Below are positions 1 through 64,000 of a stretch of 64,000 bases of DNA, one piece after another (positions within the stretch are counted from its first letter, which is position 1; every line of letters begins with the position of its first letter). The stretch spans positions 1 to 64,000 of the forward strand of contig NZ_JAAGOH010000007.1 of assembly GCF_010499455.1 (NCBI RefSeq), read 5' to 3'. Source of the DNA: Ideonella livida. Lineage in GTDB: Bacteria; Pseudomonadota; Gammaproteobacteria; Burkholderiales; Burkholderiaceae_C. Both the position numbers and the translations under genes were made by a program. Under the pieces are notes generated by a model. It was not told the DNA's origin, did no database searches, and saw nothing but the letters and a program-made list of their open reading frames with translations.

Positions 1-132
1 CTCTACAACCAGTACCTGCCACAGAAGGCGCTTGGGCATGAGACGCCCGTGCAGGCGCTCAAACGATGGCGGATCTCACACCCGCACTTGTTCCTCAAAA
101 TGATCAGGAATCATCCGGGACCTGACACTTAG
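1..132 (+). mobile_element. 3' end of an IS481/IS3-like transposase gene (partial)
   Basis: Reading from base 1, an open frame of 43 codons ends in TAG at 130-132. It begins LYNQYLPQKALGHETPVQAL and ends PGPDT, which matches the C-terminal tail of DDE-type integrase-core transposases (IS481/IS3 kind), where a 'N..RPH..LG..TP..' stretch follows the catalytic Glu. The catalytic residues lie outside the window. The last ~30 bases overlap the 3' end of the opposite-strand NTPase gene, so the terminal inverted repeat of the element probably lies around 104-130. The exact IS family is inferred from this tail only. Confidence 0.7.
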
Positions 133-3100
133 CCACCAATGCGGCAGGAGCCAACTTGGCCAGCAGCGCGTCCGCCCGAGTCAATGCATGTCGAGTTCCT
201 TTGCCATCCGTGTAGTCCAGCACGGCGTGGACTTGGGGAGCCACTTGTGCAAGCAGTCGCCGTGCATCCTTCGGCGCGACTTCCACCAAAAAACCGATCG
301 CGTCGAGGGTATTGTTCAACGTCGGGTCTTTGCGATGAGAGAAGCCCGTCGCCAACTCCCAAGCTTGCCGGCAGAGTTCACGCGCTGGTGTTTCCAAGCC
401 ATGAGCAACCGAAATCCCACATAACTGCAACGGCGTTTGCAGATGGACGCTGGTCTCTTGCCGCACCTCCGCATCGCACAGCTCGCGCTGGGAACGCACG
501 AACATGGCAGCGGCCTCATCTGACATCCTCGTCAGCAGCCCCGCAACGTACTGCTCGCGAAACGATGTGGCATCGAACCACTTGAACGATGTGGCTGCGG
601 CAAGCGTTACCTCTGTCAAGTCGGCTTCAACAGCATGGCCCAACAGGATGCTGCCGTGACGGATATCGCAGGCCACATGGTGCAGCGCAGCCCGAAAGTC
701 CTCTGCCACCGACTGCCGGTCGTAGCTCTGTCGGAAATGCCTGAACTCCGCCGGTTCCAGCAGTGCAAAGAGATCGTGGAAGTCCACGAACTGGCCATGC
801 CACCAGCGATTTGCCACCTCTGCTGCGATTCCCGAGAGTTCGTTGAGGAAATCCGTGACGTTCTCTCGGTCTGTATAGACCGGCGCGGGTACAAAGTTGA
901 ACGTAGCCTGCCCTTCAGCCAACATGCACAGGCTCAAATGCACGGTGCTGAAAAACCAGTGATGCACCAGCCTTGCAAGATCCCGCTTGCGCTCGCTGTA
1001 GTCGGCTCCCAGCCAGTCTATTGGGATCGGAGCATTTAAGGTCACCCCAGCCCGCGTGTAAGCCACCTGCACGGCGGCAACAAAGGGGGTTCTGGCAAGT
1101 GCATTGAAATCGGGACGCTCGACGACGCTCACATTGACCTGCGCCGCAGCCCGCAGGCAAGCATCGCTAACCGCATGCTTGCGTCGTCCGTCGCTCATCG
1201 AAGCCACGAGCGACATCAACTCGTCAAGTTGACCTTCTGCGGCCATCAGCCGTACCAACGGCAACCAAGCTTCAGAATGAGCCTCTGTCACGAGCCGTTT
1301 GAGCTCTTCAGGCGCAGCCCCCACCGTGCCCAAGCGTGCAAAAGCACTCACCAGAAACTTGAAGGCATCTAAACCGTTGCCTGTAGCGTACTCACCTGAG
1401 AACCGACTTGCCCCTCGAAAACGCCGCAGCGCCTCTTCACCGCATGACTCGGCCACGATATGGTCACCGCGCGCCCGCAAAGCCAGACCCAGTGCTGCCA
1501 CGAGCTTGATATCCGTCTCGTGCCTGGAGGCCACTGCCTCCTGAATCACCCCATCGTCTGGCGCCAGCGTCCACGTATATGAGGCCAGCCGGGCCATGTC
1601 TTCGTCCGGCATCTGAACTTGACTGCCCTCGACCATGCGGGCTTTGAGATGCTGGAGGCGATAGGCCTGCGCGAAGTCAGCCCGGTCTAGCGCGGCAGCC
1701 ACGGCATCGCTGATCAACGTATCAAATAACGCCTGCGGATATCCCTCCTCCAGGCGCAGCAGAACCCAGTCTCGGGTCAGACCCGCAATCAGATGGCTTG
1801 GATTGCCAAGCTGAGCTTGAACCGTCCACAGCCAGTTCACCCTCAAGGCATTGGGTGCCTGTGTCTCCAGCCACCGTGCAACCGCCGGCCTCAGCGTGGC
1901 AATGCGGTCAGCGTAGCCATCGGTAGAACGTACATAAACAGCCAAGCTCTCGTGAAAGACTTTCAACCCAGCGGCCGACGAATGAAGCAGATGCTCAATC
2001 TTCTCGATTTCGGGCACTGCCAGTTTCATCGCGGTCGCGATCTCGCCAAACGCTGTTCGGGGCCAGAAAAACGGGAAAGCACAAACCAGCCGCAACGCAT
2101 CCTTTTGGCTGGGTGAAAGCTGCCCCCACAACGTCCCGTAATAAAACTTTGCGTCTTGGCTCAGATCGCCCGTCAGTTGCTCAACGTCCCACCGAGTGAC
2201 CCTGCCACCAGCCAGCACCAGCGCGGAGGTCGCGTAGATGACGTGCAGTGGATGACCATTAGTTCTTGCGCGCAGGACCGATGCAGCCCTTTGCAACTCT
2301 CCCTCTGCGAAAGCCACGTGCGCGGCGCCCGGTTGCTCAGTTTCTGCGGGCTCGCGTCCAGTGCTTAGACGACCGGACTGCACCGTCTGACGTAAGTACG
2401 AGAGAACGGCGTCGCCAGACATGGCTGGAAGCGTTTTCCAAGTCGCCTTTGGTGCCGCGATCAACAAATCCGTCGGCAGTTGGGCGTCATCTACCGGCTG
2501 CGTGCCCACAAGCAGAACCATGTTTTCAGGGCACGGTACCAACTGTGCAAATACGTCCTCCAGCGGTTTCTTGTCTCCTGCGTTGATACGCCAGACGTGG
2601 TCGAGCCCATCCAAGATCAGCACGAAGGGCTTGTTGAGTTTCTTGTAGTGCGCAGCGGCAGCCTCCAACAACGCCCGCAGATTGCCGCCCGGATCTGAAA
2701 CGTCAGGATGAAGTCGCCGGATCTGTGATCGGATCGACTCCTCAACGATGTAGCTATGCACACGATCCCGGCCACGCTCTGTTGTGGACAGAAAGTAGTG
2801 GTGGCGAGCCGTTGGGATGTCTTTGTCGGCGAGTGTGTCGCACAGCGCGCTGAGGTAGGTACTCTTGCCGCGACCAGGCGGGCCGGTCAGAACGATGGCC
2901 TTGCCGACGGAATGCAGTGTGTCCTCGACGAAGGTGTCGTGGAAGTCAACATCGGGCACCTCATAGCCCTTGGGGACGGCAAAGTCCTCCGGCAGCGGTG
3001 CAGGCGGCGTCGCTTGAAGAATCGCACGGAGGTCTGGCAACGTGATCCAGCCTGATGGTGGGGGCGAGTTCTTCTGTGTTGCCCAGTTCAGGGCGTTGTC

Positions 3101-3706
3101 CTGTAAGACGGCGATTCCCTCCGGCGTGCCATGAGCACGTAGCCGCGCGTTGACTTCGTCCTTAAGCGTCTCGTAGCCCTTGTCGCTGTGCATGACTTGC
3201 AGCCGCCCGAAGAAGTCTGAACAATTGTTCTCGCCACCGAGCTCGGCAATGAGCGCTGTGCGCATCGGGTCGGGAACCTTGGCGAAATCAATCTTGTCCC
3301 CGGTCAGGCAGGCTTCGATGTCGGCATCCGGTCGCCGGTTGGTCAGGAGAGAAAGCTGGCCGACGCGTGCTGGATCCAGCGATCTGTAGGCGTCAAACCA
3401 CTTCTTCAGCATCGACCGAGATCGCGCCGTTTTGCCCGACCTCTCAAGCAGCCAATCCCAGGACAGCAGGTGTGCATCAGGGTTGGGCGTGAACTTGACC
3501 TGCTTGAGGTCTTGCAGGCCGTCCGTGCGCTCGACCACGATGTCGTCCAGACCTGTCGGCGCATCCGTCTCAACATCGCACTCGAACTTCACCTTCACGT
3601 AGCGGCTCGGTGCATCCAGCCAGTCACACAACACCCGCAGCCCTTGCCGGTTCTGGTAGATGTAGCCAGCAGCAGTGATCGCGGTGTGCTTGATGTTCTC
3701 AGTCAT
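104..3706 (-). CDS. STAND-type P-loop NTPase with N-terminal DUF4297/Cap4-like nuclease domain (Avs-like defence protein, probably truncated)
   Basis: A 1,200-residue protein. Residues 10-75 hold a GYIYQNRQGL segment, Glu42 in VKFECD, Asp54-Asp55 in LDDIVVE and QVK at 69-71. This fits the PD-(D/E)xK-type dsDNA nuclease domain of DUF4297/Cap4. Residues 268-290 carry a Walker A motif (GPPGRGKS, 275-282) and 361-370 a Walker B (LILDGLDH, Asp366). This is the NACHT/STAND arrangement. From about 560 on the protein is leucine/alanine-rich and helical, as expected for a target-sensing repeat region. Known relatives (Avs2-type and other STAND nucleases) bind a conserved phage protein, oligomerise and degrade DNA. 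That role here is inference. A GGAAGGGG ribosome site precedes the ATG. The last codons (CQVPDDS and stop) lie in the terminus of the neighbouring transposon, so the native C-terminus has probably been lost. No partner gene is visible. Confidence 0.72.
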   Translation of the reverse strand: MTENIKHTAITAAGYIYQNRQGLRVLCDWLDAPSRYVKVKFECDVETDAPTGLDDIVVERTDGLQDLKQVKFTPNPDAHLLSWDWLLERSGKTARSRSMLKKWFDAYRSLDPARVGQLSLLTNRRPDADIEACLTGDKIDFAKVPDPMRTALIAELGGENNCSDFFGRLQVMHSDKGYETLKDEVNARLRAHGTPEGIAVLQDNALNWATQKNSPPPSGWITLPDLRAILQATPPAPLPEDFAVPKGYEVPDVDFHDTFVEDTLHSVGKAIVLTGPPGRGKSTYLSALCDTLADKDIPTARHHYFLSTTERGRDRVHSYIVEESIRSQIRRLHPDVSDPGGNLRALLEAAAAHYKKLNKPFVLILDGLDHVWRINAGDKKPLEDVFAQLVPCPENMVLLVGTQPVDDAQLPTDLLIAAPKATWKTLPAMSGDAVLSYLRQTVQSGRLSTGREPAETEQPGAAHVAFAEGELQRAASVLRARTNGHPLHVIYATSALVLAGGRVTRWDVEQLTGDLSQDAKFYYGTLWGQLSPSQKDALRLVCAFPFFWPRTAFGEIATAMKLAVPEIEKIEHLLHSSAAGLKVFHESLAVYVRSTDGYADRIATLRPAVARWLETQAPNALRVNWLWTVQAQLGNPSHLIAGLTRDWVLLRLEEGYPQALFDTLISDAVAAALDRADFAQAYRLQHLKARMVEGSQVQMPDEDMARLASYTWTLAPDDGVIQEAVASRHETDIKLVAALGLALRARGDHIVAESCGEEALRRFRGASRFSGEYATGNGLDAFKFLVSAFARLGTVGAAPEELKRLVTEAHSEAWLPLVRLMAAEGQLDELMSLVASMSDGRRKHAVSDACLRAAAQVNVSVVERPDFNALARTPFVAAVQVAYTRAGVTLNAPIPIDWLGADYSERKRDLARLVHHWFFSTVHLSLCMLAEGQATFNFVPAPVYTDRENVTDFLNELSGIAAEVANRWWHGQFVDFHDLFALLEPAEFRHFRQSYDRQSVAEDFRAALHHVACDIRHGSILLGHAVEADLTEVTLAAATSFKWFDATSFREQYVAGLLTRMSDEAAAMFVRSQRELCDAEVRQETSVHLQTPLQLCGISVAHGLETPARELCRQAWELATGFSHRKDPTLNNTLDAIGFLVEVAPKDARRLLAQVAPQVHAVLDYTDGKGTRHALTRADALLAKLAPAALVAKCQVPDDS

Positions 3707-3802
3707 AGTGGGCCGCCCCTTCCGCTAAAGAACCTCTGAATCGCCCTGGCAATCACGGAAGTCAGACCGACGCCAGCAAGTCACCGCGAACGCGATCAGC
3801 CA

Positions 3803-4495
3803 TCAGCCCGCCCCAACTGCCTGATGCTCCCGGCAATACTGAAACCCACCAAACCGGCCTTCTTGGTTCCAGCAGAACTTGCCTTCGCCAAAGCTGATCT
3901 TTTGCCCGCAGGTCACGCACACCAGCTTGCGTTTGAGTGATTCGTCGGGGGCTGCCGCCACAAGAGCCACGGCGGGCGCAGCGTGCGGTGCCGGGGCGGG
4001 CGCAACCGGCGCGGGTCGTGCGCCGGCCGGTTGGGGCGCGGCGGCACGGGCAGCGGCGGGTGTCGCGGCCGGCGTTGGTTTCGGCGTTGGAGTCAGTGCC
4101 GAAGCCTTGGGCTTCATCCACTCTGGCAGGTCCAGCGGGTTGGTGGGGCGATGCTGGCGCATCAGCTTTTCGGCCATGGCCCGCACGCTGTCCATGCTGT
4201 TCAGGTTGACCAGGGCATTCAGCAGGGTCATGCCGGTCATGTTCTTGTCGACATAGGCATTGCGCCAGGTGCCGATTTGGTCGGCTTTGATCACGTTGCG
4301 GGTGTCGAAGGCTTTGGCATCCGGGCGGTGGATCAGGGCCTTGGGGTGCAGCAGCACGGCGTGATGAAAGGTGGGCTTGAAGCCGGCGCGGCTGTTGATG
4401 GCCAGTTGCGCCAGCAGGCGGGAAAAGATCCGCTCGTGCCGGCGGCTTTTGTCGTTGGCAGCCTTCAGCAAGGGTGAGGCGATGGTGCTTGCCAT
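3803..4495 (-). pseudogene. C-terminal remnant of a NERD (nuclease-related domain) family protein with zinc-ribbon tail
   Basis: A 230-codon frame. Residues 20-80 (RIFSRLLAQL, GFKPTFHHAVLL, VIKADQIG) resemble the C-terminal half of NERD nuclease-like proteins common in proteobacteria. A low-complexity Pro/Ala linker (about 137-185) leads to a Cys-rich end (CVTCGQKISFGEGKFCWN then YCREHQ) that resembles the zinc-ribbon tail of the same family. Full-length relatives are, from memory, about 300 residues or more and start with the catalytic NERD part. That part is missing and nothing upstream (4496-4602) encodes it. No good ribosome site precedes the ATG. It is therefore probably a 5'-truncated relic, though expression of a short protein cannot be excluded. 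It lies beside the NTPase gene in the same accessory patch. Confidence 0.55.
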
Positions 4496-4602
4496 GTGGG
4501 GCCCAGGGGTGACACCAGGGGCAGGAAACAGTTAGATGCTGAGTTTAGTGGTTTGGCTGGTGTGCCAGCCCATGGGGTCGGAGTGCGCGGGCTGGCAGGA
4601 CA

Positions 4603-4893
4603 ATGCGGTCCACGATGACGACCCCTTCAGACCAAGCTGGTGCACCCCAGCCCAGCCGATCCAAAGACCCCCTGCACGGCGTCACCCTGCAGCAGATCGT
4701 GGAGCACCTGTCAGCCCACTACGGCTGGGCCGAGTTGGGCCAGCGCATTCCCATCCGCTGTTTCACGCATGAGCCCAGCGTCAATTCCAGCCTGAAGTTC
4801 TTGCGGCGCACGCCCTGGGCGCGCGAGAAGGTGGAGATGCTGTACGTGGCCACGCTGCGCTGGCAGCGGCAGGCGGGTGAGCGCGGGGGCTGA
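4603..4893 (+). CDS. VF530 family protein (DUF2132)
   Basis: A 96-residue protein containing the whole VF530 signature: [16 protein letters not shown] at 21-36, then RIPIRCF and [17 protein letters not shown]. The family (named after a Vibrio fischeri protein of known structure) is a small helical fold suggested to bind DNA. No biochemical role is established. ATG 4603 has AGGA very close upstream. ATG 4615 (MTTPSDQ) is an equally good start and would remove four residues. It stands alone between the NERD relic and a lipoprotein gene. Confidence 0.85.
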
Positions 4894-4985
4894 GGCCTGG
4901 CGGTGGCGGGTGTGAGCTTTGTGGGCCCGCGGCGCTGCGTAGTCCGGTAAGCCCGGTCCACCCTCCTGCGCCCCTGCCTATACCC

Positions 4986-6323
4986 ATGAACACGCCGAAA
5001 CACCTGCTGGCCCTGTCGTTTGCCGTGGCCGTCCTGACCGCCTGTGGCGGTGGGGGCGGCGATTCCACACCCACGCCGCCGGCGACAGGGGCCGATGAGA
5101 ACCCGGTGGCCGACTACGCGGGCACGCCGTTCTCGGTGCTCAGCCGGGTGGTTTTGGGCACCTCGTCCTACGGGCCGGAGACGCGGCTGGTGGCACTGAC
5201 GCTGCGCGATGGCACCTGGTGGGGGGAGACGCGCTTCAAGGCGGGCAACATCTCCAACGGCTCCCACTGCTTCCAGGCCCTGGGCGCACCCCGCTTGTCC
5301 ACCTGTGCCGGTTGGCAGGAGGGGGATGCCCCGGTGGCCGGCGCGGTCAACCGCTTTCTGCTGGACCCGCAGACCAATGGCGCGCTGTTCCACACGGTCA
5401 CCACGCCGCCCACGCTGGGGGGCGCGGACACGCAGTACCGCATGACGCTCAAGCCGATGGTGGCGGGGTGGTCGTCGGCCAGCTATGCGGGCCTGCAAAA
5501 GCCGCGCATGGCGCTGGTGGCCAGCAAGTACTTTGTGGTGATGGACCTGCAGGCGGGCAGCCTGGGCAGCACGCCGTATGCCTCGGTGCTGGACTACGGG
5601 GCGCGCTATCTCAGCCCGGGCCTGAGCTTTCCCACCCCCCAGCCGATCTATGTGGAGTTGTTTGGCCTGACCCACCTGCACACGCCGAGCTACCCGTCGG
5701 TGATGGACTTTGACTTTGCGGTGCATGACGGGCGCCTGGGCCTGTACGCCTTTGCCTCGCGCCCGGACACCAAGAGTCCCTTGGCCGGTGGGGCGCCAGC
5801 CGGTCTGCTGCAGCTCTGGCAGCACGACGGCACGGCGCTCAGCCCCTTGGCCACCCTGGCTGTGCCGGCGGTGGCCAAGCCGGTGGTGGACGGCGGCAGC
5901 AGCTACTGGGCGGCCCACGGCGTGCGCCTGGTGCGCAACGCCGCCCAGCCCAACCGGCCCTGGCTGGTGGTGGCCAATGAGACCACCGGCGCGCTGGACG
6001 TGTACCGCCACGATGGCAGCGCCACCTTGCAGGGGGTGGCCACCGGCGTGGCCAAGCCGGCGGGCTTTGTCTTTGCCCAAGCCCCCCTGGTGGCGGTGGG
6101 GGATACGCTGTACCTGGCGGCCGGCCGCTCGGTCTACCGCCTGTCGGGCGATGGCTTGGCGGTGATGGCGGGCGACTGGTTCAACCAGGGCGACAACGCC
6201 AGCCGCTTCACCGAGGTGGATGTGTTGGCGTCCGATGGCAGTGCCCTCTACATCGGCATTGGGCGGTACTTCACCGACTACCTGCACACCGTGGCCGACG
6301 TGCTGCGCCTGGCACTGCCGTAA
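4986..6323 (+). CDS. Predicted lipoprotein of unknown function
   Basis: A 445-residue protein with a classic lipoprotein signal peptide: MNTPKHLL, a hydrophobic core, then lipobox LTAC with Cys20, followed by a glycine run and a Ser/Thr/Pro-rich spacer. It should therefore be lipid-anchored and face the periplasm or the surface. The mature part is rich in Gly, aromatic residues and short beta-like stretches (for example VVMDLQAGSLG, LYLAAGRSVYRLSG) that recur every 40-60 residues. This would suit a beta-propeller or another all-beta repeat fold, but I recognise no named family. It is followed by an acyl-CoA synthetase gene on the same strand, 106 bases on. The function is unknown. Confidence 0.75.
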   Translation: MNTPKHLLALSFAVAVLTACGGGGGDSTPTPPATGADENPVADYAGTPFSVLSRVVLGTSSYGPETRLVALTLRDGTWWGETRFKAGNISNGSHCFQALGAPRLSTCAGWQEGDAPVAGAVNRFLLDPQTNGALFHTVTTPPTLGGADTQYRMTLKPMVAGWSSASYAGLQKPRMALVASKYFVVMDLQAGSLGSTPYASVLDYGARYLSPGLSFPTPQPIYVELFGLTHLHTPSYPSVMDFDFAVHDGRLGLYAFASRPDTKSPLAGGAPAGLLQLWQHDGTALSPLATLAVPAVAKPVVDGGSSYWAAHGVRLVRNAAQPNRPWLVVANETTGALDVYRHDGSATLQGVATGVAKPAGFVFAQAPLVAVGDTLYLAAGRSVYRLSGDGLAVMAGDWFNQGDNASRFTEVDVLASDGSALYIGIGRYFTDYLHTVADVLRLALP

Positions 6324-6429
6324 CGCGCCCCAGGGTCTTTCAGGCTCGGCCCCCCAGGCATCCCCCAGCCCCACGCCCCCGGCGGGCTGGGTATCTTCCG
6401 TGGCGTGTTCACCTGATGGAGACAACGCC

Positions 6430-8127
6430 ATGATCGGGCCGCGCAAGCTTTTGCTGGATCACCTCTACGCCCATGAAAAGGCGCAGGCCGGGCGGGTGTT
6501 CCTGACCCAGCCGCTGGCCGGCGGCACGGTGGTGAACCACACCTGGGGCCAGGTGATGGACCAGGCGCGGCGCATGGCCACGCACCTGCGGGGCGAGTTT
6601 GCCGCCCGCGGGTTGGCGCCCGGGGCGCGGGTGGCCATCCTGTCCAAGAACTGCGCGCAGTTCATCATGGCCGAGATCGCCATTTGGATGGCCGGTGGCA
6701 CCACGGTGGCGATCTTTCCCACCGAGACGGCGGAGACGGTGAATTACGTGCTCACGCACAGCGAGGCCAGCCTGCTGTTTGTGGGCAAGCTGGACGGCTG
6801 GGCGCAGCAGCGCCCAGGGGTGCCGGCGGGGCTGCCCTGCGTGGCCTTTGACTTGGCGCCCGCCGGGCACGGCCTGCCCACCTGGTCGTCCATCACCCAG
6901 GGCACGGCGCCGCTGGCCGGGGAGCCGGCGCGGGCGCCGCAGGACCTGGCGGTGCTGATGTACACCTCGGGCTCCACCGGCACGCCCAAGGGGGTGATGC
7001 ACAGCTTTGAGCGCTTCAGCGCCGCGGCCGAGGGCATCCAGGCCTATCTGCGCAGCCAGATTGGGCAGGACGCCGACTGCCGCGTGCTGTCCTACCTGCC
7101 GCTGTCGCACATCTTCGAGCGGGCGTGGATCGAGTCGGCCGCGCTGGTGGACGGCCGCACCCACATCTTCTTTGCCGAGGCGCTGGACACCTTCCTGGCC
7201 GATCTGCAGCGCGCCCGGCCCACGCTGTTCATCAGCGTGCCGCGGCTGTGGCTGAAGTTCCAGCAGGGTGTGTTTGCCAAGATGCCGGCGGCCAAGCTGG
7301 ACCGGCTGCTGAAGATCCCGTTGTTGGGCAGGCTGGTGGCGCGCAAGGTGCGCGCGGGCCTGGGGCTGGACCAGGTGCTGATGGCGGGCAGTGGCTCGGC
7401 GCCCATCCCGCCTGACCTGATCGCCTGGTACCGGCGCATCGGCCTGCCGCTGTACGAGGGCTACGGCATGACGGAGGACTGCGCCTACTCCTTCACCTCC
7501 AAGGAAGGGCATAACGCGCCGGGTTATGTCGGCGTGGCGCTGGCCGGGGTGCAGGCCAAGCTGAGCCCGGAAGGCGAGATCCTCATCAAGAGCCCGGGCC
7601 AGCTGGTGGGCTACTACAAGCGCCCGGACCTGGACGCCGAGAGCTTCACCGCCGACGGCTTCTTCCGCACCGGCGACCTGGGCGCGTTCAACGCCCAGGG
7701 CCTGCTCCAGCTCACCGGCCGGGCCAAGGAGCTGTTCAAGACCGCCAAGGGCAAGTACGTGGCGCCGGCGCCCATTGAGAACCGGCTCAACGCCCACCCC
7801 ATGGTGGAGCTGTCGCTGGTCAGCGGCGTGGGCCAGTCCATGGCCTTTGGCGTGGTGCTGCTGCATGAGACCCTGCGCCCGCGCCAGCACGAGCCGGCGC
7901 TGCGCGCCGAGGTGGGCGCCCAGCTGGCCCAGCTGCTGGACCGGGTCAACGCCAGCCTGGCCGAGCACGAGCGCTTGCAGATGCTGGTGGTGGCGCGCGA
8001 GCCCTGGAGCATTGAGAACGGCTGCCTCACGCCCACCATGAAGATCCGCCGCAACCGCATTGAGAAGCTGCTGCAGCCGGAGCTGGAGCGCTGGTATGCC
8101 GACCGGCAGAAGGTGCTGTGGCAGTAG
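6430..8127 (+). CDS. AMP-forming long-chain acyl-CoA synthetase / AMP-binding ligase
   Basis: A 565-residue adenylate-forming enzyme. It should activate a carboxylic acid with ATP to the acyl-AMP and transfer it to CoA. Motifs in order: P-loop LMYTSGSTGTPKG at about 176-188, GYGMTEDC near 343, FFRTGDLG near 411, then GRAKELFKTAKGKYVAP near 430-446, where the last Lys segment suits the catalytic C-terminal domain. The insert-rich architecture (SHIFERA in the middle, PTMKIRR at the end) is that of the FadD/FAA long-chain branch. An earlier in-frame start overlaps the lipoprotein gene. ATG 6430 was chosen because GGAG lies nine bases upstream and the protein then starts at the usual place. Substrate length cannot be read from sequence. 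Confidence 0.88.
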   Translation: MIGPRKLLLDHLYAHEKAQAGRVFLTQPLAGGTVVNHTWGQVMDQARRMATHLRGEFAARGLAPGARVAILSKNCAQFIMAEIAIWMAGGTTVAIFPTETAETVNYVLTHSEASLLFVGKLDGWAQQRPGVPAGLPCVAFDLAPAGHGLPTWSSITQGTAPLAGEPARAPQDLAVLMYTSGSTGTPKGVMHSFERFSAAAEGIQAYLRSQIGQDADCRVLSYLPLSHIFERAWIESAALVDGRTHIFFAEALDTFLADLQRARPTLFISVPRLWLKFQQGVFAKMPAAKLDRLLKIPLLGRLVARKVRAGLGLDQVLMAGSGSAPIPPDLIAWYRRIGLPLYEGYGMTEDCAYSFTSKEGHNAPGYVGVALAGVQAKLSPEGEILIKSPGQLVGYYKRPDLDAESFTADGFFRTGDLGAFNAQGLLQLTGRAKELFKTAKGKYVAPAPIENRLNAHPMVELSLVSGVGQSMAFGVVLLHETLRPRQHEPALRAEVGAQLAQLLDRVNASLAEHERLQMLVVAREPWSIENGCLTPTMKIRRNRIEKLLQPELERWYADRQKVLWQ

Positions 8128-8260
8128 GGCCGCGGGCGGCGGGGGCAGGGGGGAGGCCGCCTTGCACCCCGTGGCCGGTGTGGCCCCGGCCCTTGAGGTA
8201 CGCTGCGGCCCCGCCGTCCGGCGGCCCCTGGGGCCGCCCGTTCCTGAGAAAGCCGCCGCC

Positions 8261-9997
8261 TTGACCCCAGCCTCCGACGCCGTCGCCCGGCGCTTCCTGT
8301 CCTACATCGCCCCGCAGAAGTGGGGGCTGCTGCTGGGGGTGGCCTGTTTCATGGCGGCGGCGGCCATGGAGCCGCTGGTGCCGGCCCTGCTTTCCCGCCT
8401 GCTTGACGACGGCTTCAAGGCCGACATGGGCTTCTCGGTGTGGTGGGTGCCGCCCATCCTCATCGGCATGTTCGCCGCGCGCGGCCTGCTGCTGTTCTGC
8501 GGGGCCTACCTGTTTGCCTGGTCCAACACCCGGGTGGTCCTGCAGCTGCGCGAGGAGATGGTGGCCGCGGTGATGCGCGCCGATGCCGCCCTCTACGGCC
8601 GGGTGGCCCCGGGGGTGCTGGCCTCACAGGTCATCACCGACCCGCAGAACGCGGTCAACAACATCTCCGGGGCGGTGGTCACCTTGCTGCGCGACGGCAC
8701 CACCCTGCTGGCCCTGCTGGGCTATCTGTTCTACCTGAACTGGAAGCTCACCCTGATCTCGCTGATCACGCTGCCGCTGCTGGGGCTGGTGGTGCGTTTC
8801 GTCAAGCGCCGGGTGATGAGCGCCAGCCGCCGCACCCATGACTCGCACATGCGGCTGATCGGCATCACCGACGACATCGCCCGGGCCTGGCGGGTGGTGC
8901 GCACCTTTGATGCGGTGGGCTTTGAGTCCCGCCGCTTCTCGCAAGAGGCGCAGCAAATGCGCCGCATGGCCATCAAAAGTGCGGCGGCCGGCGCGTCCAT
9001 GACGCCGCTGACGCAGACGGTGGCCAGCCTGGGCGTGGCCACCATCCTGACCATGGCCCTGGTGCAGGCCCAGCAGGGCAGCGCCACGGTGGGTGAGTTC
9101 GTGGGCTTCATCACCGCGCTGCTGATGACCATCTCGCCCATGCGGCACCTGACCGATGTGACCCAGCCCATCGCCAACGGCCTGATCGGGGCGGGCCGCT
9201 GCTTTGAGCTGCTGGACACCCCCAAGGAGCCTGACCGCGGCACGCGCGAGCTGGACCCGGCGCACTGCCAGGGCGAGATCCGTTTTGCCGGGGTGGGCCT
9301 GACCTATCCGGACAGCGAGCGCCCGGCCCTCCAGGGCCTGGACCTGCATGTGCCGGCCGGCACCACGGTGGCCCTGGTGGGCGCCTCGGGCGCGGGCAAG
9401 ACCACCATCGTCAGCACGCTGCTGGGGTTTGCCGAGCCCACGCAGGGTGAGGTGACGCTGGATGGCGTGCCGCTGTCGGCGCTGCGCAAGGCCAACCTGC
9501 GCCGGCAGTTCGCGGTGGTGTCGCAGGACATCGTGCTGTTTGACGGCAGCATCGCCGACAACGTGACCTACGCCCTGCCGTTTGACGCGGCCAGGGTGGA
9601 GTCGTGCCTGCGCGCGGCCAACCTCTGGGACTTTGTGCAATCCCAGCCCGAGGGCCTGCGGGCGTCCATCGGCACCAACGGCAACCGGCTCTCGGGTGGG
9701 CAGCGCCAGCGGCTGGCCATTGCCCGGGCGTTGTACAAGGACGCGCGCATCTGGATTTTTGACGAGGCGACCTCGGCGCTGGACACCGAGTCCGAGCGCA
9801 TCGTGCAGCAGTCCATCGAGCAGTGGCAGGGCCGCAAGACGCTGATCCTGATCGCCCACCGCCTGAGCACGGTGCGCAACGCCGACTGCATCCACGTGCT
9901 GGCCGACGGGCGGGTGGTGGAGGCAGGCCGGCATGCCGAGCTGATGGCCCGCCAGGGCCTGTACGCCGGCATGGTGGGCGCGCAGGCCCTGGGCTGA
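8261..9997 (+). CDS. msbA: MsbA-like lipid A/lipid flippase ABC transporter
   Basis: A 578-residue half-transporter with a fused membrane domain (about six helices, residues 15-310) and an ATP-binding domain. Visible motifs are Walker A GASGAGKTT near 374-382, signature LSGGQRQRLAIARAL near 477, Walker B IWIFDEATSALD near 497 and the H-loop IAHRLST near 531. Length and layout match MsbA, the inner-membrane exporter that flips lipid A-core for lipopolysaccharide assembly. The general lipid/multidrug exporter ABCB group looks similar, so the symbol is moderately sure. The start is taken as TTG 8261, which puts the protein start at the usual MsbA position. Upstream in-frame codons would add an unlikely Arg/Pro-rich leader overlapping the ligase gene. 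Confidence 0.78.
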   Translation: MTPASDAVARRFLSYIAPQKWGLLLGVACFMAAAAMEPLVPALLSRLLDDGFKADMGFSVWWVPPILIGMFAARGLLLFCGAYLFAWSNTRVVLQLREEMVAAVMRADAALYGRVAPGVLASQVITDPQNAVNNISGAVVTLLRDGTTLLALLGYLFYLNWKLTLISLITLPLLGLVVRFVKRRVMSASRRTHDSHMRLIGITDDIARAWRVVRTFDAVGFESRRFSQEAQQMRRMAIKSAAAGASMTPLTQTVASLGVATILTMALVQAQQGSATVGEFVGFITALLMTISPMRHLTDVTQPIANGLIGAGRCFELLDTPKEPDRGTRELDPAHCQGEIRFAGVGLTYPDSERPALQGLDLHVPAGTTVALVGASGAGKTTIVSTLLGFAEPTQGEVTLDGVPLSALRKANLRRQFAVVSQDIVLFDGSIADNVTYALPFDAARVESCLRAANLWDFVQSQPEGLRASIGTNGNRLSGGQRQRLAIARALYKDARIWIFDEATSALDTESERIVQQSIEQWQGRKTLILIAHRLSTVRNADCIHVLADGRVVEAGRHAELMARQGLYAGMVGAQALG

Positions 9998-10031
9998 AGG
10001 CCGTGCTGGCCGCGTCGGCCAGGGCCTTCAG
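9994..10031. terminator. Hairpin spanning two convergent stop codons (candidate bidirectional terminator)
   Basis: CTGAAGGCC (9994-10002) pairs with GGCCTTCAG (10023-10031), and the inner CTGGCC (10006-10011) pairs with GGCCAG (10017-10022). This gives 15 base pairs with one three-base bulge and a five-base loop. The stop codons of the exporter (9995-9997) and the opposite-strand lipoprotein (10028-10030) both lie in the outer arms. There is no long U tract on either side, so termination strength is uncertain. Confidence 0.5.
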
Positions 10032-10561
10032 CGGCTGGCCACCAGCAGCGGCTCGCTGGGGTGCAGCGCGGTCTGGCAGGGGCTGTCCTGGGCGTCACGC
10101 GCCTGGGGCGGGATGCTGATGACGTGCGGGTAGTAGTGGGCCCCGGGCAGCAGGCGCAGGCGCAGGGTCTCGGTCACGGCCCGGTGCTCGCCCGGGTTGG
10201 GGCTCAGCTGGGCCAGGCGGGTGGCCCCGCCGGGCGGGATGCTGCAGCGCACGGTGATCTGGTGGTCGCCGGCTGGCAGGGCCAGGGTGCCGGCATCGGG
10301 GTCCACACGGCGGCCGTTGACTTCCACCACCGTGGCCATCCAGCGCAGCCGGGCGTTGGGGCCTTCACCGGCCCATTGGCGGGCCTGGCGCTCCAGCAGC
10401 ACGGGCTCGCCGGCCGGCGCCGCCGTGGCCTGGGCCTCGCCCTGGTAGGTCTGCCACTGGGTGGCGCAGCCCACGGTGCCCAGCAGCAGGATCACGGACA
10501 GGCTGCCGGCCAGGCGCTGGCGGCGGATCTGCGAGACGGTGGGGGGACGGCTGGAGGTCAT
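10028..10561 (-). CDS. Small secreted/lipoprotein-like protein of unknown function
   Basis: A 177-residue protein with a positively charged N-terminus, a hydrophobic stretch (LSVILLLGTVGCA) and Cys32 at the end of it. This suggests an export signal with an imperfect lipobox (Thr rather than Leu at -3). The rest contains a short beta-rich segment with VNGRRVDPDAGTLALPAGDH, reminiscent of small periplasmic domains that present a beta sandwich, but no named family is recognised. The start was moved to ATG 10561 because GGGAG sits just upstream. A longer form from 10588 is possible. It converges on the exporter gene and follows the diguanylate cyclase gene (stop at 10642) on the same strand. Confidence 0.65.
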   Translation of the reverse strand: MTSSRPPTVSQIRRQRLAGSLSVILLLGTVGCATQWQTYQGEAQATAAPAGEPVLLERQARQWAGEGPNARLRWMATVVEVNGRRVDPDAGTLALPAGDHQITVRCSIPPGGATRLAQLSPNPGEHRAVTETLRLRLLPGAHYYPHVISIPPQARDAQDSPCQTALHPSEPLLVASR

Positions 10562-10641
10562 GGCGGGCTCCCGGGGACGATGGGGCAAGGGCGATGGCCT
10601 GAAGATCGGCCCCTTCGGTCCTGCGCTTGAGCCGGAACAAC

Positions 10642-12495
10642 TCAGCCTTTGGCGCCCAGTTCCTCGGGCAGGCGGCCACCCCCGGCTGACGGGGGCGGCC
10701 CGGGCAGGGCGGCCGGGGCCACGGGGGGGCTCATGGGCGCTGGCGGCGGCGCGGGTGCGGGTTCGGCGCCCGCCACCCGGTTGCGGCCGGTGCGCTTGGC
10801 CCGGTACATGGCGGCATCGGCCACCGACAGCAGGTGCTGCAGCTCCAGCCCATGCTGCCCGGTGCTGGCCACGCCCAGGCTGGCCGTGAGGGCGAAGGCG
10901 CCGCCCAGCGGATCGGCCACCCGCAGCTGCGAGACGGCCTCGCGCAGGCGCTCGGCGCTCTTGAAGGCCTGGGCTGCGTCGCAGTGGCCCAGCAGCAGCA
11001 CGAATTCCTCACCCCCATAGCGCGCGGCCAGGTCGCCGGTGCGGATCTGGGCGGCCAAGGTGCTGGCCACGGCACGCAGCGCCTCGTCGCCCACCCCGTG
11101 GCCGTAGCTGTCGTTGATGGCCTTGAAGTGGTCCACGTCCAGCAGCACCACCGACAGGTGGAAGCCATGGCGCTGGGCGGTGGCCAGTTCGCGCTCGGCC
11201 TGCTCGAAGAAGGCGCGGCGGTTGAGCAGGCCGGTCAGCCCGTCGGTGTTGGAGAGCTGGCTGAGCTGGGTGATGAGCTGGGCGCGCTCTTCCTCCATGG
11301 TCTGCTGCAGGATCTGCACCTTCTGCATGGCCCGCACCGCGCCCAGCACCGCGCCGATCTCGTCGTCGGCTCTGGCTTCGGGCACGGTCAGGTCGTGCCG
11401 GCCCTCGGCCAGGCCGTGGATGACCCGGGCGGTCTGCGACAGCGGCACCACCACCCGCCGGTGCACCAGCCACAGGCCCAGCGCCAGGGCGGACAGGGCC
11501 ACCAGCGACAGGGTGGCCATGACCTGCAGGTCCAGCCGGGCCGCGTTGCGTCGGGCCAGGGCTTGGCGCTCGGCGTCGTCCAGCAGGGCGTTGCGCAGGT
11601 CGAAGGCGCGCGCCAGGTCGGGCACGATCAGCTCGCCAAAGCGCAGGGCATCCACCGGGTAGGGGCCACCGTGGTGGCCGGCCTCCACGATCTGGTCGAT
11701 GAGCGCGGCGCCCCGGCCAAACAGGCCGTGCCGCAGTTGCTGGCGCGCCGAGGCCACGGCGTCGGTGCCGCGGTAGCCGTCCAGGTAGCTGTCGAGCAGT
11801 TCGCGCAGCTGGTCCAGGCGGCCCAGCTGCAGGTGGGTGGCGTCGTCCTCCTCTGGCGTGAAGGGCGTGCCTCGCACCACCGCCGGGCGCAGGCCGGCGG
11901 CCAGCAGGCCACCCACCTCGCGCAGGCGGGCCGCCAGCACGGCGCCCTGCAGCGGGGGGGTCAGGTCGGGGTAGGCGCGTTGGGCGCGGCCGGCCAGGTC
12001 GGCCACCGCGGGCTCCAGCAGGGCATGGGCCTCGCGCAGGCGGGCGATGTCGCGGGCCACGTGGGCGCTGCGGCTGCTGTCCTGGCGGGAGACTTCGCTA
12101 TCCACCGACAGGCGCACCTCGTCCAGCAGCAGCCGGGCGCGGTCCACCGCGGTGACCACGCGGCGGTAACTGGGGTCTTCCTCTCCCAGGGCAGCCAGGT
12201 CGGCCGTGGCGGCGGCAAAGGCGCGGTCGGTGTCCAGCCGCGCGGCCATGAGCTCCTCGCGGGCACGCAGCGGCGACTCGTGGCCCACGTCGCGCAGCAC
12301 GGCAAAGGAGGGGGCGCGCTCGCGCGACAGCATCTCACCGGCGCTGAGCACGCGGCGCAGGCGCTGCAGGGCTTGCAGGCCGTCCTCGGCCTGCTTCAGG
12401 ACGTGCCGTTCGTGCAGGGCGGCGTGCACCACCAGGGCCAGCACCACCATGGCCAGGCCGGCGGCCAGCCAGCGGAAGAGCGCGTTCAGGCCCAC
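10642..12495 (-). CDS. Membrane-bound diguanylate cyclase (GGDEF)
   Basis: A 617-residue protein that should make cyclic di-GMP from two GTP. The N-terminus has one transmembrane helix (residues 5-26), a long helical periplasmic sensor region, a second helix (about 365-390), a HAMP-like linker (VVPLSQTARVIHGLAEG), a short coiled coil and a C-terminal GGDEF domain. The active-site loop is GGEEF at 494-498. An RxxD inhibitory site (Arg485, Asp488) sits five residues before it, so product feedback is expected. No EAL domain is present. The start was set at GTG 12495, which has GGAGG close upstream. The open frame extends to 12648, but the added part is Pro/Ala-rich and lacks a clear start signal. 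Confidence 0.87.
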   Translation of the reverse strand: MGLNALFRWLAAGLAMVVLALVVHAALHERHVLKQAEDGLQALQRLRRVLSAGEMLSRERAPSFAVLRDVGHESPLRAREELMAARLDTDRAFAAATADLAALGEEDPSYRRVVTAVDRARLLLDEVRLSVDSEVSRQDSSRSAHVARDIARLREAHALLEPAVADLAGRAQRAYPDLTPPLQGAVLAARLREVGGLLAAGLRPAVVRGTPFTPEEDDATHLQLGRLDQLRELLDSYLDGYRGTDAVASARQQLRHGLFGRGAALIDQIVEAGHHGGPYPVDALRFGELIVPDLARAFDLRNALLDDAERQALARRNAARLDLQVMATLSLVALSALALGLWLVHRRVVVPLSQTARVIHGLAEGRHDLTVPEARADDEIGAVLGAVRAMQKVQILQQTMEEERAQLITQLSQLSNTDGLTGLLNRRAFFEQAERELATAQRHGFHLSVVLLDVDHFKAINDSYGHGVGDEALRAVASTLAAQIRTGDLAARYGGEEFVLLLGHCDAAQAFKSAERLREAVSQLRVADPLGGAFALTASLGVASTGQHGLELQHLLSVADAAMYRAKRTGRNRVAGAEPAPAPPPAPMSPPVAPAALPGPPPSAGGGRLPEELGAKG

Positions 12496-12704
12496 GGCGC
12501 CTCCGCAGGGCAGGTGTCGCGCGGCAACGCGGTCAAGGGGAAACCCGGCACAGCTGGCTCCGGCCATGGACAAGACCGGCGGCGGCGCGGTGCGCGGACC
12601 CCGGAACGCAGGGGCCGGCGCGCGCAGGCGGGCCACCCCAGCGCTCATATCGACCGGCGCGGGCGAGACTGAAGGCGCGCCCGTGGGCGGCCGGGGTCAG
12701 CCGC

Positions 12705-13292
12705 TCAGGCGCGCTCGAACTTGAAGACCGCCACGCTGGCCAGCAGGTTGGGCCAGCGGCGCACCACCTGGCCGTCCTGCAGGCCGAAGCTGTCCAGGAT
12801 GGCCAGGCCGTTCTTGCGCGCCAGGATCTCGAAGTCGGCGTAGGTGCCCACGCGGATGTTGGGCGTGTCGTACCACTCGTAGGGCAGGGCCTTGGTGACC
12901 GGCATGCGCCCGCGCAGCACGCTCAGGCGGTTGGCCCAGTGCGCGAAGTTGGGAAAGCTCACGATGCCCTGGCGGCCCACGCGCGCGGTCTCGCGCAGCA
13001 TGTGCTCGGCGTTGCGCAGGTGCTGCAGGGTCTCCAGCTGCAGCACCACGTCAAAGGTCTGGTCGTCAAACAGCTGCAGGCCTTCCTCCAGGTTGAGCTG
13101 GATGACGTTGACGCCCTTGCGGGCGCACTGCAGCAGCTTGGCGTCGTCCAGCTCAATGCCGTAGCCGCTGCAGCCGCGGTGTTCGCGCAGATGGGCCAGC
13201 AGGGTGCCGTCGCCACAGCCCAGGTCGAGCACGCGCGCGCCCTCGGGCACCAGCGCGGCGATGGCCTGCAGATCCTGGTGGGGGGTGGTCAT
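12705..13292 (-). CDS. metW: MetW, methionine biosynthesis methyltransferase-fold protein
   Basis: A 195-residue Rossmann-fold protein with the SAM-binding signature [10 protein letters not shown] at 21-30 and the MetW-specific stretches [22 protein letters not shown] and [12 protein letters not shown]. MetW is the usual partner of MetX in proteobacteria and is needed for or stimulates homoserine acylation. Whether it methylates anything is unclear. Its ATG overlaps the metX stop in an ATGA arrangement (13289-13292), so the two are translationally coupled and share the SAM-II riboswitch upstream of metX. Confidence 0.93.
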
Positions 13293-14461
13293 GCGCGGGC
13301 TCCCTGCGGGGTGATGTTCTGGTCAATACGCTCAAAGTAGGCGCGCATCACGCCGTGGTAGCGCGGGTCCTCCAGCAAGAAGGCGTCGTGGCCGTGGGGG
13401 GCGTCGATCTCGGCATAGCTCACCTCCACCTGGTTGTCCACCAGGGCCTTGACGATCTCGCGCGAGCGCGCCGGCGAGAAGCGCCAGTCGGTGGTGAAGC
13501 TCACCAGCAAAAACTTCTTGTCGCGCGCCACCTTGAAGGCGGCCGAGAGGTCGCCGCCATGCGCCCGTGCCGGGTCAAAGTAGTCCAGCGCCCGGGTGAT
13601 GAGCAGGTAGGTGTTGGCGTCAAAGTACTCGCTGAACTTCTCGCCCTGGTGGCGCAGGTAGCTCTCGATCTGGAACTCGATCTCCTGCGTGGAGTAGCCC
13701 ACCGCATCGCTGCGCCGCTCGCGGCCGAACTTGGCCTCCATCGAGTCGTCGCTCAGGTAGGTGATGTGGCCGATCATGCGCGCCACCCGCAGGCCGCGCG
13801 CCGGCACCACGCCGTGGGCGTAGAAGTGGCCGCCGTGGAAGTCGGGGTCGGTGACGATGGCGCGCCGCGCCACCTCGTTGAAGGCGATGTTTTGCGCGCT
13901 CAGGTTGGGCGCGGTGGCCACGGCCACGCAGTGGCGCAGGCGCTCGGGGTAACGCAGCGTCCAGGCCAGGGCCTGCATGCCGCCCAAGCTGCCGCCCAGC
14001 ACGGCGGCCAGCTGGGTGATGCCCAGGCGCTCGACCAGGCGGGCTTGTGCGTCCACCCAGTCTTCCACCGTCACCACCGGGAAGTCGGCGCCGTAGGGCC
14101 GGCCGCCCTTGGCCGGATCGGGATGGGGGTGCATCGGCCCCGTCGAGCCAAAGCAACTGCCCGGGTTGTTGATGCCGATGACAAAGAAGCGGTTGGTGTC
14201 CAGCGGCTTGCCCGGGCCCACCAGGTTGTCCCACCAGCCATCGCTCTTGGGCTGGCCCGCGTAGTGGCCGGCGATGTGGTGCGAGGCGTTGAGCGCGTGG
14301 CACACCAGCACCGCGTTGCTCTTGTCGGCGTTCAGGGTGCCGTAGGTCTCGTAGACCAGCGTGTAGTCGGCCAGTTGCGCACCGCTCTGCAGCGGCAGCG
14401 GCTCGGCAAAGTGCATCTGCTGCGGGGTGACCGCGCCGACGGAGGCCATGTGCATGGACAT
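13289..14461 (-). CDS. metX: MetX, homoserine O-acyltransferase
   Basis: A 390-residue alpha/beta-hydrolase-fold enzyme that acylates L-homoserine at the first committed step of methionine synthesis. The nucleophile is Ser158 in GGSLGGMQ. The Asp and His of the triad fit TTDWRFSP and APHGHDAF near the C-terminus. The early segment [12 protein letters not shown] (98-109) is the family's conserved acyl-CoA-binding region. Many betaproteobacterial MetX enzymes use succinyl-CoA rather than acetyl-CoA, and sequence reading alone does not settle this. The gene is preceded by a SAM-II aptamer and an intrinsic terminator ending 16 bases before the ATG, so it should be shut off by S-adenosylmethionine. 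ATGs at codons 3 and 5 are alternative starts. Confidence 0.95.
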
Positions 14462-14477
14462 TTCCGATCCAGAAATG

Positions 14478-14517
14478 AAAAAACCCGGTTCCGCGTTTCA
14501 GAGATGCGGACACCGGG
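14478..14517 (-). terminator. Intrinsic terminator of the SAM-II riboswitch in the metX leader
   Basis: On the minus strand CCCGGT-G-TCCGC (14517 downward) pairs with GCGGA-ACCGGG, giving 11 base pairs with one bulged G and an 11-base loop, followed at once by TTTTTT (14483-14478). This is a textbook Rho-independent terminator, placed between the aptamer and the metX start codon. Confidence 0.88.
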
Positions 14518-14532
14518 CGTCGAGTCTGGCGT

Positions 14533-14584
14533 CCCTCTTTAGCTGTATTTGTAGGGCGCCCGCAATCCGGAACAAATCGGCGCC
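14533..14584 (-). promoter_or_regulatory. SAM-II (SAM-alpha) riboswitch aptamer upstream of metX
   Basis: The 52-base minus-strand segment follows the SAM-II consensus closely. P1 arm GGCGCC (14584-14579) is followed by GATTTGTT, then CCGGATTGC, the second P1 arm GGGCGCC, then CTACAAATACAGCTAAAGAGGG. The GATTTGT and ACAAATAC segments can pair, and the invariant GCTAAA element is present at the 3' end as in the solved SAM-II structure. SAM-II binds S-adenosylmethionine and controls metX-type genes, mostly in alphaproteobacteria. Here it would repress the metX-metW operon when SAM is abundant. Confidence 0.92.
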
Positions 14585-14595
14585 TGAGGGCGCGC

Positions 14596-14604
14596 AGTTT
14601 AGCA
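14596..14604 (-). promoter_or_regulatory. Candidate extended -10 promoter for metX-metW
   Basis: The minus strand reads TGCTAAACT, an extended -10 (TGnTAAACT). Transcription would start about seven bases on, only a few bases before the 5' arm of the SAM-II aptamer, as expected for a compact riboswitch leader. No convincing -35 is seen. Confidence 0.45.
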
Positions 14605-14635
14605 GGGGGGCGGCGCCGGCTGCCGCCTGCCACGC

Positions 14636-15973
14636 TCAGGGCGCGGGCCAGCTCAAGCGTACCCGGCAGCCCCGGGGGGCCAGGGCCTCCAGGCTGACCG
14701 TGCCGCCCTGGCGGTGCATCACCTGCGCCACAACCGCCAGGCCCAGGCCGCTGCCCGGGGTGTGGCGGCTGGCGTCGCCGCGGGCAAAGGCCTGCAACAG
14801 GTGCGCGGGGTCCTGGGGGCCCAGGCCGGGGCCGTGGTCGTCCACCTCCAGCCACAGGCCGCCGTCGGCCTGCGGGCGCAGGCGCACGCACACCGGCGGG
14901 GCGCCGTGGCGCAGGGCGTTATCCACCAGATTGCCCAGGGCGCGCTCCATCAGCAAGGCGTTGCAGTTCCGGCGCAGGCAGGGCGCCGGGCCTTGCAGCT
15001 GCAGACGTGCGACCTCGGCGCCGGGGTCGAGGGGCAGCGCTTCGCCCGGGGCCAGGCGGGCGGTCAGCACCTGGCGGGCCACTTCGTGCAGGTCTACGGT
15101 TTCGTCCAGCGGCAGGGTGCCGGCGCGGACTTGGTCCAGAAAGCTGCCGATCAGCCGGTCGGCCACCTCGACGTTGCGCACGATGGTCTCGCGCCGGGCG
15201 GTGAGGTCGGGCGCCTCGGGCAGCAGCTCGGCGGCCATGCGGATGCGTGCCAGCGGGCTGCGCAGGTCATGGGAGATGCCGGCCAGCATCAGCTCGCGTT
15301 CGCGCAGCTGCCGGGCGTGGTGGCTGTGCAGCTGGTGCCAGTCGGCGGCGATGGCCTGCACCTCGGCGGTGGCGCCGCGCAGCGTGGGGGCCGGGGCAGG
15401 CTGCCCCGGGGGGTGGGCATGCAGGTGCTGGCGCAGCGCCTCCAGGGGGCGGCTCAGGCGGCGGGCGGCCCAGGCCGAGAGGCCGGCGGTGACGGCCAGG
15501 CTCAGGCCCAGGGTGAGCAGCAGGCGCAGGGGCAGGCGGGTTTCGACCAGCGCGTCGTCCAGGCCCAGCCAGCGTGGCCCCTCCGGGGTGTCCAGGCGCA
15601 GCCAGAGCAGGGGGCGGCCGGCCTCCTGGGGGTGGGCGGTGAAGCGCAGGTCCTGCACCTGCAGGCCCGCCCCCAGCAGCGCGGCCCGCAGCGCTTGGGT
15701 GCGCGGTCCGCCCAGGTCGCCGGGCAGGCTGGGCCCGGGGCCCTCGGCCTGGAGGCGGGGGCGTGGCACGCCGGCGGGCCAGTCCTGTGCGGCCTGGGCG
15801 GCCGGCAGCTGGCTCAGGCGCAGCAAGGCCGGGGCCCAGCGCTCCCCCACCAACTGGCCGATGGTGCGGTTTCGCTCCACATAAAAGCCCAGGCCGAACA
15901 CCAGCAGCAGCGCCAGCGCGCCCAGGGTCTGCACCAGCACCAGGCGGGTGAAGAGGGTGTTCCAGCGGGCCAT
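14636..15973 (-). CDS. Sensor histidine kinase (EnvZ/OmpB-like class)
   Basis: A 445-residue membrane kinase. It has a first transmembrane helix (about 8-30), a periplasmic region with VERNRTIGQLVGERWAP, a second helix (about 150-172), a HAMP linker, the phosphoacceptor box GISHDLRSPLARIRMA with His235, then an N-box (LVDNALRHG), and G-boxes DHGPGLG and GSGLGLAVV near the C-terminus. This is a complete HisKA/HATPase_c kinase. It follows its response regulator by 15 bases. The periplasmic part begins RNRTIGQL, as in EnvZ-like kinases that sense osmolarity or envelope state, but the signal is not known. Confidence 0.9.
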   Translation of the reverse strand: MARWNTLFTRLVLVQTLGALALLLVFGLGFYVERNRTIGQLVGERWAPALLRLSQLPAAQAAQDWPAGVPRPRLQAEGPGPSLPGDLGGPRTQALRAALLGAGLQVQDLRFTAHPQEAGRPLLWLRLDTPEGPRWLGLDDALVETRLPLRLLLTLGLSLAVTAGLSAWAARRLSRPLEALRQHLHAHPPGQPAPAPTLRGATAEVQAIAADWHQLHSHHARQLRERELMLAGISHDLRSPLARIRMAAELLPEAPDLTARRETIVRNVEVADRLIGSFLDQVRAGTLPLDETVDLHEVARQVLTARLAPGEALPLDPGAEVARLQLQGPAPCLRRNCNALLMERALGNLVDNALRHGAPPVCVRLRPQADGGLWLEVDDHGPGLGPQDPAHLLQAFARGDASRHTPGSGLGLAVVAQVMHRQGGTVSLEALAPRGCRVRLSWPAP

Positions 15974-15988
15974 GGGCGGGCGGAGGGC

Positions 15989-16696
15989 TCAGGCGCCGCG
16001 GGGCACGAAGACGTAGCCTTCGCCGCGCACCGTGTCCACCCATTCGGCGCCGGGGGCGGCCTCGCGCAGCTTGCGCCGCAGGCGACCCACCTGCACGTCC
16101 ACGGTGCGGTCCTGGGGGCGGTATTGGCCGGGTTGCACCGCCTCGCTCAGGCGCTCGCGGCTCAGCGGCTGGCCCGGTTGCCGGGCCAGGGCCACCAGCA
16201 GCTTGAATTCCACCGTGGTCAGGGTCAGCGGCAGGCCCTGCGGGCCGGCGCGGACTTCGCGCCGCAGCAGGTCCACTTCCAGGCCGGCAAAGCGCAGCAG
16301 GGGTTGGACCTCGGCCCGTGCGGGGGCCGCGCGGCGCAGCAGGGCGCGCACCCGGGCCACCAGTTCCCGGGCCTCGAAGGGCTTGGGCAGGTAGTCGTCG
16401 GCGCCCAGCTCCAGGCCCAGCACCCGGTCCATGGGGTCGCCGCGGGCGGTCAGCATCAGCAGGGGCAGGGCGGGGTGGGCGGCGCGCCAGCGGCGGCAGG
16501 CGTCCAGGCCGTTGCCGTCGGGCAGCATCACGTCCAGCAGCACCAGGTCAGGCTGCAGGGTCTGCAGGGCCCGCTCGGCATCCCCCAGGGTCAGCACGGC
16601 ATGGGTGTCCCAGGTTTCACGGTGCAGCAGCTCGCAGACCATGCCCGAGAGCTCGGCGTCGTCGTCCACGACCAGGATGAGTTGGCGCAGGCTCAT
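15989..16696 (-). CDS. OmpR-family response regulator
   Basis: A 235-residue two-domain regulator. The receiver domain (1-120) has acidic residues DDD at 11-13, phosphoacceptor Asp55 in LVLLDVMLPD, a Thr in LMLTARG and Lys in YLPKPF. A C-terminal winged helix follows, with VEFKLLVALARQPGQPLSRERL and DRTVDVQVGRLRRKL, the OmpR/PhoB DNA-recognition helix region. Phosphorylated by the downstream kinase, it should bind DNA as a dimer. The ATG at 16696 (MSLRQLILVVDDD) was taken because receiver domains start there. The open frame extends to 16813 with a Pro-rich non-conserved leader. No strong ribosome site is seen at either start. Confidence 0.9.
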   Translation of the reverse strand: MSLRQLILVVDDDAELSGMVCELLHRETWDTHAVLTLGDAERALQTLQPDLVLLDVMLPDGNGLDACRRWRAAHPALPLLMLTARGDPMDRVLGLELGADDYLPKPFEARELVARVRALLRRAAPARAEVQPLLRFAGLEVDLLRREVRAGPQGLPLTLTTVEFKLLVALARQPGQPLSRERLSEAVQPGQYRPQDRTVDVQVGRLRRKLREAAPGAEWVDTVRGEGYVFVPRGA

Positions 16697-16878
16697 GCGG
16701 AGGGCGGGTGGCGCGGTGATGGAAAGGGCCGAAGGGCGCGGGCCCGACGGGGCCGGGTCAGTGTAGGGGCCGCCGCGGGGCCGCGGTGCGACAAGGCTGT
16801 CATGCGGTGTCATGCGTTGCCGCCGCCGTGGCGGGCCCGGCGGCGTGCAATGGAGCTCCCGATGCTGGAGCTTTCACC

Positions 16879-17835
16879 ATGGACCTGGACACCCTCAGAC
16901 GCGCCCTGGACCCTACCTGGCTGCCCTGGCTGCTGGCCCTGGGGGTGTCCCTGCCGGCCCTGGCCGTGCTGGAGGGACTGGCCCTGCAGCACCTGGCCCG
17001 CCAGCCCTATGACTGGACCCACCTGGGCCTGTCCCTGGCCGATGCGCTGGGCCGGCGGGCGGTGGATGCCCTGGGCCTGTCGCTGGCCGCACCGGTGCTG
17101 GTCTGGGCCTACACCCACCGGCTGGGCACCTGGCGCCTGGACGGGCCCGGCCCGTGGCTGGCCGTCTTTCTGCTGCATGAGGCGTGTTACTACGCCTACC
17201 ACCGCGCCGCGCACCGGGTGGGCTGGTTCTGGGCCACGCACAGCGTGCACCACTCGCCGCCGGCCCTGAACCTGGCCTGTGCGCTGCGTCTGGGCTGGAC
17301 CGGCAAGCTCAGTGGCACGGCCCTGTTCTTCTCCCCCCTGGTGCTGCTGGGCGTGCCGCCGACGGTGGTGCTGGGCGCCACCGCCTTCAACCTGGTCTAC
17401 CAGTTCTGGCTGCACACCACCTGGATCCCGCGGCTGGGGCCCTTGGAGTGGGTGTTCAACACCCCGTCGCACCACCGGGTGCACCACGGCAGCAACCCCG
17501 AATACCTGGACTGCAACTATGGCGGGGTGCTCATCGTGTACGACCGGCTGCTGGGCACCTGGGTGGGCGAGCGCGACGGCTTGCCTCCGCGCTACGGGCT
17601 GGTGCAGCCCCTGGACAGCCGCAACCCCTTGGTCATTGCGTTTCACGGATGGATCAGGCTGTTGCGGGATGTAAGGCAAGCGGGCACCATGCGAGGGGTG
17701 CTGGCGGTGCTGCTGGGGCCGCCTGGCGGTGCCCGCTCAAGTGCCCTGCCGGACAGCCGATCCTGCGAGCAGGCGGCCAACGCCCCGGCCCGCCGTCTGC
17801 CCGCCCCCGGGTCGTCACCAAGGAGATCCGCATGA
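16879..17835 (+). CDS. Sterol desaturase / fatty acid hydroxylase superfamily membrane enzyme
   Basis: A 318-residue integral membrane protein with the three-part histidine signature of non-haem di-iron hydroxylases: HEACYYAYHRAAHR from residue 100, HSVHH at 121-125 and HHRVHH at 198-203. Four or so transmembrane helices flank these boxes. The family hydroxylates or desaturates lipids (sterols, hopanoids, fatty acids, ornithine lipids) using O2 and electrons from a partner. The substrate here is unknown. ATG 16879 has GGAG nine bases upstream. An upstream in-frame start at 16786 lacks such a site. The stop overlaps the next ATG (ATGA), so the small downstream protein is translationally coupled. 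The C-terminal tail after about 280 is Ala/Pro/Arg-rich and probably disordered. Confidence 0.88.
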   Translation: MDLDTLRRALDPTWLPWLLALGVSLPALAVLEGLALQHLARQPYDWTHLGLSLADALGRRAVDALGLSLAAPVLVWAYTHRLGTWRLDGPGPWLAVFLLHEACYYAYHRAAHRVGWFWATHSVHHSPPALNLACALRLGWTGKLSGTALFFSPLVLLGVPPTVVLGATAFNLVYQFWLHTTWIPRLGPLEWVFNTPSHHRVHHGSNPEYLDCNYGGVLIVYDRLLGTWVGERDGLPPRYGLVQPLDSRNPLVIAFHGWIRLLRDVRQAGTMRGVLAVLLGPPGGARSSALPDSRSCEQAANAPARRLPAPGSSPRRSA

Positions 17836-18095
17836 ACGCCCCCCAACGCCCAAGCGTCCCGGCTGCCACAGCGGCGCGGCCGGCCACGGCGGCCGATCCC
17901 GCCACGGTCGCCCCGGCCTCTCCCTTGGCGCCCACGGCACCCGGTGCGCCGCAACCGAAGTTCAACGAGACGGTGGTGACCACCGGGTTCTGGTCCAGCA
18001 GCGCCGCGCTGCAGCGCGGGGCGGATGTGCAGGAGGTGGACCCCGCGCGCCTGCCTGAGGATTGGCGCGAGCGCTTCTTCGGCATCAAGAAGTGA
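17832..18095 (+). CDS. Small protein with conserved-looking C-terminus, unknown function
   Basis: An 87-residue protein. The first half is a Pro/Ala/Thr-rich disordered region. The second half (FNETVVTTGFWSSSA, then DVQEVDPARLPEDWRERFFG) has a composition typical of a folded short motif and ends FGIKK. AGGAGA lies just ahead of ATG 17832. It overlaps the hydroxylase stop by four bases, which suggests a linked role. I do not recognise a family. No membrane segment or signal peptide is present. Confidence 0.6.
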   Translation: MNAPQRPSVPAATAARPATAADPATVAPASPLAPTAPGAPQPKFNETVVTTGFWSSSAALQRGADVQEVDPARLPEDWRERFFGIKK

Positions 18096-18226
18096 AGGCC
18101 GTGGCGCGCCGGGCTTGAAGACCCCGGGGGCCGCCCCCAGCGCGCACGCCCGCACGCCCGGCCTACCGCGTTCGGCATTGACAGGGGTGACATGGGGCTG
18201 CTCCCAGGCGCGCTAACCTGCTGGGC

Positions 18227-19339
18227 ATGAGCACCTCCCTCTTTTCCCCCCTGCAGCTGGGCGACATCGCCCTGGACAACCGTGTCGTCATGGCGCCGCT
18301 GACGCGCAACCGCGCCAGCAACCCCGGCCGCGTGCCGGTGCCGTTGATGGCCGACTACTACCGCCAGCGCGCCAATCCCGCGACCGGCGCCGGCCTCCTC
18401 ATCACCGAGGCCAGCCAGATCAGCCCCATGGCCCAGGGCTACCTGGACACCCCGGGCATCCACAGCCAGGAGCAGATCGCCGGCTGGCGGCAGGTGACCG
18501 AGGCGGTGCACGCCGAAGGCGGCAAGATCGTCATCCAGCTCTGGCATGTGGGCCGCATCTCGCACAGCAGCCTGCTGCCCGGGGGCGCGGCGCCGGTGTC
18601 GGCCAGTGCCAAGCCGGCCCAGAGCAAGACCTACATCAGCGGCGGCTTTGCCGACGTGTCGGCCCCGCGCGCCCTGGCCACGGAGGAGATCGCCGGCGTG
18701 GTGGCCGACTACGCCCAGGCCGCCCGTAACGCGGTGGCCGCCGGCTTTGACGGGGTGGAAATCCACGCCGCCAATGGCTACCTGATCGAGCAGTTCCTGC
18801 GCGACAGCGTCAACGACCGCACCGATGCCTACGGCGGCACCATCGCCAACCGGGTGCGCCTGCTGCACGAGGTGGTGCAGGCGGTGACCGGCGCCATTGG
18901 CGCCGGCCGCACCGGCATCCGCCTCTCGCCCATCAGCCCGGCCAACGACATCGGCCAGGACAGCGACGCCCAGGCGCTGTTCAACCACGTGGCCCAGGTG
19001 CTGGCGCCGTTCAAGCTGGCCTATGTGCATGTGGTGGAAGGCGCCACCGGCGGCCCGCGCGACCTGACGGCCCAAGGGGTGGCCCCGTTTGATTACGCCG
19101 CCATGCGTGCCGCCCTGGGCGGCACGCCCTGGATGCTGAACAACGGCTACGACCGGGCGCTGGCGCTGGAGACGGTGGCCTCGGGTGCGGCCGACGCCGT
19201 GGCCTTTGGCAAGCCCTTCATCGCCAACCCGGACCTGGGCCGCCGCCTGCGCGAAGGCGCCGCCTGGAACGCGCTGGACGTCAAGACCCTCTACGGCGGC
19301 GGCGCAGCGGGCTACACCGACTACCCCACGCTGGCGTGA
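18227..19339 (+). CDS. Old Yellow Enzyme-type NADH:flavin oxidoreductase / alkene reductase (NemA-like)
   Basis: A 370-residue FMN-dependent TIM-barrel enzyme. It reduces activated C=C bonds such as N-ethylmaleimide, enones or nitro compounds with NAD(P)H. It begins with LFSPLQLGD and VMAPLTRNRA and carries IQLWHVGRISH (103-113) and the ligand-binding pair His180/Asn183 with Tyr185 in EIHAANGYLIEQF. This is followed by the DAYGG and NRVR segments and an FMN-phosphate region FGKPFIANPDLGRRL near the end. These match the NemA/OYE class I branch. The gene overlaps the next (GTGA at 19336-19339). Confidence 0.92.
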   Translation: MSTSLFSPLQLGDIALDNRVVMAPLTRNRASNPGRVPVPLMADYYRQRANPATGAGLLITEASQISPMAQGYLDTPGIHSQEQIAGWRQVTEAVHAEGGKIVIQLWHVGRISHSSLLPGGAAPVSASAKPAQSKTYISGGFADVSAPRALATEEIAGVVADYAQAARNAVAAGFDGVEIHAANGYLIEQFLRDSVNDRTDAYGGTIANRVRLLHEVVQAVTGAIGAGRTGIRLSPISPANDIGQDSDAQALFNHVAQVLAPFKLAYVHVVEGATGGPRDLTAQGVAPFDYAAMRAALGGTPWMLNNGYDRALALETVASGAADAVAFGKPFIANPDLGRRLREGAAWNALDVKTLYGGGAAGYTDYPTLA

Positions 19340-20457
19340 GGCCGGGGGGACCGGTCGGCGCTGCGCATCCCTTGCAGCGCCTGAAGGCGGCCTTGGCCAC
19401 CGCGCCCTGGCCGGGGCGGCTGGCCTTCACCCTGGTCATGGCCGCCCTGGCGGGCGAGGCCGCGGCCTTGGCCCATGTGCCGCTGCCCTGGATGATCGGG
19501 CCGCTGCTGGTCAGCGCGGCGCTGAGCCTGCGGCAGTGGCCGCTGCAGGCCTCGCCGCGGCTGCGCGATGTGGGCCAGTGGGCCATTGGCACCACGCTGG
19601 GCCTGTACTTCACCCCGGCGGTACTGGCGGCCATGCTGGGTTTTGCCTGGGCGATCGGTGTGGGCGTGGTCTGGGCCCTCGCCCTGGGCTATGCCTTCTA
19701 CCGCTTCCTGGCCTGGCGCCATCGGGACGAGCCGGGGCTGCACCCGGGCGCCGCCTTCTTTGCGGCGGCCATTGGCGGGGCCTCGGAGATGGCGCTGCTG
19801 GCTGAGCGCCACGGTGCGCAGGTGGACCGCGTGGCGGCCGCGCACTCGCTGCGCGTGCTGATGGTGGTGAGCCTGATCCCGCTGGCCTTCCAGTTCTCCG
19901 GCCTGCATGGCCTGGACCCGTCACCGCCGGCGGTGCGCGAAGTGCATGGCGATGGCCTGGCGGTGCTGGTGGGCTTGACGGTGGCCGCAGGCCTGCTGAT
20001 GCGCCGGCTGGACCTGCCCAGTCCCTTTGTGCTGGGGGCGCTGGCGGTGTCCATGGGGCTGACCGGCAGCGGCATCGTGCTCTCGGCCCTGCCGCTGCAG
20101 CTGGTCAACGCCGGGCAGTTGTTCATCGGTGTGGCGCTGGGCACGCGCTTCACGCCGGCGTTCTGGCACCGGGCGCCGCGCTGGCTGGCCAGCGTGGCCC
20201 TGGGCACGCTGGGCATGATCATGCTGTCCGCGGGCTTTGCCTGCGCACTGGCCTGGGCCACCGGCTTGCACCCGGCCACGCTGATCCTGGGCACCTCGCC
20301 CGGCGGCATCGCCGAGATGAGCATCACCGCCAAGGTGCTGCAACTGGGCGTGCCCACGGTGACGGCCTTCCATGTGCTGCGTTACCTGGCGGTGCTGCTG
20401 GCCACCGGCCGGCTGTGGCGCTGGGAGGCGCGGCGGCTGCAGGCCCGCGCGGGCTGA
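19336..20457 (+). CDS. AbrB-family putative membrane transporter/regulator
   Basis: A 373-residue very hydrophobic protein with about ten predicted helices and an internal two-fold repeat. PLPWMIGPLLVSA (about residues 50-62) is echoed by LPSPFVLGALAVSMG (about 229-243), and each half is followed by a segment with GQ (VGQWAIGTTLGL, NAGQLFIGVALG). This repeat and LGTSPGGIAEMSI near the end define the AbrB/DUF ammonia-monooxygenase-like membrane family. The function is poorly known, and the old 'ammonia monooxygenase' label is misleading. The GTG start at 19336 overlaps the oxidoreductase stop. Confidence 0.82.
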   Translation: MRPGGPVGAAHPLQRLKAALATAPWPGRLAFTLVMAALAGEAAALAHVPLPWMIGPLLVSAALSLRQWPLQASPRLRDVGQWAIGTTLGLYFTPAVLAAMLGFAWAIGVGVVWALALGYAFYRFLAWRHRDEPGLHPGAAFFAAAIGGASEMALLAERHGAQVDRVAAAHSLRVLMVVSLIPLAFQFSGLHGLDPSPPAVREVHGDGLAVLVGLTVAAGLLMRRLDLPSPFVLGALAVSMGLTGSGIVLSALPLQLVNAGQLFIGVALGTRFTPAFWHRAPRWLASVALGTLGMIMLSAGFACALAWATGLHPATLILGTSPGGIAEMSITAKVLQLGVPTVTAFHVLRYLAVLLATGRLWRWEARRLQARAG

Positions 20458-20481
20458 GCCGGACCGCGGCGGCCGGCTCAG
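20454..20481. terminator. Convergent-gene hairpin (weak candidate terminator)
   Basis: CTGAGCCGG (20454-20462) and CCGGCTCAG (20473-20481) form nine perfect pairs with a ten-base loop. The stop codon of the AbrB-type gene (20455-20457) lies in the left arm. The facing methyltransferase gene ends at 20545. No U tract follows on either strand, so termination is only suggested. Confidence 0.35.
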
Positions 20482-20544
20482 GGCGAGAGGCTGGCGACCC
20501 CCACCCAGGCCCTGCGCCGGGTGCTGCCCAAGGGCCGGCAGCCC

Positions 20545-21285
20545 TCATCCGGTGTGGCCACGTGGCCGCGGCCGCAAGCCTTGCGTGCGGGCGCGCCGCG
20601 GCGGCACCTCTCCGCAGGCCATGAACACGCTGCCCTGCCACTTCGGCTCGACCTGCAGGCCGGGCAGGCAGCGGTCCAGCAGCCGCCAGGGCTGGTCCAG
20701 GCCGGCCATGCTGCCCACCGAGTACCAGGCGGCGCTCCACACCCACAGGTTCAGCGGCCAAGCCCACCACGGGGCCCATTGCAGGCCGGTGGCCACCACC
20801 CGGGCACCGGGCCGCAGGTGGCGGAACACCTGGGCCAGCGCGGTCGGGCTCAGCAGGATGTCGTGGGTGAAGTGGAAGAGCGCGGCATCGGCCAGGGGCA
20901 GCTCGGCCGCCTCGACCGGACAGGTCTGGAGCTGCACCTGCGACCAGGCGCGGTCCTGGCAGCGCTGGCGGGCGCGGCCCAGCATGTCGGGGCATTGCTC
21001 CACGCCCACCACCTGACCCTGCGGGCCCACGGCGGCCTGCAGGGCGTCCAGGCTCAGGCCGGTGCCACAGCCCAGGTCCAGCACCGTCTGGCCGGGCTGC
21101 AGGGCCAGGCTGGCGATGGCTTCCTGGCGCAGGGGCTCGAACGGGGCCAGCTCCCAGTCGTACTGCGGGGCGCGCTGGCGGTACAGGGCCCGGGCTGCCT
21201 GTCGCAGCGCCGCGGCGTCAGGCGACTCCGGGAGGGGGGCGGCGGGCGCCGGGGGACGGTCGGGCGTGGTCAGGGACGTCGTCAT
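20545..21285 (-). CDS. Class I SAM-dependent methyltransferase
   Basis: A 246-residue protein. The SAM-binding glycine loop VLDLGCGTG lies at 68-76, followed by an acidic post-I residue in VVGVEQCPDML and a motif IV-like segment FHFTHDILLSP. This resembles the UbiE/Methyltransf_11/25 group that methylates small molecules or lipids. A hydrophobic stretch (WAPWWAWPLNLWVWSAAW) near residue 180 could touch the membrane. ATG 21285 was chosen for its strong GGAGGAGACC ribosome site. The frame remains open far upstream, but without conserved content. The substrate is unknown. Confidence 0.82.
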   Translation of the reverse strand: MTTSLTTPDRPPAPAAPLPESPDAAALRQAARALYRQRAPQYDWELAPFEPLRQEAIASLALQPGQTVLDLGCGTGLSLDALQAAVGPQGQVVGVEQCPDMLGRARQRCQDRAWSQVQLQTCPVEAAELPLADAALFHFTHDILLSPTALAQVFRHLRPGARVVATGLQWAPWWAWPLNLWVWSAAWYSVGSMAGLDQPWRLLDRCLPGLQVEPKWQGSVFMACGEVPPRRARTQGLRPRPRGHTG

Positions 21286-21442
21286 GGCCTGGTCTCCTCC
21301 TGTGGCGCTCCGAGGGTCGGCGGGTGGGCGCCCGCGCGCAGCATCCCGTGCCCGATGCGGCTTGTCCAGTCCTGCTTGCCCGCGGTCTGACCCAGGGCAA
21401 GCCCGGCCCCGCTGAACGGGGACAGCCGCTGGCCGTAGGGCC

Positions 21443-21931
21443 TCAGCCGGCGGCCGGCTGGCGCATGGCGCGCTGGCGCTGCTCCATCTCCGTGCGCAGC
21501 TGGCGGCGGATCTTGGCGTTCTCCCAACGCCGCCGCTCGTCGTCGGTGCCGGGCTGCAGCGGTGGCACCGGCGCGGGTTTGCCCTGGTCGTCCACCGCCA
21601 CCATCGTGAAGAAGCAGGAGTTGGCATGGCGCACCACCTGGGTGCGGATGTTCTCGGCAATCACCTTGATGCCCACTTCCATGGACGAGGTGCCGGTGTG
21701 GTTGACCGAGGCCAGGAAGGTGACCAGCTCGCCCACATGGATGGGTTGGCGGAACATCACCTGGTCCACGCTGAGCGTGACCACGTAACGGCCGGCGTAG
21801 CGGCTGGCGCAGGCGTAGGCCACCTGGTCCAGGAACTTCAGCACGGTGCCGCCGTGGACGTTGCCGGAGAAGTTGGCCATGTCCGGCGTCATGAGCACGG
21901 TCATCGAAAGCTGGTGCGAAGGCAGGTCCAT
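21443..21931 (-). CDS. Hotdog-fold acyl-CoA thioesterase (YciA/BFIT type)
   Basis: A 162-residue hotdog protein. The catalytic-loop region MANFSGNVHGGTVLKFLDQ (18-36) holds Asn24, His26, a Gly pair and Asp35, as in YciA-type thioesterases. HVGELVTFLASVNHTGTSSMEV is the second conserved strand. It should hydrolyse acyl-CoA to free acid and CoA as a hexamer. The C-terminal 40 residues are charged and helical (DDERRRWENAKIRR). It is transcribed leftward, divergent from rpe. Confidence 0.9.
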   Translation of the reverse strand: MDLPSHQLSMTVLMTPDMANFSGNVHGGTVLKFLDQVAYACASRYAGRYVVTLSVDQVMFRQPIHVGELVTFLASVNHTGTSSMEVGIKVIAENIRTQVVRHANSCFFTMVAVDDQGKPAPVPPLQPGTDDERRRWENAKIRRQLRTEMEQRQRAMRQPAAG

Positions 21932-22124
21932 GGGGGCAGCAGAGGAGGGGGGCTAGGGGCCCCCAGCTTAGCGGGATGCGTGCCAGCCGGCGTTGTGGAC
22001 GACCGCAGTCCCGGCGCGCCGCGCATCGGCTGCAAGGCCCCGGCCCGGCGCCGGTGGGGGGACGATCCCTAAAATCCGCGGCTTCGCCTCCCCGTCTCTG
22101 CCGCCGCCTGCCGGCCCGTCTGCC

Positions 22125-22805
22125 ATGACCACCTACCGCATCGCCCCCAGCATCCTCTCCGCCGATTTCGCCCGCCTGGGTGACGAGGTGCGCAACGTGC
22201 TGGCCGCCGGCGCCGACTGGATCCACTTCGACGTGATGGACAACCATTACGTGCCCAACCTGACCTTCGGCCCGATGGTCTGCCAGGCCCTGAAGAAGCA
22301 CGCGGTCAAGCCCGACGGCACCCCGGCCCCCATCGACGTGCACCTGATGGTGCAGCCGGTGGACGCGTTGGCGCTGGAGTTTGCCAAGGCCGGTGCGGAC
22401 ATCATCACCTTCCACCCCGACGCCTCCACCCACGTGGACCGCACGCTGCAGCTGATCCAGGGCGCGGGCTGCCAGGCCGGCCTGGTGTTCAACCCGGCCA
22501 TGCCCATCGATGTGCTCGAGTGGACGATCGACAAGCTCGACGTGATCCTGCTGATGAGCGTGAACCCTGGCTTCGGCGGCCAGAGCTTCATCGACAGCAC
22601 CCTGCGCAAGGCCGAGCAGGTGCGCAAGCTGATCGACCAGTCCGGCCGCGACATCCGCCTGGAGATCGACGGCGGCGTGAAGGCCGACAACATTCGGCGC
22701 ATTGCCGACGCGGGGGCCGACACCTTTGTGGCAGGCAGCGCCATCTTTGGCAAGCCCGACTACCAGGCCGTGATCGACGCCATGCGCGCCGAACTGGCCC
22801 GATGA
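22125..22805 (+). CDS. rpe: Ribulose-phosphate 3-epimerase
   Basis: A 226-residue TIM-barrel metalloenzyme that interconverts ribulose-5-P and xylulose-5-P in the pentose phosphate pathway and Calvin cycle. Visible: [15 protein letters not shown] at 7-21, [18 protein letters not shown] with catalytic Asp36, [18 protein letters not shown] and the second catalytic Asp in LEIDGGVK. Length is standard. Upstream in-frame starts would add an Arg/Pro-rich leader, so ATG 22125 is used. The stop overlaps the gph start (ATGA), a pairing seen in many proteobacteria. Confidence 0.96.
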
Positions 22806-23494
22806 GCGCCGCCATGCACAACGCCGCCGTGACCTTGCCCGACTGGCTGCACCGCGGGCGCTTTGATGTCCTGATGGTGGATCTGGACGGCACCCTGGTC
22901 GACACCTTGGGTGACTTTGACGCCGCGCTCAACCGCATGCTGGCCGGCCTGGGCCTGCCCGGGGTGGACCGCGCCTTCATCGAGCGCACCGTGGGCAAGG
23001 GCTCCGAGCATCTGGTGCGCCGCACCCTGGCCGAGGTGGGTGCCCAAGAGTCGCGCTACGAGGCCGCCTGGACGCTCTACCAGGACAGCTATGCGGCCAT
23101 CAACGGCGAATGCTCGAGCGTCTACCCCGGCGCCCGTGAGGCCTTGGCCGCCTGGCAGGCGGCCGGTTTCCGGCTGGCCTGCCTGACCAACAAGCCCGGT
23201 GAGGCCGCACGCACCCTGCTGCAGCGCAAGGGCCTGGACGTCTTTTTCGAGGTGACTTTTGGCGGTGACGCCTTTGCCCGCAAGAAGCCCGACCCGCTGC
23301 CCCTGCTGAGCACCTGTGCCCACCTGGGCGTGGACCCGTCGCGGGCCTTGATGGTGGGCGACTCGGAGAACGACGTGCTGGCCGCGCGCGCTGCCGGCTG
23401 CGCCGTGGCCGTGGTGCCCTACGGCTACAACCACGGGCAGCCGATTGCCAGCGCCGGCGCCGACTGGCTGATGCGGCAGCTGGACCGGCCCTGA
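22802..23494 (+). CDS. gph: Phosphoglycolate phosphatase (HAD family)
   Basis: A 230-residue HAD-superfamily hydrolase: motif [11 protein letters not shown] with nucleophile Asp27 and Asp29, motif II Thr in [10 protein letters not shown], motif III Lys in [10 protein letters not shown] and motif [18 protein letters not shown] helical cap lies between I and II. It removes phosphate from 2-phosphoglycolate formed during DNA repair or by RuBisCO. The identification rests on the motifs plus the coupling to rpe (ATGA overlap at 22802), a known gene pair. Confidence 0.93.
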
Positions 23495-23506
23495 GCCGGC
23501 ACGCCT

Positions 23507-24349
23507 TCAGGCATCCAGGTCAAAGCTCAGCGTGAGCACCGCCGAGACGCTGCGCGCCGGCGGCAGGAAGCGCCACTCCATCACCCGGCCCAGCACATGG
23601 CGGCGCAGCCGCGCGTCACTGGCCTTGAGCACCAGGGCTTCGGTCACGCGCCCGCGCTCGTTCACGCTCAGCTGCACCTCCACCTGACCCTGGCGCAGCT
23701 GCTGCATGAGGGAAGGGGGAAAGCTCAGGTCGGCCTCCGGGTCCAGCGCCAGGCCGGTCGCCGGTGAGGGGGGCGCCTCGACCGGGGCGGCGGGTGCCGG
23801 CAGGTCGGCCGGGGCGGCGATCGTGGCTGCGGGCGCCTGCGGGGTCGAGGCCGGCACGGGGCTGGCGCTGGCCGAATCCTCCGTCTGCGGTGCCGAAAGG
23901 GGCGCTTGGGCCGTCTGGGCCGTCTGGGCGGCCTGCGGGTTGGGCGCAGGGGCGGCCAAGGCGGCGGCGGCCGGCAGGGGCATCGCCGGCACGGGCAGAG
24001 GGGTGGGCAGGGGCGCGGCGGAGGCCGGCCCGGCCAGCGGCGAGCGCCCTGCCGGGGCACCGGACGGTGCCGGCACGGTCACGGCGGTCTTGGCCGCCCC
24101 GGCGCGGCCCTCCGGCTTGGGATCGGCTTTGGGGTCGGGCCGCTGCTCGGCTTTCTGGGCCTGCAGGCGTATCCAGATCAGCGGCCGCTCCGCCTCCCGC
24201 TTGACGCGTTCGCTGATGGTGGTGGCGGTGTCCTGGGCCTGCGCGTGGGGCGCTGCCGTGCCCACCAAGGCCAGGGTGCTGGCCACCAGTGCGGCGCGTG
24301 TGAAGCGGCGCGGCCAGTGCCGCGGCACGGCGCAAAGAGGTGCGTTCAT
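23507..24349 (-). CDS. Periplasmic Pro/Ala-rich protein with TonB-C-like C-terminal domain
   Basis: A 280-residue protein with a cleavable signal (RRFTRAALVASTLALVGTAAPHAQAQ, cleavage near 35), a charged helix (ISERVKREAERPLIWIRLQAQ), a long Pro/Ala-rich linker from about residue 65 to 205, and a final 70-residue domain: VEVQLSVNERGRVTEALVLKAS then LGRVMEWRFLPPARSVS. The last part has the feel of a TonB-C/TolA-like energy-coupling or periplasm-spanning domain. No TonB transmembrane anchor is present. The start is ATG 24349. The frame upstream lacks a signal peptide-like sequence. It faces gph tail-to-tail, 12 bases apart. The role is unproven. Confidence 0.6.
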   Translation of the reverse strand: MNAPLCAVPRHWPRRFTRAALVASTLALVGTAAPHAQAQDTATTISERVKREAERPLIWIRLQAQKAEQRPDPKADPKPEGRAGAAKTAVTVPAPSGAPAGRSPLAGPASAAPLPTPLPVPAMPLPAAAALAAPAPNPQAAQTAQTAQAPLSAPQTEDSASASPVPASTPQAPAATIAAPADLPAPAAPVEAPPSPATGLALDPEADLSFPPSLMQQLRQGQVEVQLSVNERGRVTEALVLKASDARLRRHVLGRVMEWRFLPPARSVSAVLTLSFDLDA

Positions 24350-24569
24350 TGTCGGATCCCAACGGAGATGGTCTTGGGGAGGTCGCACGCGCGCTTGTGG
24401 CGCGCGGCGAGCCTTAGCAAGCGCCGCGCCCGATGCCTGTGACATCGGGTGGGCCGTTTGGGCGGCACTGCGGGCAGGGCCGCACCATGGCAAGAGCCGC
24501 CGCGCACCGACCCGGGCCCCCGTGCCCAGGGGCGGTGCGGTGTGTCAGTCCGGTGGCGGCCGGTCCGGA

Positions 24570-25181
24570 TCAGCTTGGGGGGGCAGCCGGGCTTTCCTGC
24601 CCCAGCAAGGCCCGCTTGAGCGGGCCGTCGGCCGGATCCTTGCCCAGCCAGATGCCCAGCAGGGCCTGAAAGAACGCTGGCTCGGGGATGGGCTCGAGCT
24701 CGGGCTTGCCGTTGATCACCACCGTCGTGCCTTGGCCGGGCACCCAGTCCACGCTGAAGGCGTCGCCACTGGCCAGCTTCTTCTTGCGGGCGAAGAGTTC
24801 CGCCAGCTTCAAGGTGCCGGGGATGGACTTCATGAAGACGTCCTTGCTGGCGTTCTTCTCCATGCCCTGGGTGAAGAGCTTGCCCAGCTCGTTGGCGTCG
24901 ATGTCGCGCAGCATGACGATGTGCACCCGCTTGGGGCCGGGGGCGGCCACCGCCGCCTCCAGGCTGGCGGCCCGGGCACTGAGGTAAAGACCTGCTGCAT
25001 AGACCTTGAAGATGGCCTTGTAGCGGATGCCCGCGCCGTTGAGCAGCAGCGCGCCGCCCCCCACGCTGGCGCCCGGTTCAAACCGCACCCCGGCCAGGGT
25101 GACCGGGGCGGAGGCCTGTGGCCAGGCGGGGGCGCAGGCCAGGGCCAGCGGGGCAAGGATCAGTTTCCGGCGCAGTGGCAT
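24570..25181 (-). CDS. Chalcone-isomerase-fold periplasmic protein
   Basis: A 203-residue protein with an N-terminal signal (RRKLILAPLALACAPAWPQA), then VTLAGVRFEPGASVGGGALLLNGAGIRYKAIFKVYAAGLYL, which is the start of the chalcone isomerase-like (CHI) domain. The pattern continues through VHIVMLRDIDANELGKLF and ends LLGIWLGKDPADGPLKRALLG. Bacterial CHI-like proteins are widespread in proteobacteria and not proven to be flavonoid enzymes. A lipid-binding role is more likely. AAGGAAGG just upstream supports ATG 25181. It runs divergently from the trp leader region. Confidence 0.85.
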   Translation of the reverse strand: MPLRRKLILAPLALACAPAWPQASAPVTLAGVRFEPGASVGGGALLLNGAGIRYKAIFKVYAAGLYLSARAASLEAAVAAPGPKRVHIVMLRDIDANELGKLFTQGMEKNASKDVFMKSIPGTLKLAELFARKKKLASGDAFSVDWVPGQGTTVVINGKPELEPIPEPAFFQALLGIWLGKDPADGPLKRALLGQESPAAPPS

Positions 25182-25287
25182 GCGGCCTTCCTTGTGGGGC
25201 GTTGAAAACTCGCTAGGGTATGGCTGCGCTTGTGACGCGGCTGTCGCACCAGTGTCCGGGCCGCGCAGGCGGGCGTCCATCGTGCTG

Positions 25288-25303
25288 ACCCTGAATTCAG
25301 GGT
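25288..25303. promoter_or_regulatory. Perfect 16-bp palindrome upstream of the trp leader (candidate operator)
   Basis: ACCCTGAATTCAGGGT is its own reverse complement. It lies about 45 bases upstream of the extended -10 element of the trp leader and about 105 bases from the start of the divergent CHI-like gene. A symmetric site like this suits a dimeric regulator. No regulator is identified. Confidence 0.4.
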
Positions 25304-25345
25304 TGCCCCCGAGCCGCCGCCGGGGGCGCGGGGCGGCGGGGCCGC

Positions 25346-25354
25346 TGCTACACT
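25346..25354 (+). promoter_or_regulatory. Candidate extended -10 promoter of the trp operon
   Basis: TGCTACACT fits the extended -10 form TGnTAnnnT. Transcription would begin near 25361-25362, at or beside the ATG of the leader peptide. No good -35 is present at the proper distance. Confidence 0.4.
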
Positions 25355-25361
25355 CCGTCGC

Positions 25362-25430
25362 ATGTTCATCTCTCGCAAACGGATCGCGTCGTCCCAGCAC
25401 GACCGGGGAGCCTGGCCCTGGCGGGCCTGA
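25362..25430 (+). CDS. trpL: trp operon leader peptide
   Basis: A 22-codon frame, MFISRKRIASSQHDRGAWPW then RA, ending in TGA. It has Trp codons at positions 18 and 20 near the end, where a stalled ribosome would cover the first arm of the attenuator. Trp is the rarest amino acid, so two in 22 codons just ahead of trpE is strong circumstantial evidence for a classic attenuation leader. There is no obvious ribosome site between the extended -10 and the ATG, so the leader may be translated as a leaderless mRNA. Confidence 0.78.
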   Translation: MFISRKRIASSQHDRGAWPWRA

Positions 25431-25530
25431 GCACTCTGCGCCCATCCGTTTGCCGTTGGCCTGCCGGGCCCTGGTGACCCACCAGACGAGTCTTCCCGCA
25501 GTGCTTCGGTGTGCGCGGCCCTACGCCGCC
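25410..25530 (+). promoter_or_regulatory. trp attenuator region
   Basis: The segment holding the Trp codons (25414-25427, GGCCCTGGCGGGCC) can pair with 25458-25470 (GGCCTGCCGGGCC): 13 pairs, one bulge. The second segment borders a further hairpin, CTGGTG/CACCAG (25471-25485), and a GCGGC/GCCGC hairpin (25515-25529) followed by pyrimidine-rich sequence. These could act as alternative 2:3 and 3:4 stems. The terminator hairpin is not unambiguous because no clean U tract follows. The leader continues to trpE at 25619. Confidence 0.6.
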
Positions 25531-25618
25531 TTCCCTCTCCCTGATTTCCAGGCCTGACGTGGCCAGCCCCTTTCTTGCGCGGGCTGCGCTGCGTCCGGGC
25601 CCCTGAAGGACCCGAACC

Positions 25619-27094
25619 GTGATCACCGAACTCGAATTCAAGAGCCTGGCCGCTGAGGGCTACAACCGCATCCCGCTCATCTCCGAGGCCTTTGCCGACC
25701 TGGAGACGCCGCTGTCGCTCTACCTGAAGCTGGCCGGCGGGCAGAAGAACAGCTTCCTGCTGGAGTCCGTGGTGGGCGGCGAGCGCTTCGGCCGCTACAG
25801 CTTCATCGGCCTGCCGGCCCGCACCCTGGTGCGCGCCACTGGCGAGCGCAGCGAGGTCGTCACCGACGGCCGCGTGGTGGAGACCCACGAAGGCAACCCA
25901 CTGGACTTCATCGCCGCCTACCAGGCGCGCTTCAAGCCGGCGCTGCGCCCGGGCCTGCCGCGCTTCTGTGGCGGGCTGGCCGGCTACTTCGGCTACGAGA
26001 CGGTGCGCTTCATCGAGAAGAAGCTGGCCGGCGTGACCAAGCCCGGCGGCATCGGCACGCCTGACATCCAGCTGCTGCAGACCGAGGAGCTGGCGGTCAT
26101 CGACAACCTGTCGGGCCGCCTCTACCTCATCGTCTGGGCCGACCCCAAGGTGCCCGAGGCCTACTTCAACGGCAAGAAGCGCCTGTCGGAGTTGGCCGAC
26201 AAGCTGCGCTACAGCGTCACCGCGCCGCAGGTCAAGCGCGGCCCGAGCTATCCCGTGGAGCGCGAGTTCGCCCAGGCCGACTTCGAGGCCGCCGTGCTCA
26301 AGGCCAAGGAATACATCGCGGCCGGCGACTGCATGCAGATCGTCATCGGCCAGCGCCTGAAGAAGCGCTACACCGAGAACCCGCTGAGCCTGTACCGCGC
26401 GTTGCGCTCGCTCAACCCCAGCCCCTACATGTACTACTACGACATGGGGGACTTCCAGATCGTCGGCGCCAGCCCGGAGATCCTGGTGCGCCAGGAAAGC
26501 CGCCCCGAGGGCGAGGTGGTCACCATCCGCCCCATCGCCGGCACCCGCCCGCGTGGCGCCACCCCCGAGACCGACAAGGCGCTGGAGGTTGACCTGCTGG
26601 CCGACACCAAGGAGCGCGCCGAGCACGTGATGCTGATCGACCTGGCGCGCAACGACGTGGGCCGCATCGCCGAGACGGGCAGCGTCAAGGTGACCGAGGC
26701 CTTCGGCATCGAGCGCTACTCACACGTGATGCACATCGTCAGCAACGTCGAGGGCGTGCTCAAGCCGGGCTTGAGCAGCCTGGACGTGCTCAAGGCCAGC
26801 TTCCCGGCCGGCACCCTGAGCGGTGCGCCCAAGATCCACGCCATGGAGATCATCGACGAGCTGGAGATCAGCCAGCGTGGCATCTACGGCGGTGCCGTGG
26901 GCTACCTGAGCTTCGCCGGTGACATGGATGTGGCCATCGCCATCCGCACCGGCATCATCAAAGACAGCACCCTCTACGTGCAGGCCGGCGCCGGCGTGGT
27001 GGCCGACTCCGTGCCCGAGCTGGAGTGGAAGGAGACCGAACAGAAGGCGCGCGCCGTGATCCGCGCCGCCGAGCTGGTGGAGGAGGGGTTCTGA
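25619..27094 (+). CDS. trpE: Anthranilate synthase component I
   Basis: A 491-residue chorismate-using enzyme. With TrpG's glutamine amidotransferase it makes anthranilate, the first step of Trp synthesis. The feedback motif LLES at 53-56 marks the Trp-binding regulatory site. The catalytic part holds FEAAVLKAKEYIAAGDCMQIV, YMYYYDMGDF, PIAGTRPRGATPETDK, LIDLARNDVGR and FPAGTLSGAPKI. The start is GTG 25619 with AAGGA eight bases upstream. An ATG-initiated form is not available nearby. It is followed 41 bases later by trpG. Confidence 0.96.
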   Translation: MITELEFKSLAAEGYNRIPLISEAFADLETPLSLYLKLAGGQKNSFLLESVVGGERFGRYSFIGLPARTLVRATGERSEVVTDGRVVETHEGNPLDFIAAYQARFKPALRPGLPRFCGGLAGYFGYETVRFIEKKLAGVTKPGGIGTPDIQLLQTEELAVIDNLSGRLYLIVWADPKVPEAYFNGKKRLSELADKLRYSVTAPQVKRGPSYPVEREFAQADFEAAVLKAKEYIAAGDCMQIVIGQRLKKRYTENPLSLYRALRSLNPSPYMYYYDMGDFQIVGASPEILVRQESRPEGEVVTIRPIAGTRPRGATPETDKALEVDLLADTKERAEHVMLIDLARNDVGRIAETGSVKVTEAFGIERYSHVMHIVSNVEGVLKPGLSSLDVLKASFPAGTLSGAPKIHAMEIIDELEISQRGIYGGAVGYLSFAGDMDVAIAIRTGIIKDSTLYVQAGAGVVADSVPELEWKETEQKARAVIRAAELVEEGF

Positions 27095-27135
27095 ACCCCG
27101 CCCGCCCCACCCCGTTCTGATTCGAGGAGATTCCC

Positions 27136-27726
27136 ATGCTGCTGATGATCGACAACTACGATTCCTTCACCTACAACCTGGTGCAGTACTTCGCCGAGCT
27201 GGGCGAGGACGTGAAGGTGGTGCGCAACGACGAGATCACCGTGGAGGAGATCGGGGCCCTGCGCCCTGACCGCCTGGTGTTCTCGCCCGGCCCCTGCTCG
27301 CCGGCCGAGGCCGGCGTGTGCGTGCCGGCCATCCAGGCCTATGTGGGCAAGCTGCCCATCCTGGGCGTGTGCCTGGGCCATCAGAGCATCGGCGCCGCGC
27401 TGGGCGGCCGCATCGTGCGGGCCAAGACCCAGATGCACGGCAAGACCAGCGTGCTGCGCACCGACCGCCAGGGCGTCTACGCCGACCTGCCCGAGCAGTT
27501 CACCGTGATCCGCTACCACTCGCTGGTCATCGAGGAAGCCACCCTGCCGGCGGAACTGGTCGTGACCTCCCGCTCCGAGGATGGCGAGATCATGGGCGTG
27601 CGTCACCGCGACCTGGCCGGCGGCCCGGCCCCGCTGGAAGGCGTGCAGTTCCACCCCGAGTCCATCCTGAGTGAGCACGGCCACGCCATGCTGCGCAACT
27701 TCCTGCAGATGGGCCGGGCCGCATGA
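27136..27726 (+). CDS. trpG: Anthranilate synthase component II (glutamine amidotransferase)
   Basis: A 196-residue class I glutamine amidotransferase. It has the N-terminal [14 protein letters not shown] and the oxyanion loop FSPGPCSP. The nucleophile is Cys79 in [11 protein letters not shown], and the catalytic pair is His173/Glu175 in [12 protein letters not shown]. It supplies ammonia to TrpE and in some relatives also to PabB. The sequence is complete. Its stop overlaps the ltaE start (ATGA at 27723-27726). Confidence 0.96.
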
Positions 27727-28814
27727 GCACCGTCGCCTACGGCAGCGGCGCGGTGGCGCCCGGGCCCGACGCCCAGGGTTTGGTGGACCTGCGCAGCGAC
27801 ACCGTCACCCGGCCCACGCCGGCCATGGCCGCAGCCATGGCGGCCGCAGCGCTGGGCGACGACGTCTTTGGCGACGACCCCACCGTCAACCGTCTGCAGG
27901 CGCGGCTGGCCGAGGTGCTGGGCTTCGAGGACGCGCTGTTCATGCCCAGCGGCACGGCCAGCAACCTCTGTGCGCTGCTGACCCACTGCGGCCGGGGCGA
28001 CGAGTACCTGGTGGGCCAGATGGCCCACACCTACCGCTACGAGGGCGGGGGTGCGGCCGTGCTGGGCGGTATCCAGCCGCAGCCCCTGCCGCAACAGGCC
28101 GATGGCTCGCTGGCGCTGGCCGACATCGCCGGCGCCATCAAGCCCGACGACATGCACTTCGCGCGCAGCCGCCTGCTGTGCCTGGAGAACACTTGGAACG
28201 GCAATGTGTTGCCGCTGGACTACCTGCGCGAGGCCACGGCGCTGGCGCGCAGCCGCGGCCTGGCCTGCCACCTGGACGGCGCGCGGCTGTTCAACGCCGC
28301 CGTGGCCACGGCCGGGCCGGGCGGCGACCCTTACGCCACCGCACGCGCCATCGCGGGCCACTTCGACAGCGTCTCGGTCTGCTTCAGCAAGGGCCTGGGC
28401 GCGCCGGTGGGCTCGGTGCTGTGCGGCTCGCGGGCCTTCATCGCGCAGGCGCGCCGCGCCCGCAAGATGACCGGCGGCGGCATGCGCCAGGTCGGTAGCT
28501 TGGCGGCAGCGGCGCTGCACGCGCTGGAGCACCATGTGCACCGTTTGGCCGATGACCACGCGCTGGCCCGGCGCCTGGCCGAGGGCCTGGCCGGCCTGGA
28601 CGGTCTGGCCGTGACCGCGCCGCAGACCAACATCGTCTTCGCCCAGCTGCAGGGGGCGGCCGCCGGCCGGGGCGCCGAGCTGCTGGCCCACCTGCAGCGG
28701 CAGGGCGTGCTGGCCACCGGCCTCATCGGCCTGCGCTTCGTGACCCATCTGGATGTGGACACCGCCGGCATCGACCGCGCGGTGGCCGCCGTCCGCGAGT
28801 TCCTGGCGGCCTGA
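27723..28814 (+). CDS. ltaE: Low-specificity L-threonine aldolase
   Basis: A 363-residue PLP enzyme of fold type I that cleaves L-threonine/allo-threonine to glycine and acetaldehyde. Visible: [12 protein letters not shown] at 20-31, [13 protein letters not shown], the [13 protein letters not shown] stretch with the PLP Asp, and [18 protein letters not shown] with Schiff-base Lys223. The C-terminal segment ends with [13 protein letters not shown]. It is translationally coupled to trpG and lies between trpG and trpD, which is not the textbook trp order. Operon membership suggests co-transcription, though a direct pathway link is not obvious. Confidence 0.93.
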
Positions 28815-28844
28815 GCGCCGCCCACCCCATTCCTGGAGACCCGC

Positions 28845-29882
<1,038 letters not shown>

Positions 29883-29926
29883 GCCCGCCGTCCGCCCCCG
29901 AACCTTGCCCGCCTGCGAGCGCCCCC

Positions 29927-30739
29927 ATGAGCACCCAGACCCCTGACATCCTCCAGCGCATCGTCGCCGTCAAGCACGAGGAAATCGCCGCCGGCCGCCA
30001 GCAGCGGCCCATGGCCACCCTGTTGGCCCAGGCACAGGCCAACGCCCAGGGTGATCAGGCGCCGCGGGGCTTTGAGCGCGCCTTGCGCGCCAAGGTGGCG
30101 GCGGGACAGGCCGCGGTCATCGCCGAGGTCAAGAAGGCCAGCCCCAGCAAGGGCGTGCTGCGTGAGCACTTCGTGCCGGCCGAGATCGCGGCCAGCTATG
30201 AGCGCCATGGGGCCGCCTGCCTGAGCGTGCTGACCGATGAGCGCTTCTTCCAGGGGGCCGAGGCCTACCTGCGCCAGGCTCGCGCCGCCTGCGCCCTGCC
30301 GGTGCTGCGCAAGGACTTCATGGTCGACGACTACCAGGTGGTCGAGGCCCGGGCCATGGGCGCGGACTGCATCCTGCTGATCGCCGCCTGCCTGGACGAC
30401 GCCCAGATGGCTGGGCTGGAGGCCTGTGCCCTGGACCTGGGCATGGACGTGCTGGTGGAGGTGCACGATAGCGCCGAACTGGACCGCGCCCTGCGCCTGA
30501 AGACCCCGCTGCTGGGCATCAACAACCGCGATCTGCGCAACTTCCACGTCACGCTGGACACCACGCTGGGCCTGCTGGACCGCGTGCCGGCCGACCGCCT
30601 GCTGGTGACCGAGAGCGGCATCCTCGGCCCGCAGGACGTGCGGCGCATGCGGCAGGCCCAGGTGCATGCCTTCCTCGTGGGCGAGGCGTTCATGCGGGCC
30701 GGGGAGCCGGGCGAGGCGCTGGCCACCCTGTTTGCCTGA
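29927..30739 (+). CDS. trpC: Indole-3-glycerol phosphate synthase
   Basis: A 270-residue TIM-barrel enzyme that closes the indole ring. Catalytic segments are [13 protein letters not shown] (Glu67, Lys69), [45 protein letters not shown] and [12 protein letters not shown]. The ATG at 29927 gives the usual N-terminus ([14 protein letters not shown]). The open frame extends upstream inside trpD as a shadow. ung begins 8 bases after the stop and is probably co-transcribed. Confidence 0.95.
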
Positions 30740-30747
30740 CGCCGGTC

Positions 30748-31569
30748 ATGCCCACCCGACGTCAAGCGCCCCCCGCTGGGCAGGCCTCCCTCTTTGCCGC
30801 GCCGGACGAAGTGCCCGTCGACCCGTCCCCGGGGCTGTTGGTGGCCGCGCCGGCGCCCGGCACGCTGATGCGCCCGCTCGATGAACTGATCGAGGGCCTG
30901 CCGCCGGACTGGCGGCCGGAGGTGGCCACCTGGCGCCAATCACCCGCCGGGCAGTCGCTGGCCCGCTTTCTGGCCGCCCGGCAGGCCGCGGGCGCCACGA
31001 TCTATCCCGCCGACCCGTTCCGAGCCCTGCGTCACACCCCCTTGGCTGCCGTGCGGGCCGTCATCCTCGGCCAGGACCCCTATCACGGCCCGGGACAGGC
31101 CGAAGGGCTGGCGTTCTCTGTGCCGCCGGGTTTGGCGCTTCCCCCCAGCTTGCGCAACCTCTACACCGAACTCGAACGCGACCTGCCGGGCACGCTGCCC
31201 GCGCCGCCGAGCCGGTGTCCGGGGCACCTGGGGGCCTGGGCGGCACGGGGCGTGCTGTTGCTCAACACCAGCCTGACGGTCGAGGCCGGGCAGCCTGCCA
31301 GCCACGCGCGCCAAGGGTGGGAGGCACTCACCGACGCGCTCATCCAGGCCGTTTCGTCGCAGCCGCAACGAATTGCCTTTCTTTTGTGGGGCGCACACGC
31401 CCAATCCAGGCGACAATACGTGTCTCACCCGGATCGCCATCTGGTGTTGGAGGCTAACCATCCTTCACCCCTCTCGGCGCGCCGGGGGCCAACGCCCTTC
31501 ATGGGCTGCGGACACTTCGGACAAGTGCAGCGCGAGCTGGGCCTGTCCTGGCGGCTGCAGGAGCACTGA
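30748..31569 (+). CDS. ung: Uracil-DNA glycosylase family 1
   Basis: A 273-residue protein with the water-activating loop GQDPYHG (Asp110), the uracil-binding AFSVPPGLALPPSLRN, LLNTSLTVEAGQP and the minor-groove loop HPSPLSARRG with catalytic His. It removes uracil from DNA after cytosine deamination. The N-terminal ~50 residues are Pro/Ala-rich and lie upstream of the folded core. It follows trpC closely, so trp transcription may read into it. Confidence 0.95.
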   Translation: MPTRRQAPPAGQASLFAAPDEVPVDPSPGLLVAAPAPGTLMRPLDELIEGLPPDWRPEVATWRQSPAGQSLARFLAARQAAGATIYPADPFRALRHTPLAAVRAVILGQDPYHGPGQAEGLAFSVPPGLALPPSLRNLYTELERDLPGTLPAPPSRCPGHLGAWAARGVLLLNTSLTVEAGQPASHARQGWEALTDALIQAVSSQPQRIAFLLWGAHAQSRRQYVSHPDRHLVLEANHPSPLSARRGPTPFMGCGHFGQVQRELGLSWRLQEH

Positions 31570-31613
31570 GTGCCCCAGGCCTTTCAAAGCCAAGTAAATT
31601 TCTCAAGAAATTG

Positions 31614-31643
31614 CTTGGAGCATCGAAAGGTCGCTGCTATAGT
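31614..31643 (+). promoter_or_regulatory. Promoter for the tRNA-Tyr/Gly/Thr-tuf unit
   Basis: TTGGAG (31614-31619), an 18-base spacer and TATAGT (31638-31643) with TG one base before it (extended -10) lie 15 bases ahead of tRNA-Tyr. The alternative -35 TTGCTT at 31611 would give a spacer of 21. This is the only strong promoter seen before the cluster. Confidence 0.65.
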
Positions 31644-31658
31644 GAGAGGCTCTCCTGC

Positions 31659-31744
31659 GGAGGGGTGCCCGAGTGGCTAAAGGGGGCAGACTGTAAATCT
31701 GTTGGCTTACGCCTACGCTGGTTCGAATCCAGCCTCCTCCACCA
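31659..31744 (+). tRNA. tRNA-Tyr (GTA)
   Basis: An 86-base cloverleaf with encoded CCA. Acceptor GGAGGGG pairs with CTCCTCC (31734-31740, one G-U). The anticodon loop reads CTGTAAA with GTA. A long class II variable arm is present, as required for Tyr. The T loop is TTCGAAT-like (GGTTCGAATCC). It is the first gene of a cluster that continues with Gly, Thr and tuf. Confidence 0.96.
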
Positions 31745-31774
31745 GCAGGAACAACCGGTCAGAACAATTCCCGG

Positions 31775-31848
31775 GCGGGAGTAGTTCAATGGTAGAACCT
31801 TAGCCTTCCAAGCTAATGACGCGGGTTCGATTCCCGTCTCCCGCTCCA
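31775..31848 (+). tRNA. tRNA-Gly (TCC)
   Basis: A 74-base cloverleaf with encoded CCA. Acceptor GCGGGAG pairs with CTCCCGC (31838-31844). The anticodon stem TTAGC/GCTAA encloses loop CTTCCAA with anticodon TCC. The T loop is GGTTCGATTCC. It lies 30 bases after tRNA-Tyr. Confidence 0.96.
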
Positions 31849-31880
31849 GCGAAGGTCGTCGGTTGCAAAAGATGAGTTTG

Positions 31881-31933
31881 TCGACACGGGCTTGATTTGC
31901 CTGTGGTGATTGCAGAAATCAATCCCGTGTCGA
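31881..31933. repeat. 18-base inverted repeat with 17-base loop between tRNA-Gly and tRNA-Thr
   Basis: Left arm TCGACACGGGCTTGATTT (31881-31898) and right arm AAATCAATCCCGTGTCGA (31916-31933) are complementary at 17 of 18 positions. The right arm ends one base before tRNA-Thr starts. There is no U tract after it. It could be an RNA processing stem, a protein-binding site or a relic of a small mobile repeat. Confidence 0.75.
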
Positions 31934-31934
31934 T

Positions 31935-32009
<75 letters not shown>

Positions 32010-32061
32010 CCCTCATCGTCTCAACGTCTCGTTTTGAAATCGCACGCTTCGGGAGCGCAAG

Positions 32062-33252
<1,191 letters not shown>

Positions 33253-33275
33253 GCCAGTCGGCATCGACTGTCTGC

Positions 33276-33351
33276 AGGGGTATAGCTCAATTGGCAGAGC
33301 GTCGGTCTCCAAAACCGAAGGTTGGGGGTTCGATTCCCTCTGCCCCTGCCA
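33276..33351 (+). tRNA. tRNA-Trp (CCA)
   Basis: A 76-base cloverleaf with encoded CCA. Acceptor AGGGGTA pairs with TGCCCCT (33341-33347, one T-G). The anticodon loop CTCCAAA carries CCA. The T loop is GGTTCGATTCC. It stands in its classic place between tuf and secE. Confidence 0.96.
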
Positions 33352-33431
33352 CCCGACAGTCCGCCGAAGTCAGCCGTTGATCTCCTCCTGCTGGCTTGCC
33401 AAGGTCGGCTGAATATCGCGGCTTCCAGTCA

Positions 33432-33459
33432 AGCCCGCAGGTGTCTGCACCGGCGGGCT
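33432..33459 (+). terminator. Terminator-like hairpin between tRNA-Trp and secE
   Basis: AGCCCGC (33432-33438) pairs with GCGGGCT (33453-33459), and the inner GGTG/CACC pairs around a four-base loop with one A-G mismatch. TTTGCTGCTGTTTG follows. It may end the tRNA/tuf transcript or act as a partial terminator into secE. Confidence 0.5.
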
Positions 33460-33530
33460 TTGCTGCTGTTTGTCTCCAGCCCATTTGGGCTCCGGCGCCT
33501 CTCGGGTTTGCCGGTCGCATCTCAGATCCC

Positions 33531-33917
33531 ATGTCCAACCAAGCTCCGATCGAGACAGTTTCCTCTGGCGCGGACAAGGCCAAGCTGGCCGGCGCCGCGG
33601 TGCTCCTGGTGGCGGCTGTGGTGGCCTACTACCTGCTGGGCCAGCAGTCGCTTTGGATCCGTGTGCTGGCCCTGTTGCTGGGCGTGGCGGCTGCGGTGTT
33701 CGTGTTCTTCCAGTCGGAAGCCGGGCGTCAGCTGGTGGCCTACGGGCATGAGTCTTGGCGCGAGGTGCGCAAGGTGGTCTGGCCGACTCGCAAGGAGTCG
33801 ACCCAGATGACGGCCTATGTCTTCGCTTTCGTCGTGGTCATGGCCTTGTTCCTCTGGGTGACGGATAAGACCCTGGAATGGGTGCTGTACGACCTGATCC
33901 TGGGTTGGAAGCGCTGA
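33531..33917 (+). CDS. secE: Preprotein translocase subunit SecE
   Basis: A 128-residue membrane protein with two N-terminal helices (about 18-60), an amphipathic segment WREVRKVVWPTRKESTQMT, the hallmark of SecE, and a last transmembrane helix. It holds SecYEG together. The extra N-terminal helices are usual in proteobacteria. The start ATG 33531 (MSNQAPIE) is used because the upstream frame has no conserved content. nusG follows after 33 bases. Confidence 0.95.
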   Translation: MSNQAPIETVSSGADKAKLAGAAVLLVAAVVAYYLLGQQSLWIRVLALLLGVAAAVFVFFQSEAGRQLVAYGHESWREVRKVVWPTRKESTQMTAYVFAFVVVMALFLWVTDKTLEWVLYDLILGWKR

Positions 33918-33950
33918 GCGCTGCGGCAAGACTCAAGAAAGGTCCCGAAG

Positions 33951-34511
33951 ATGAGCGAATCATCAACGACGTCCGCGCTGCCGATGCGCTGGTATGTGGT
34001 CCATGCCTATTCCGGCATGGAAAAGGCAGTCGAGCGCAACATCCGCGAACGCATTGAGCGCGCGGGCATGCAGGCCAAGTTTGGTCGCATCTTGGTGCCC
34101 ACCGAAGAGGTGGTCGAGCTCAAGAACGGCAAGAAGTCGGTCACCGAGCGCCGGTTCTTCCCTGGCTACGTGCTGGTGGAAATGGCCATGGATGACGAGT
34201 CCTGGCACCTGGTGAAGCACACCAGCAAGGTGACGGGCTTCGTGGGTGGAGCCAAGAACCGCCCGGCGCCGATCTCGGAGGCCGAGGTCATGAAGATCGT
34301 CAACCAGATGCAGGAAGGCGTCGAGAAGCCGCGTCCCAAGGTGGAGTGGCAGGTCGGTGAGCTGGTCCGCGTCAAGGAAGGCCCCTTCACCGACTTCAAC
34401 GGCGCTGTCGAAGAAGTCAACTACGAGAAATCCAAGGTGCGGGTGTCCGTCACCATCTTCGGTCGGGCAACGCCCGTGGAGCTGGACTTCTCGCAGGTTG
34501 AGAAGGTCTGA
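33951..34511 (+). CDS. nusG: Transcription termination/antitermination factor NusG
   Basis: A 186-residue protein. The NGN domain opens [18 protein letters not shown], and [12 protein letters not shown] with KVTGFVGG follows. A C-terminal KOW domain ([21 protein letters not shown]) completes it. It binds RNA polymerase, Rho and NusE. An AAGAAAGG ribosome site lies upstream. Confidence 0.97.
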
Positions 34512-34522
34512 ACCTGATTCGG

Positions 34523-34557
34523 CCGCAGGTGGGTCAAGCCCGGCGCCTGCGGCTTTG
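34523..34557 (+). terminator. Attenuator-like hairpin between nusG and rplK
   Basis: GCCGCAGG (34523-34530) and CCTGCGGC (34547-34554) form eight perfect pairs with a 16-base loop, followed by TTTGATGTTT. It would separate the secE-nusG and rplKAJL transcripts, at least partly. Confidence 0.5.
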
Positions 34558-34635
34558 ATGTTTCCGGGCTGAACACGAACGAGGAGCCTGTTCGCCCCTG
34601 GGGTGGGCAGGCGCTGGAACTCGACAGGAGCCATC

Positions 34636-35067
34636 ATGGCAAAGAAGATCGTCGGCTTCATCAAGCTGCAAGTCCCGGCCGGCAAGGCCAATCCTTCTCC
34701 CCCCATCGGTCCGGCGCTGGGTCAGCGCGGTCTGAACATCATGGAGTTCTGCAAGGCGTTCAACGCGCAGACCCAGGGGATTGAGCCCGGCCTGAAGCTG
34801 CCGGTGGTGATCACTGCCTACGCGGACAAGTCTTTCACCTTTGTGCTGAAGTCGCCGCCGGCGACCGTGCTGATCAAGAAGGCAGTGGGTCTGACCAAGG
34901 GCTCTTCTAAGGCCAACGCTCAGAAGGTCGGCAAGATCACCCGCGCTCAGCTGGAAGAGATTGCCAAGACCAAGCAGAAGGACCTCACCGCAGCCAGCCT
35001 GGACGCTGCCGTGAAGACCATCGCGGGTTCGGCCCGTTCGATGGGCGTGATCGTGGAGGGCGTGTGA
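34636..35067 (+). CDS. rplK: 50S ribosomal protein L11
   Basis: A 143-residue protein at the ribosomal GTPase centre. Visible: [37 protein letters not shown] and the C-terminal rRNA-binding [18 protein letters not shown] with ARSMGV. ATG 34636 gives the usual MAKKIVG start. The upstream frame adds eleven non-conserved residues. It ends one base before the rplA ATG. Confidence 0.97.
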
Positions 35068-35068
35068 C

Positions 35069-35785
35069 ATGGCAAAGCTGACCAAGAAGCAGAAGGCGCT
35101 GCAAGGCAAGGTCGAGACGACCAAGCTGTATCCCATCGGTGAAGCTCTGTCCCTGATCAAGGGTCTGGCCACCGCCAAGTTTGACGAGTCCATCGATGTG
35201 GCTGTTCAACTGGGTGTGGATGCCAAGAAGTCGGACCAAGTGGTGCGTGGCGCCGTCGTGATGCCTAACGGCACCGGCAAGACCAAGCGCGTGGCCGTGT
35301 TCGCCCAGGGCGCCAAGGCTGAGGAAGCCAAGGCTGCTGGCGCCGACGTGGTCGGTCTGGACGACCTGGCCGCCGACATCAAGGCGGGCAAGATGGACTT
35401 CGACGTGGTGATCGCCTCGCCGGACACCATGCGCGTTGTCGGTACCCTGGGTCAGATCCTGGGCCCGCGCGGCCTGATGCCGAACCCGAAGGTTGGCACT
35501 GTGACCCCGGACGTCGCCACGGCTGTGAAGAACGCCAAGGCAGGTCAGGTGCAGTTCCGCGTCGACAAGGCCGGCATCATCCACGGCACGATCGGCCGTC
35601 GTTCCTTCGACGACGACAAGCTGGTGGGCAACCTGGCTGCGCTGCTGGATGCGCTGACCAAGGCCAAGCCGGCTTCGAGCAAGGGTGTTTACCTGCGCAA
35701 GCTGGCGGTGTCTTCCACCATGGGCGTTGGCGCCCGTGTGGACATCGCCTCCGTGGCTGCCAGCCAGGCCGCTCCGGCCGCCTGA
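35069..35785 (+). CDS. rplA: 50S ribosomal protein L1
   Basis: A 238-residue protein forming the L1 stalk. Recognisable stretches are [48 protein letters not shown] and [14 protein letters not shown]. In E. coli L1 represses the L11 operon by binding its own leader. That site was not confirmed here. A few extra C-terminal residues ([11 protein letters not shown]) exceed the E. coli protein. Confidence 0.97.
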
Positions 35786-36132
35786 TAGGCGTCGCAAATC
35801 CGGTGTTGCGCTGGCCCGTGGGGTGAGCGCAGCACCAGATGGTGGGCTGTCCGGTCCTGTCCCCTTGCGGGGCATTGACCAGGCAGGCCATCCAAGACCG
35901 CTGGTGGATTTGGGCGCTTGGCGCCGGAGTCCTTAAAGCGGTGGCAGGGTGTGCGCACCCATGCCGCCTGCCAGCGCAGATGGCGTCCCCGCCGAACAGG
36001 ATGAGGTTTCCATGATCCATGGTTCTGCCGATGGATGGATGGGAGAGTCGTTCGGTTTCGGCCAGGTCGCTGCAATCCGTGGTGTCCGGTGTCCCGCAAG
36101 GGGCCTGGACATGTTGATGTGAGGAGTAGACC
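35786..36132 (+). promoter_or_regulatory. rplJ leader region (L10 leader)
   Basis: A stretch of 347 non-coding bases between rplA and rplJ. E. coli and many relatives carry the L10(L7/L12)4 autoregulation site in this position. Stem-loops seen here include GGCA-GGGTG-tgcg-CACCC-a-TGCC (35943-35965) and CCCC-TTGC-GGGG near 35862. I could not place the kink-turn consensus with certainty, and I see no clear promoter. Confidence 0.45.
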
Positions 36133-36642
36133 TTGAGTCTCAACCGCAACGAGAAGGCGGCCGTGATCGAGGAAGTGGCAGCTCAGGTTGCCAAGTCCCA
36201 GACCCTGGCCCTGGCCGAGTACCGTGGCCTCACCGTTGAAGCCCTGAACAAGCTGCGCGTCGATGCGCGTGCCAAGGGTGTGTATCTTCATGTGCTGAAG
36301 AACACCCTGGCCCGCCGTGCCGTCGCCGGCTCGCAGTTCGAGGTGGCAGCGGAGTCCATGGCCGGTCCGCTGATCTACGGCTTCTCCGAAGATGCCGTGG
36401 CCGCTGCGAAGGTCATCGCTGACTTCGCCAAGACCAATGACAAGCTGGTCATCAAGGGTGGTGCTTACGCTGGCAAGGCGCTCGACGCCAATGCCGTGAA
36501 GGCCCTGGCTTCCGTGCCGAGCAAGGAAGTGCTGCTGTCGCAACTGGCTGGCTTGCTCAAGTCGCCGGTCCAGCGCGTGGCTGCTGTCCTGGCTGCCCTG
36601 TCCGAACAGCGTGGTGCTGGCGCCGAAGCGCCCGCCGCCTGA
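36133..36642 (+). CDS. rplJ: 50S ribosomal protein L10
   Basis: A 169-residue protein that anchors the L7/L12 stalk. It begins with the conserved [18 protein letters not shown] and has [27 protein letters not shown] and KVIADFAK, with an Ala-rich tail. The start is TTG 36133, preceded by GAGGAG. The sequence from the second residue fits betaproteobacterial L10, so the non-ATG start is deliberate and could limit expression. It follows the long leader. Confidence 0.95.
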
Positions 36643-36694
36643 TCGGTCACCGCTCTCATTCATTCACTGAATCCCTGATTTCGAGGAACACAAA

Positions 36695-37075
36695 ATGGCA
36701 TTCGACAAAGACGCCTTCCTGACCGCCCTGGACAGCATGTCCGTGATGGAACTCAACGACCTGGTCAAGGCCATCGAAGAGAAGTTCGGCGTGTCCGCCG
36801 CTTCCATGGCCGTGGCTGGCGGCGGTGCCGCCGGCGGCGCTGCCGCTCCGGCCGCTGAAGAGAAGACCGAGTTCAACGTCGTCCTGCTGGAAGCCGGCGC
36901 CAACAAGGTGTCCGTCATCAAGGCCGTGCGCGAACTGACTGGTCTGGGCCTGAAGGAAGCCAAGGACCTGGTCGACGGCGCTCCGAAGAACGTGAAGGAA
37001 GCCATCGCCAAGGCCGACGCCGAAGCCGCCGTGAAGAAGCTGGTGGAAGCCGGCGCCAAGGCCGAGCTGAAGTAA
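36695..37075 (+). CDS. rplL: 50S ribosomal protein L7/L12
   Basis: A 126-residue stalk protein. The N-terminal dimer region ([31 protein letters not shown]), an Ala/Gly-rich hinge ([21 protein letters not shown]) and the C-terminal factor-binding domain ([24 protein letters not shown]) are all present. It is followed by a strong hairpin (37095-37126) before rpoB. Confidence 0.97.
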
Positions 37076-37417
37076 TCCGCTTCGGTGGATGCAAGGCTGG
37101 GGGCTCGCGAGGGCTCCCGGCCTTTTGTCCTTGGAGCGTCGCCTTGAGCGAGGCTCCAAATCCATGCAGAGAACAGCTGGAAGTCTCTTGAGCGATACTC
37201 AAGGGTTTTCCAAGTGTTCCCTGATCCGACTGCAGGGAACGGGTTTGGTCGGACTCCGGTGCAACGCCGGGGTTGTCCGCCAGCGGTTGGTAGTGGCCAA
37301 CCACCAAGCTGCCAGGTCTGGCACACCGCCCGTGTGTGCAGCCGTCGACCTGACAAAGCCAGTCGCCTTGCGAAGCGTGCGCCTGGGCCCGGCCACGCTG
37401 TCGCTACGGAGTGTTCC
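37076..37417 (+). promoter_or_regulatory. rplL-rpoB intergenic leader
   Basis: 342 non-coding bases. The first 50 hold the attenuator hairpin listed separately. Further small inverted repeats are seen (CTTGAG/CTCAAG at about 37189-37206, GGTTGG/CCAACC near 37285-37302). No convincing promoter was found. This space carries the RNA polymerase operon attenuator in E. coli. Confidence 0.4.
37095..37126 (+). terminator. Attenuator hairpin between rplL and rpoB
   Basis: GGCTGGGGGCTC (37095-37106) pairs with GGGCTCCCGGCC (37111-37122) through twelve pairs, three of them G-T, with a GCGA loop, then TTTT. It resembles the partial terminator that sets a lower rpoBC level than ribosomal protein level in E. 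coli. Confidence 0.65.
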
Positions 37418-41539
<4,122 letters not shown>

Positions 41540-41626
41540 TGGCGCTGCGGCCGCCCTTCGTTGGGGTGGCCGCGCGTGATCGACGACGTTCCCTCCCGTT
41601 AAGCACCGAATAGATAGGAGAAGCTC

Positions 41627-44600
41627 ATGAAAGGCTTGCTCGACCTCTTCAAGCAATTCACCCCCGATGAGCATTTCGATGCCATCAAGATCGGCCTGGC
41701 CTCCCCGGAAAAGATCCGGTCCTGGTCCTTCGGCGAGGTGAAGAAGCCTGAGACCATCAACTACCGCACGTTCAAGCCTGAGCGTGACGGCCTGTTCTGC
41801 GCCAAGATCTTCGGCCCGATCAAGGACTACGAGTGCCTGTGCGGCAAGTACAAGCGCCTGAAGCACCGTGGCGTGATCTGCGAGAAGTGCGGCGTTGAAG
41901 TCACCCAGACCAAGGTGCGCCGTGACCGCATGGGTCACATCGACCTGGCGGCGCCGTGCGCCCACATTTGGTTCCTGAAGTCGCTGCCGTCGCGTCTGGG
42001 CCTGGTGCTCGACATGACGCTGCGCGACATCGAGCGCGTGCTGTACTTCGAAGCGTATGTCGTGGTCGACTCCGGCATGACGCCTCTCAAGAAGTTCTCG
42101 ATCATGAGCGAGGACGACTACGAGGCCAAGCGTGCGGAGTTCGGTGACGAGTTCATCGCCATGATGGGGGCTGAGGGCATCCAGAAGCTGCTGGCCGACA
42201 TGGACCTCGATGTGGAGATCGACAAGCTCCGCAACGACATGACCGGCAGCGAGCTGAAGGTCAAGAAGAACTCCAAGCGCCTGAAGGTCATGGAGGCCTT
42301 CAAGAAGTCCGGCATCAAGCCGCACTGGATGATCATGGACGTGCTGCCGGTGCTGCCGCCGGACCTGCGTCCGCTGGTGCCGCTGGACGGCGGCCGCTTC
42401 GCGACCTCGGACCTGAACGACCTCTACCGTCGCGTCATCAACCGGAACAACCGTCTGGCCCGCCTGCTGGAGCTGAAGGCGCCGGAAATCATCGTGCGCA
42501 ACGAAAAGCGCATGCTGCAGGAAGCCGTCGACTCGCTGCTGGACAACGGCCGCCGTGGCAAGGCCATGACGGGCGCGAACAAGCGCGCGCTGAAGTCCCT
42601 GGCCGACATGATCAAGGGCAAGAGCGGCCGCTTCCGCCAGAACCTGCTGGGCAAGCGCGTCGACTACTCCGGCCGTTCCGTCATCACCGTGGGCCCGACC
42701 CTCAAGCTGCACCAGTGCGGCCTGCCCAAGCTGATGGCCCTGGAGCTGTTCAAGCCCTTCATCTTCTCGCGCCTGGAGGCGATGGGCATCGCCACCACCA
42801 TCAAGGCGGCGAAGAAGGAAGTGGAATCGGGCACGCCGGTGGTCTGGGACATCCTTGAAGAAGTCATCAAGGAACACCCGGTCATGCTGAACCGTGCGCC
42901 GACGCTGCACCGTCTGGGCATCCAGGCCTTCGAGCCGGTGCTGATCGAAGGCAAGGCCATCCAGCTGCACCCGCTGGTTTGCGCGGCGTTCAACGCCGAC
43001 TTCGACGGTGACCAGATGGCCGTCCACGTGCCGCTGTCGATCGAAGCGCAGATGGAAGCCCGCGCGCTGATGCTGGCCTCCAACAACGTGCTCTTCCCGG
43101 CCTCGGGCGAGCCGTCGATCGTGCCGTCTCAGGACGTGGTGCTGGGCCTGTACTACGCCACCCGTGAGCGCACCAACGGCAAGGGCGAAGGCATGGTGTT
43201 CTCGGACACCGACGAACTGCTGCGTGCCCTGGACAACGGTGTGGTGGAGTTGACCGCCAAGGTCAGCGTGCGCCTGCCGGAGTGGAACAAGGATGAGTCT
43301 GGCCAGTTCCGGGCCACCATGAAGCTGGTGGACACGACCGTCGGCCGTGCCCTGCTGTCGGAGATCCTGCCCAAGGGCCTGCCCTTCGCGCACATCAACA
43401 AGGCGCTCAAGAAGAAGGAGATCAGCAAGCTGATCAACGCCTCCTTCCGCAAGTGCGGCCTGAAGGAGACCGTGGTCTTCGCCGACAAGCTGCTGCAGAA
43501 CGGCTTCCGGCTGGCTACGCGCGCCGGCATCTCCATCGCAGTGGATGACATGCTCGTGCCGCCCAAGAAGCACGACCTGATCGCCGCTGCCGAAGCCGAG
43601 GTCAAGGAGATCGAGCAGCAGTACGTCTCCGGTCTGGTGACCGCTGGCGAGCGCTACAACAAGGTGGTGGACATCTGGGGCAAGACCGGTGACGAGGTGG
43701 GCAAGGTCATGATGACCCAGCTCTCCAAGCAGAAGGTCATCGACCGCCACGGCAAGGAAGTGGACCAGGAGTCCTTCAACTCCATCTACATGATGGCCGA
43801 CTCCGGTGCGCGGGGTTCCGCCGCCCAGATCCGCCAGCTCGCCGGCATGCGGGGCCTGATGGCCAAGCCGGACGGCTCGATCATTGAGACCCCCATCACG
43901 GCGAACTTCCGTGAGGGTCTGAACGTGCTGCAGTACTTCATCTCCACCCACGGTGCCCGTAAGGGTCTGGCGGATACGGCGCTGAAGACGGCTAACTCCG
44001 GCTACCTGACCCGTCGACTGGTCGACGTGACCCAGGATCTGGTGGTGACCGAGGACGACTGCGGCACCGAGCACGGCTTCCCGATGCGGGCCCTGGTGGA
44101 GGGTGGTGAGGTGATCGAGTCGCTGCGCGACCGTATCCTGGGCCGCGTGTCGGCCGTGGAGATCGTCAACCCCGAGACGCAGGAAGTCATCATTGCCGCC
44201 GGCACCATGCTGGATGAGGACAAGCTGGACCTGATCGAAGCCGCTGGCGTCGACGAGGTCAAGGTCCGCACCCCGCTGACCTGCGAGACCCGCTTCGGCC
44301 TGTGCGCCAAGTGCTATGGGCGCGACCTCGGCCGCGGTGGTCTGGTGAACACCGGTGAGGCCGTGGGCGTGATCGCCGCGCAGTCCATCGGTGAGCCGGG
44401 CACGCAGCTGACCATGCGTACCTTCCACATCGGTGGTGCCGCCTCGCGTGCTGCCGTGGCCTCCAGCGTGGACGCCAAGTCCGATGGTTTCATCGGCTTC
44501 AACGCCACGATGCGTTACGTGACCAACGGCAAGGGCGAACTGGTGGTGATTTCCCGTTCCGGTGAGATCATCATCTCCGACCAGCACGGCCGTGAGCGTG

Positions 44601-45853
44601 AGCGCCACAAGGTGCCGTATGGCGCGACCCTGAACGTCAAGGCCGATCAGCAGATCAAGGCTGGCTTGGTGCTGGGTACCTGGGATCCGCTGACCCGCCC
44701 GATCATCACGGAATTCGCCGGTAAGGTGAAGTTCGAGAACATCGAGGAAGGTGTCACCGTGGCCAAGCAGGTGGACGAGGTCACCGGCCTGTCCACCTTG
44801 GTCGTGATCGATCCCAAGCGCCGCGGCGCGGCCAAGGTCGTGCGTCCGCAGGTCAAGCTGCTTGACTCGCTGGGCCAGGAAGTCAAGATTCCGGGCACCG
44901 ACCACTCGGTGACCATCGGCTTCCAGGTCGGCGCGCTGATCCAGGTGCGTGACGGCATGGACGTGATGCCGGGTGAAGTGCTCGCCCGCATCCCGGTCGA
45001 AGGCCAGAAGACCCGAGACATTACCGGCGGTCTGCCGCGGGTGGCCGAGCTGTTCGAAGCCCGTTCGCCCAAGGACAAGGGGGCGCTGGCCGAGATCACC
45101 GGCACGGTGTCGTTCGGCAAGGAGACCAAGGGCAAGGTCCGCCTGCAGATCACCGATCCGGACGGCAAGGTCTGGGAAGAGCTGGTGCCCAAGGAAAAGA
45201 ACATCCTGGTGCACGAAGGCCAGGTGGTCAACCGGGGCGAACTGATCGTCGACGGCGCAGCCGATCCGCAGGACATCCTGCGCCTGCTGGGCATCGAGGA
45301 GCTGGCCCGCTACATCGTCGACGAGGTCCAGGACGTCTATCGTCTGCAGGGCGTGAAGATCAACGACAAGCACATCGAGGTGATCGTTCGCCAGATGCTG
45401 CGCCGCGTGCAGATCGTCAACCCGGGCGAGTCCACCTACATCGCTGGCGAGCAGGTCGAGCGCTCCGAGCTGTTCAACACCAACGAGAAGCTGCGCGCGG
45501 ACGGCAAGATCCCCGCCACCTACTCCGACGTGCTGCTGGGCATCACCAAGGCCTCGCTGTCCACCGACTCGTTCATCTCGGCGGCCTCCTTCCAGGAGAC
45601 CACCCGCGTGCTGACCGAAGCGGCCATCATGGGCAAGCGCGACGAGCTCCGTGGTCTGAAGGAGAACGTGATCGTGGGCCGGCTGATTCCGGCCGGCACC
45701 GGCATGGCCTTCCACCAGGCCCGCAAGGCCAAGGAGGAGCTGGACGAGGGCGAGCGCCGCGCCATTGCGCTGGCCGAGGCCGAAGAGCGTGCCCGCGTGG
45801 AGTTCGCGGCGCTGGACGCGGCCTCCGAGGCGACGCCGCCGCAAGCCGAGTGA
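41627..45853 (+). CDS. rpoC: RNA polymerase beta' subunit
   Basis: A 1,408-residue subunit. The N-terminal zinc site is [20 protein letters not shown], and the active-site magnesium triad is NADFDGDQ at 456-463 (Asp458, 460, 462). A second zinc site ([17 protein letters not shown]) and the trigger/bridge helix region ([19 protein letters not shown]) follow. Length suits betaproteobacteria. It follows rpoB by 87 bases and is followed by a strong terminator at 45923-45952. Confidence 0.99.
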
Positions 45854-45922
45854 GCGCCTGACGCGCCAGTCCGTTCTGTCTGAGCCTGCAGGCTCAGGCC
45901 CGGGTGGGCTGTCATGACATCG

Positions 45923-45952
45923 GAGGGGCCGCTTGCGGCCCCTCTTCTTTTT
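45923..45952 (+). terminator. Intrinsic terminator after rpoC
   Basis: GAGGGGCCGC (45923-45932) and GCGGCCCCTC (45935-45944) form ten perfect pairs with a two-base loop, then TTCTTTTTC. This should end the rpoBC transcript. Confidence 0.88.
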
Positions 45953-46022
45953 CGGGGCGAGGCGCTTAAACTCCGACGCCGCCCTGGCGTCGCGCTGGGG
46001 GGCCCGTTCCTGTCCCTTGACC

Positions 46023-46985
46023 ATGACGCCCCTCCATCGCCCGCTGACCGTGCTGCTGGTCAGCTACAACACCCGGGACCTGCTCACCCCGTGCCTTGAT
46101 GCGCTGAAGCAGGCCCTGCAGCCCTTCCCAGACGCCAGGGTCGTGGTGGTGGACAACGCCTCCCGCGATGGCTCTGCGGCGTATCTGCGTCAGCACCACC
46201 CTGAGGTGCGCTTGCTGGAGAGCGGGACTAACGTCGGCTTTGGTCGGGCCAATAACCTGGCGCTGCCCGAGGTCGCCGACGGCGACCTGCTGCTGCTCAA
46301 TACCGATGCCTTTGTGCCCGCCGAGGCGGTTTCTCGGGCCCTGTCCTGCCTGCAGCGCGAGGCCGATGTGGGTATCGTCGGTGTGCGGCTGGTGGGGCGT
46401 GACGGGAGCCAGCAGCCCAGCTGCCGCGGATTTCCTTCGCCGCTGGGTGAGTTCCTGGCGCGCACCGGTTTGGCCACCTGGTTCCCGACCGTCCGGCAGG
46501 TCGATGACCGTCATTGGCGGCCCGAACGCAGTGCGGACTGCGACTGGGTGCCCGGCTGCTTTTACCTGATCCGGCGGGAGGTTCTGCGCCAGGTGGGGCT
46601 GTTCGATCCGCGCTTCTTTTTATATTACGAAGAGGTCGACCATTGCCGGCGCGTCCGGCAAGCAGGATGGCGGGTTCACTACCTGGCGGAGGTGGCGGTG
46701 GTTCATCTGGGCGGCGAGAGCGCGAAGTCCGACGGAGAAATCACCTCCGCTGGGCGGCAGTCCCGGCGCCTGCAACTCGAGAGTGCTCTGCTTTATTACC
46801 GCAAGCATGGTGGGCTGACCACCGTCCTGGGCTGGTCTCTGCTCCAGGTGCTCTGGCTGGTGCTGGTGGGGGCGGGGGCGCTGATCCGGGGGCGCTGGTC
46901 CCGGGCAAGCGCCGCCGGTGCGGAGTGGCGACTGGCCATGGCCATTCTGTGGGCCACGCGGGCGGGTGGGCGGGCGCTGCACTGA
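46023..46985 (+). CDS. Family 2 glycosyltransferase (rhamnosyltransferase-like)
   Basis: A 320-residue GT-A enzyme: TVLLVSYNTRDLLTPCLDAL at 9-28, VVVVDNASRDGS, TNVGFGRANN, metal-binding NTDA at 93-96, and DWVPGCFYLIRREVL with FDPRFFLYYEEVDHCRRVRQ. These are hallmarks of WbbL-like transferases that add a sugar to a surface polysaccharide. A hydrophobic segment (TTVLGWSLLQVLWLVLVGAGAL) near the C-terminus may bind the inner membrane. ATG 46023 was chosen over an upstream ATG at 45933 that lies in the rpoC terminator. Confidence 0.9.
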   Translation: MTPLHRPLTVLLVSYNTRDLLTPCLDALKQALQPFPDARVVVVDNASRDGSAAYLRQHHPEVRLLESGTNVGFGRANNLALPEVADGDLLLLNTDAFVPAEAVSRALSCLQREADVGIVGVRLVGRDGSQQPSCRGFPSPLGEFLARTGLATWFPTVRQVDDRHWRPERSADCDWVPGCFYLIRREVLRQVGLFDPRFFLYYEEVDHCRRVRQAGWRVHYLAEVAVVHLGGESAKSDGEITSAGRQSRRLQLESALLYYRKHGGLTTVLGWSLLQVLWLVLVGAGALIRGRWSRASAAGAEWRLAMAILWATRAGGRALH

Positions 46986-47006
46986 GCCGAAGGGGAGGCA
47001 CTGGAA

Positions 47007-47525
47007 ATGTTCGAAAACCTCCGCGCCGATTTCAAGGCCCATGGGCGCCGCTGGGGGGCGCAGGGCTTTTGGGTGATGGTTGTCTACCGTTTCGGACGCT
47101 GGCGCTACGGCCTGCGCCCGGTTTGGTTGCGCAAGCCCTTTTCGCTGGCGTATCACGTGGCCTACAAAGGGGTGCAGGTGCTCACCGGCATTGAGTTGCC
47201 CTGCGAAGCCGAGGTGGGGGAGGGCTTTGTCATCGACCACTTTGGCGGCATCGTCGTCAGCGGCTACGCCCGTTTCGGTCGTCATTGCCGCATCCGCAAT
47301 GGCGTGGTGGTCGGCCTGGCTCGCGTCGAGGATCCGGTCGCTCCGCACATCGGGGACCATGTCGACATCGGGGCTGGGGCCAAGGTGCTGGGCCGCATTC
47401 GCATTGGGGACCATGTGATCATCGGTGCCAACGCGGTGGTGGTCCGCGATGTGCCTGCCCGCCACATTGCGGTGGGCGTTCCTGCCCGTGTGCGCCCGCG
47501 CACCGACTTGCCCCAGGTGCCATAG
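47007..47525 (+). CDS. Left-handed beta-helix acyltransferase (serine acetyltransferase-like)
   Basis: A 172-residue hexapeptide-repeat protein. The N-terminal helix RADFKAHGRRWGAQGFWVMVVYRFGRW precedes turns with I-G-x-x-x repeats such as IGDHVDIGAGAKVLGRIRIG, with active-site-like DHFGGIVVSG and a tail AVVVRDVPARHIAVGVPAR. It should acetylate serine or a sugar. The gene lies 21 bases after the glycosyltransferase, so sugar decoration is more likely than cysteine synthesis. Confidence 0.88.
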   Translation: MFENLRADFKAHGRRWGAQGFWVMVVYRFGRWRYGLRPVWLRKPFSLAYHVAYKGVQVLTGIELPCEAEVGEGFVIDHFGGIVVSGYARFGRHCRIRNGVVVGLARVEDPVAPHIGDHVDIGAGAKVLGRIRIGDHVIIGANAVVVRDVPARHIAVGVPARVRPRTDLPQVP

Positions 47526-47538
47526 CCGTGGCGCGCGG

Positions 47539-48018
47539 TCAGGGCGTGGCGCCAAGGCGCCACCAGGAGGCGCCGGGTCGCACGATATGCACGCCGGCGA
47601 GCAGGGCGCGCCGGCGAAGCTTCAGCACAGCCTTGTCCCGGCTCACCAGCCAGCGCGCTCCCCGGTGCTGTGCCAGGTCCAGGAACTTCTGGTCGTCGGG
47701 ATCGCTGCACCGCCAGCGCATGGGCAGGGCCGGGCAAGGGGCGTCCCCGACCTCTCGAGCCCGGCTGGCCAGCAGGGCCAGCAGGTCTTGCGGGGGGCGG
47801 CAGCCCGGAGGCAGGTGACCGTGCTGCAGCACATGGCACAGCTCGTCGCGCAGGGCGGGCGAGATCACCCAGACCCAATCACCCGCCAGCCGCGAAGCTT
47901 CCCAGCCTGCGGTGATGGGGTCGGCAAAGTGCAGCCAGTCCAGGATGGCCTGGGTGTCCAGGATGGCCTCGCCCGGCGGCGGGCAGGGGGAGATGAGGTC
48001 CGACTTGGCAGTGTTCAT
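47539..48018 (-). CDS. PIN-domain protein (putative RNase)
   Basis: A 159-residue protein. The acidic quartet is visible: Asp21 in ILDTQAILDWL, Glu59 in ALRDEL, Asp108/109 in SDPDDQKFLDLA and Asp128 in VSRDKAVL. This is the COG1569-like PIN family, often labelled toxin of a type II system, though no antitoxin frame is next to it. Its ATG (48018) lies inside the rpsL promoter region, between the -35 and -10 of the facing gene. The gene is divergent from rpsL. Confidence 0.75.
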   Translation of the reverse strand: MNTAKSDLISPCPPPGEAILDTQAILDWLHFADPITAGWEASRLAGDWVWVISPALRDELCHVLQHGHLPPGCRPPQDLLALLASRAREVGDAPCPALPMRWRCSDPDDQKFLDLAQHRGARWLVSRDKAVLKLRRRALLAGVHIVRPGASWWRLGATP

Positions 48019-48034
48019 GCCCTTGCACTATACT
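48005..48034 (+). promoter_or_regulatory. Promoter of the str operon (rpsL)
   Basis: TTGGCA (48005-48010), 18 bases, TATACT (48029-48034). Both hexamers are close to consensus. Transcription would start near 48041, about 195 bases before the rpsL start. The start codon of the opposite-strand PIN gene (48016-48018) lies in the spacer. Confidence 0.8.
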
Positions 48035-48207
48035 GGCGGGCTTTTCGGCACCCGAAGGTGGGCTTTGCTGCGCACTGCTTTTGACCGCTGACGGGTCCGG
48101 GTCCGGCGTAGGCCGGGCCTGGGTGTCCGATCCTGACGGGCCGCAGTCCCCTGGGGAGTTCGCTCCGTGCAGGGGCCTCGCGTCAGGCGGGGGCCGAAGG
48201 AATTCAT

Positions 48208-48232
48208 GTAACTTCAAACGGGAACAAGTTAC
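48208..48232 (+). promoter_or_regulatory. Hairpin at the rpsL start (possible translational control)
   Basis: GTAACTT (48208-48214) pairs with AAGTTAC (48226-48232). The loop CAAACGGGAAC contains GGGAA, the likely ribosome site, and the right arm ends two bases before the ATG at 48235. This could regulate S12 translation. Confidence 0.4.
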
Positions 48233-48234
48233 CC

Positions 48235-48609
48235 ATGCCGACCATCAACCAGCTCGTGCGCCAAGGCCGTCAGGCCGAAGTCACGAAGTCCAAGTCGCCT
48301 GCGATGCAGAACTGCCCGCAGCGCCGCGGTGTCTGCACCCGCGTCTACACCACCACCCCCAAGAAGCCGAACTCCGCGCTTCGTAAGGTGGCCAAGGTGC
48401 GTCTGACCAACGGTTTCGAGGTGATCTCGTACATCGGCGGTGAAGGCCACAACCTGCAGGAGCACAGTGTGGTGCTCGTGCGCGGCGGCCGGGTCAAGGA
48501 TCTGCCGGGTGTGCGTTATCACATCGTGCGCGGTTCTCTGGACCTGCAGGGCGTCAAGGATCGCAAGCAGTCGCGCTCCAAGTACGGCGCCAAGCGCCCC
48601 AAGAAGTAA
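48235..48609 (+). CDS. rpsL: 30S ribosomal protein S12
   Basis: A 124-residue decoding-centre protein, [10 protein letters not shown] onward. Lys43 in [10 protein letters not shown] and Lys88 in GGRVKDLPG are wild type, so no streptomycin-resistance substitution is present. It is followed by a short inverted repeat AATCCGGC/GCCGGATT (48608-48625) that includes the stop codon, then rpsG after about 190 bases. Confidence 0.98.
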
Positions 48610-48803
48610 TCCGGCACGCCGGATTGCTGTCTCTGAGTTGTCACGCCCGGCTGTCAGGCTGAGGTGGTGGATGTTGCGGTCGACCTGTGGGTCGGACCGA
48701 GTAAGTGAAAGCCCCGTCATGCCAGCGCCTCTTGGCCGGCTGAAGTGGACTTTCAGGGCATGCGGCACAGGCCGCAGCCAGCTGAAGATGAAGGAAGAGT
48801 GAA

Positions 48804-49274
48804 ATGCCTCGTCGTCGCGAAGTACCTAAGCGCGAGATCCTGCCCGATCCCAAGTTCGGTTCGGTAGATCTGTCGAAGTTCATGAACGTGGTGATGGAGT
48901 CCGGCAAGAAGGCCGTGGCTGAGCGCATCATCTACGGCGCGCTGGATCAAGTGGAAGCCAAGGCCAAGCGCGATCCGCTGGAGGTCTTCATGACCGCGCT
49001 GAACAACGTCAAGCCGATGGTGGAAGTGAAGTCCCGCCGCGTCGGCGGTGCGAACTACCAAGTTCCCGTGGAAGTTCGTCCCGTCCGCCGCATGGCTCTG
49101 GCGATGCGCTGGCTGAAGGAATCGGCCCGCAAGCGCGGTGAGAAGTCCATGGCCGCCCGTCTGGCCAACGAACTGCTCGAGGCCTCTGAAGGTCGCGGCG
49201 GCGCGATGAAGAAGCGTGACGAAGTGCACCGCATGGCCGAGGCCAACAAGGCCTTCTCGCACTTCCGCTTCTAA
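48804..49274 (+). CDS. rpsG: 30S ribosomal protein S7
   Basis: A 156-residue protein that assembles the 30S head. Conserved [56 protein letters not shown] and the C-terminal [18 protein letters not shown] are present. In E. coli S7 represses the str operon through the rpsL-rpsG intergenic RNA. The 190-base gap (48610-48803) could serve that role. Confidence 0.98.
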
Positions 49275-49288
49275 TCCAAGCTACTTTG

Positions 49289-49322
49289 GCCGCTCAGGGT
49301 TAACGCTGACCCGAGCGGCTTT
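49289..49322 (+). terminator. Attenuator-like hairpin between rpsG and fusA
   Basis: GCCGCTC (49289-49295) pairs with GAGCGGC (49313-49319) and GGGT pairs with ACCC inside it, with a bulged A, then TTTCGCCGTTT. It may modulate read-through from rpsG into fusA. Confidence 0.5.
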
Positions 49323-49349
49323 CGCCGTTTATGGCAAAAGGAGTGACAC

Positions 49350-51452
<2,103 letters not shown>

Positions 51453-51597
51453 GTTCGGGCCGCGTGGCCTGACGAATCGTCCTGATTCATGGTCTTCGCG
51501 CTCCTGCCCCCCGCTGCCAGTGGTGGGGGCCTGAGTTCAGCGAGGCGGAGACCCTAAACCCTGCACTGGCAACTGTTCTTTCTACGGAGAATTTGCA

Positions 51598-52788
<1,191 letters not shown>

Positions 52789-52800
52789 TTGCATGACCGG

Positions 52801-52827
52801 ACCGGGCAGGCGAGACACCTGCCCGGT
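52801..52827 (+). terminator. Hairpin between tuf and rpsJ
   Basis: ACCGGGCAGG (52801-52810) and CCTGCCCGGT (52818-52827) form ten perfect pairs with a seven-base loop, followed by CTTCATCGCTCTTTTG. It may be a partial terminator between str and S10 transcripts. Confidence 0.55.
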
Positions 52828-52854
52828 CTTCATCGCTCTTTTGAAGGAAACGTC

Positions 52855-53166
52855 ATGCAAAAGCAGAAGATCCGCATTCGCCTGAAGGCTTTCGACTACA
52901 AGCTGATCGATCAGTCGGCTCTGGAGATCGTGGACACCGCCAAGCGCACCGGCGCCATCGTCAAGGGCCCTGTGCCCCTGCCGACGCGCATGCAGCGCTT
53001 CGACATCCTGCGTTCGCCGCACGTCAACAAGACCAGCCGCGACCAGTTCGAGATCCGCACCCATCAGCGCCTGATGGACATCGTCGACCCGACCGACAAG
53101 ACCGTGGACGCGCTGATGAAGCTCGACCTGCCGGCCGGCGTGGACGTCGAGATCAAGCTGCAGTGA
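52855..53166 (+). CDS. rpsJ: 30S ribosomal protein S10 (NusE)
   Basis: A 103-residue protein: [39 protein letters not shown] and [23 protein letters not shown] 52855 has GAAGGAAA upstream. The frame extends upstream for 22 non-conserved residues. It is separated from rplC by about 250 bases that include a terminator-like hairpin and a promoter-like element. Confidence 0.98.
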
Positions 53167-53201
53167 TCTGCATCGCGCCTTCCTGAGAGGGCGGCGCGTT
53201 G

Positions 53202-53231
53202 AGGCGACTCTCTTGCGGGAGTCGCCTTTTT
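53202..53231 (+). terminator. Terminator-like hairpin between rpsJ and rplC
   Basis: AGGCGACTC (53202-53210) pairs with GAGTCGCCT (53219-53227), nine perfect pairs with an eight-base loop, followed by TTTTCG so that five T residues run through 53227-53231. This would end most transcription from rpsJ. Confidence 0.75.
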
Positions 53232-53242
53232 CGCTTTATACT
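53213..53242 (+). promoter_or_regulatory. Candidate promoter upstream of rplC
   Basis: TTGCGG (53213-53218), 18 bases, TATACT (53237-53242). The -35 lies in the loop of the preceding terminator hairpin. It would start the rplC-rplD-rplW-rplB unit near 53249. Confidence 0.5.
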
Positions 53243-53419
53243 CACAGGCTTTTCCGGCGGAGGGTGGCGAGAGCCGCCCTTTTGTCGTGCGCGCTTGTGC
53301 GTGGTGGTTCGGGTAGCCGGGCTGCGGCGTCAAGTGCATCAGTCGGTTCGACCAATCGCTGTCGAACTTGTGAAACCCAGCCCCCTGAAGCTTTGTGGAT
53401 GGGGGGCGGAGAAGAAACC

Positions 53420-54085
53420 ATGAGTCTTAGCAATCGCCTCGGATTGCTGGGCCGCAAGGTGGGCATGATGCGTGTGTTCACGGACGATGGCGATGCCATC
53501 CCCGTGACCGTGCTGGACGTGTCCAACAACCGCGTGTCCCAGGTCAAGACCGTTGAGACCGACGGCTACACCGCACTGCAAGTGGTGTTTGGTCAGCGTC
53601 GGGCCTCCCGCGTGACCAAGCCTGCTGCTGGCCACCTCGCCAAGGCGGGTGTGGAAGCGGGTACCCTGATCAAGGAATTCCGCGTCACGCCGGAAATCGC
53701 TGCCGAATACAAGGCTGGCGCTTCCGTGCCGGTCACGCTGTTCGCCGCTGGCCAGAAGGTCGACGTGCAGGGCACCTCGATCGGTAAGGGCTTTGCCGGC
53801 ACCATCAAGCGCCACAACTTCGGTTCGCAGCGCGCTTCGCACGGTAACAGCCGCTCGCACAACGTCCCGGGCTCCATTTCCATGGCGCAGGATCCGGGTC
53901 GCGTGTTCCCGGGCAAGAAGATGACCGGGCACATGGGCGACGAGACCGTCACCACCCAGAACCTCGACATCGTCCGCGTCGACGAGGCCCGTCAGCTGCT
54001 GCTGGTCAAGGGTGCCGTCCCCGGCGCCAAGAACGGCCACGTCGTGGTCCGTCCCGCAGTCAAGGCCAAGAAGGGAGCCAACTGA
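53420..54085 (+). CDS. rplC: 50S ribosomal protein L3
   Basis: A 221-residue early-assembly protein: [44 protein letters not shown], the [16 protein letters not shown] region and [16 protein letters not shown] 53420 was selected because GGAG (GGCGGAGAAGAAACC) precedes it. The upstream frame is non-conserved. The stop shares a base with the rplD start. Confidence 0.97.
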
Positions 54086-54705
54086 TGCAGCTCGAGCTCC
54101 TGAACGAGCAGGGCCAGGCCACCGCCAAGGTGGACGCGCCTGACGCCGTCTTCGCCCGTGACTACAACGAAGCCCTGGTTCACCAGGTGGTCGTGGCCTT
54201 CCAGGCCAATGCCCGCCAAGGCACCCGTGCCCAGCTGACCCGCGCCGAGGTTCGTCACTCGACCAAGAAGCCTTTCCGCCAGAAGGGCACCGGCAACGCC
54301 CGTGCCGGTATGACTTCCTCCCCGCTGTGGCGTGGGGGCGGTCGCATCTTCCCGAACAAGCCTGACGAGAACTTCTCGCACAAGCTGAACAAGAAGATGT
54401 ATCGCGCCGGCATGGCCACCATCCTGTCCCAGCTGGCCCGCGACGGCCGCCTGGCAGTGGTGGATTCGCTGTCCGTCGATGCGCCTAAGACCAAGCTGCT
54501 GGCTGCCAAGTTCAAGGCCATGGGTCTGCAGTCCGTGCTGGTCATCACCGACGCGCTGGACGAGAACCTGGCGCTGGCCGCCCGCAACCTGCCGAACGTG
54601 CTGGTGGTGGAGCCGCGCTACGCCGATCCCCTGTCGCTGATCCACTTCAAGAAGGTGCTGGTCACCAAGGCGGCGGTGGAGCAACTCAAGGAGATGTTCG
54701 CATGA
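54085..54705 (+). CDS. rplD: 50S ribosomal protein L4
   Basis: A 206-residue protein. The extended loop lining the exit tunnel is visible in [18 protein letters not shown] with [12 protein letters not shown]. The C-terminal part has [20 protein letters not shown]. In E. coli L4 represses the S10 operon by binding its leader. The leader site here is not clear, as rpsJ lies apart. It overlaps rplC by one base and rplW by four. Confidence 0.97.
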
Positions 54706-55013
54706 GCGCCAAGTTCAACGAAGGCCGTCTGGCCCAGGTGCTGCTCTCGCCGGTGATCTCCGAGAAGGCCACCCAGGTCGCAGAGAAGGCCAACCAAGTG
54801 GTGTTCCGCGTTCAGCGCGATGCCACCAAGCCCGAGATCAAGGCGGCGGTCGAACTGCTGTTCAAGGTCGAGGTCGAGGCCGTGTCCGTGGTCAACGTCA
54901 AGGGCAAGGTCAAGCGTTTTGGCCGTTCCATCGGTCGCCGCGACCACGTCAAGAAGGCGTACGTGTCGATCAAGGCTGGCCAGGAGCTCAACTTCTCCGG
55001 GGAGGCTGCGTAA
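54702..55013 (+). CDS. rplW: 50S ribosomal protein L23
   Basis: A 103-residue protein at the tunnel exit: [40 protein letters not shown] and [20 protein letters not shown]. It binds SRP and trigger factor. The ATGA overlap with rplD couples them. Confidence 0.97.
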
Positions 55014-55016
55014 GTC

Positions 55017-55841
55017 ATGCCAGTCGTCAAAGTCAAGCCCACGTCGCCGGGTCGTCGCGCCGTCACCAAGGTGGTGCATCCGCACCTGCACAAGGGTGCT
55101 CCGGAAGCGTCGCTGCTCGAGCCGCAGAAGCAGAAGTCTGGCCGCAACAACAACGGCCACATCACGATGCGTCACAAGGGTGGTGGCCACAAGCACCACT
55201 ACCGCGTCGTTGACTTCAAGCGCAACAAGGACGGTATCCCGGCCAAGGTCGAGCGTATCGAGTACGACCCGAACCGCACCGCCCACATTGCCCTGGTCTG
55301 CTACGCCGATGGCGAGCGCCGTTACATCATCGCCCCGCGCGGTCTGGAAGTCGGCGCCACCGTGGTGAGCGGCTCCGAGGCCCCCATCAAGGCTGGTAAC
55401 ACCCTGCCCATCCGCAACATCCCCGTGGGTTCCACCATCCACTGCGTGGAACTGCTGCCGGGCAAGGGCGCCCAGATCTGCCGTTCGGCGGGCACCTCCG
55501 TGACGCTGATGGCTCGCGAAGGCACCTACGCTCAGGTTCGCCTGCGCTCGGGTGAAGTGCGCAAGATCCACATCGAATGCCGCGCCACCATCGGCGAGGT
55601 GTCGAACGAAGAACACAACCTGCGTCAGTACGGCAAGGCCGGTGCGATCCGCTGGAAGGGCATCCGTCCGACCGTGCGTGGTACCGCCATGAACCCGATC
55701 GACCACCCGCACGGTGGTGGTGAAGGCCGGACGGGCGAGGCCCAGGTTCCGGTGTCGCCGTGGAACACCCCGACCAAGGGTTACCGCACTCGCAGCAACA
55801 AGCGCACGCAGACCTTCATCGTCTCGCGTCGCAAGAAGTAA
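55017..55841 (+). CDS. rplB: 50S ribosomal protein L2
   Basis: A 274-residue protein near the peptidyl transferase centre: [57 protein letters not shown] and [15 protein letters not shown] with the conserved His. Length and ends are typical. Confidence 0.98.
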
Positions 55842-55851
55842 GGGTTGGACC

Positions 55852-56127
55852 ATGGCACGTTCACTCAAGAAGGGTCCCTTCGTGGACCATCACCTTCTGG
55901 CCAAGGCTGAAAAGGCCGTCGCCACGAAGGACAAGAAGCCGATCAAGACCTGGTCCCGTCGTTCGACGATCCTCCCGGACTTCATCGGTCTGACGATTGC
56001 CGTGCACAACGGCAAGCAGCATGTGCCCGTGTATGTGACCGACCAGATGGTCGGTCACAAGCTGGGCGAGTTCGCGCTGACCCGGACGTTCAAGGGCCAC
56101 CCCGCGGACAAGAAGGCCAAGAAGTAA
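55852..56127 (+). CDS. rpsS: 30S ribosomal protein S19
   Basis: A 91-residue protein: [38 protein letters not shown] and [22 protein letters not shown] 55852 is ten bases after the rplB stop with a GGTTGGA ribosome site. A longer frame upstream is a shadow of rplB. Confidence 0.97.
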
Positions 56128-56139
56128 GGAAGCACGACG

Positions 56140-56469
56140 ATGGAAACGAAAGCAATCGTTCGCGGCGTGCGCCTGTCGGTTGACAAGGGCCGCCTGGTGG
56201 CGGACCTGATCCGCGGCAAGAAGGTGGACCAGGCCCGCAACATTCTGCAATTCACGCAGAAGAAGGCAGCCGGCATCGTGCTGAAGGCGCTGGACAGCGC
56301 CATCGCCAATGCCGAGCACAACGACGGCGCCGACATCGACGAACTGAAGGTCACGTCGATCTACGTGGAGCAAGGCACCACCCTGAAGCGTTTCGCCGCC
56401 CGCGCCAAGGGCCGCGGCAACCGCATCAGCAAGCCGACCTGCCACATCTACCTGACCGTGGGGAACTGA
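56140..56469 (+). CDS. rplV: 50S ribosomal protein L22
   Basis: A 109-residue tunnel protein: [41 protein letters not shown] and [20 protein letters not shown], where the loop reaches the exit tunnel. Twelve bases separate it from rpsS. Confidence 0.97.
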
Positions 56470-56477
56470 GGAAGACC

Positions 56478-57302
56478 ATGGGACAGAAAATCCATCCGAC
56501 CGGCTTCCGTCTGCCTGTCACCCGCGCCTGGTCGTCGCGCTGGTACGCGAACAACCGCAACTTCGCCGGCATGCTGGCTGAAGACCTGGATGTTCGCGAG
56601 TACCTCAAGGCCAAGCTCAAGAATGCTGCGGTTTCCCGCATCCTGATCGAGCGCCCCGCCAAGAACGCCCGCATCACGATCTACTCCGCTCGTCCGGGCG
56701 TGGTGATCGGCAAGAAGGGCGAGGACATCGAGAACCTGAAGGCCGAACTGACCAAGCGTCTGGGCGTGCCGGTGGCCGTGAACATCGAAGAAGTGCGCAA
56801 GCCTGAGGTCGATGCTCAGCTGATCGCCGACTCGATCACCCAGCAGCTGGAAAAGCGCATCATGTTCCGCCGCGCCATGAAGCGTGCGATGCAGAACGCG
56901 ATGCGTCTGGGCGCTCAGGGCATCAAGATCATGTCCGCCGGTCGTCTGAACGGCATCGAAATCGCCCGTACCGAGTGGTATCGCGAAGGCCGCGTGCCCC
57001 TTCACACCCTGAAGGCCGACATCGACTATGGCTTCTCTGAAGCCAAGACGACCTACGGCGTGATCGGCGTGAAGGTGTGGGTCTACCGTGGTGACCGCCT
57101 GGCCAATGGCGAGGCGCCGGTGATCAAGTCCGAGGGTCAGGAAGACGACCGCCGCAACCGTCGCGGTCCGCGTCCTGGTGCTCCCGCTGGCCGTGGCCGT
57201 CCGGCCGGTGAGCGTGGCGCTCCGCGTGGCGACAAGCCTGCCGCTCCTGGTGCCGCGCCCCGCGTGCGCAAGGCCGTGCCGGCTGAAGGCAAAGGAGAAT
57301 AA
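56478..57302 (+). CDS. rpsC: 30S ribosomal protein S3
   Basis: A 274-residue protein. KH-domain [18 protein letters not shown] and the C-terminal RMMIKRAMQN-like [21 protein letters not shown] and [20 protein letters not shown] segments are present. The last ~60 residues are an Arg/Pro/Gly/Asp-rich tail beyond the E. coli protein (about 233 residues), common in Burkholderiales. Confidence 0.97.
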
Positions 57303-57304
57303 GC

Positions 57305-57721
57305 ATGTTGCAACCCAATCGTCGCAAGTTCCGCAAGGAACAGAAGGGCCGCAACACTGGCGTGGCCACCCGCGGCGCTCAGGTGTCGTTTGGTGAGTTC
57401 GGTCTGAAGGCGACCGAGCGCGGTCGTCTGACCGCCCGCCAGATCGAGGCCGCACGTCGTGCGATCTCGCGTCACATCAAGCGTGGCGGCCGGATCTTCA
57501 TCCGCATCTTCCCGGACAAGCCGATCTCCCAGAAGCCTGCTGAAGTCCGTATGGGTAACGGTAAGGGCAACCCCGAGTACTACGTGGCTGAGATCCAGCC
57601 GGGCAAGGTGCTCTACGAGATCAATGGCGTGCCGGAAGCCCTGGCCCGTGAGGCGTTCACGCTGGCCGCTGCCAAGCTGCCCCTGCGTTGCACCTTCGTG
57701 GCTCGCCAGATCGGCGCCTGA
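57305..57721 (+). CDS. rplP: 50S ribosomal protein L16
   Basis: A 138-residue A-site protein: [40 protein letters not shown] and [20 protein letters not shown] with [10 protein letters not shown]. The Arg in the RMGNGKG region that is hydroxylated in E. coli is present. Two bases lie between it and rpsC. Confidence 0.97.
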
Positions 57722-57735
57722 AGGAAGGACACACC

Positions 57736-57933
57736 ATGAAAGCATCTGAACTGCGCGCCAAGGATGTGGCGGCCCTCGAAAAGGAAGTCACCGACCTCCT
57801 GAAGGCCCACTTCAAGCTGCGCATGCAAAAGGGCACCCAGCAACTGGCCGATTCGTCGCAGCTGGGCAAGACCCGCCGTGACATCGCTCGCGTCAAGACC
57901 ATCCTGGCCGAGAAGAAGAAGGGAGCTGCGTGA
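57736..57933 (+). CDS. rpmC: 50S ribosomal protein L29
   Basis: A 65-residue helical hairpin protein: [20 protein letters not shown] and [22 protein letters not shown] 57736 follows AAGGAAGG. The frame upstream belongs to rplP in another phase. The stop codon TGA shares its last base with the rpsQ ATG. Confidence 0.97.
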
Positions 57934-58208
57934 TGACCGACGCTCAACAACCCGCGAAGAACCGTCGCACCCTGATTGGCCGCGTTGTCAGCGACAAACG
58001 CGCCAAGACGGTGACTGTGCTGGTCGAAAACCGCGTCAAGCACGCTCTGTACGGCAAGTTCGTGGCGCAGTCCCGCAAGTACCACGCGCACGACGAGAAC
58101 GGTGAATTCAAGATGGGTGACACCGTCGAGATCGCCGAGAGCCGTCCGCTGTCCAAGACCAAGAACTGGGTGGTCACCCGTCTGGTCGAGAAGGCCCGCC
58201 TGGTCTGA
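57933..58208 (+). CDS. rpsQ: 30S ribosomal protein S17
   Basis: A 91-residue OB-fold protein: [42 protein letters not shown] and [18 protein letters not shown] 57930 is another possible start one codon earlier. The ATG is used, with GGGAG upstream. A strong terminator follows (58263-58296). Confidence 0.96.
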
Positions 58209-58262
58209 TCCCCGGAACCCCCCTCCCGCGGAGGGGCTTACCGCGTACTCCTCACGGCAAGA

Positions 58263-58296
58263 AGCCGGACGCCAGACACTGGCGCCCGGCTTTTTT
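58263..58296 (+). terminator. Intrinsic terminator after rpsQ
   Basis: AGCCGG-a-CGCCA pairs with TGGCG-c-CCGGCT (58263-58291, one A-C mismatch) around a five-base loop, followed by TTTTTT. This ends the S10 transcription unit and separates it from the peroxiredoxin gene. Confidence 0.9.
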
Positions 58297-58354
58297 CATT
58301 CCGGCCAGCGGCCCCCCCGGGCGGGGTCGTGGCCTTTCATCAAGGAACTTTCCA

Positions 58355-58870
58355 ATGTGGCAGGTGGGTGATCGTCTCCCCGAAGTGGTGCTGACCGAGT
58401 TCATCGACGAAGGCGGTGAAGGCTGCCCGGTCGGGCCGCAGGCCGTGGGCCTGGTCGAGGCTGCGGCGGGCAAGCGGGTCGTGATCGTGGGCGTTCCGGG
58501 GGCTTTCACGCCGACGTGTTCGGCCAAGCACCTGCCCGGTTATGTCGAGCTGGCCTCGGCGCTGCGCGCCGCGGGTGTAGACGAGGTGTGGTGTGTGGCC
58601 GTCAATGATGCCTTCGTCATGGGGGCCTGGGGTCGTGAGCAGAGGGTAGCCGGTGCGGTGCGAATGCTCGCTGACGGCTCTGCCGACTTCGCGCGTGCGG
58701 CCGGCCTGACCCTTGACTTGGCCGCACGGGGTCTGGGGCTGCGGTGTCAGCGCTTTGCGGCCATCGTCCAAGATGGGGTCCTGCTCGACCTGGCGGTGGA
58801 GCCTGCAGGGCAACTGGGCGTGTCCACGGCGGCTTCGGTGCTGGAGCGGGTGAAGGCTTTGAAGGCCTGA
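58355..58870 (+). CDS. Peroxiredoxin (Prx5/AhpC-TSA type)
   Basis: A 171-residue thiol peroxidase. The active-site signature GVPGAFTPTCSAKHLPGY places the peroxidatic Cys at residue 55, with Thr52 and Pro53 in front as in Prx5. It should reduce H2O2 or organic peroxides using glutathione, glutaredoxin or thioredoxin. Which one is not readable from sequence. It lies between the S10 and spc ribosomal clusters with a terminator ahead and a promoter behind it, so it looks like an insertion with its own transcription. No promoter for it is clear in 58297-58354. Confidence 0.93.
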   Translation: MWQVGDRLPEVVLTEFIDEGGEGCPVGPQAVGLVEAAAGKRVVIVGVPGAFTPTCSAKHLPGYVELASALRAAGVDEVWCVAVNDAFVMGAWGREQRVAGAVRMLADGSADFARAAGLTLDLAARGLGLRCQRFAAIVQDGVLLDLAVEPAGQLGVSTAASVLERVKALKA

Positions 58871-58873
58871 CAC

Positions 58874-58903
58874 TTGACACGCCGCACTGCGGCGGGTGAT
58901 ACT
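58874..58903 (+). promoter_or_regulatory. Promoter of the spc operon (rplN)
   Basis: TTGACA (58874-58879) is a perfect -35. GATACT (58898-58903) lies 18 bases on (or TGATAC at 17). The spacer contains an inverted repeat, CGCCGC-act-GCGGCG (58880-58894), which could be an operator. The -35 begins four bases after the end of the peroxiredoxin gene. Confidence 0.75.
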
Positions 58904-59092
58904 GGCAAGCTTCGCCGGATTAGCCGGTCGAGGATGGCTTTCGGGGTCCGCAAGGTCCGATGCCTGCGCCTCGACTGGCGTTCGGTTTCTGCCCAAGCAG
59001 TCGTGTGCGCAAGCAAGCGACTGGCGGGCCCAAGACTGACCGCTGATGCCTGCCGTGGGGTGGGGTCAGAGGGAGCAAGTTGGGGAATTGAC

Positions 59093-59461
59093 ATGATCCA
59101 AATGCAATCGCGGCTTGACGTCGCGGACAACACCGGCGCGAAGTCCGTCATGTGCATCAAGGTGCTCGGCGGTTCCAAGCGTCGTTACGCCGGCATCGGC
59201 GACATCATCAAGGTCAGCATCAAAGAAGCTGCGCCGCGTGGCCGCGTCAAAAAAGGCGAGGTCTACAGCGCGGTTGTCGTGCGCACTGCCAAGGGCGTGC
59301 GTCGGCAGGATGGCTCGCTGGTCAAGTTTGATGGCAATGCGGCTGTGCTGCTCAACAGCAAGCTCGAGCCCATCGGCACTCGTATCTTCGGCCCGGTGAC
59401 GCGTGAACTGCGTTCCGAGCGTTTCATGAAGATCGTGTCGCTGGCGCCGGAAGTGCTCTGA
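59093..59461 (+). CDS. rplN: 50S ribosomal protein L14
   Basis: A 122-residue protein: [55 protein letters not shown] and [20 protein letters not shown]. The start is ATG 59093. The frame extends upstream through the 5' leader. About 190 bases separate the promoter -10 from the start. Confidence 0.97.
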
Positions 59462-59490
59462 CCTGGCGCGCAGAAGCTAAAGGAAACGCG

Positions 59491-59808
59491 ATGAACAAGA
59501 TTCGCAAGGGCGATCAGGTCGTGGTGCTTGCCGGTCGCGACAAAGGCAAGCGTGGCACGGTGTCGGCTCGTATCGACGCCGACCATGTGGTCGTTGATGG
59601 CGTGAACGTGGTCAAGAAGCACGTCAAGCCGAACCCCCTCAAGGGCACCACGGGTGGTGTGGTCGACAAGACCATGCCGATCCACCAGTCCAATATCGCC
59701 ATCTGGAATGGCGCCACGGGCAAGGCGGATCGCGTGGGTGTGAAGGTGCAGGCCGACGGCAAGAAGGTCCGCGTCTTCAAGTCCACCGGTGAAGAGATCA
59801 AGGCCTGA
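59491..59808 (+). CDS. rplX: 50S ribosomal protein L24
   Basis: A 105-residue KOW protein: [45 protein letters not shown] and [17 protein letters not shown]. It is followed by rplE after 11 bases. Confidence 0.97.
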
Positions 59809-59819
59809 GGGGTGCATCG

Positions 59820-60386
59820 ATGACTGAAGTGCAAAAGGCTGCCGTCACGGCGCGTCTGCAGGCTTACTACCAGGAAAAGGTGGTTCCCGACATGATGGCC
59901 AAGTTTGGCTACAAGTCGGTGATGGAAGTGCCTCGTCTGGTGAAGATCACCCTGAACATGGGTGTGAGCGAAGCCGTGGCAGACAAGAAGGTCATGGACC
60001 ACGCTGTGGGCGACCTGACCAAGATCGCCGGTCAAAAGCCCGTGGTCACCAAGAGCCGCAAGGCCATCGCGGGTTTCAAGATCCGCGAGAACGTGCCCAT
60101 CGGCTGCATGGTGACCCTGCGCGGCGCCCGCATGTTTGAATTCCTGGACCGTTTCGTGACCGTGGCCCTGCCGCGTGTGCGTGACTTCCGCGGTATCTCC
60201 GGCCGTTCGTTCGATGGTCGTGGCAACTACAACATCGGCGTCAAGGAACAGATCATCTTCCCGGAAATCGAGTACGACAAGATCGACGCGATCCGTGGCA
60301 TGAACATTTCCTTCACGACCAGCGCCAAGACCGACGAAGAGTGCAAGGCCCTGCTGGCGGCCTTCCGCTTCCCGTTCAAGAACTGA
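59820..60386 (+). CDS. rplE: 50S ribosomal protein L5
   Basis: A 188-residue protein: [60 protein letters not shown] and [22 protein letters not shown]. The ends and length are usual for betaproteobacteria. Confidence 0.97.
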
Positions 60387-60394
60387 GGTGAGCC

Positions 60395-60700
60395 GTGGCA
60401 AAAGTTTCTCTGAAGCAACGCGAAGAAAAGCGCGAAAAGCTGGTTGCCAAGTACGCCAAGAAGTACGCGGAGCTGAAGGCGATCATCGACAACGCCAAGA
60501 AGTCTGATGAAGAGCGCTATGCGGCCCGTCTGGAGCTGCAGCAGCTGCCCCGCAATGCCAACCCGACCCGTCTGCGCAACCGTTGCGAACTGACCGGTCG
60601 CCCCCGTGGCACCTTCCGCACCTTCGGCCTGGCTCGCGGCAAGATCCGTGACCTCGCCTTCAAGGGTGACATCCCTGGCGTGATCAAGGCCAGCTGGTAA
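60395..60700 (+). CDS. rpsN: 30S ribosomal protein S14
   Basis: A 101-residue protein of the zinc-free type: [38 protein letters not shown] and [20 protein letters not shown]. It lacks the CxxC pairs of the zinc form. The start is GTG 60395 with GGTGA ahead. The first ATG of the frame lies well inside. Confidence 0.96.
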
Positions 60701-60724
60701 TCAAGGCGAATTGGAGAAGACGCT

Positions 60725-61120
60725 ATGAGCATGAGTGATCCCATCGCCGACATGCTGACCCGCATCCGCAATGCCCAGGCTGTTGAGAAGGCGACCGTGT
60801 CGGTTCCTTCCTCGAAGCTGAAGCTGGCGATTGCGCAAGTTCTGAAGGACGAAGGCTATATCGACGCTTTCGCCGTGAAGAACGAGGGTGGCAAGGCTGA
60901 GCTCGAGATCTCCCTGAAGTATTACGCGGGTCGTCCGGTGATCGAGCGCATCGAGCGCGTGAGCCGCCCCGGCCTGCGCATCTACCGTGGCTGCGGCGCC
61001 ATTCCTCAGGTCATGAATGGCCTGGGCGTGGCCATCGTCACCACGCCCAAGGGCGTGATGACCGACCGCAAGGCCCGCGCTGCCGGTGTCGGCGGCGAAG
61101 TCCTGTGCTACGTCGCGTAA
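60725..61120 (+). CDS. rpsH: 30S ribosomal protein S8
   Basis: A 131-residue protein: [42 protein letters not shown] and [22 protein letters not shown]. In E. coli S8 represses the spc operon by binding near rplE. A second ATG two codons in (60731) is an equal choice. Confidence 0.97.
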
Positions 61121-61138
61121 GCGGAAGGAGTCGAGTCA

Positions 61139-61672
61139 ATGTCCCGCGTTGGAAAATTGCCGGTCTCCGTCCCGCAAGGCGTGGATGTGAAGATCGTGGA
61201 TGACCAGATCACTGTCAAGGGTGCCAATGGCTCCCTGAGCCGTGTGATCAACCCGCTGGTGACCGTTCAGGTCGACGGCGGCAAGGTGCAGGTGGCCCCG
61301 GTCAACGAAACCGCTGAGGCTGATGCCATGAGCGGCACCATGCGCGCGCTGCTGGCCAACATGGTCAATGGTGTGAGCAAGGGCTTCGAGCGCAAGCTGA
61401 ACCTGGTGGGCGTGGGTTTCCGTGCCCAGGCTCAAGGTCAGAAGCTCAACCTGCAGATCGGTTTCTCTCACCCTGTGGTCAAGGAAATGCCCGCCGGCAT
61501 CACCGTGACGACGCCTACCCAGACCGAGATCCTGGTCAAGGGCGCTGATCGGCAGGTGGTGGGCCAGGTGGCTGCGGAGATCCGCGCCTTCCGTCCGCCC
61601 GAGCCGTACAAGGGCAAGGGGATCCGCTACGCCGATGAGCGTGTGGTCCTCAAGGAAACCAAGAAGAAGTAA
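61139..61672 (+). CDS. rplF: 50S ribosomal protein L6
   Basis: A 177-residue two-domain protein: [51 protein letters not shown] and [19 protein letters not shown]. Eighteen bases separate it from rpsH. Confidence 0.98.
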
Positions 61673-61683
61673 GGGGCGACAAC

Positions 61684-62043
61684 ATGCTGAACAAGAAAGA
61701 ACAGCGTCTGCGTCGTTCGCGTCAGACGCGCGAGCGCATCGCCAAGCAAGGCGTCGCCCGTCTGACCGTCTTCCGTTCCAACCTGCACATCTACGCCAGC
61801 GTGATTTCTGGCTGTGGCGCCAAGGTGCTGGCAACGGCATCTACGGCCGAGAAGGAAGTGCGCGAAACCCTGTCCGGCAAGGGCGGCAATGCCGCCGCTG
61901 CCGTGGTGGTGGGCAAGCGCATCGCCGAGAAGGCCAAGGCTGCTGGTGTCGAGAAGGTGGCTTTCGACCGTGCTGGCTTTGCCTATCACGGCCGTGTCAA
62001 GGCTCTGGCAGACGCAGCCCGCGAAGCGGGTCTGCAGTTCTGA
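61684..62043 (+). CDS. rplR: 50S ribosomal protein L18
   Basis: A 119-residue 5S-rRNA-binding protein: [59 protein letters not shown] and [22 protein letters not shown]. Eleven bases separate it from rplF. Confidence 0.97.
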
Positions 62044-62069
62044 TGGCTGCGCTTTAAAGGACTACAGAA

Positions 62070-62588
62070 ATGGCAAAGCTTCAAGCGCGCGCCCAGGCCG
62101 AGGGCAATGACGACGGCCTGAAGGAAAAGATGATTGCCGTGAACCGCGTCACCAAGGTGGTGAAGGGCGGTCGCACCCTGAGCTTCGCGGCTCTGACGGT
62201 GGTCGGCGATGGCGATGGTCGCATCGGCATGGGTAAGGGCAAGGCCAAGGAAGTGCCGGTTTCGGTGCAGAAGGCCATGGACTCCGCACGCCGCAACATG
62301 TTCAAGGTCAGCCTGAAGAACGGCACCATCCACCACCGCGTGGTGGGTGAGCACGGTGCTGCCCGCGTGCTGATGATGCCGGCCCCCGCGGGTACTGGCA
62401 TCATCGCCGGCGGCCCGATGCGCGCCGTCTTCGAGGTGATGGGCATCACGGACATCGTGGCTAAGAGCCATGGTTCCACCAATGCCTACAACATGGTCCG
62501 CGCCACGCTGGACGCCCTGAAGCACTGCTCGACCCCCGCCGAGATCGCTGCCAAGCGCGGCAAGTCGGTGGAAGAGCTGTTCAGCTGA
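62070..62588 (+). CDS. rpsE: 30S ribosomal protein S5
   Basis: A 172-residue protein: [61 protein letters not shown] and [19 protein letters not shown]. The region linked to spectinomycin resistance looks wild type. Confidence 0.98.
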
Positions 62589-62607
62589 GCCGCACGGGAG
62601 AGACACG

Positions 62608-62793
62608 ATGACTGATGCCAAGAAGACCTTGACGGTCAAGCTGGTTCGGAGCCCGATCGGCTGCAAGGATTCCCACCGCGCCACCGTGCGTGGCCTGGGC
62701 CTGCGCAAGCTCAACAGCCAGAGCGTGCTGGAGGACACTCCGGCTGTCCGCGGCATGATCAACAAGATCGCCTACCTGGTGCAGGTGCTCTGA
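62608..62793 (+). CDS. rpmD: 50S ribosomal protein L30
   Basis: A 61-residue protein: [45 protein letters not shown] and [11 protein letters not shown]. This is the short bacterial form with its full domain. Confidence 0.97.
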
Positions 62794-62819
62794 GCGCCGC
62801 ATCGACGAGGAATCGAAAC

Positions 62820-63251
62820 ATGCAACTCAATTCCATCAAGCCGGCCGACGGTTCCAAGCACGCCAAGCGTCGCGTGGGCCGTGGCATCGGTTCGGGTCTG
62901 GGCAAGACCTGCGGCCGTGGCCACAAGGGTCAGAAGTCGCGTGCGGGTGGCTACCACAAGGTGGGCTTCGAAGGCGGTCAGATGCCGCTGCAGCGTCGCC
63001 TGCCCAAGCGTGGCTTCAAGTCCGCTCAACTGAAGTTTGCGGCCGAGGTGACTCTGGCTGAGCTCCAGCTGCTGGAAGCCGCCGAAATCGACGTGTCCCT
63101 GCTGAAGGCCGCTGGCCTGGTCAAGCAGCTGGCCAAGTCGGTGAAGGTGATCAAGTCCGGTGAACTGACCAAGGCAGTGGTGCTCAAGGGCATCGGCGCC
63201 ACGGCCGGTGCCAAGGCTGCCATCGAGGCGGCCGGCGGCTCGCTGGCCTGA
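62820..63251 (+). CDS. rplO: 50S ribosomal protein L15
   Basis: A 143-residue protein: [58 protein letters not shown] and a C-terminal [18 protein letters not shown]. Thirty-two bases separate it from secY. Confidence 0.97.
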
Positions 63252-63283
63252 GTCTGACGACCCAACGAAGAACACGTTCTCTC

Positions 63284-64000
63284 GTGGCAAGCACTCCTTC
63301 TCAACTCGCCAAGTCGGGCAAGTTCGGCGACCTTCAGAGGCGGCTGGTCTTCCTGCTGCTTGCGCTGGTGGTCTACCGTATTGGTGCCCACATCCCGGTC
63401 CCCGGGATCAATCCGCAGCAGCTGCAGTCTCTGTTCGAGAGCCAGCAGGGCGGCATCCTGAACCTGTTCAACATGTTCTCGGGTGGCGCCATGTCGCGCT
63501 TCGCGGTCTTCGCGCTGGGCATCACGCCATACATCTCGGCGTCGATCATCATGCAGCTGATGAGCTACGTGGTGCCGAGCCTGGAAGCGTTGAAGAAGGA
63601 GGGTGAGTCCGGGCGTCGCAAGATCACCCAGTACACCCGTTACGGAACACTCGCGTTGGCCATCTTCCAGTCGCTGGGCATTGCCTTGGCACTGGAGAGT
63701 TCGGCCGGTCTCGTGCTCAGTCCCGGGCTTGGCTTTCGCCTGACGGCGGTGGTCAGCTTGGTGGCAGGTACGATGTTCCTGATGTGGCTCGGCGAGCAGA
63801 TCACTGAACGTGGTTTGGGCAACGGGATCTCGATCCTGATCTTCAGTGGTATCGCGGCTGGTTTGCCGACGGCCATCGGTGGTCTGTTCGAGCTGGTGCG
63901 CACCGGCGCCATGAGCATCATCGCCTGTCTGTTCATCATCGCTCTGGTGGTGGGTGTGACTTATGCGGTGGTCTTTGTGGAGCGGGGCCAGCGCAAGATC
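63284..64000 (+). CDS. secY: Preprotein translocase SecY (5' part, runs off the window)
   Basis: 239 codons from GTG 63284, open to the last base. It starts [20 protein letters not shown], then a first transmembrane helix ([20 protein letters not shown]), [50 protein letters not shown], and [11 protein letters not shown], all typical SecY helices 1-5. The GTG start follows GAAGAACAC. Further in-frame starts are not better. SecY is the pore of the SecYEG channel. The 3' half is outside the window. Confidence 0.96.

What the first reader, a model, noticed from the sequence alone, without database searches (positions are those of the whole stretch)
104..3706. IS-truncated STAND nuclease (Avs-like)
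The 1,200-residue protein combines a DUF4297/Cap4-like nuclease head with a Walker A/B STAND core and a helical C-terminus, as known Avs-type anti-phage sensors do. It is the only plausible defence gene in the window. Its helical region has no clear family repeat, so it may recognise a target not yet described. Its final codons (CQVPDDS and stop) come from the adjacent transposon end, so the native C-terminus is probably cut.
Basis: partly seen in the sequence, partly recalled or inferred. Interest (0 to 1): 0.75.

Follow-up and report, generated by a model that had tools for sequence, protein, structure and literature searches.

The report
Transposon-cut nuclease sensor, half a pair
The gene looks like a transposon-broken copy of a little-known bacterial immune sensor that probably cuts DNA when it detects a virus; intact relatives are longer and come with a second gene, which in some bacteria is fused to the sensor.

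Summary
ORF 104-3706(-) encodes a Cap4-like nuclease head, a NACHT/STAND core and a helical region, cut by an IS481-family element; its last seven codons are IS sequence. The rest of the gene starts contig C13 of the same genome, after the other IS end, with a 6-bp target duplication (GCTAAG).

Intact split relatives are 1450-1494 aa, about 300 residues beyond the cut. A second gene (465-489 aa) overlaps their stop codon; it is intact in this genome and annotated elsewhere as a 'DMT permease'. In six intact loci the two are one protein of 1907-1940 aa, and on a 15-row tree the split/fused state changes at least twice. The second gene is therefore most simply the last part of the sensor.

Sequence homology to Avs1b covers the STAND core only; the best structural match is Avs3. 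Library scans covered neither sensor nor partner. Of 7 loci whose neighbours were scanned, 3 lie beside Avs2 or a defence reverse transcriptase. Of 24 loci examined, 9 are broken.

Best reading: a new variant of nuclease-STAND immune sensor, abortive by DNA cleavage, with a sensor that may be split. The ligand is unknown; nothing was tested functionally.

The parts
1..127 (.). IS481-family element end: 3' end of its transposase gene (+ strand reading) and terminal repeat TGTCAGGTCCCGGATGA (read on the - strand at 111-127); the contig begins inside the element
128..133 (.). target-site duplication copy (GCTAAG on the - strand), the last two native codons before the IS; the second copy is on contig C13 at 128-133
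104..3706 (-). truncated nuclease-STAND gene, 1200 codons as read: 1193 native + 7 IS-derived
3017..3706 (-). Cap4/LmuA-like PD-(D/E)xK nuclease head, about residues 1-230; E42, D54/D55, Q69xK71 conserved
2372..2914 (-). NACHT/STAND NTPase core, about residues 265-445; Walker A PGRGKST, Walker B region DGLDHVWR
128..2371 (-). helical arm and start of the helical sensor, residues 446-1193; intact relatives continue to 1450-1494 and then into the partner gene or domain

Best explanation
The gene is a recently IS481-broken copy of an uncharacterised two-gene anti-phage receptor. Intact form (inferred mechanism): the N-terminal Cap4-like nuclease is held inactive by a NACHT/STAND NTPase. The roughly 750-residue helical C-terminus together with the separately encoded (or fused) roughly 480-aa partner forms one sensor. 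A phage protein bound by this sensor triggers ATP-dependent oligomerisation, the nuclease heads assemble, and cell DNA is cut, giving abortive infection. The partner is probably made by coupled translation from the overlapping start codon and acts as the terminal segment of the sensor. Shown: the domains, the pairing, the fusions, the IS insertion and purifying selection. Inferred: defence, ligand binding, oligomerisation and the partner's role. In this genome the first gene loses about its last 300 residues and its coupling to the partner, so it is most likely inactive.
Against: No functional test. Pfam Cap4_nuclease is below its cut-off in the window protein, and 4 of 11 members list it at E <= 0.5, best 8.7e-4. 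AlphaFold of the partner failed (mean pLDDT 33.0) and the receptor model is weak (49.7), so the partner's fold is unknown. Rmsd to Avs3 is 20.8 A over 255 residues. Of 10 neighbour proteins from 7 loci scanned, 4 (in 3 loci) are strong defence matches; the three of L005 matched nothing and those of L012, L030 and L006 only weakly or in part. No relative in 50,697 phage records, and one IMG/VR contig from four scans. The partner could instead be a regulator or inhibitor.
Confidence: 0.72

Rival explanations
1. The partner is not part of the sensor but an inhibitor or immunity-like regulator that holds the nuclease-STAND protein off; phage removes it.
For: A separate overlapping gene in 9 of 9 intact split loci. 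9 of 24 loci are broken, which suggests a cost of carriage.
Against: Six intact loci have it as the C-terminal part of one polypeptide, and the fused/split state changes at least twice on the tree, which fits a structural segment better.
Confidence: 0.15
2. It is simply a diverged Avs1 or Avs3 with the same ligand (phage large terminase).
For: HMM-HMM match to Avs1b residues 172-692 (probability 97.7, E 1.6e-12), and by my arithmetic about 1,200 residues of sensor after that point in both. Rank-1 structural match is Avs3 bound to terminase. Avs1-3 target the large terminase subunit according to a passage in PMC12724215.
Against: No detectable similarity of sensor or partner to Avs1b or Avs2. 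The head matches nucleases, whereas Avs1b has a trypsin-like protease (PMC12799240 passages). The PADLOC scan of the window protein listed no Avs type other than Avs1b at E <= 1 (that the library holds Avs3 models is recalled). Avs3 and Avs4 sequences were not compared directly.
Confidence: 0.3
3. A non-defence NACHT protein, or decaying mobile-element baggage without current function.
For: 9 of 24 loci broken; rare, 3 of 300 genomes of the order, own included.
Against: dN/dS 0.098-0.22; defence-gene neighbours at 3 of 7 loci scanned; conserved catalytic residues.
Confidence: 0.08

Closest known systems
Avs1b (AVAST type 1)
   Same: STAND core and following arm are homologous (our profile 218-748 to Avs1b 172-692, probability 97.7); the three Avs1b fetched are 1912-1924 aa, like our fused forms
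   Different: Avs1b acts through a trypsin-like protease and a separate MBL-fold nuclease gene (PMC12799240 passages); ours has its own nuclease head, and no sensor or partner homology is detectable
Avs3 (8dgc, Avs3 bound to PhiV-1 terminase)
   Same: best structural match of the window protein, across part of the head and the STAND core
   Different: no Avs3 profile match in the PADLOC scan; the sensor was not comparable with our weak model; a separately encoded terminal sensor segment is not known to me for Avs3 (recalled)
bNACHT25/bNACHT32 (clade 6)
   Same: N-terminal PD-(D/E)XK nuclease, central NACHT; DNA degradation on activation (PMC12169576 passages)
   Different: different C-terminal module (NCH1 in bNACHT25/32); no partner gene is mentioned in the passages seen
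Cap4 / LmuA nucleases (CBASS effector, Lamassu)
   Same: head domain
   Different: here the head is followed by a STAND receptor; the SAVED domain of Cap4 and the SMC-type partner of LmuA (both recalled) were not seen here (the SAVED-named model matches over residues 8-129, the nuclease part, only)

Membership tests
STAND/NACHT receptor | NACHT domain with Walker A and B | tested here: met
   PF05729 42.1 bits vs cut-off 26.7; 11 of 11 homologues; motifs invariant
STAND/NACHT receptor | tripartite effector-NTPase-sensor layout | tested here: met
   nuclease head, NACHT core, helical C-terminus (the helices rest on a weak model); that the C-terminus senses is inferred
Cap4-like PD-(D/E)xK nuclease | curated family score | tested here: inconclusive
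   Pfam Cap4_nuclease 12.5 vs 26.2 bits in the window; PADLOC LmuA 1.1e-9; best member 8.7e-4
Cap4-like PD-(D/E)xK nuclease | catalytic acid/acid/QxK set | tested here: met
   E42, D54/D55, Q69, K71 invariant in 11 of 11 and in the window; that these are the catalytic residues is recalled family knowledge
Avs1 | Avs1b equivalog score | tested here: not met
   17.3 bits vs cut-off 1500
Avs1 | STAND core homology | tested here: met
   hhalign 97.7, E 1.6e-12
Avs1 | trypsin-like protease head with MBL nuclease gene | tested here: not met
   head matches nucleases, no protease family listed; no other neighbour shared by more than 4 of 19 sources
Avs2 | profile similarity to Avs2 | tested here: not met
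   hhalign probability 1.6 to a two-row Avs2 alignment; no PADLOC Avs2 match
Avs3 | nuclease + STAND fold | tested here: inconclusive
Avs1-3 | sensor binds phage large terminase | not testable with these tools
   needs binding or co-expression assay
bNACHT clade 6 | NCH1 C-terminal module | tested here: inconclusive
   no such module listed by Pfam at E <= 1; whether Pfam holds a model for it was not checked
Two-gene split-sensor receptor (this family) | partner gene present and intact in the window's genome | tested here: met
   L020:1000-2442, 480 aa

The most novel reading that the evidence does not exclude
A bacterial NLR-type receptor whose pathogen sensor is bipartite: the terminal, ligand-contacting or gating segment is a separate subunit in some lineages and fused in others, so that activation requires assembly of receptor and partner, and the partner can be exchanged independently of the receptor.
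Probability: 0.4. Interest if true: 0.62.

Novelty: new variant of a known kind. Interest (0 to 1): 0.47.

Why it matters
The papers seen here describe STAND immune sensors in bacteria as one protein with effector, NTPase and C-terminal sensor (passages). A family in which that sensor is naturally split and re-fused would offer a ready-made way to map which part senses phage and which part gates the nuclease. It also exposes a partner gene that databases call a drug transporter.

Tried and rejected
AlphaFold of the partner from 3 sequences failed (pLDDT 33.0), so no fold search was made with it. Solved-structure sequence searches gave nothing convincing (best E 0.52-0.95). Phage records: no match. 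Viral contigs: one fused relative from four scans. Tn7 ends around the glmS insertion: a 20-base candidate next to glmS had no close second copy in the window (best 6 mismatches). An empty glmS site was not found: none of 13 genus loci matched the window flank or the island in the 1329-1500 bases downstream of glmS that were held. The flank gene 3803-4495 had no match at E <= 1e-20 in 20 other genomes, 12 of them of the same genus. A Pfam scan of the 43-aa IS fragment gave nothing, and the C13 side of the IS (128 bases) matched no plasmid. Of the 8 IS-end matches in the genome, two whose flanks I listed (L042, L044) showed no IS481 transposase that I recognised. Two attempts to get Avs3 representatives by family number returned Avs2, so Avs3 was compared by structure only. 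The 1879-aa STAND of G521 was set aside: it matches over the STAND core (98.4) and weakly over 225 further columns (48.0), not the partner. Rows dropped from the 24-locus tally: L032 (178-aa head only), plasmid hits H19 and H20 (short), 2 unlisted plasmid rows, C. metallidurans records H5 and H6 (not opened; H3 and H4 counted as one), G521. The 15-row tree left out broken copies other than the window, and L067. Literature: ten searches listed no paper whose title or abstract start describes this pair; passages of five papers were read. Papers that mention a C. metallidurans locus tag I had guessed were not opened. Two relevant papers (PMC11564622, PMC10028730) are not held, so 'undescribed' is not established.

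Full report
WHAT IS THERE. The window begins at base 1 of contig C7 of its genome. ORF 104-3706 on the minus strand reads 1200 aa. The head matches nuclease models of PADLOC: LmuA over residues 4-268 (E 1.1e-9) and two Cap4-type effectors over 8-129 and 41-129 (E 2.9e-9 and 2.1e-8). Residues 271-442 are a NACHT domain (PF05729, E 1.1e-10, 42.1 bits against a cut-off of 26.7). The rest is helical in a weak model. E42, D54, D55, Q69, K71, the Walker A core PGxGKST and DGLDHVWR are invariant in the 11 homologues and in the window with three relatives. Bases 1-127 have three plasmid matches over their whole length; the annotated one (71.7%) is an IS481 family transposase, the other two (76.0%, 70.9%) carry no feature. 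The last native codon is 128-130; the tail CQVPDDS comes from the IS end.

THE OTHER HALF. A search with a fused relative found residues 1155-1449 of that query at C13:89-964 of the same genome. C13 ends its IS part with TCCGGGACCTGACA, followed by GCTAAGTACGAGG; the window side reads GTGGCTAAG and then the IS. GCTAAG is thus duplicated (6 bp), and the frame matches relatives (ALVVKYEEHVDAG in L007). I compared the halves apart and did not join them. After the C-terminal remnant (stop at C13:1000) an intact 480-aa gene starts on the overlapping ATG (C13:1000-2442), followed by glmS in the opposite orientation (2613-4454). dN/dS against Paracidovorax L005 is 0.115 (N part), 0.098 (C remnant) and 0.125 (partner); for the intact Azonexus pair it is 0.176, 0.137 and 0.22. 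Decay has therefore barely begun. The IS end pattern, with up to 2 mismatches, occurs 8 times in the genome (3 exact), three of them within 250 bases of a contig start.

FAMILY. Receptor homologues: 3 of 300 genomes of the order, own included; with a fused query, 4 of 398 genomes of the phylum, one of them (G521) a different STAND; 3 loci in genome contigs; 22 of 72,556 plasmid records, 14 of them covering 80% or more of the query; 0 of 50,697 phage records. With the partner profile, 3 of 369 genomes of the class matched, own included, each beside or inside a receptor gene or its remnant; 14 of 72,556 plasmid records matched the partner. Intact split receptors are 1450-1494 aa, with a 465-489-aa partner overlapping the stop codon: L005, L007, L008, C. 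metallidurans (L009/L033), L011, L012, L013, L027, L039. Intact fused forms of 1907-1940 aa: L010, L022, L030, L031, L034, L067. L034 is an IMG/VR contig with a serine recombinase; its reading frame begins at the contig's first base, so its start is not certain. In an all-against-all of ORFs from 19 sources, outside receptor and partner nothing had relatives in more than 3 other sources (ABC ATPases, Y-family polymerases). On a 15-row tree the split/fused label needs at least 2 changes: fused L034 groups with split L027 (100/99), and with split L039 as one side of the midpoint root. The program warns of long branches, so the exact events are uncertain.

DEFENCE CONTEXT AND COST. I scanned 10 neighbour proteins of 7 loci against PADLOC. 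Next to L007 and L028 are Avs2 genes (E 0); next to L031 are a UG17 reverse transcriptase (2.1e-163) and an RT-associated SLATT protein (3.5e-54). The L030 neighbour has a LmuA-like start (2.1e-8), those of L012 and L006 match weakly, and the three of L005 match nothing. Of 24 loci examined, 9 are broken: window (IS481), L004 (internal deletion), L006, L063 and L066 (apparent frameshifts), L064 (IS26), L065 (ISKpn26), L028 (IS3), and L029 (a remnant directly after an IS6 copy). Sequencing error could explain some frameshifts. Frequent inactivation fits a costly or self-harming system but does not prove it.

COMPARISON AND VERDICT. It works like an Avs/bNACHT receptor. It is a STAND receptor by tested features. 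It is not Avs1 by the curated score and not Avs2; Avs3 membership is unresolved. Ten literature searches listed no description of this pair, but two key papers were not held and no supplements could be read, so it may be listed somewhere. I rate it a new variant of a known kind. The window copy itself is broken; the interest lies in the split/fused sensor.

Noticed in passing
L020:2442-2620 and L050-L062: The pair lies just downstream of glmS; none of 13 genus loci compared matches the window flank or island there. By eye their sequences after glmS differ from one another and some (L050, L051, L062) carry short repeated motifs like Tn7-type ends. This seems an integration hotspot.
   Followed up: partly
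L021:764-15877 and L022:7926-16916: Two STAND genes (1879 aa in G521, fused homologue in G314) both sit beside a gcvP-like gene (named by eye); the first also lies near TnsB/TnsC-like genes, suggesting a Tn7-like site at gcvP.
   Followed up: partly
L064:4001-8234 and L011:8001-13864: K. pneumoniae strain E16KP0218 carries two copies on two plasmids; one receptor match stops at residue 1182 (L007 numbering) just before an IS26, about 20 residues from where IS481 cuts the window copy (about 1201), and its partner lies elsewhere on the plasmid.
   Followed up: partly
L008:12488-13864, L009:12491-13867, L011:12422-13864: The partner gene is annotated 'multidrug DMT transporter permease'; in 15 members scanned Pfam lists only one chance-level hit (NosL, E 0.1).
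   Followed up: yes
L029:7458-9389: A Piscirickettsia plasmid carries a 643-aa remnant (end of receptor plus partner) directly after an IS6 copy, apparently from a fused form.
   Followed up: partly
L028:15326-15868: A stray receptor fragment (matches receptors of 6 other loci) lies among IS3 copies on the Moraxella plasmid, away from the truncated receptor.
   Followed up: partly
window:3803-4495: 230-aa ORF beside the island with no Pfam match and no relative at E <= 1e-20 in the 20 other genomes searched, 12 of them of the same genus.
   Followed up: partly
L030:2216-5014: A SEC-C protein near a fused receptor has a LmuA-like N-terminus (E 2.1e-8); a SEC-C gene is also annotated near L007.
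   Followed up: no
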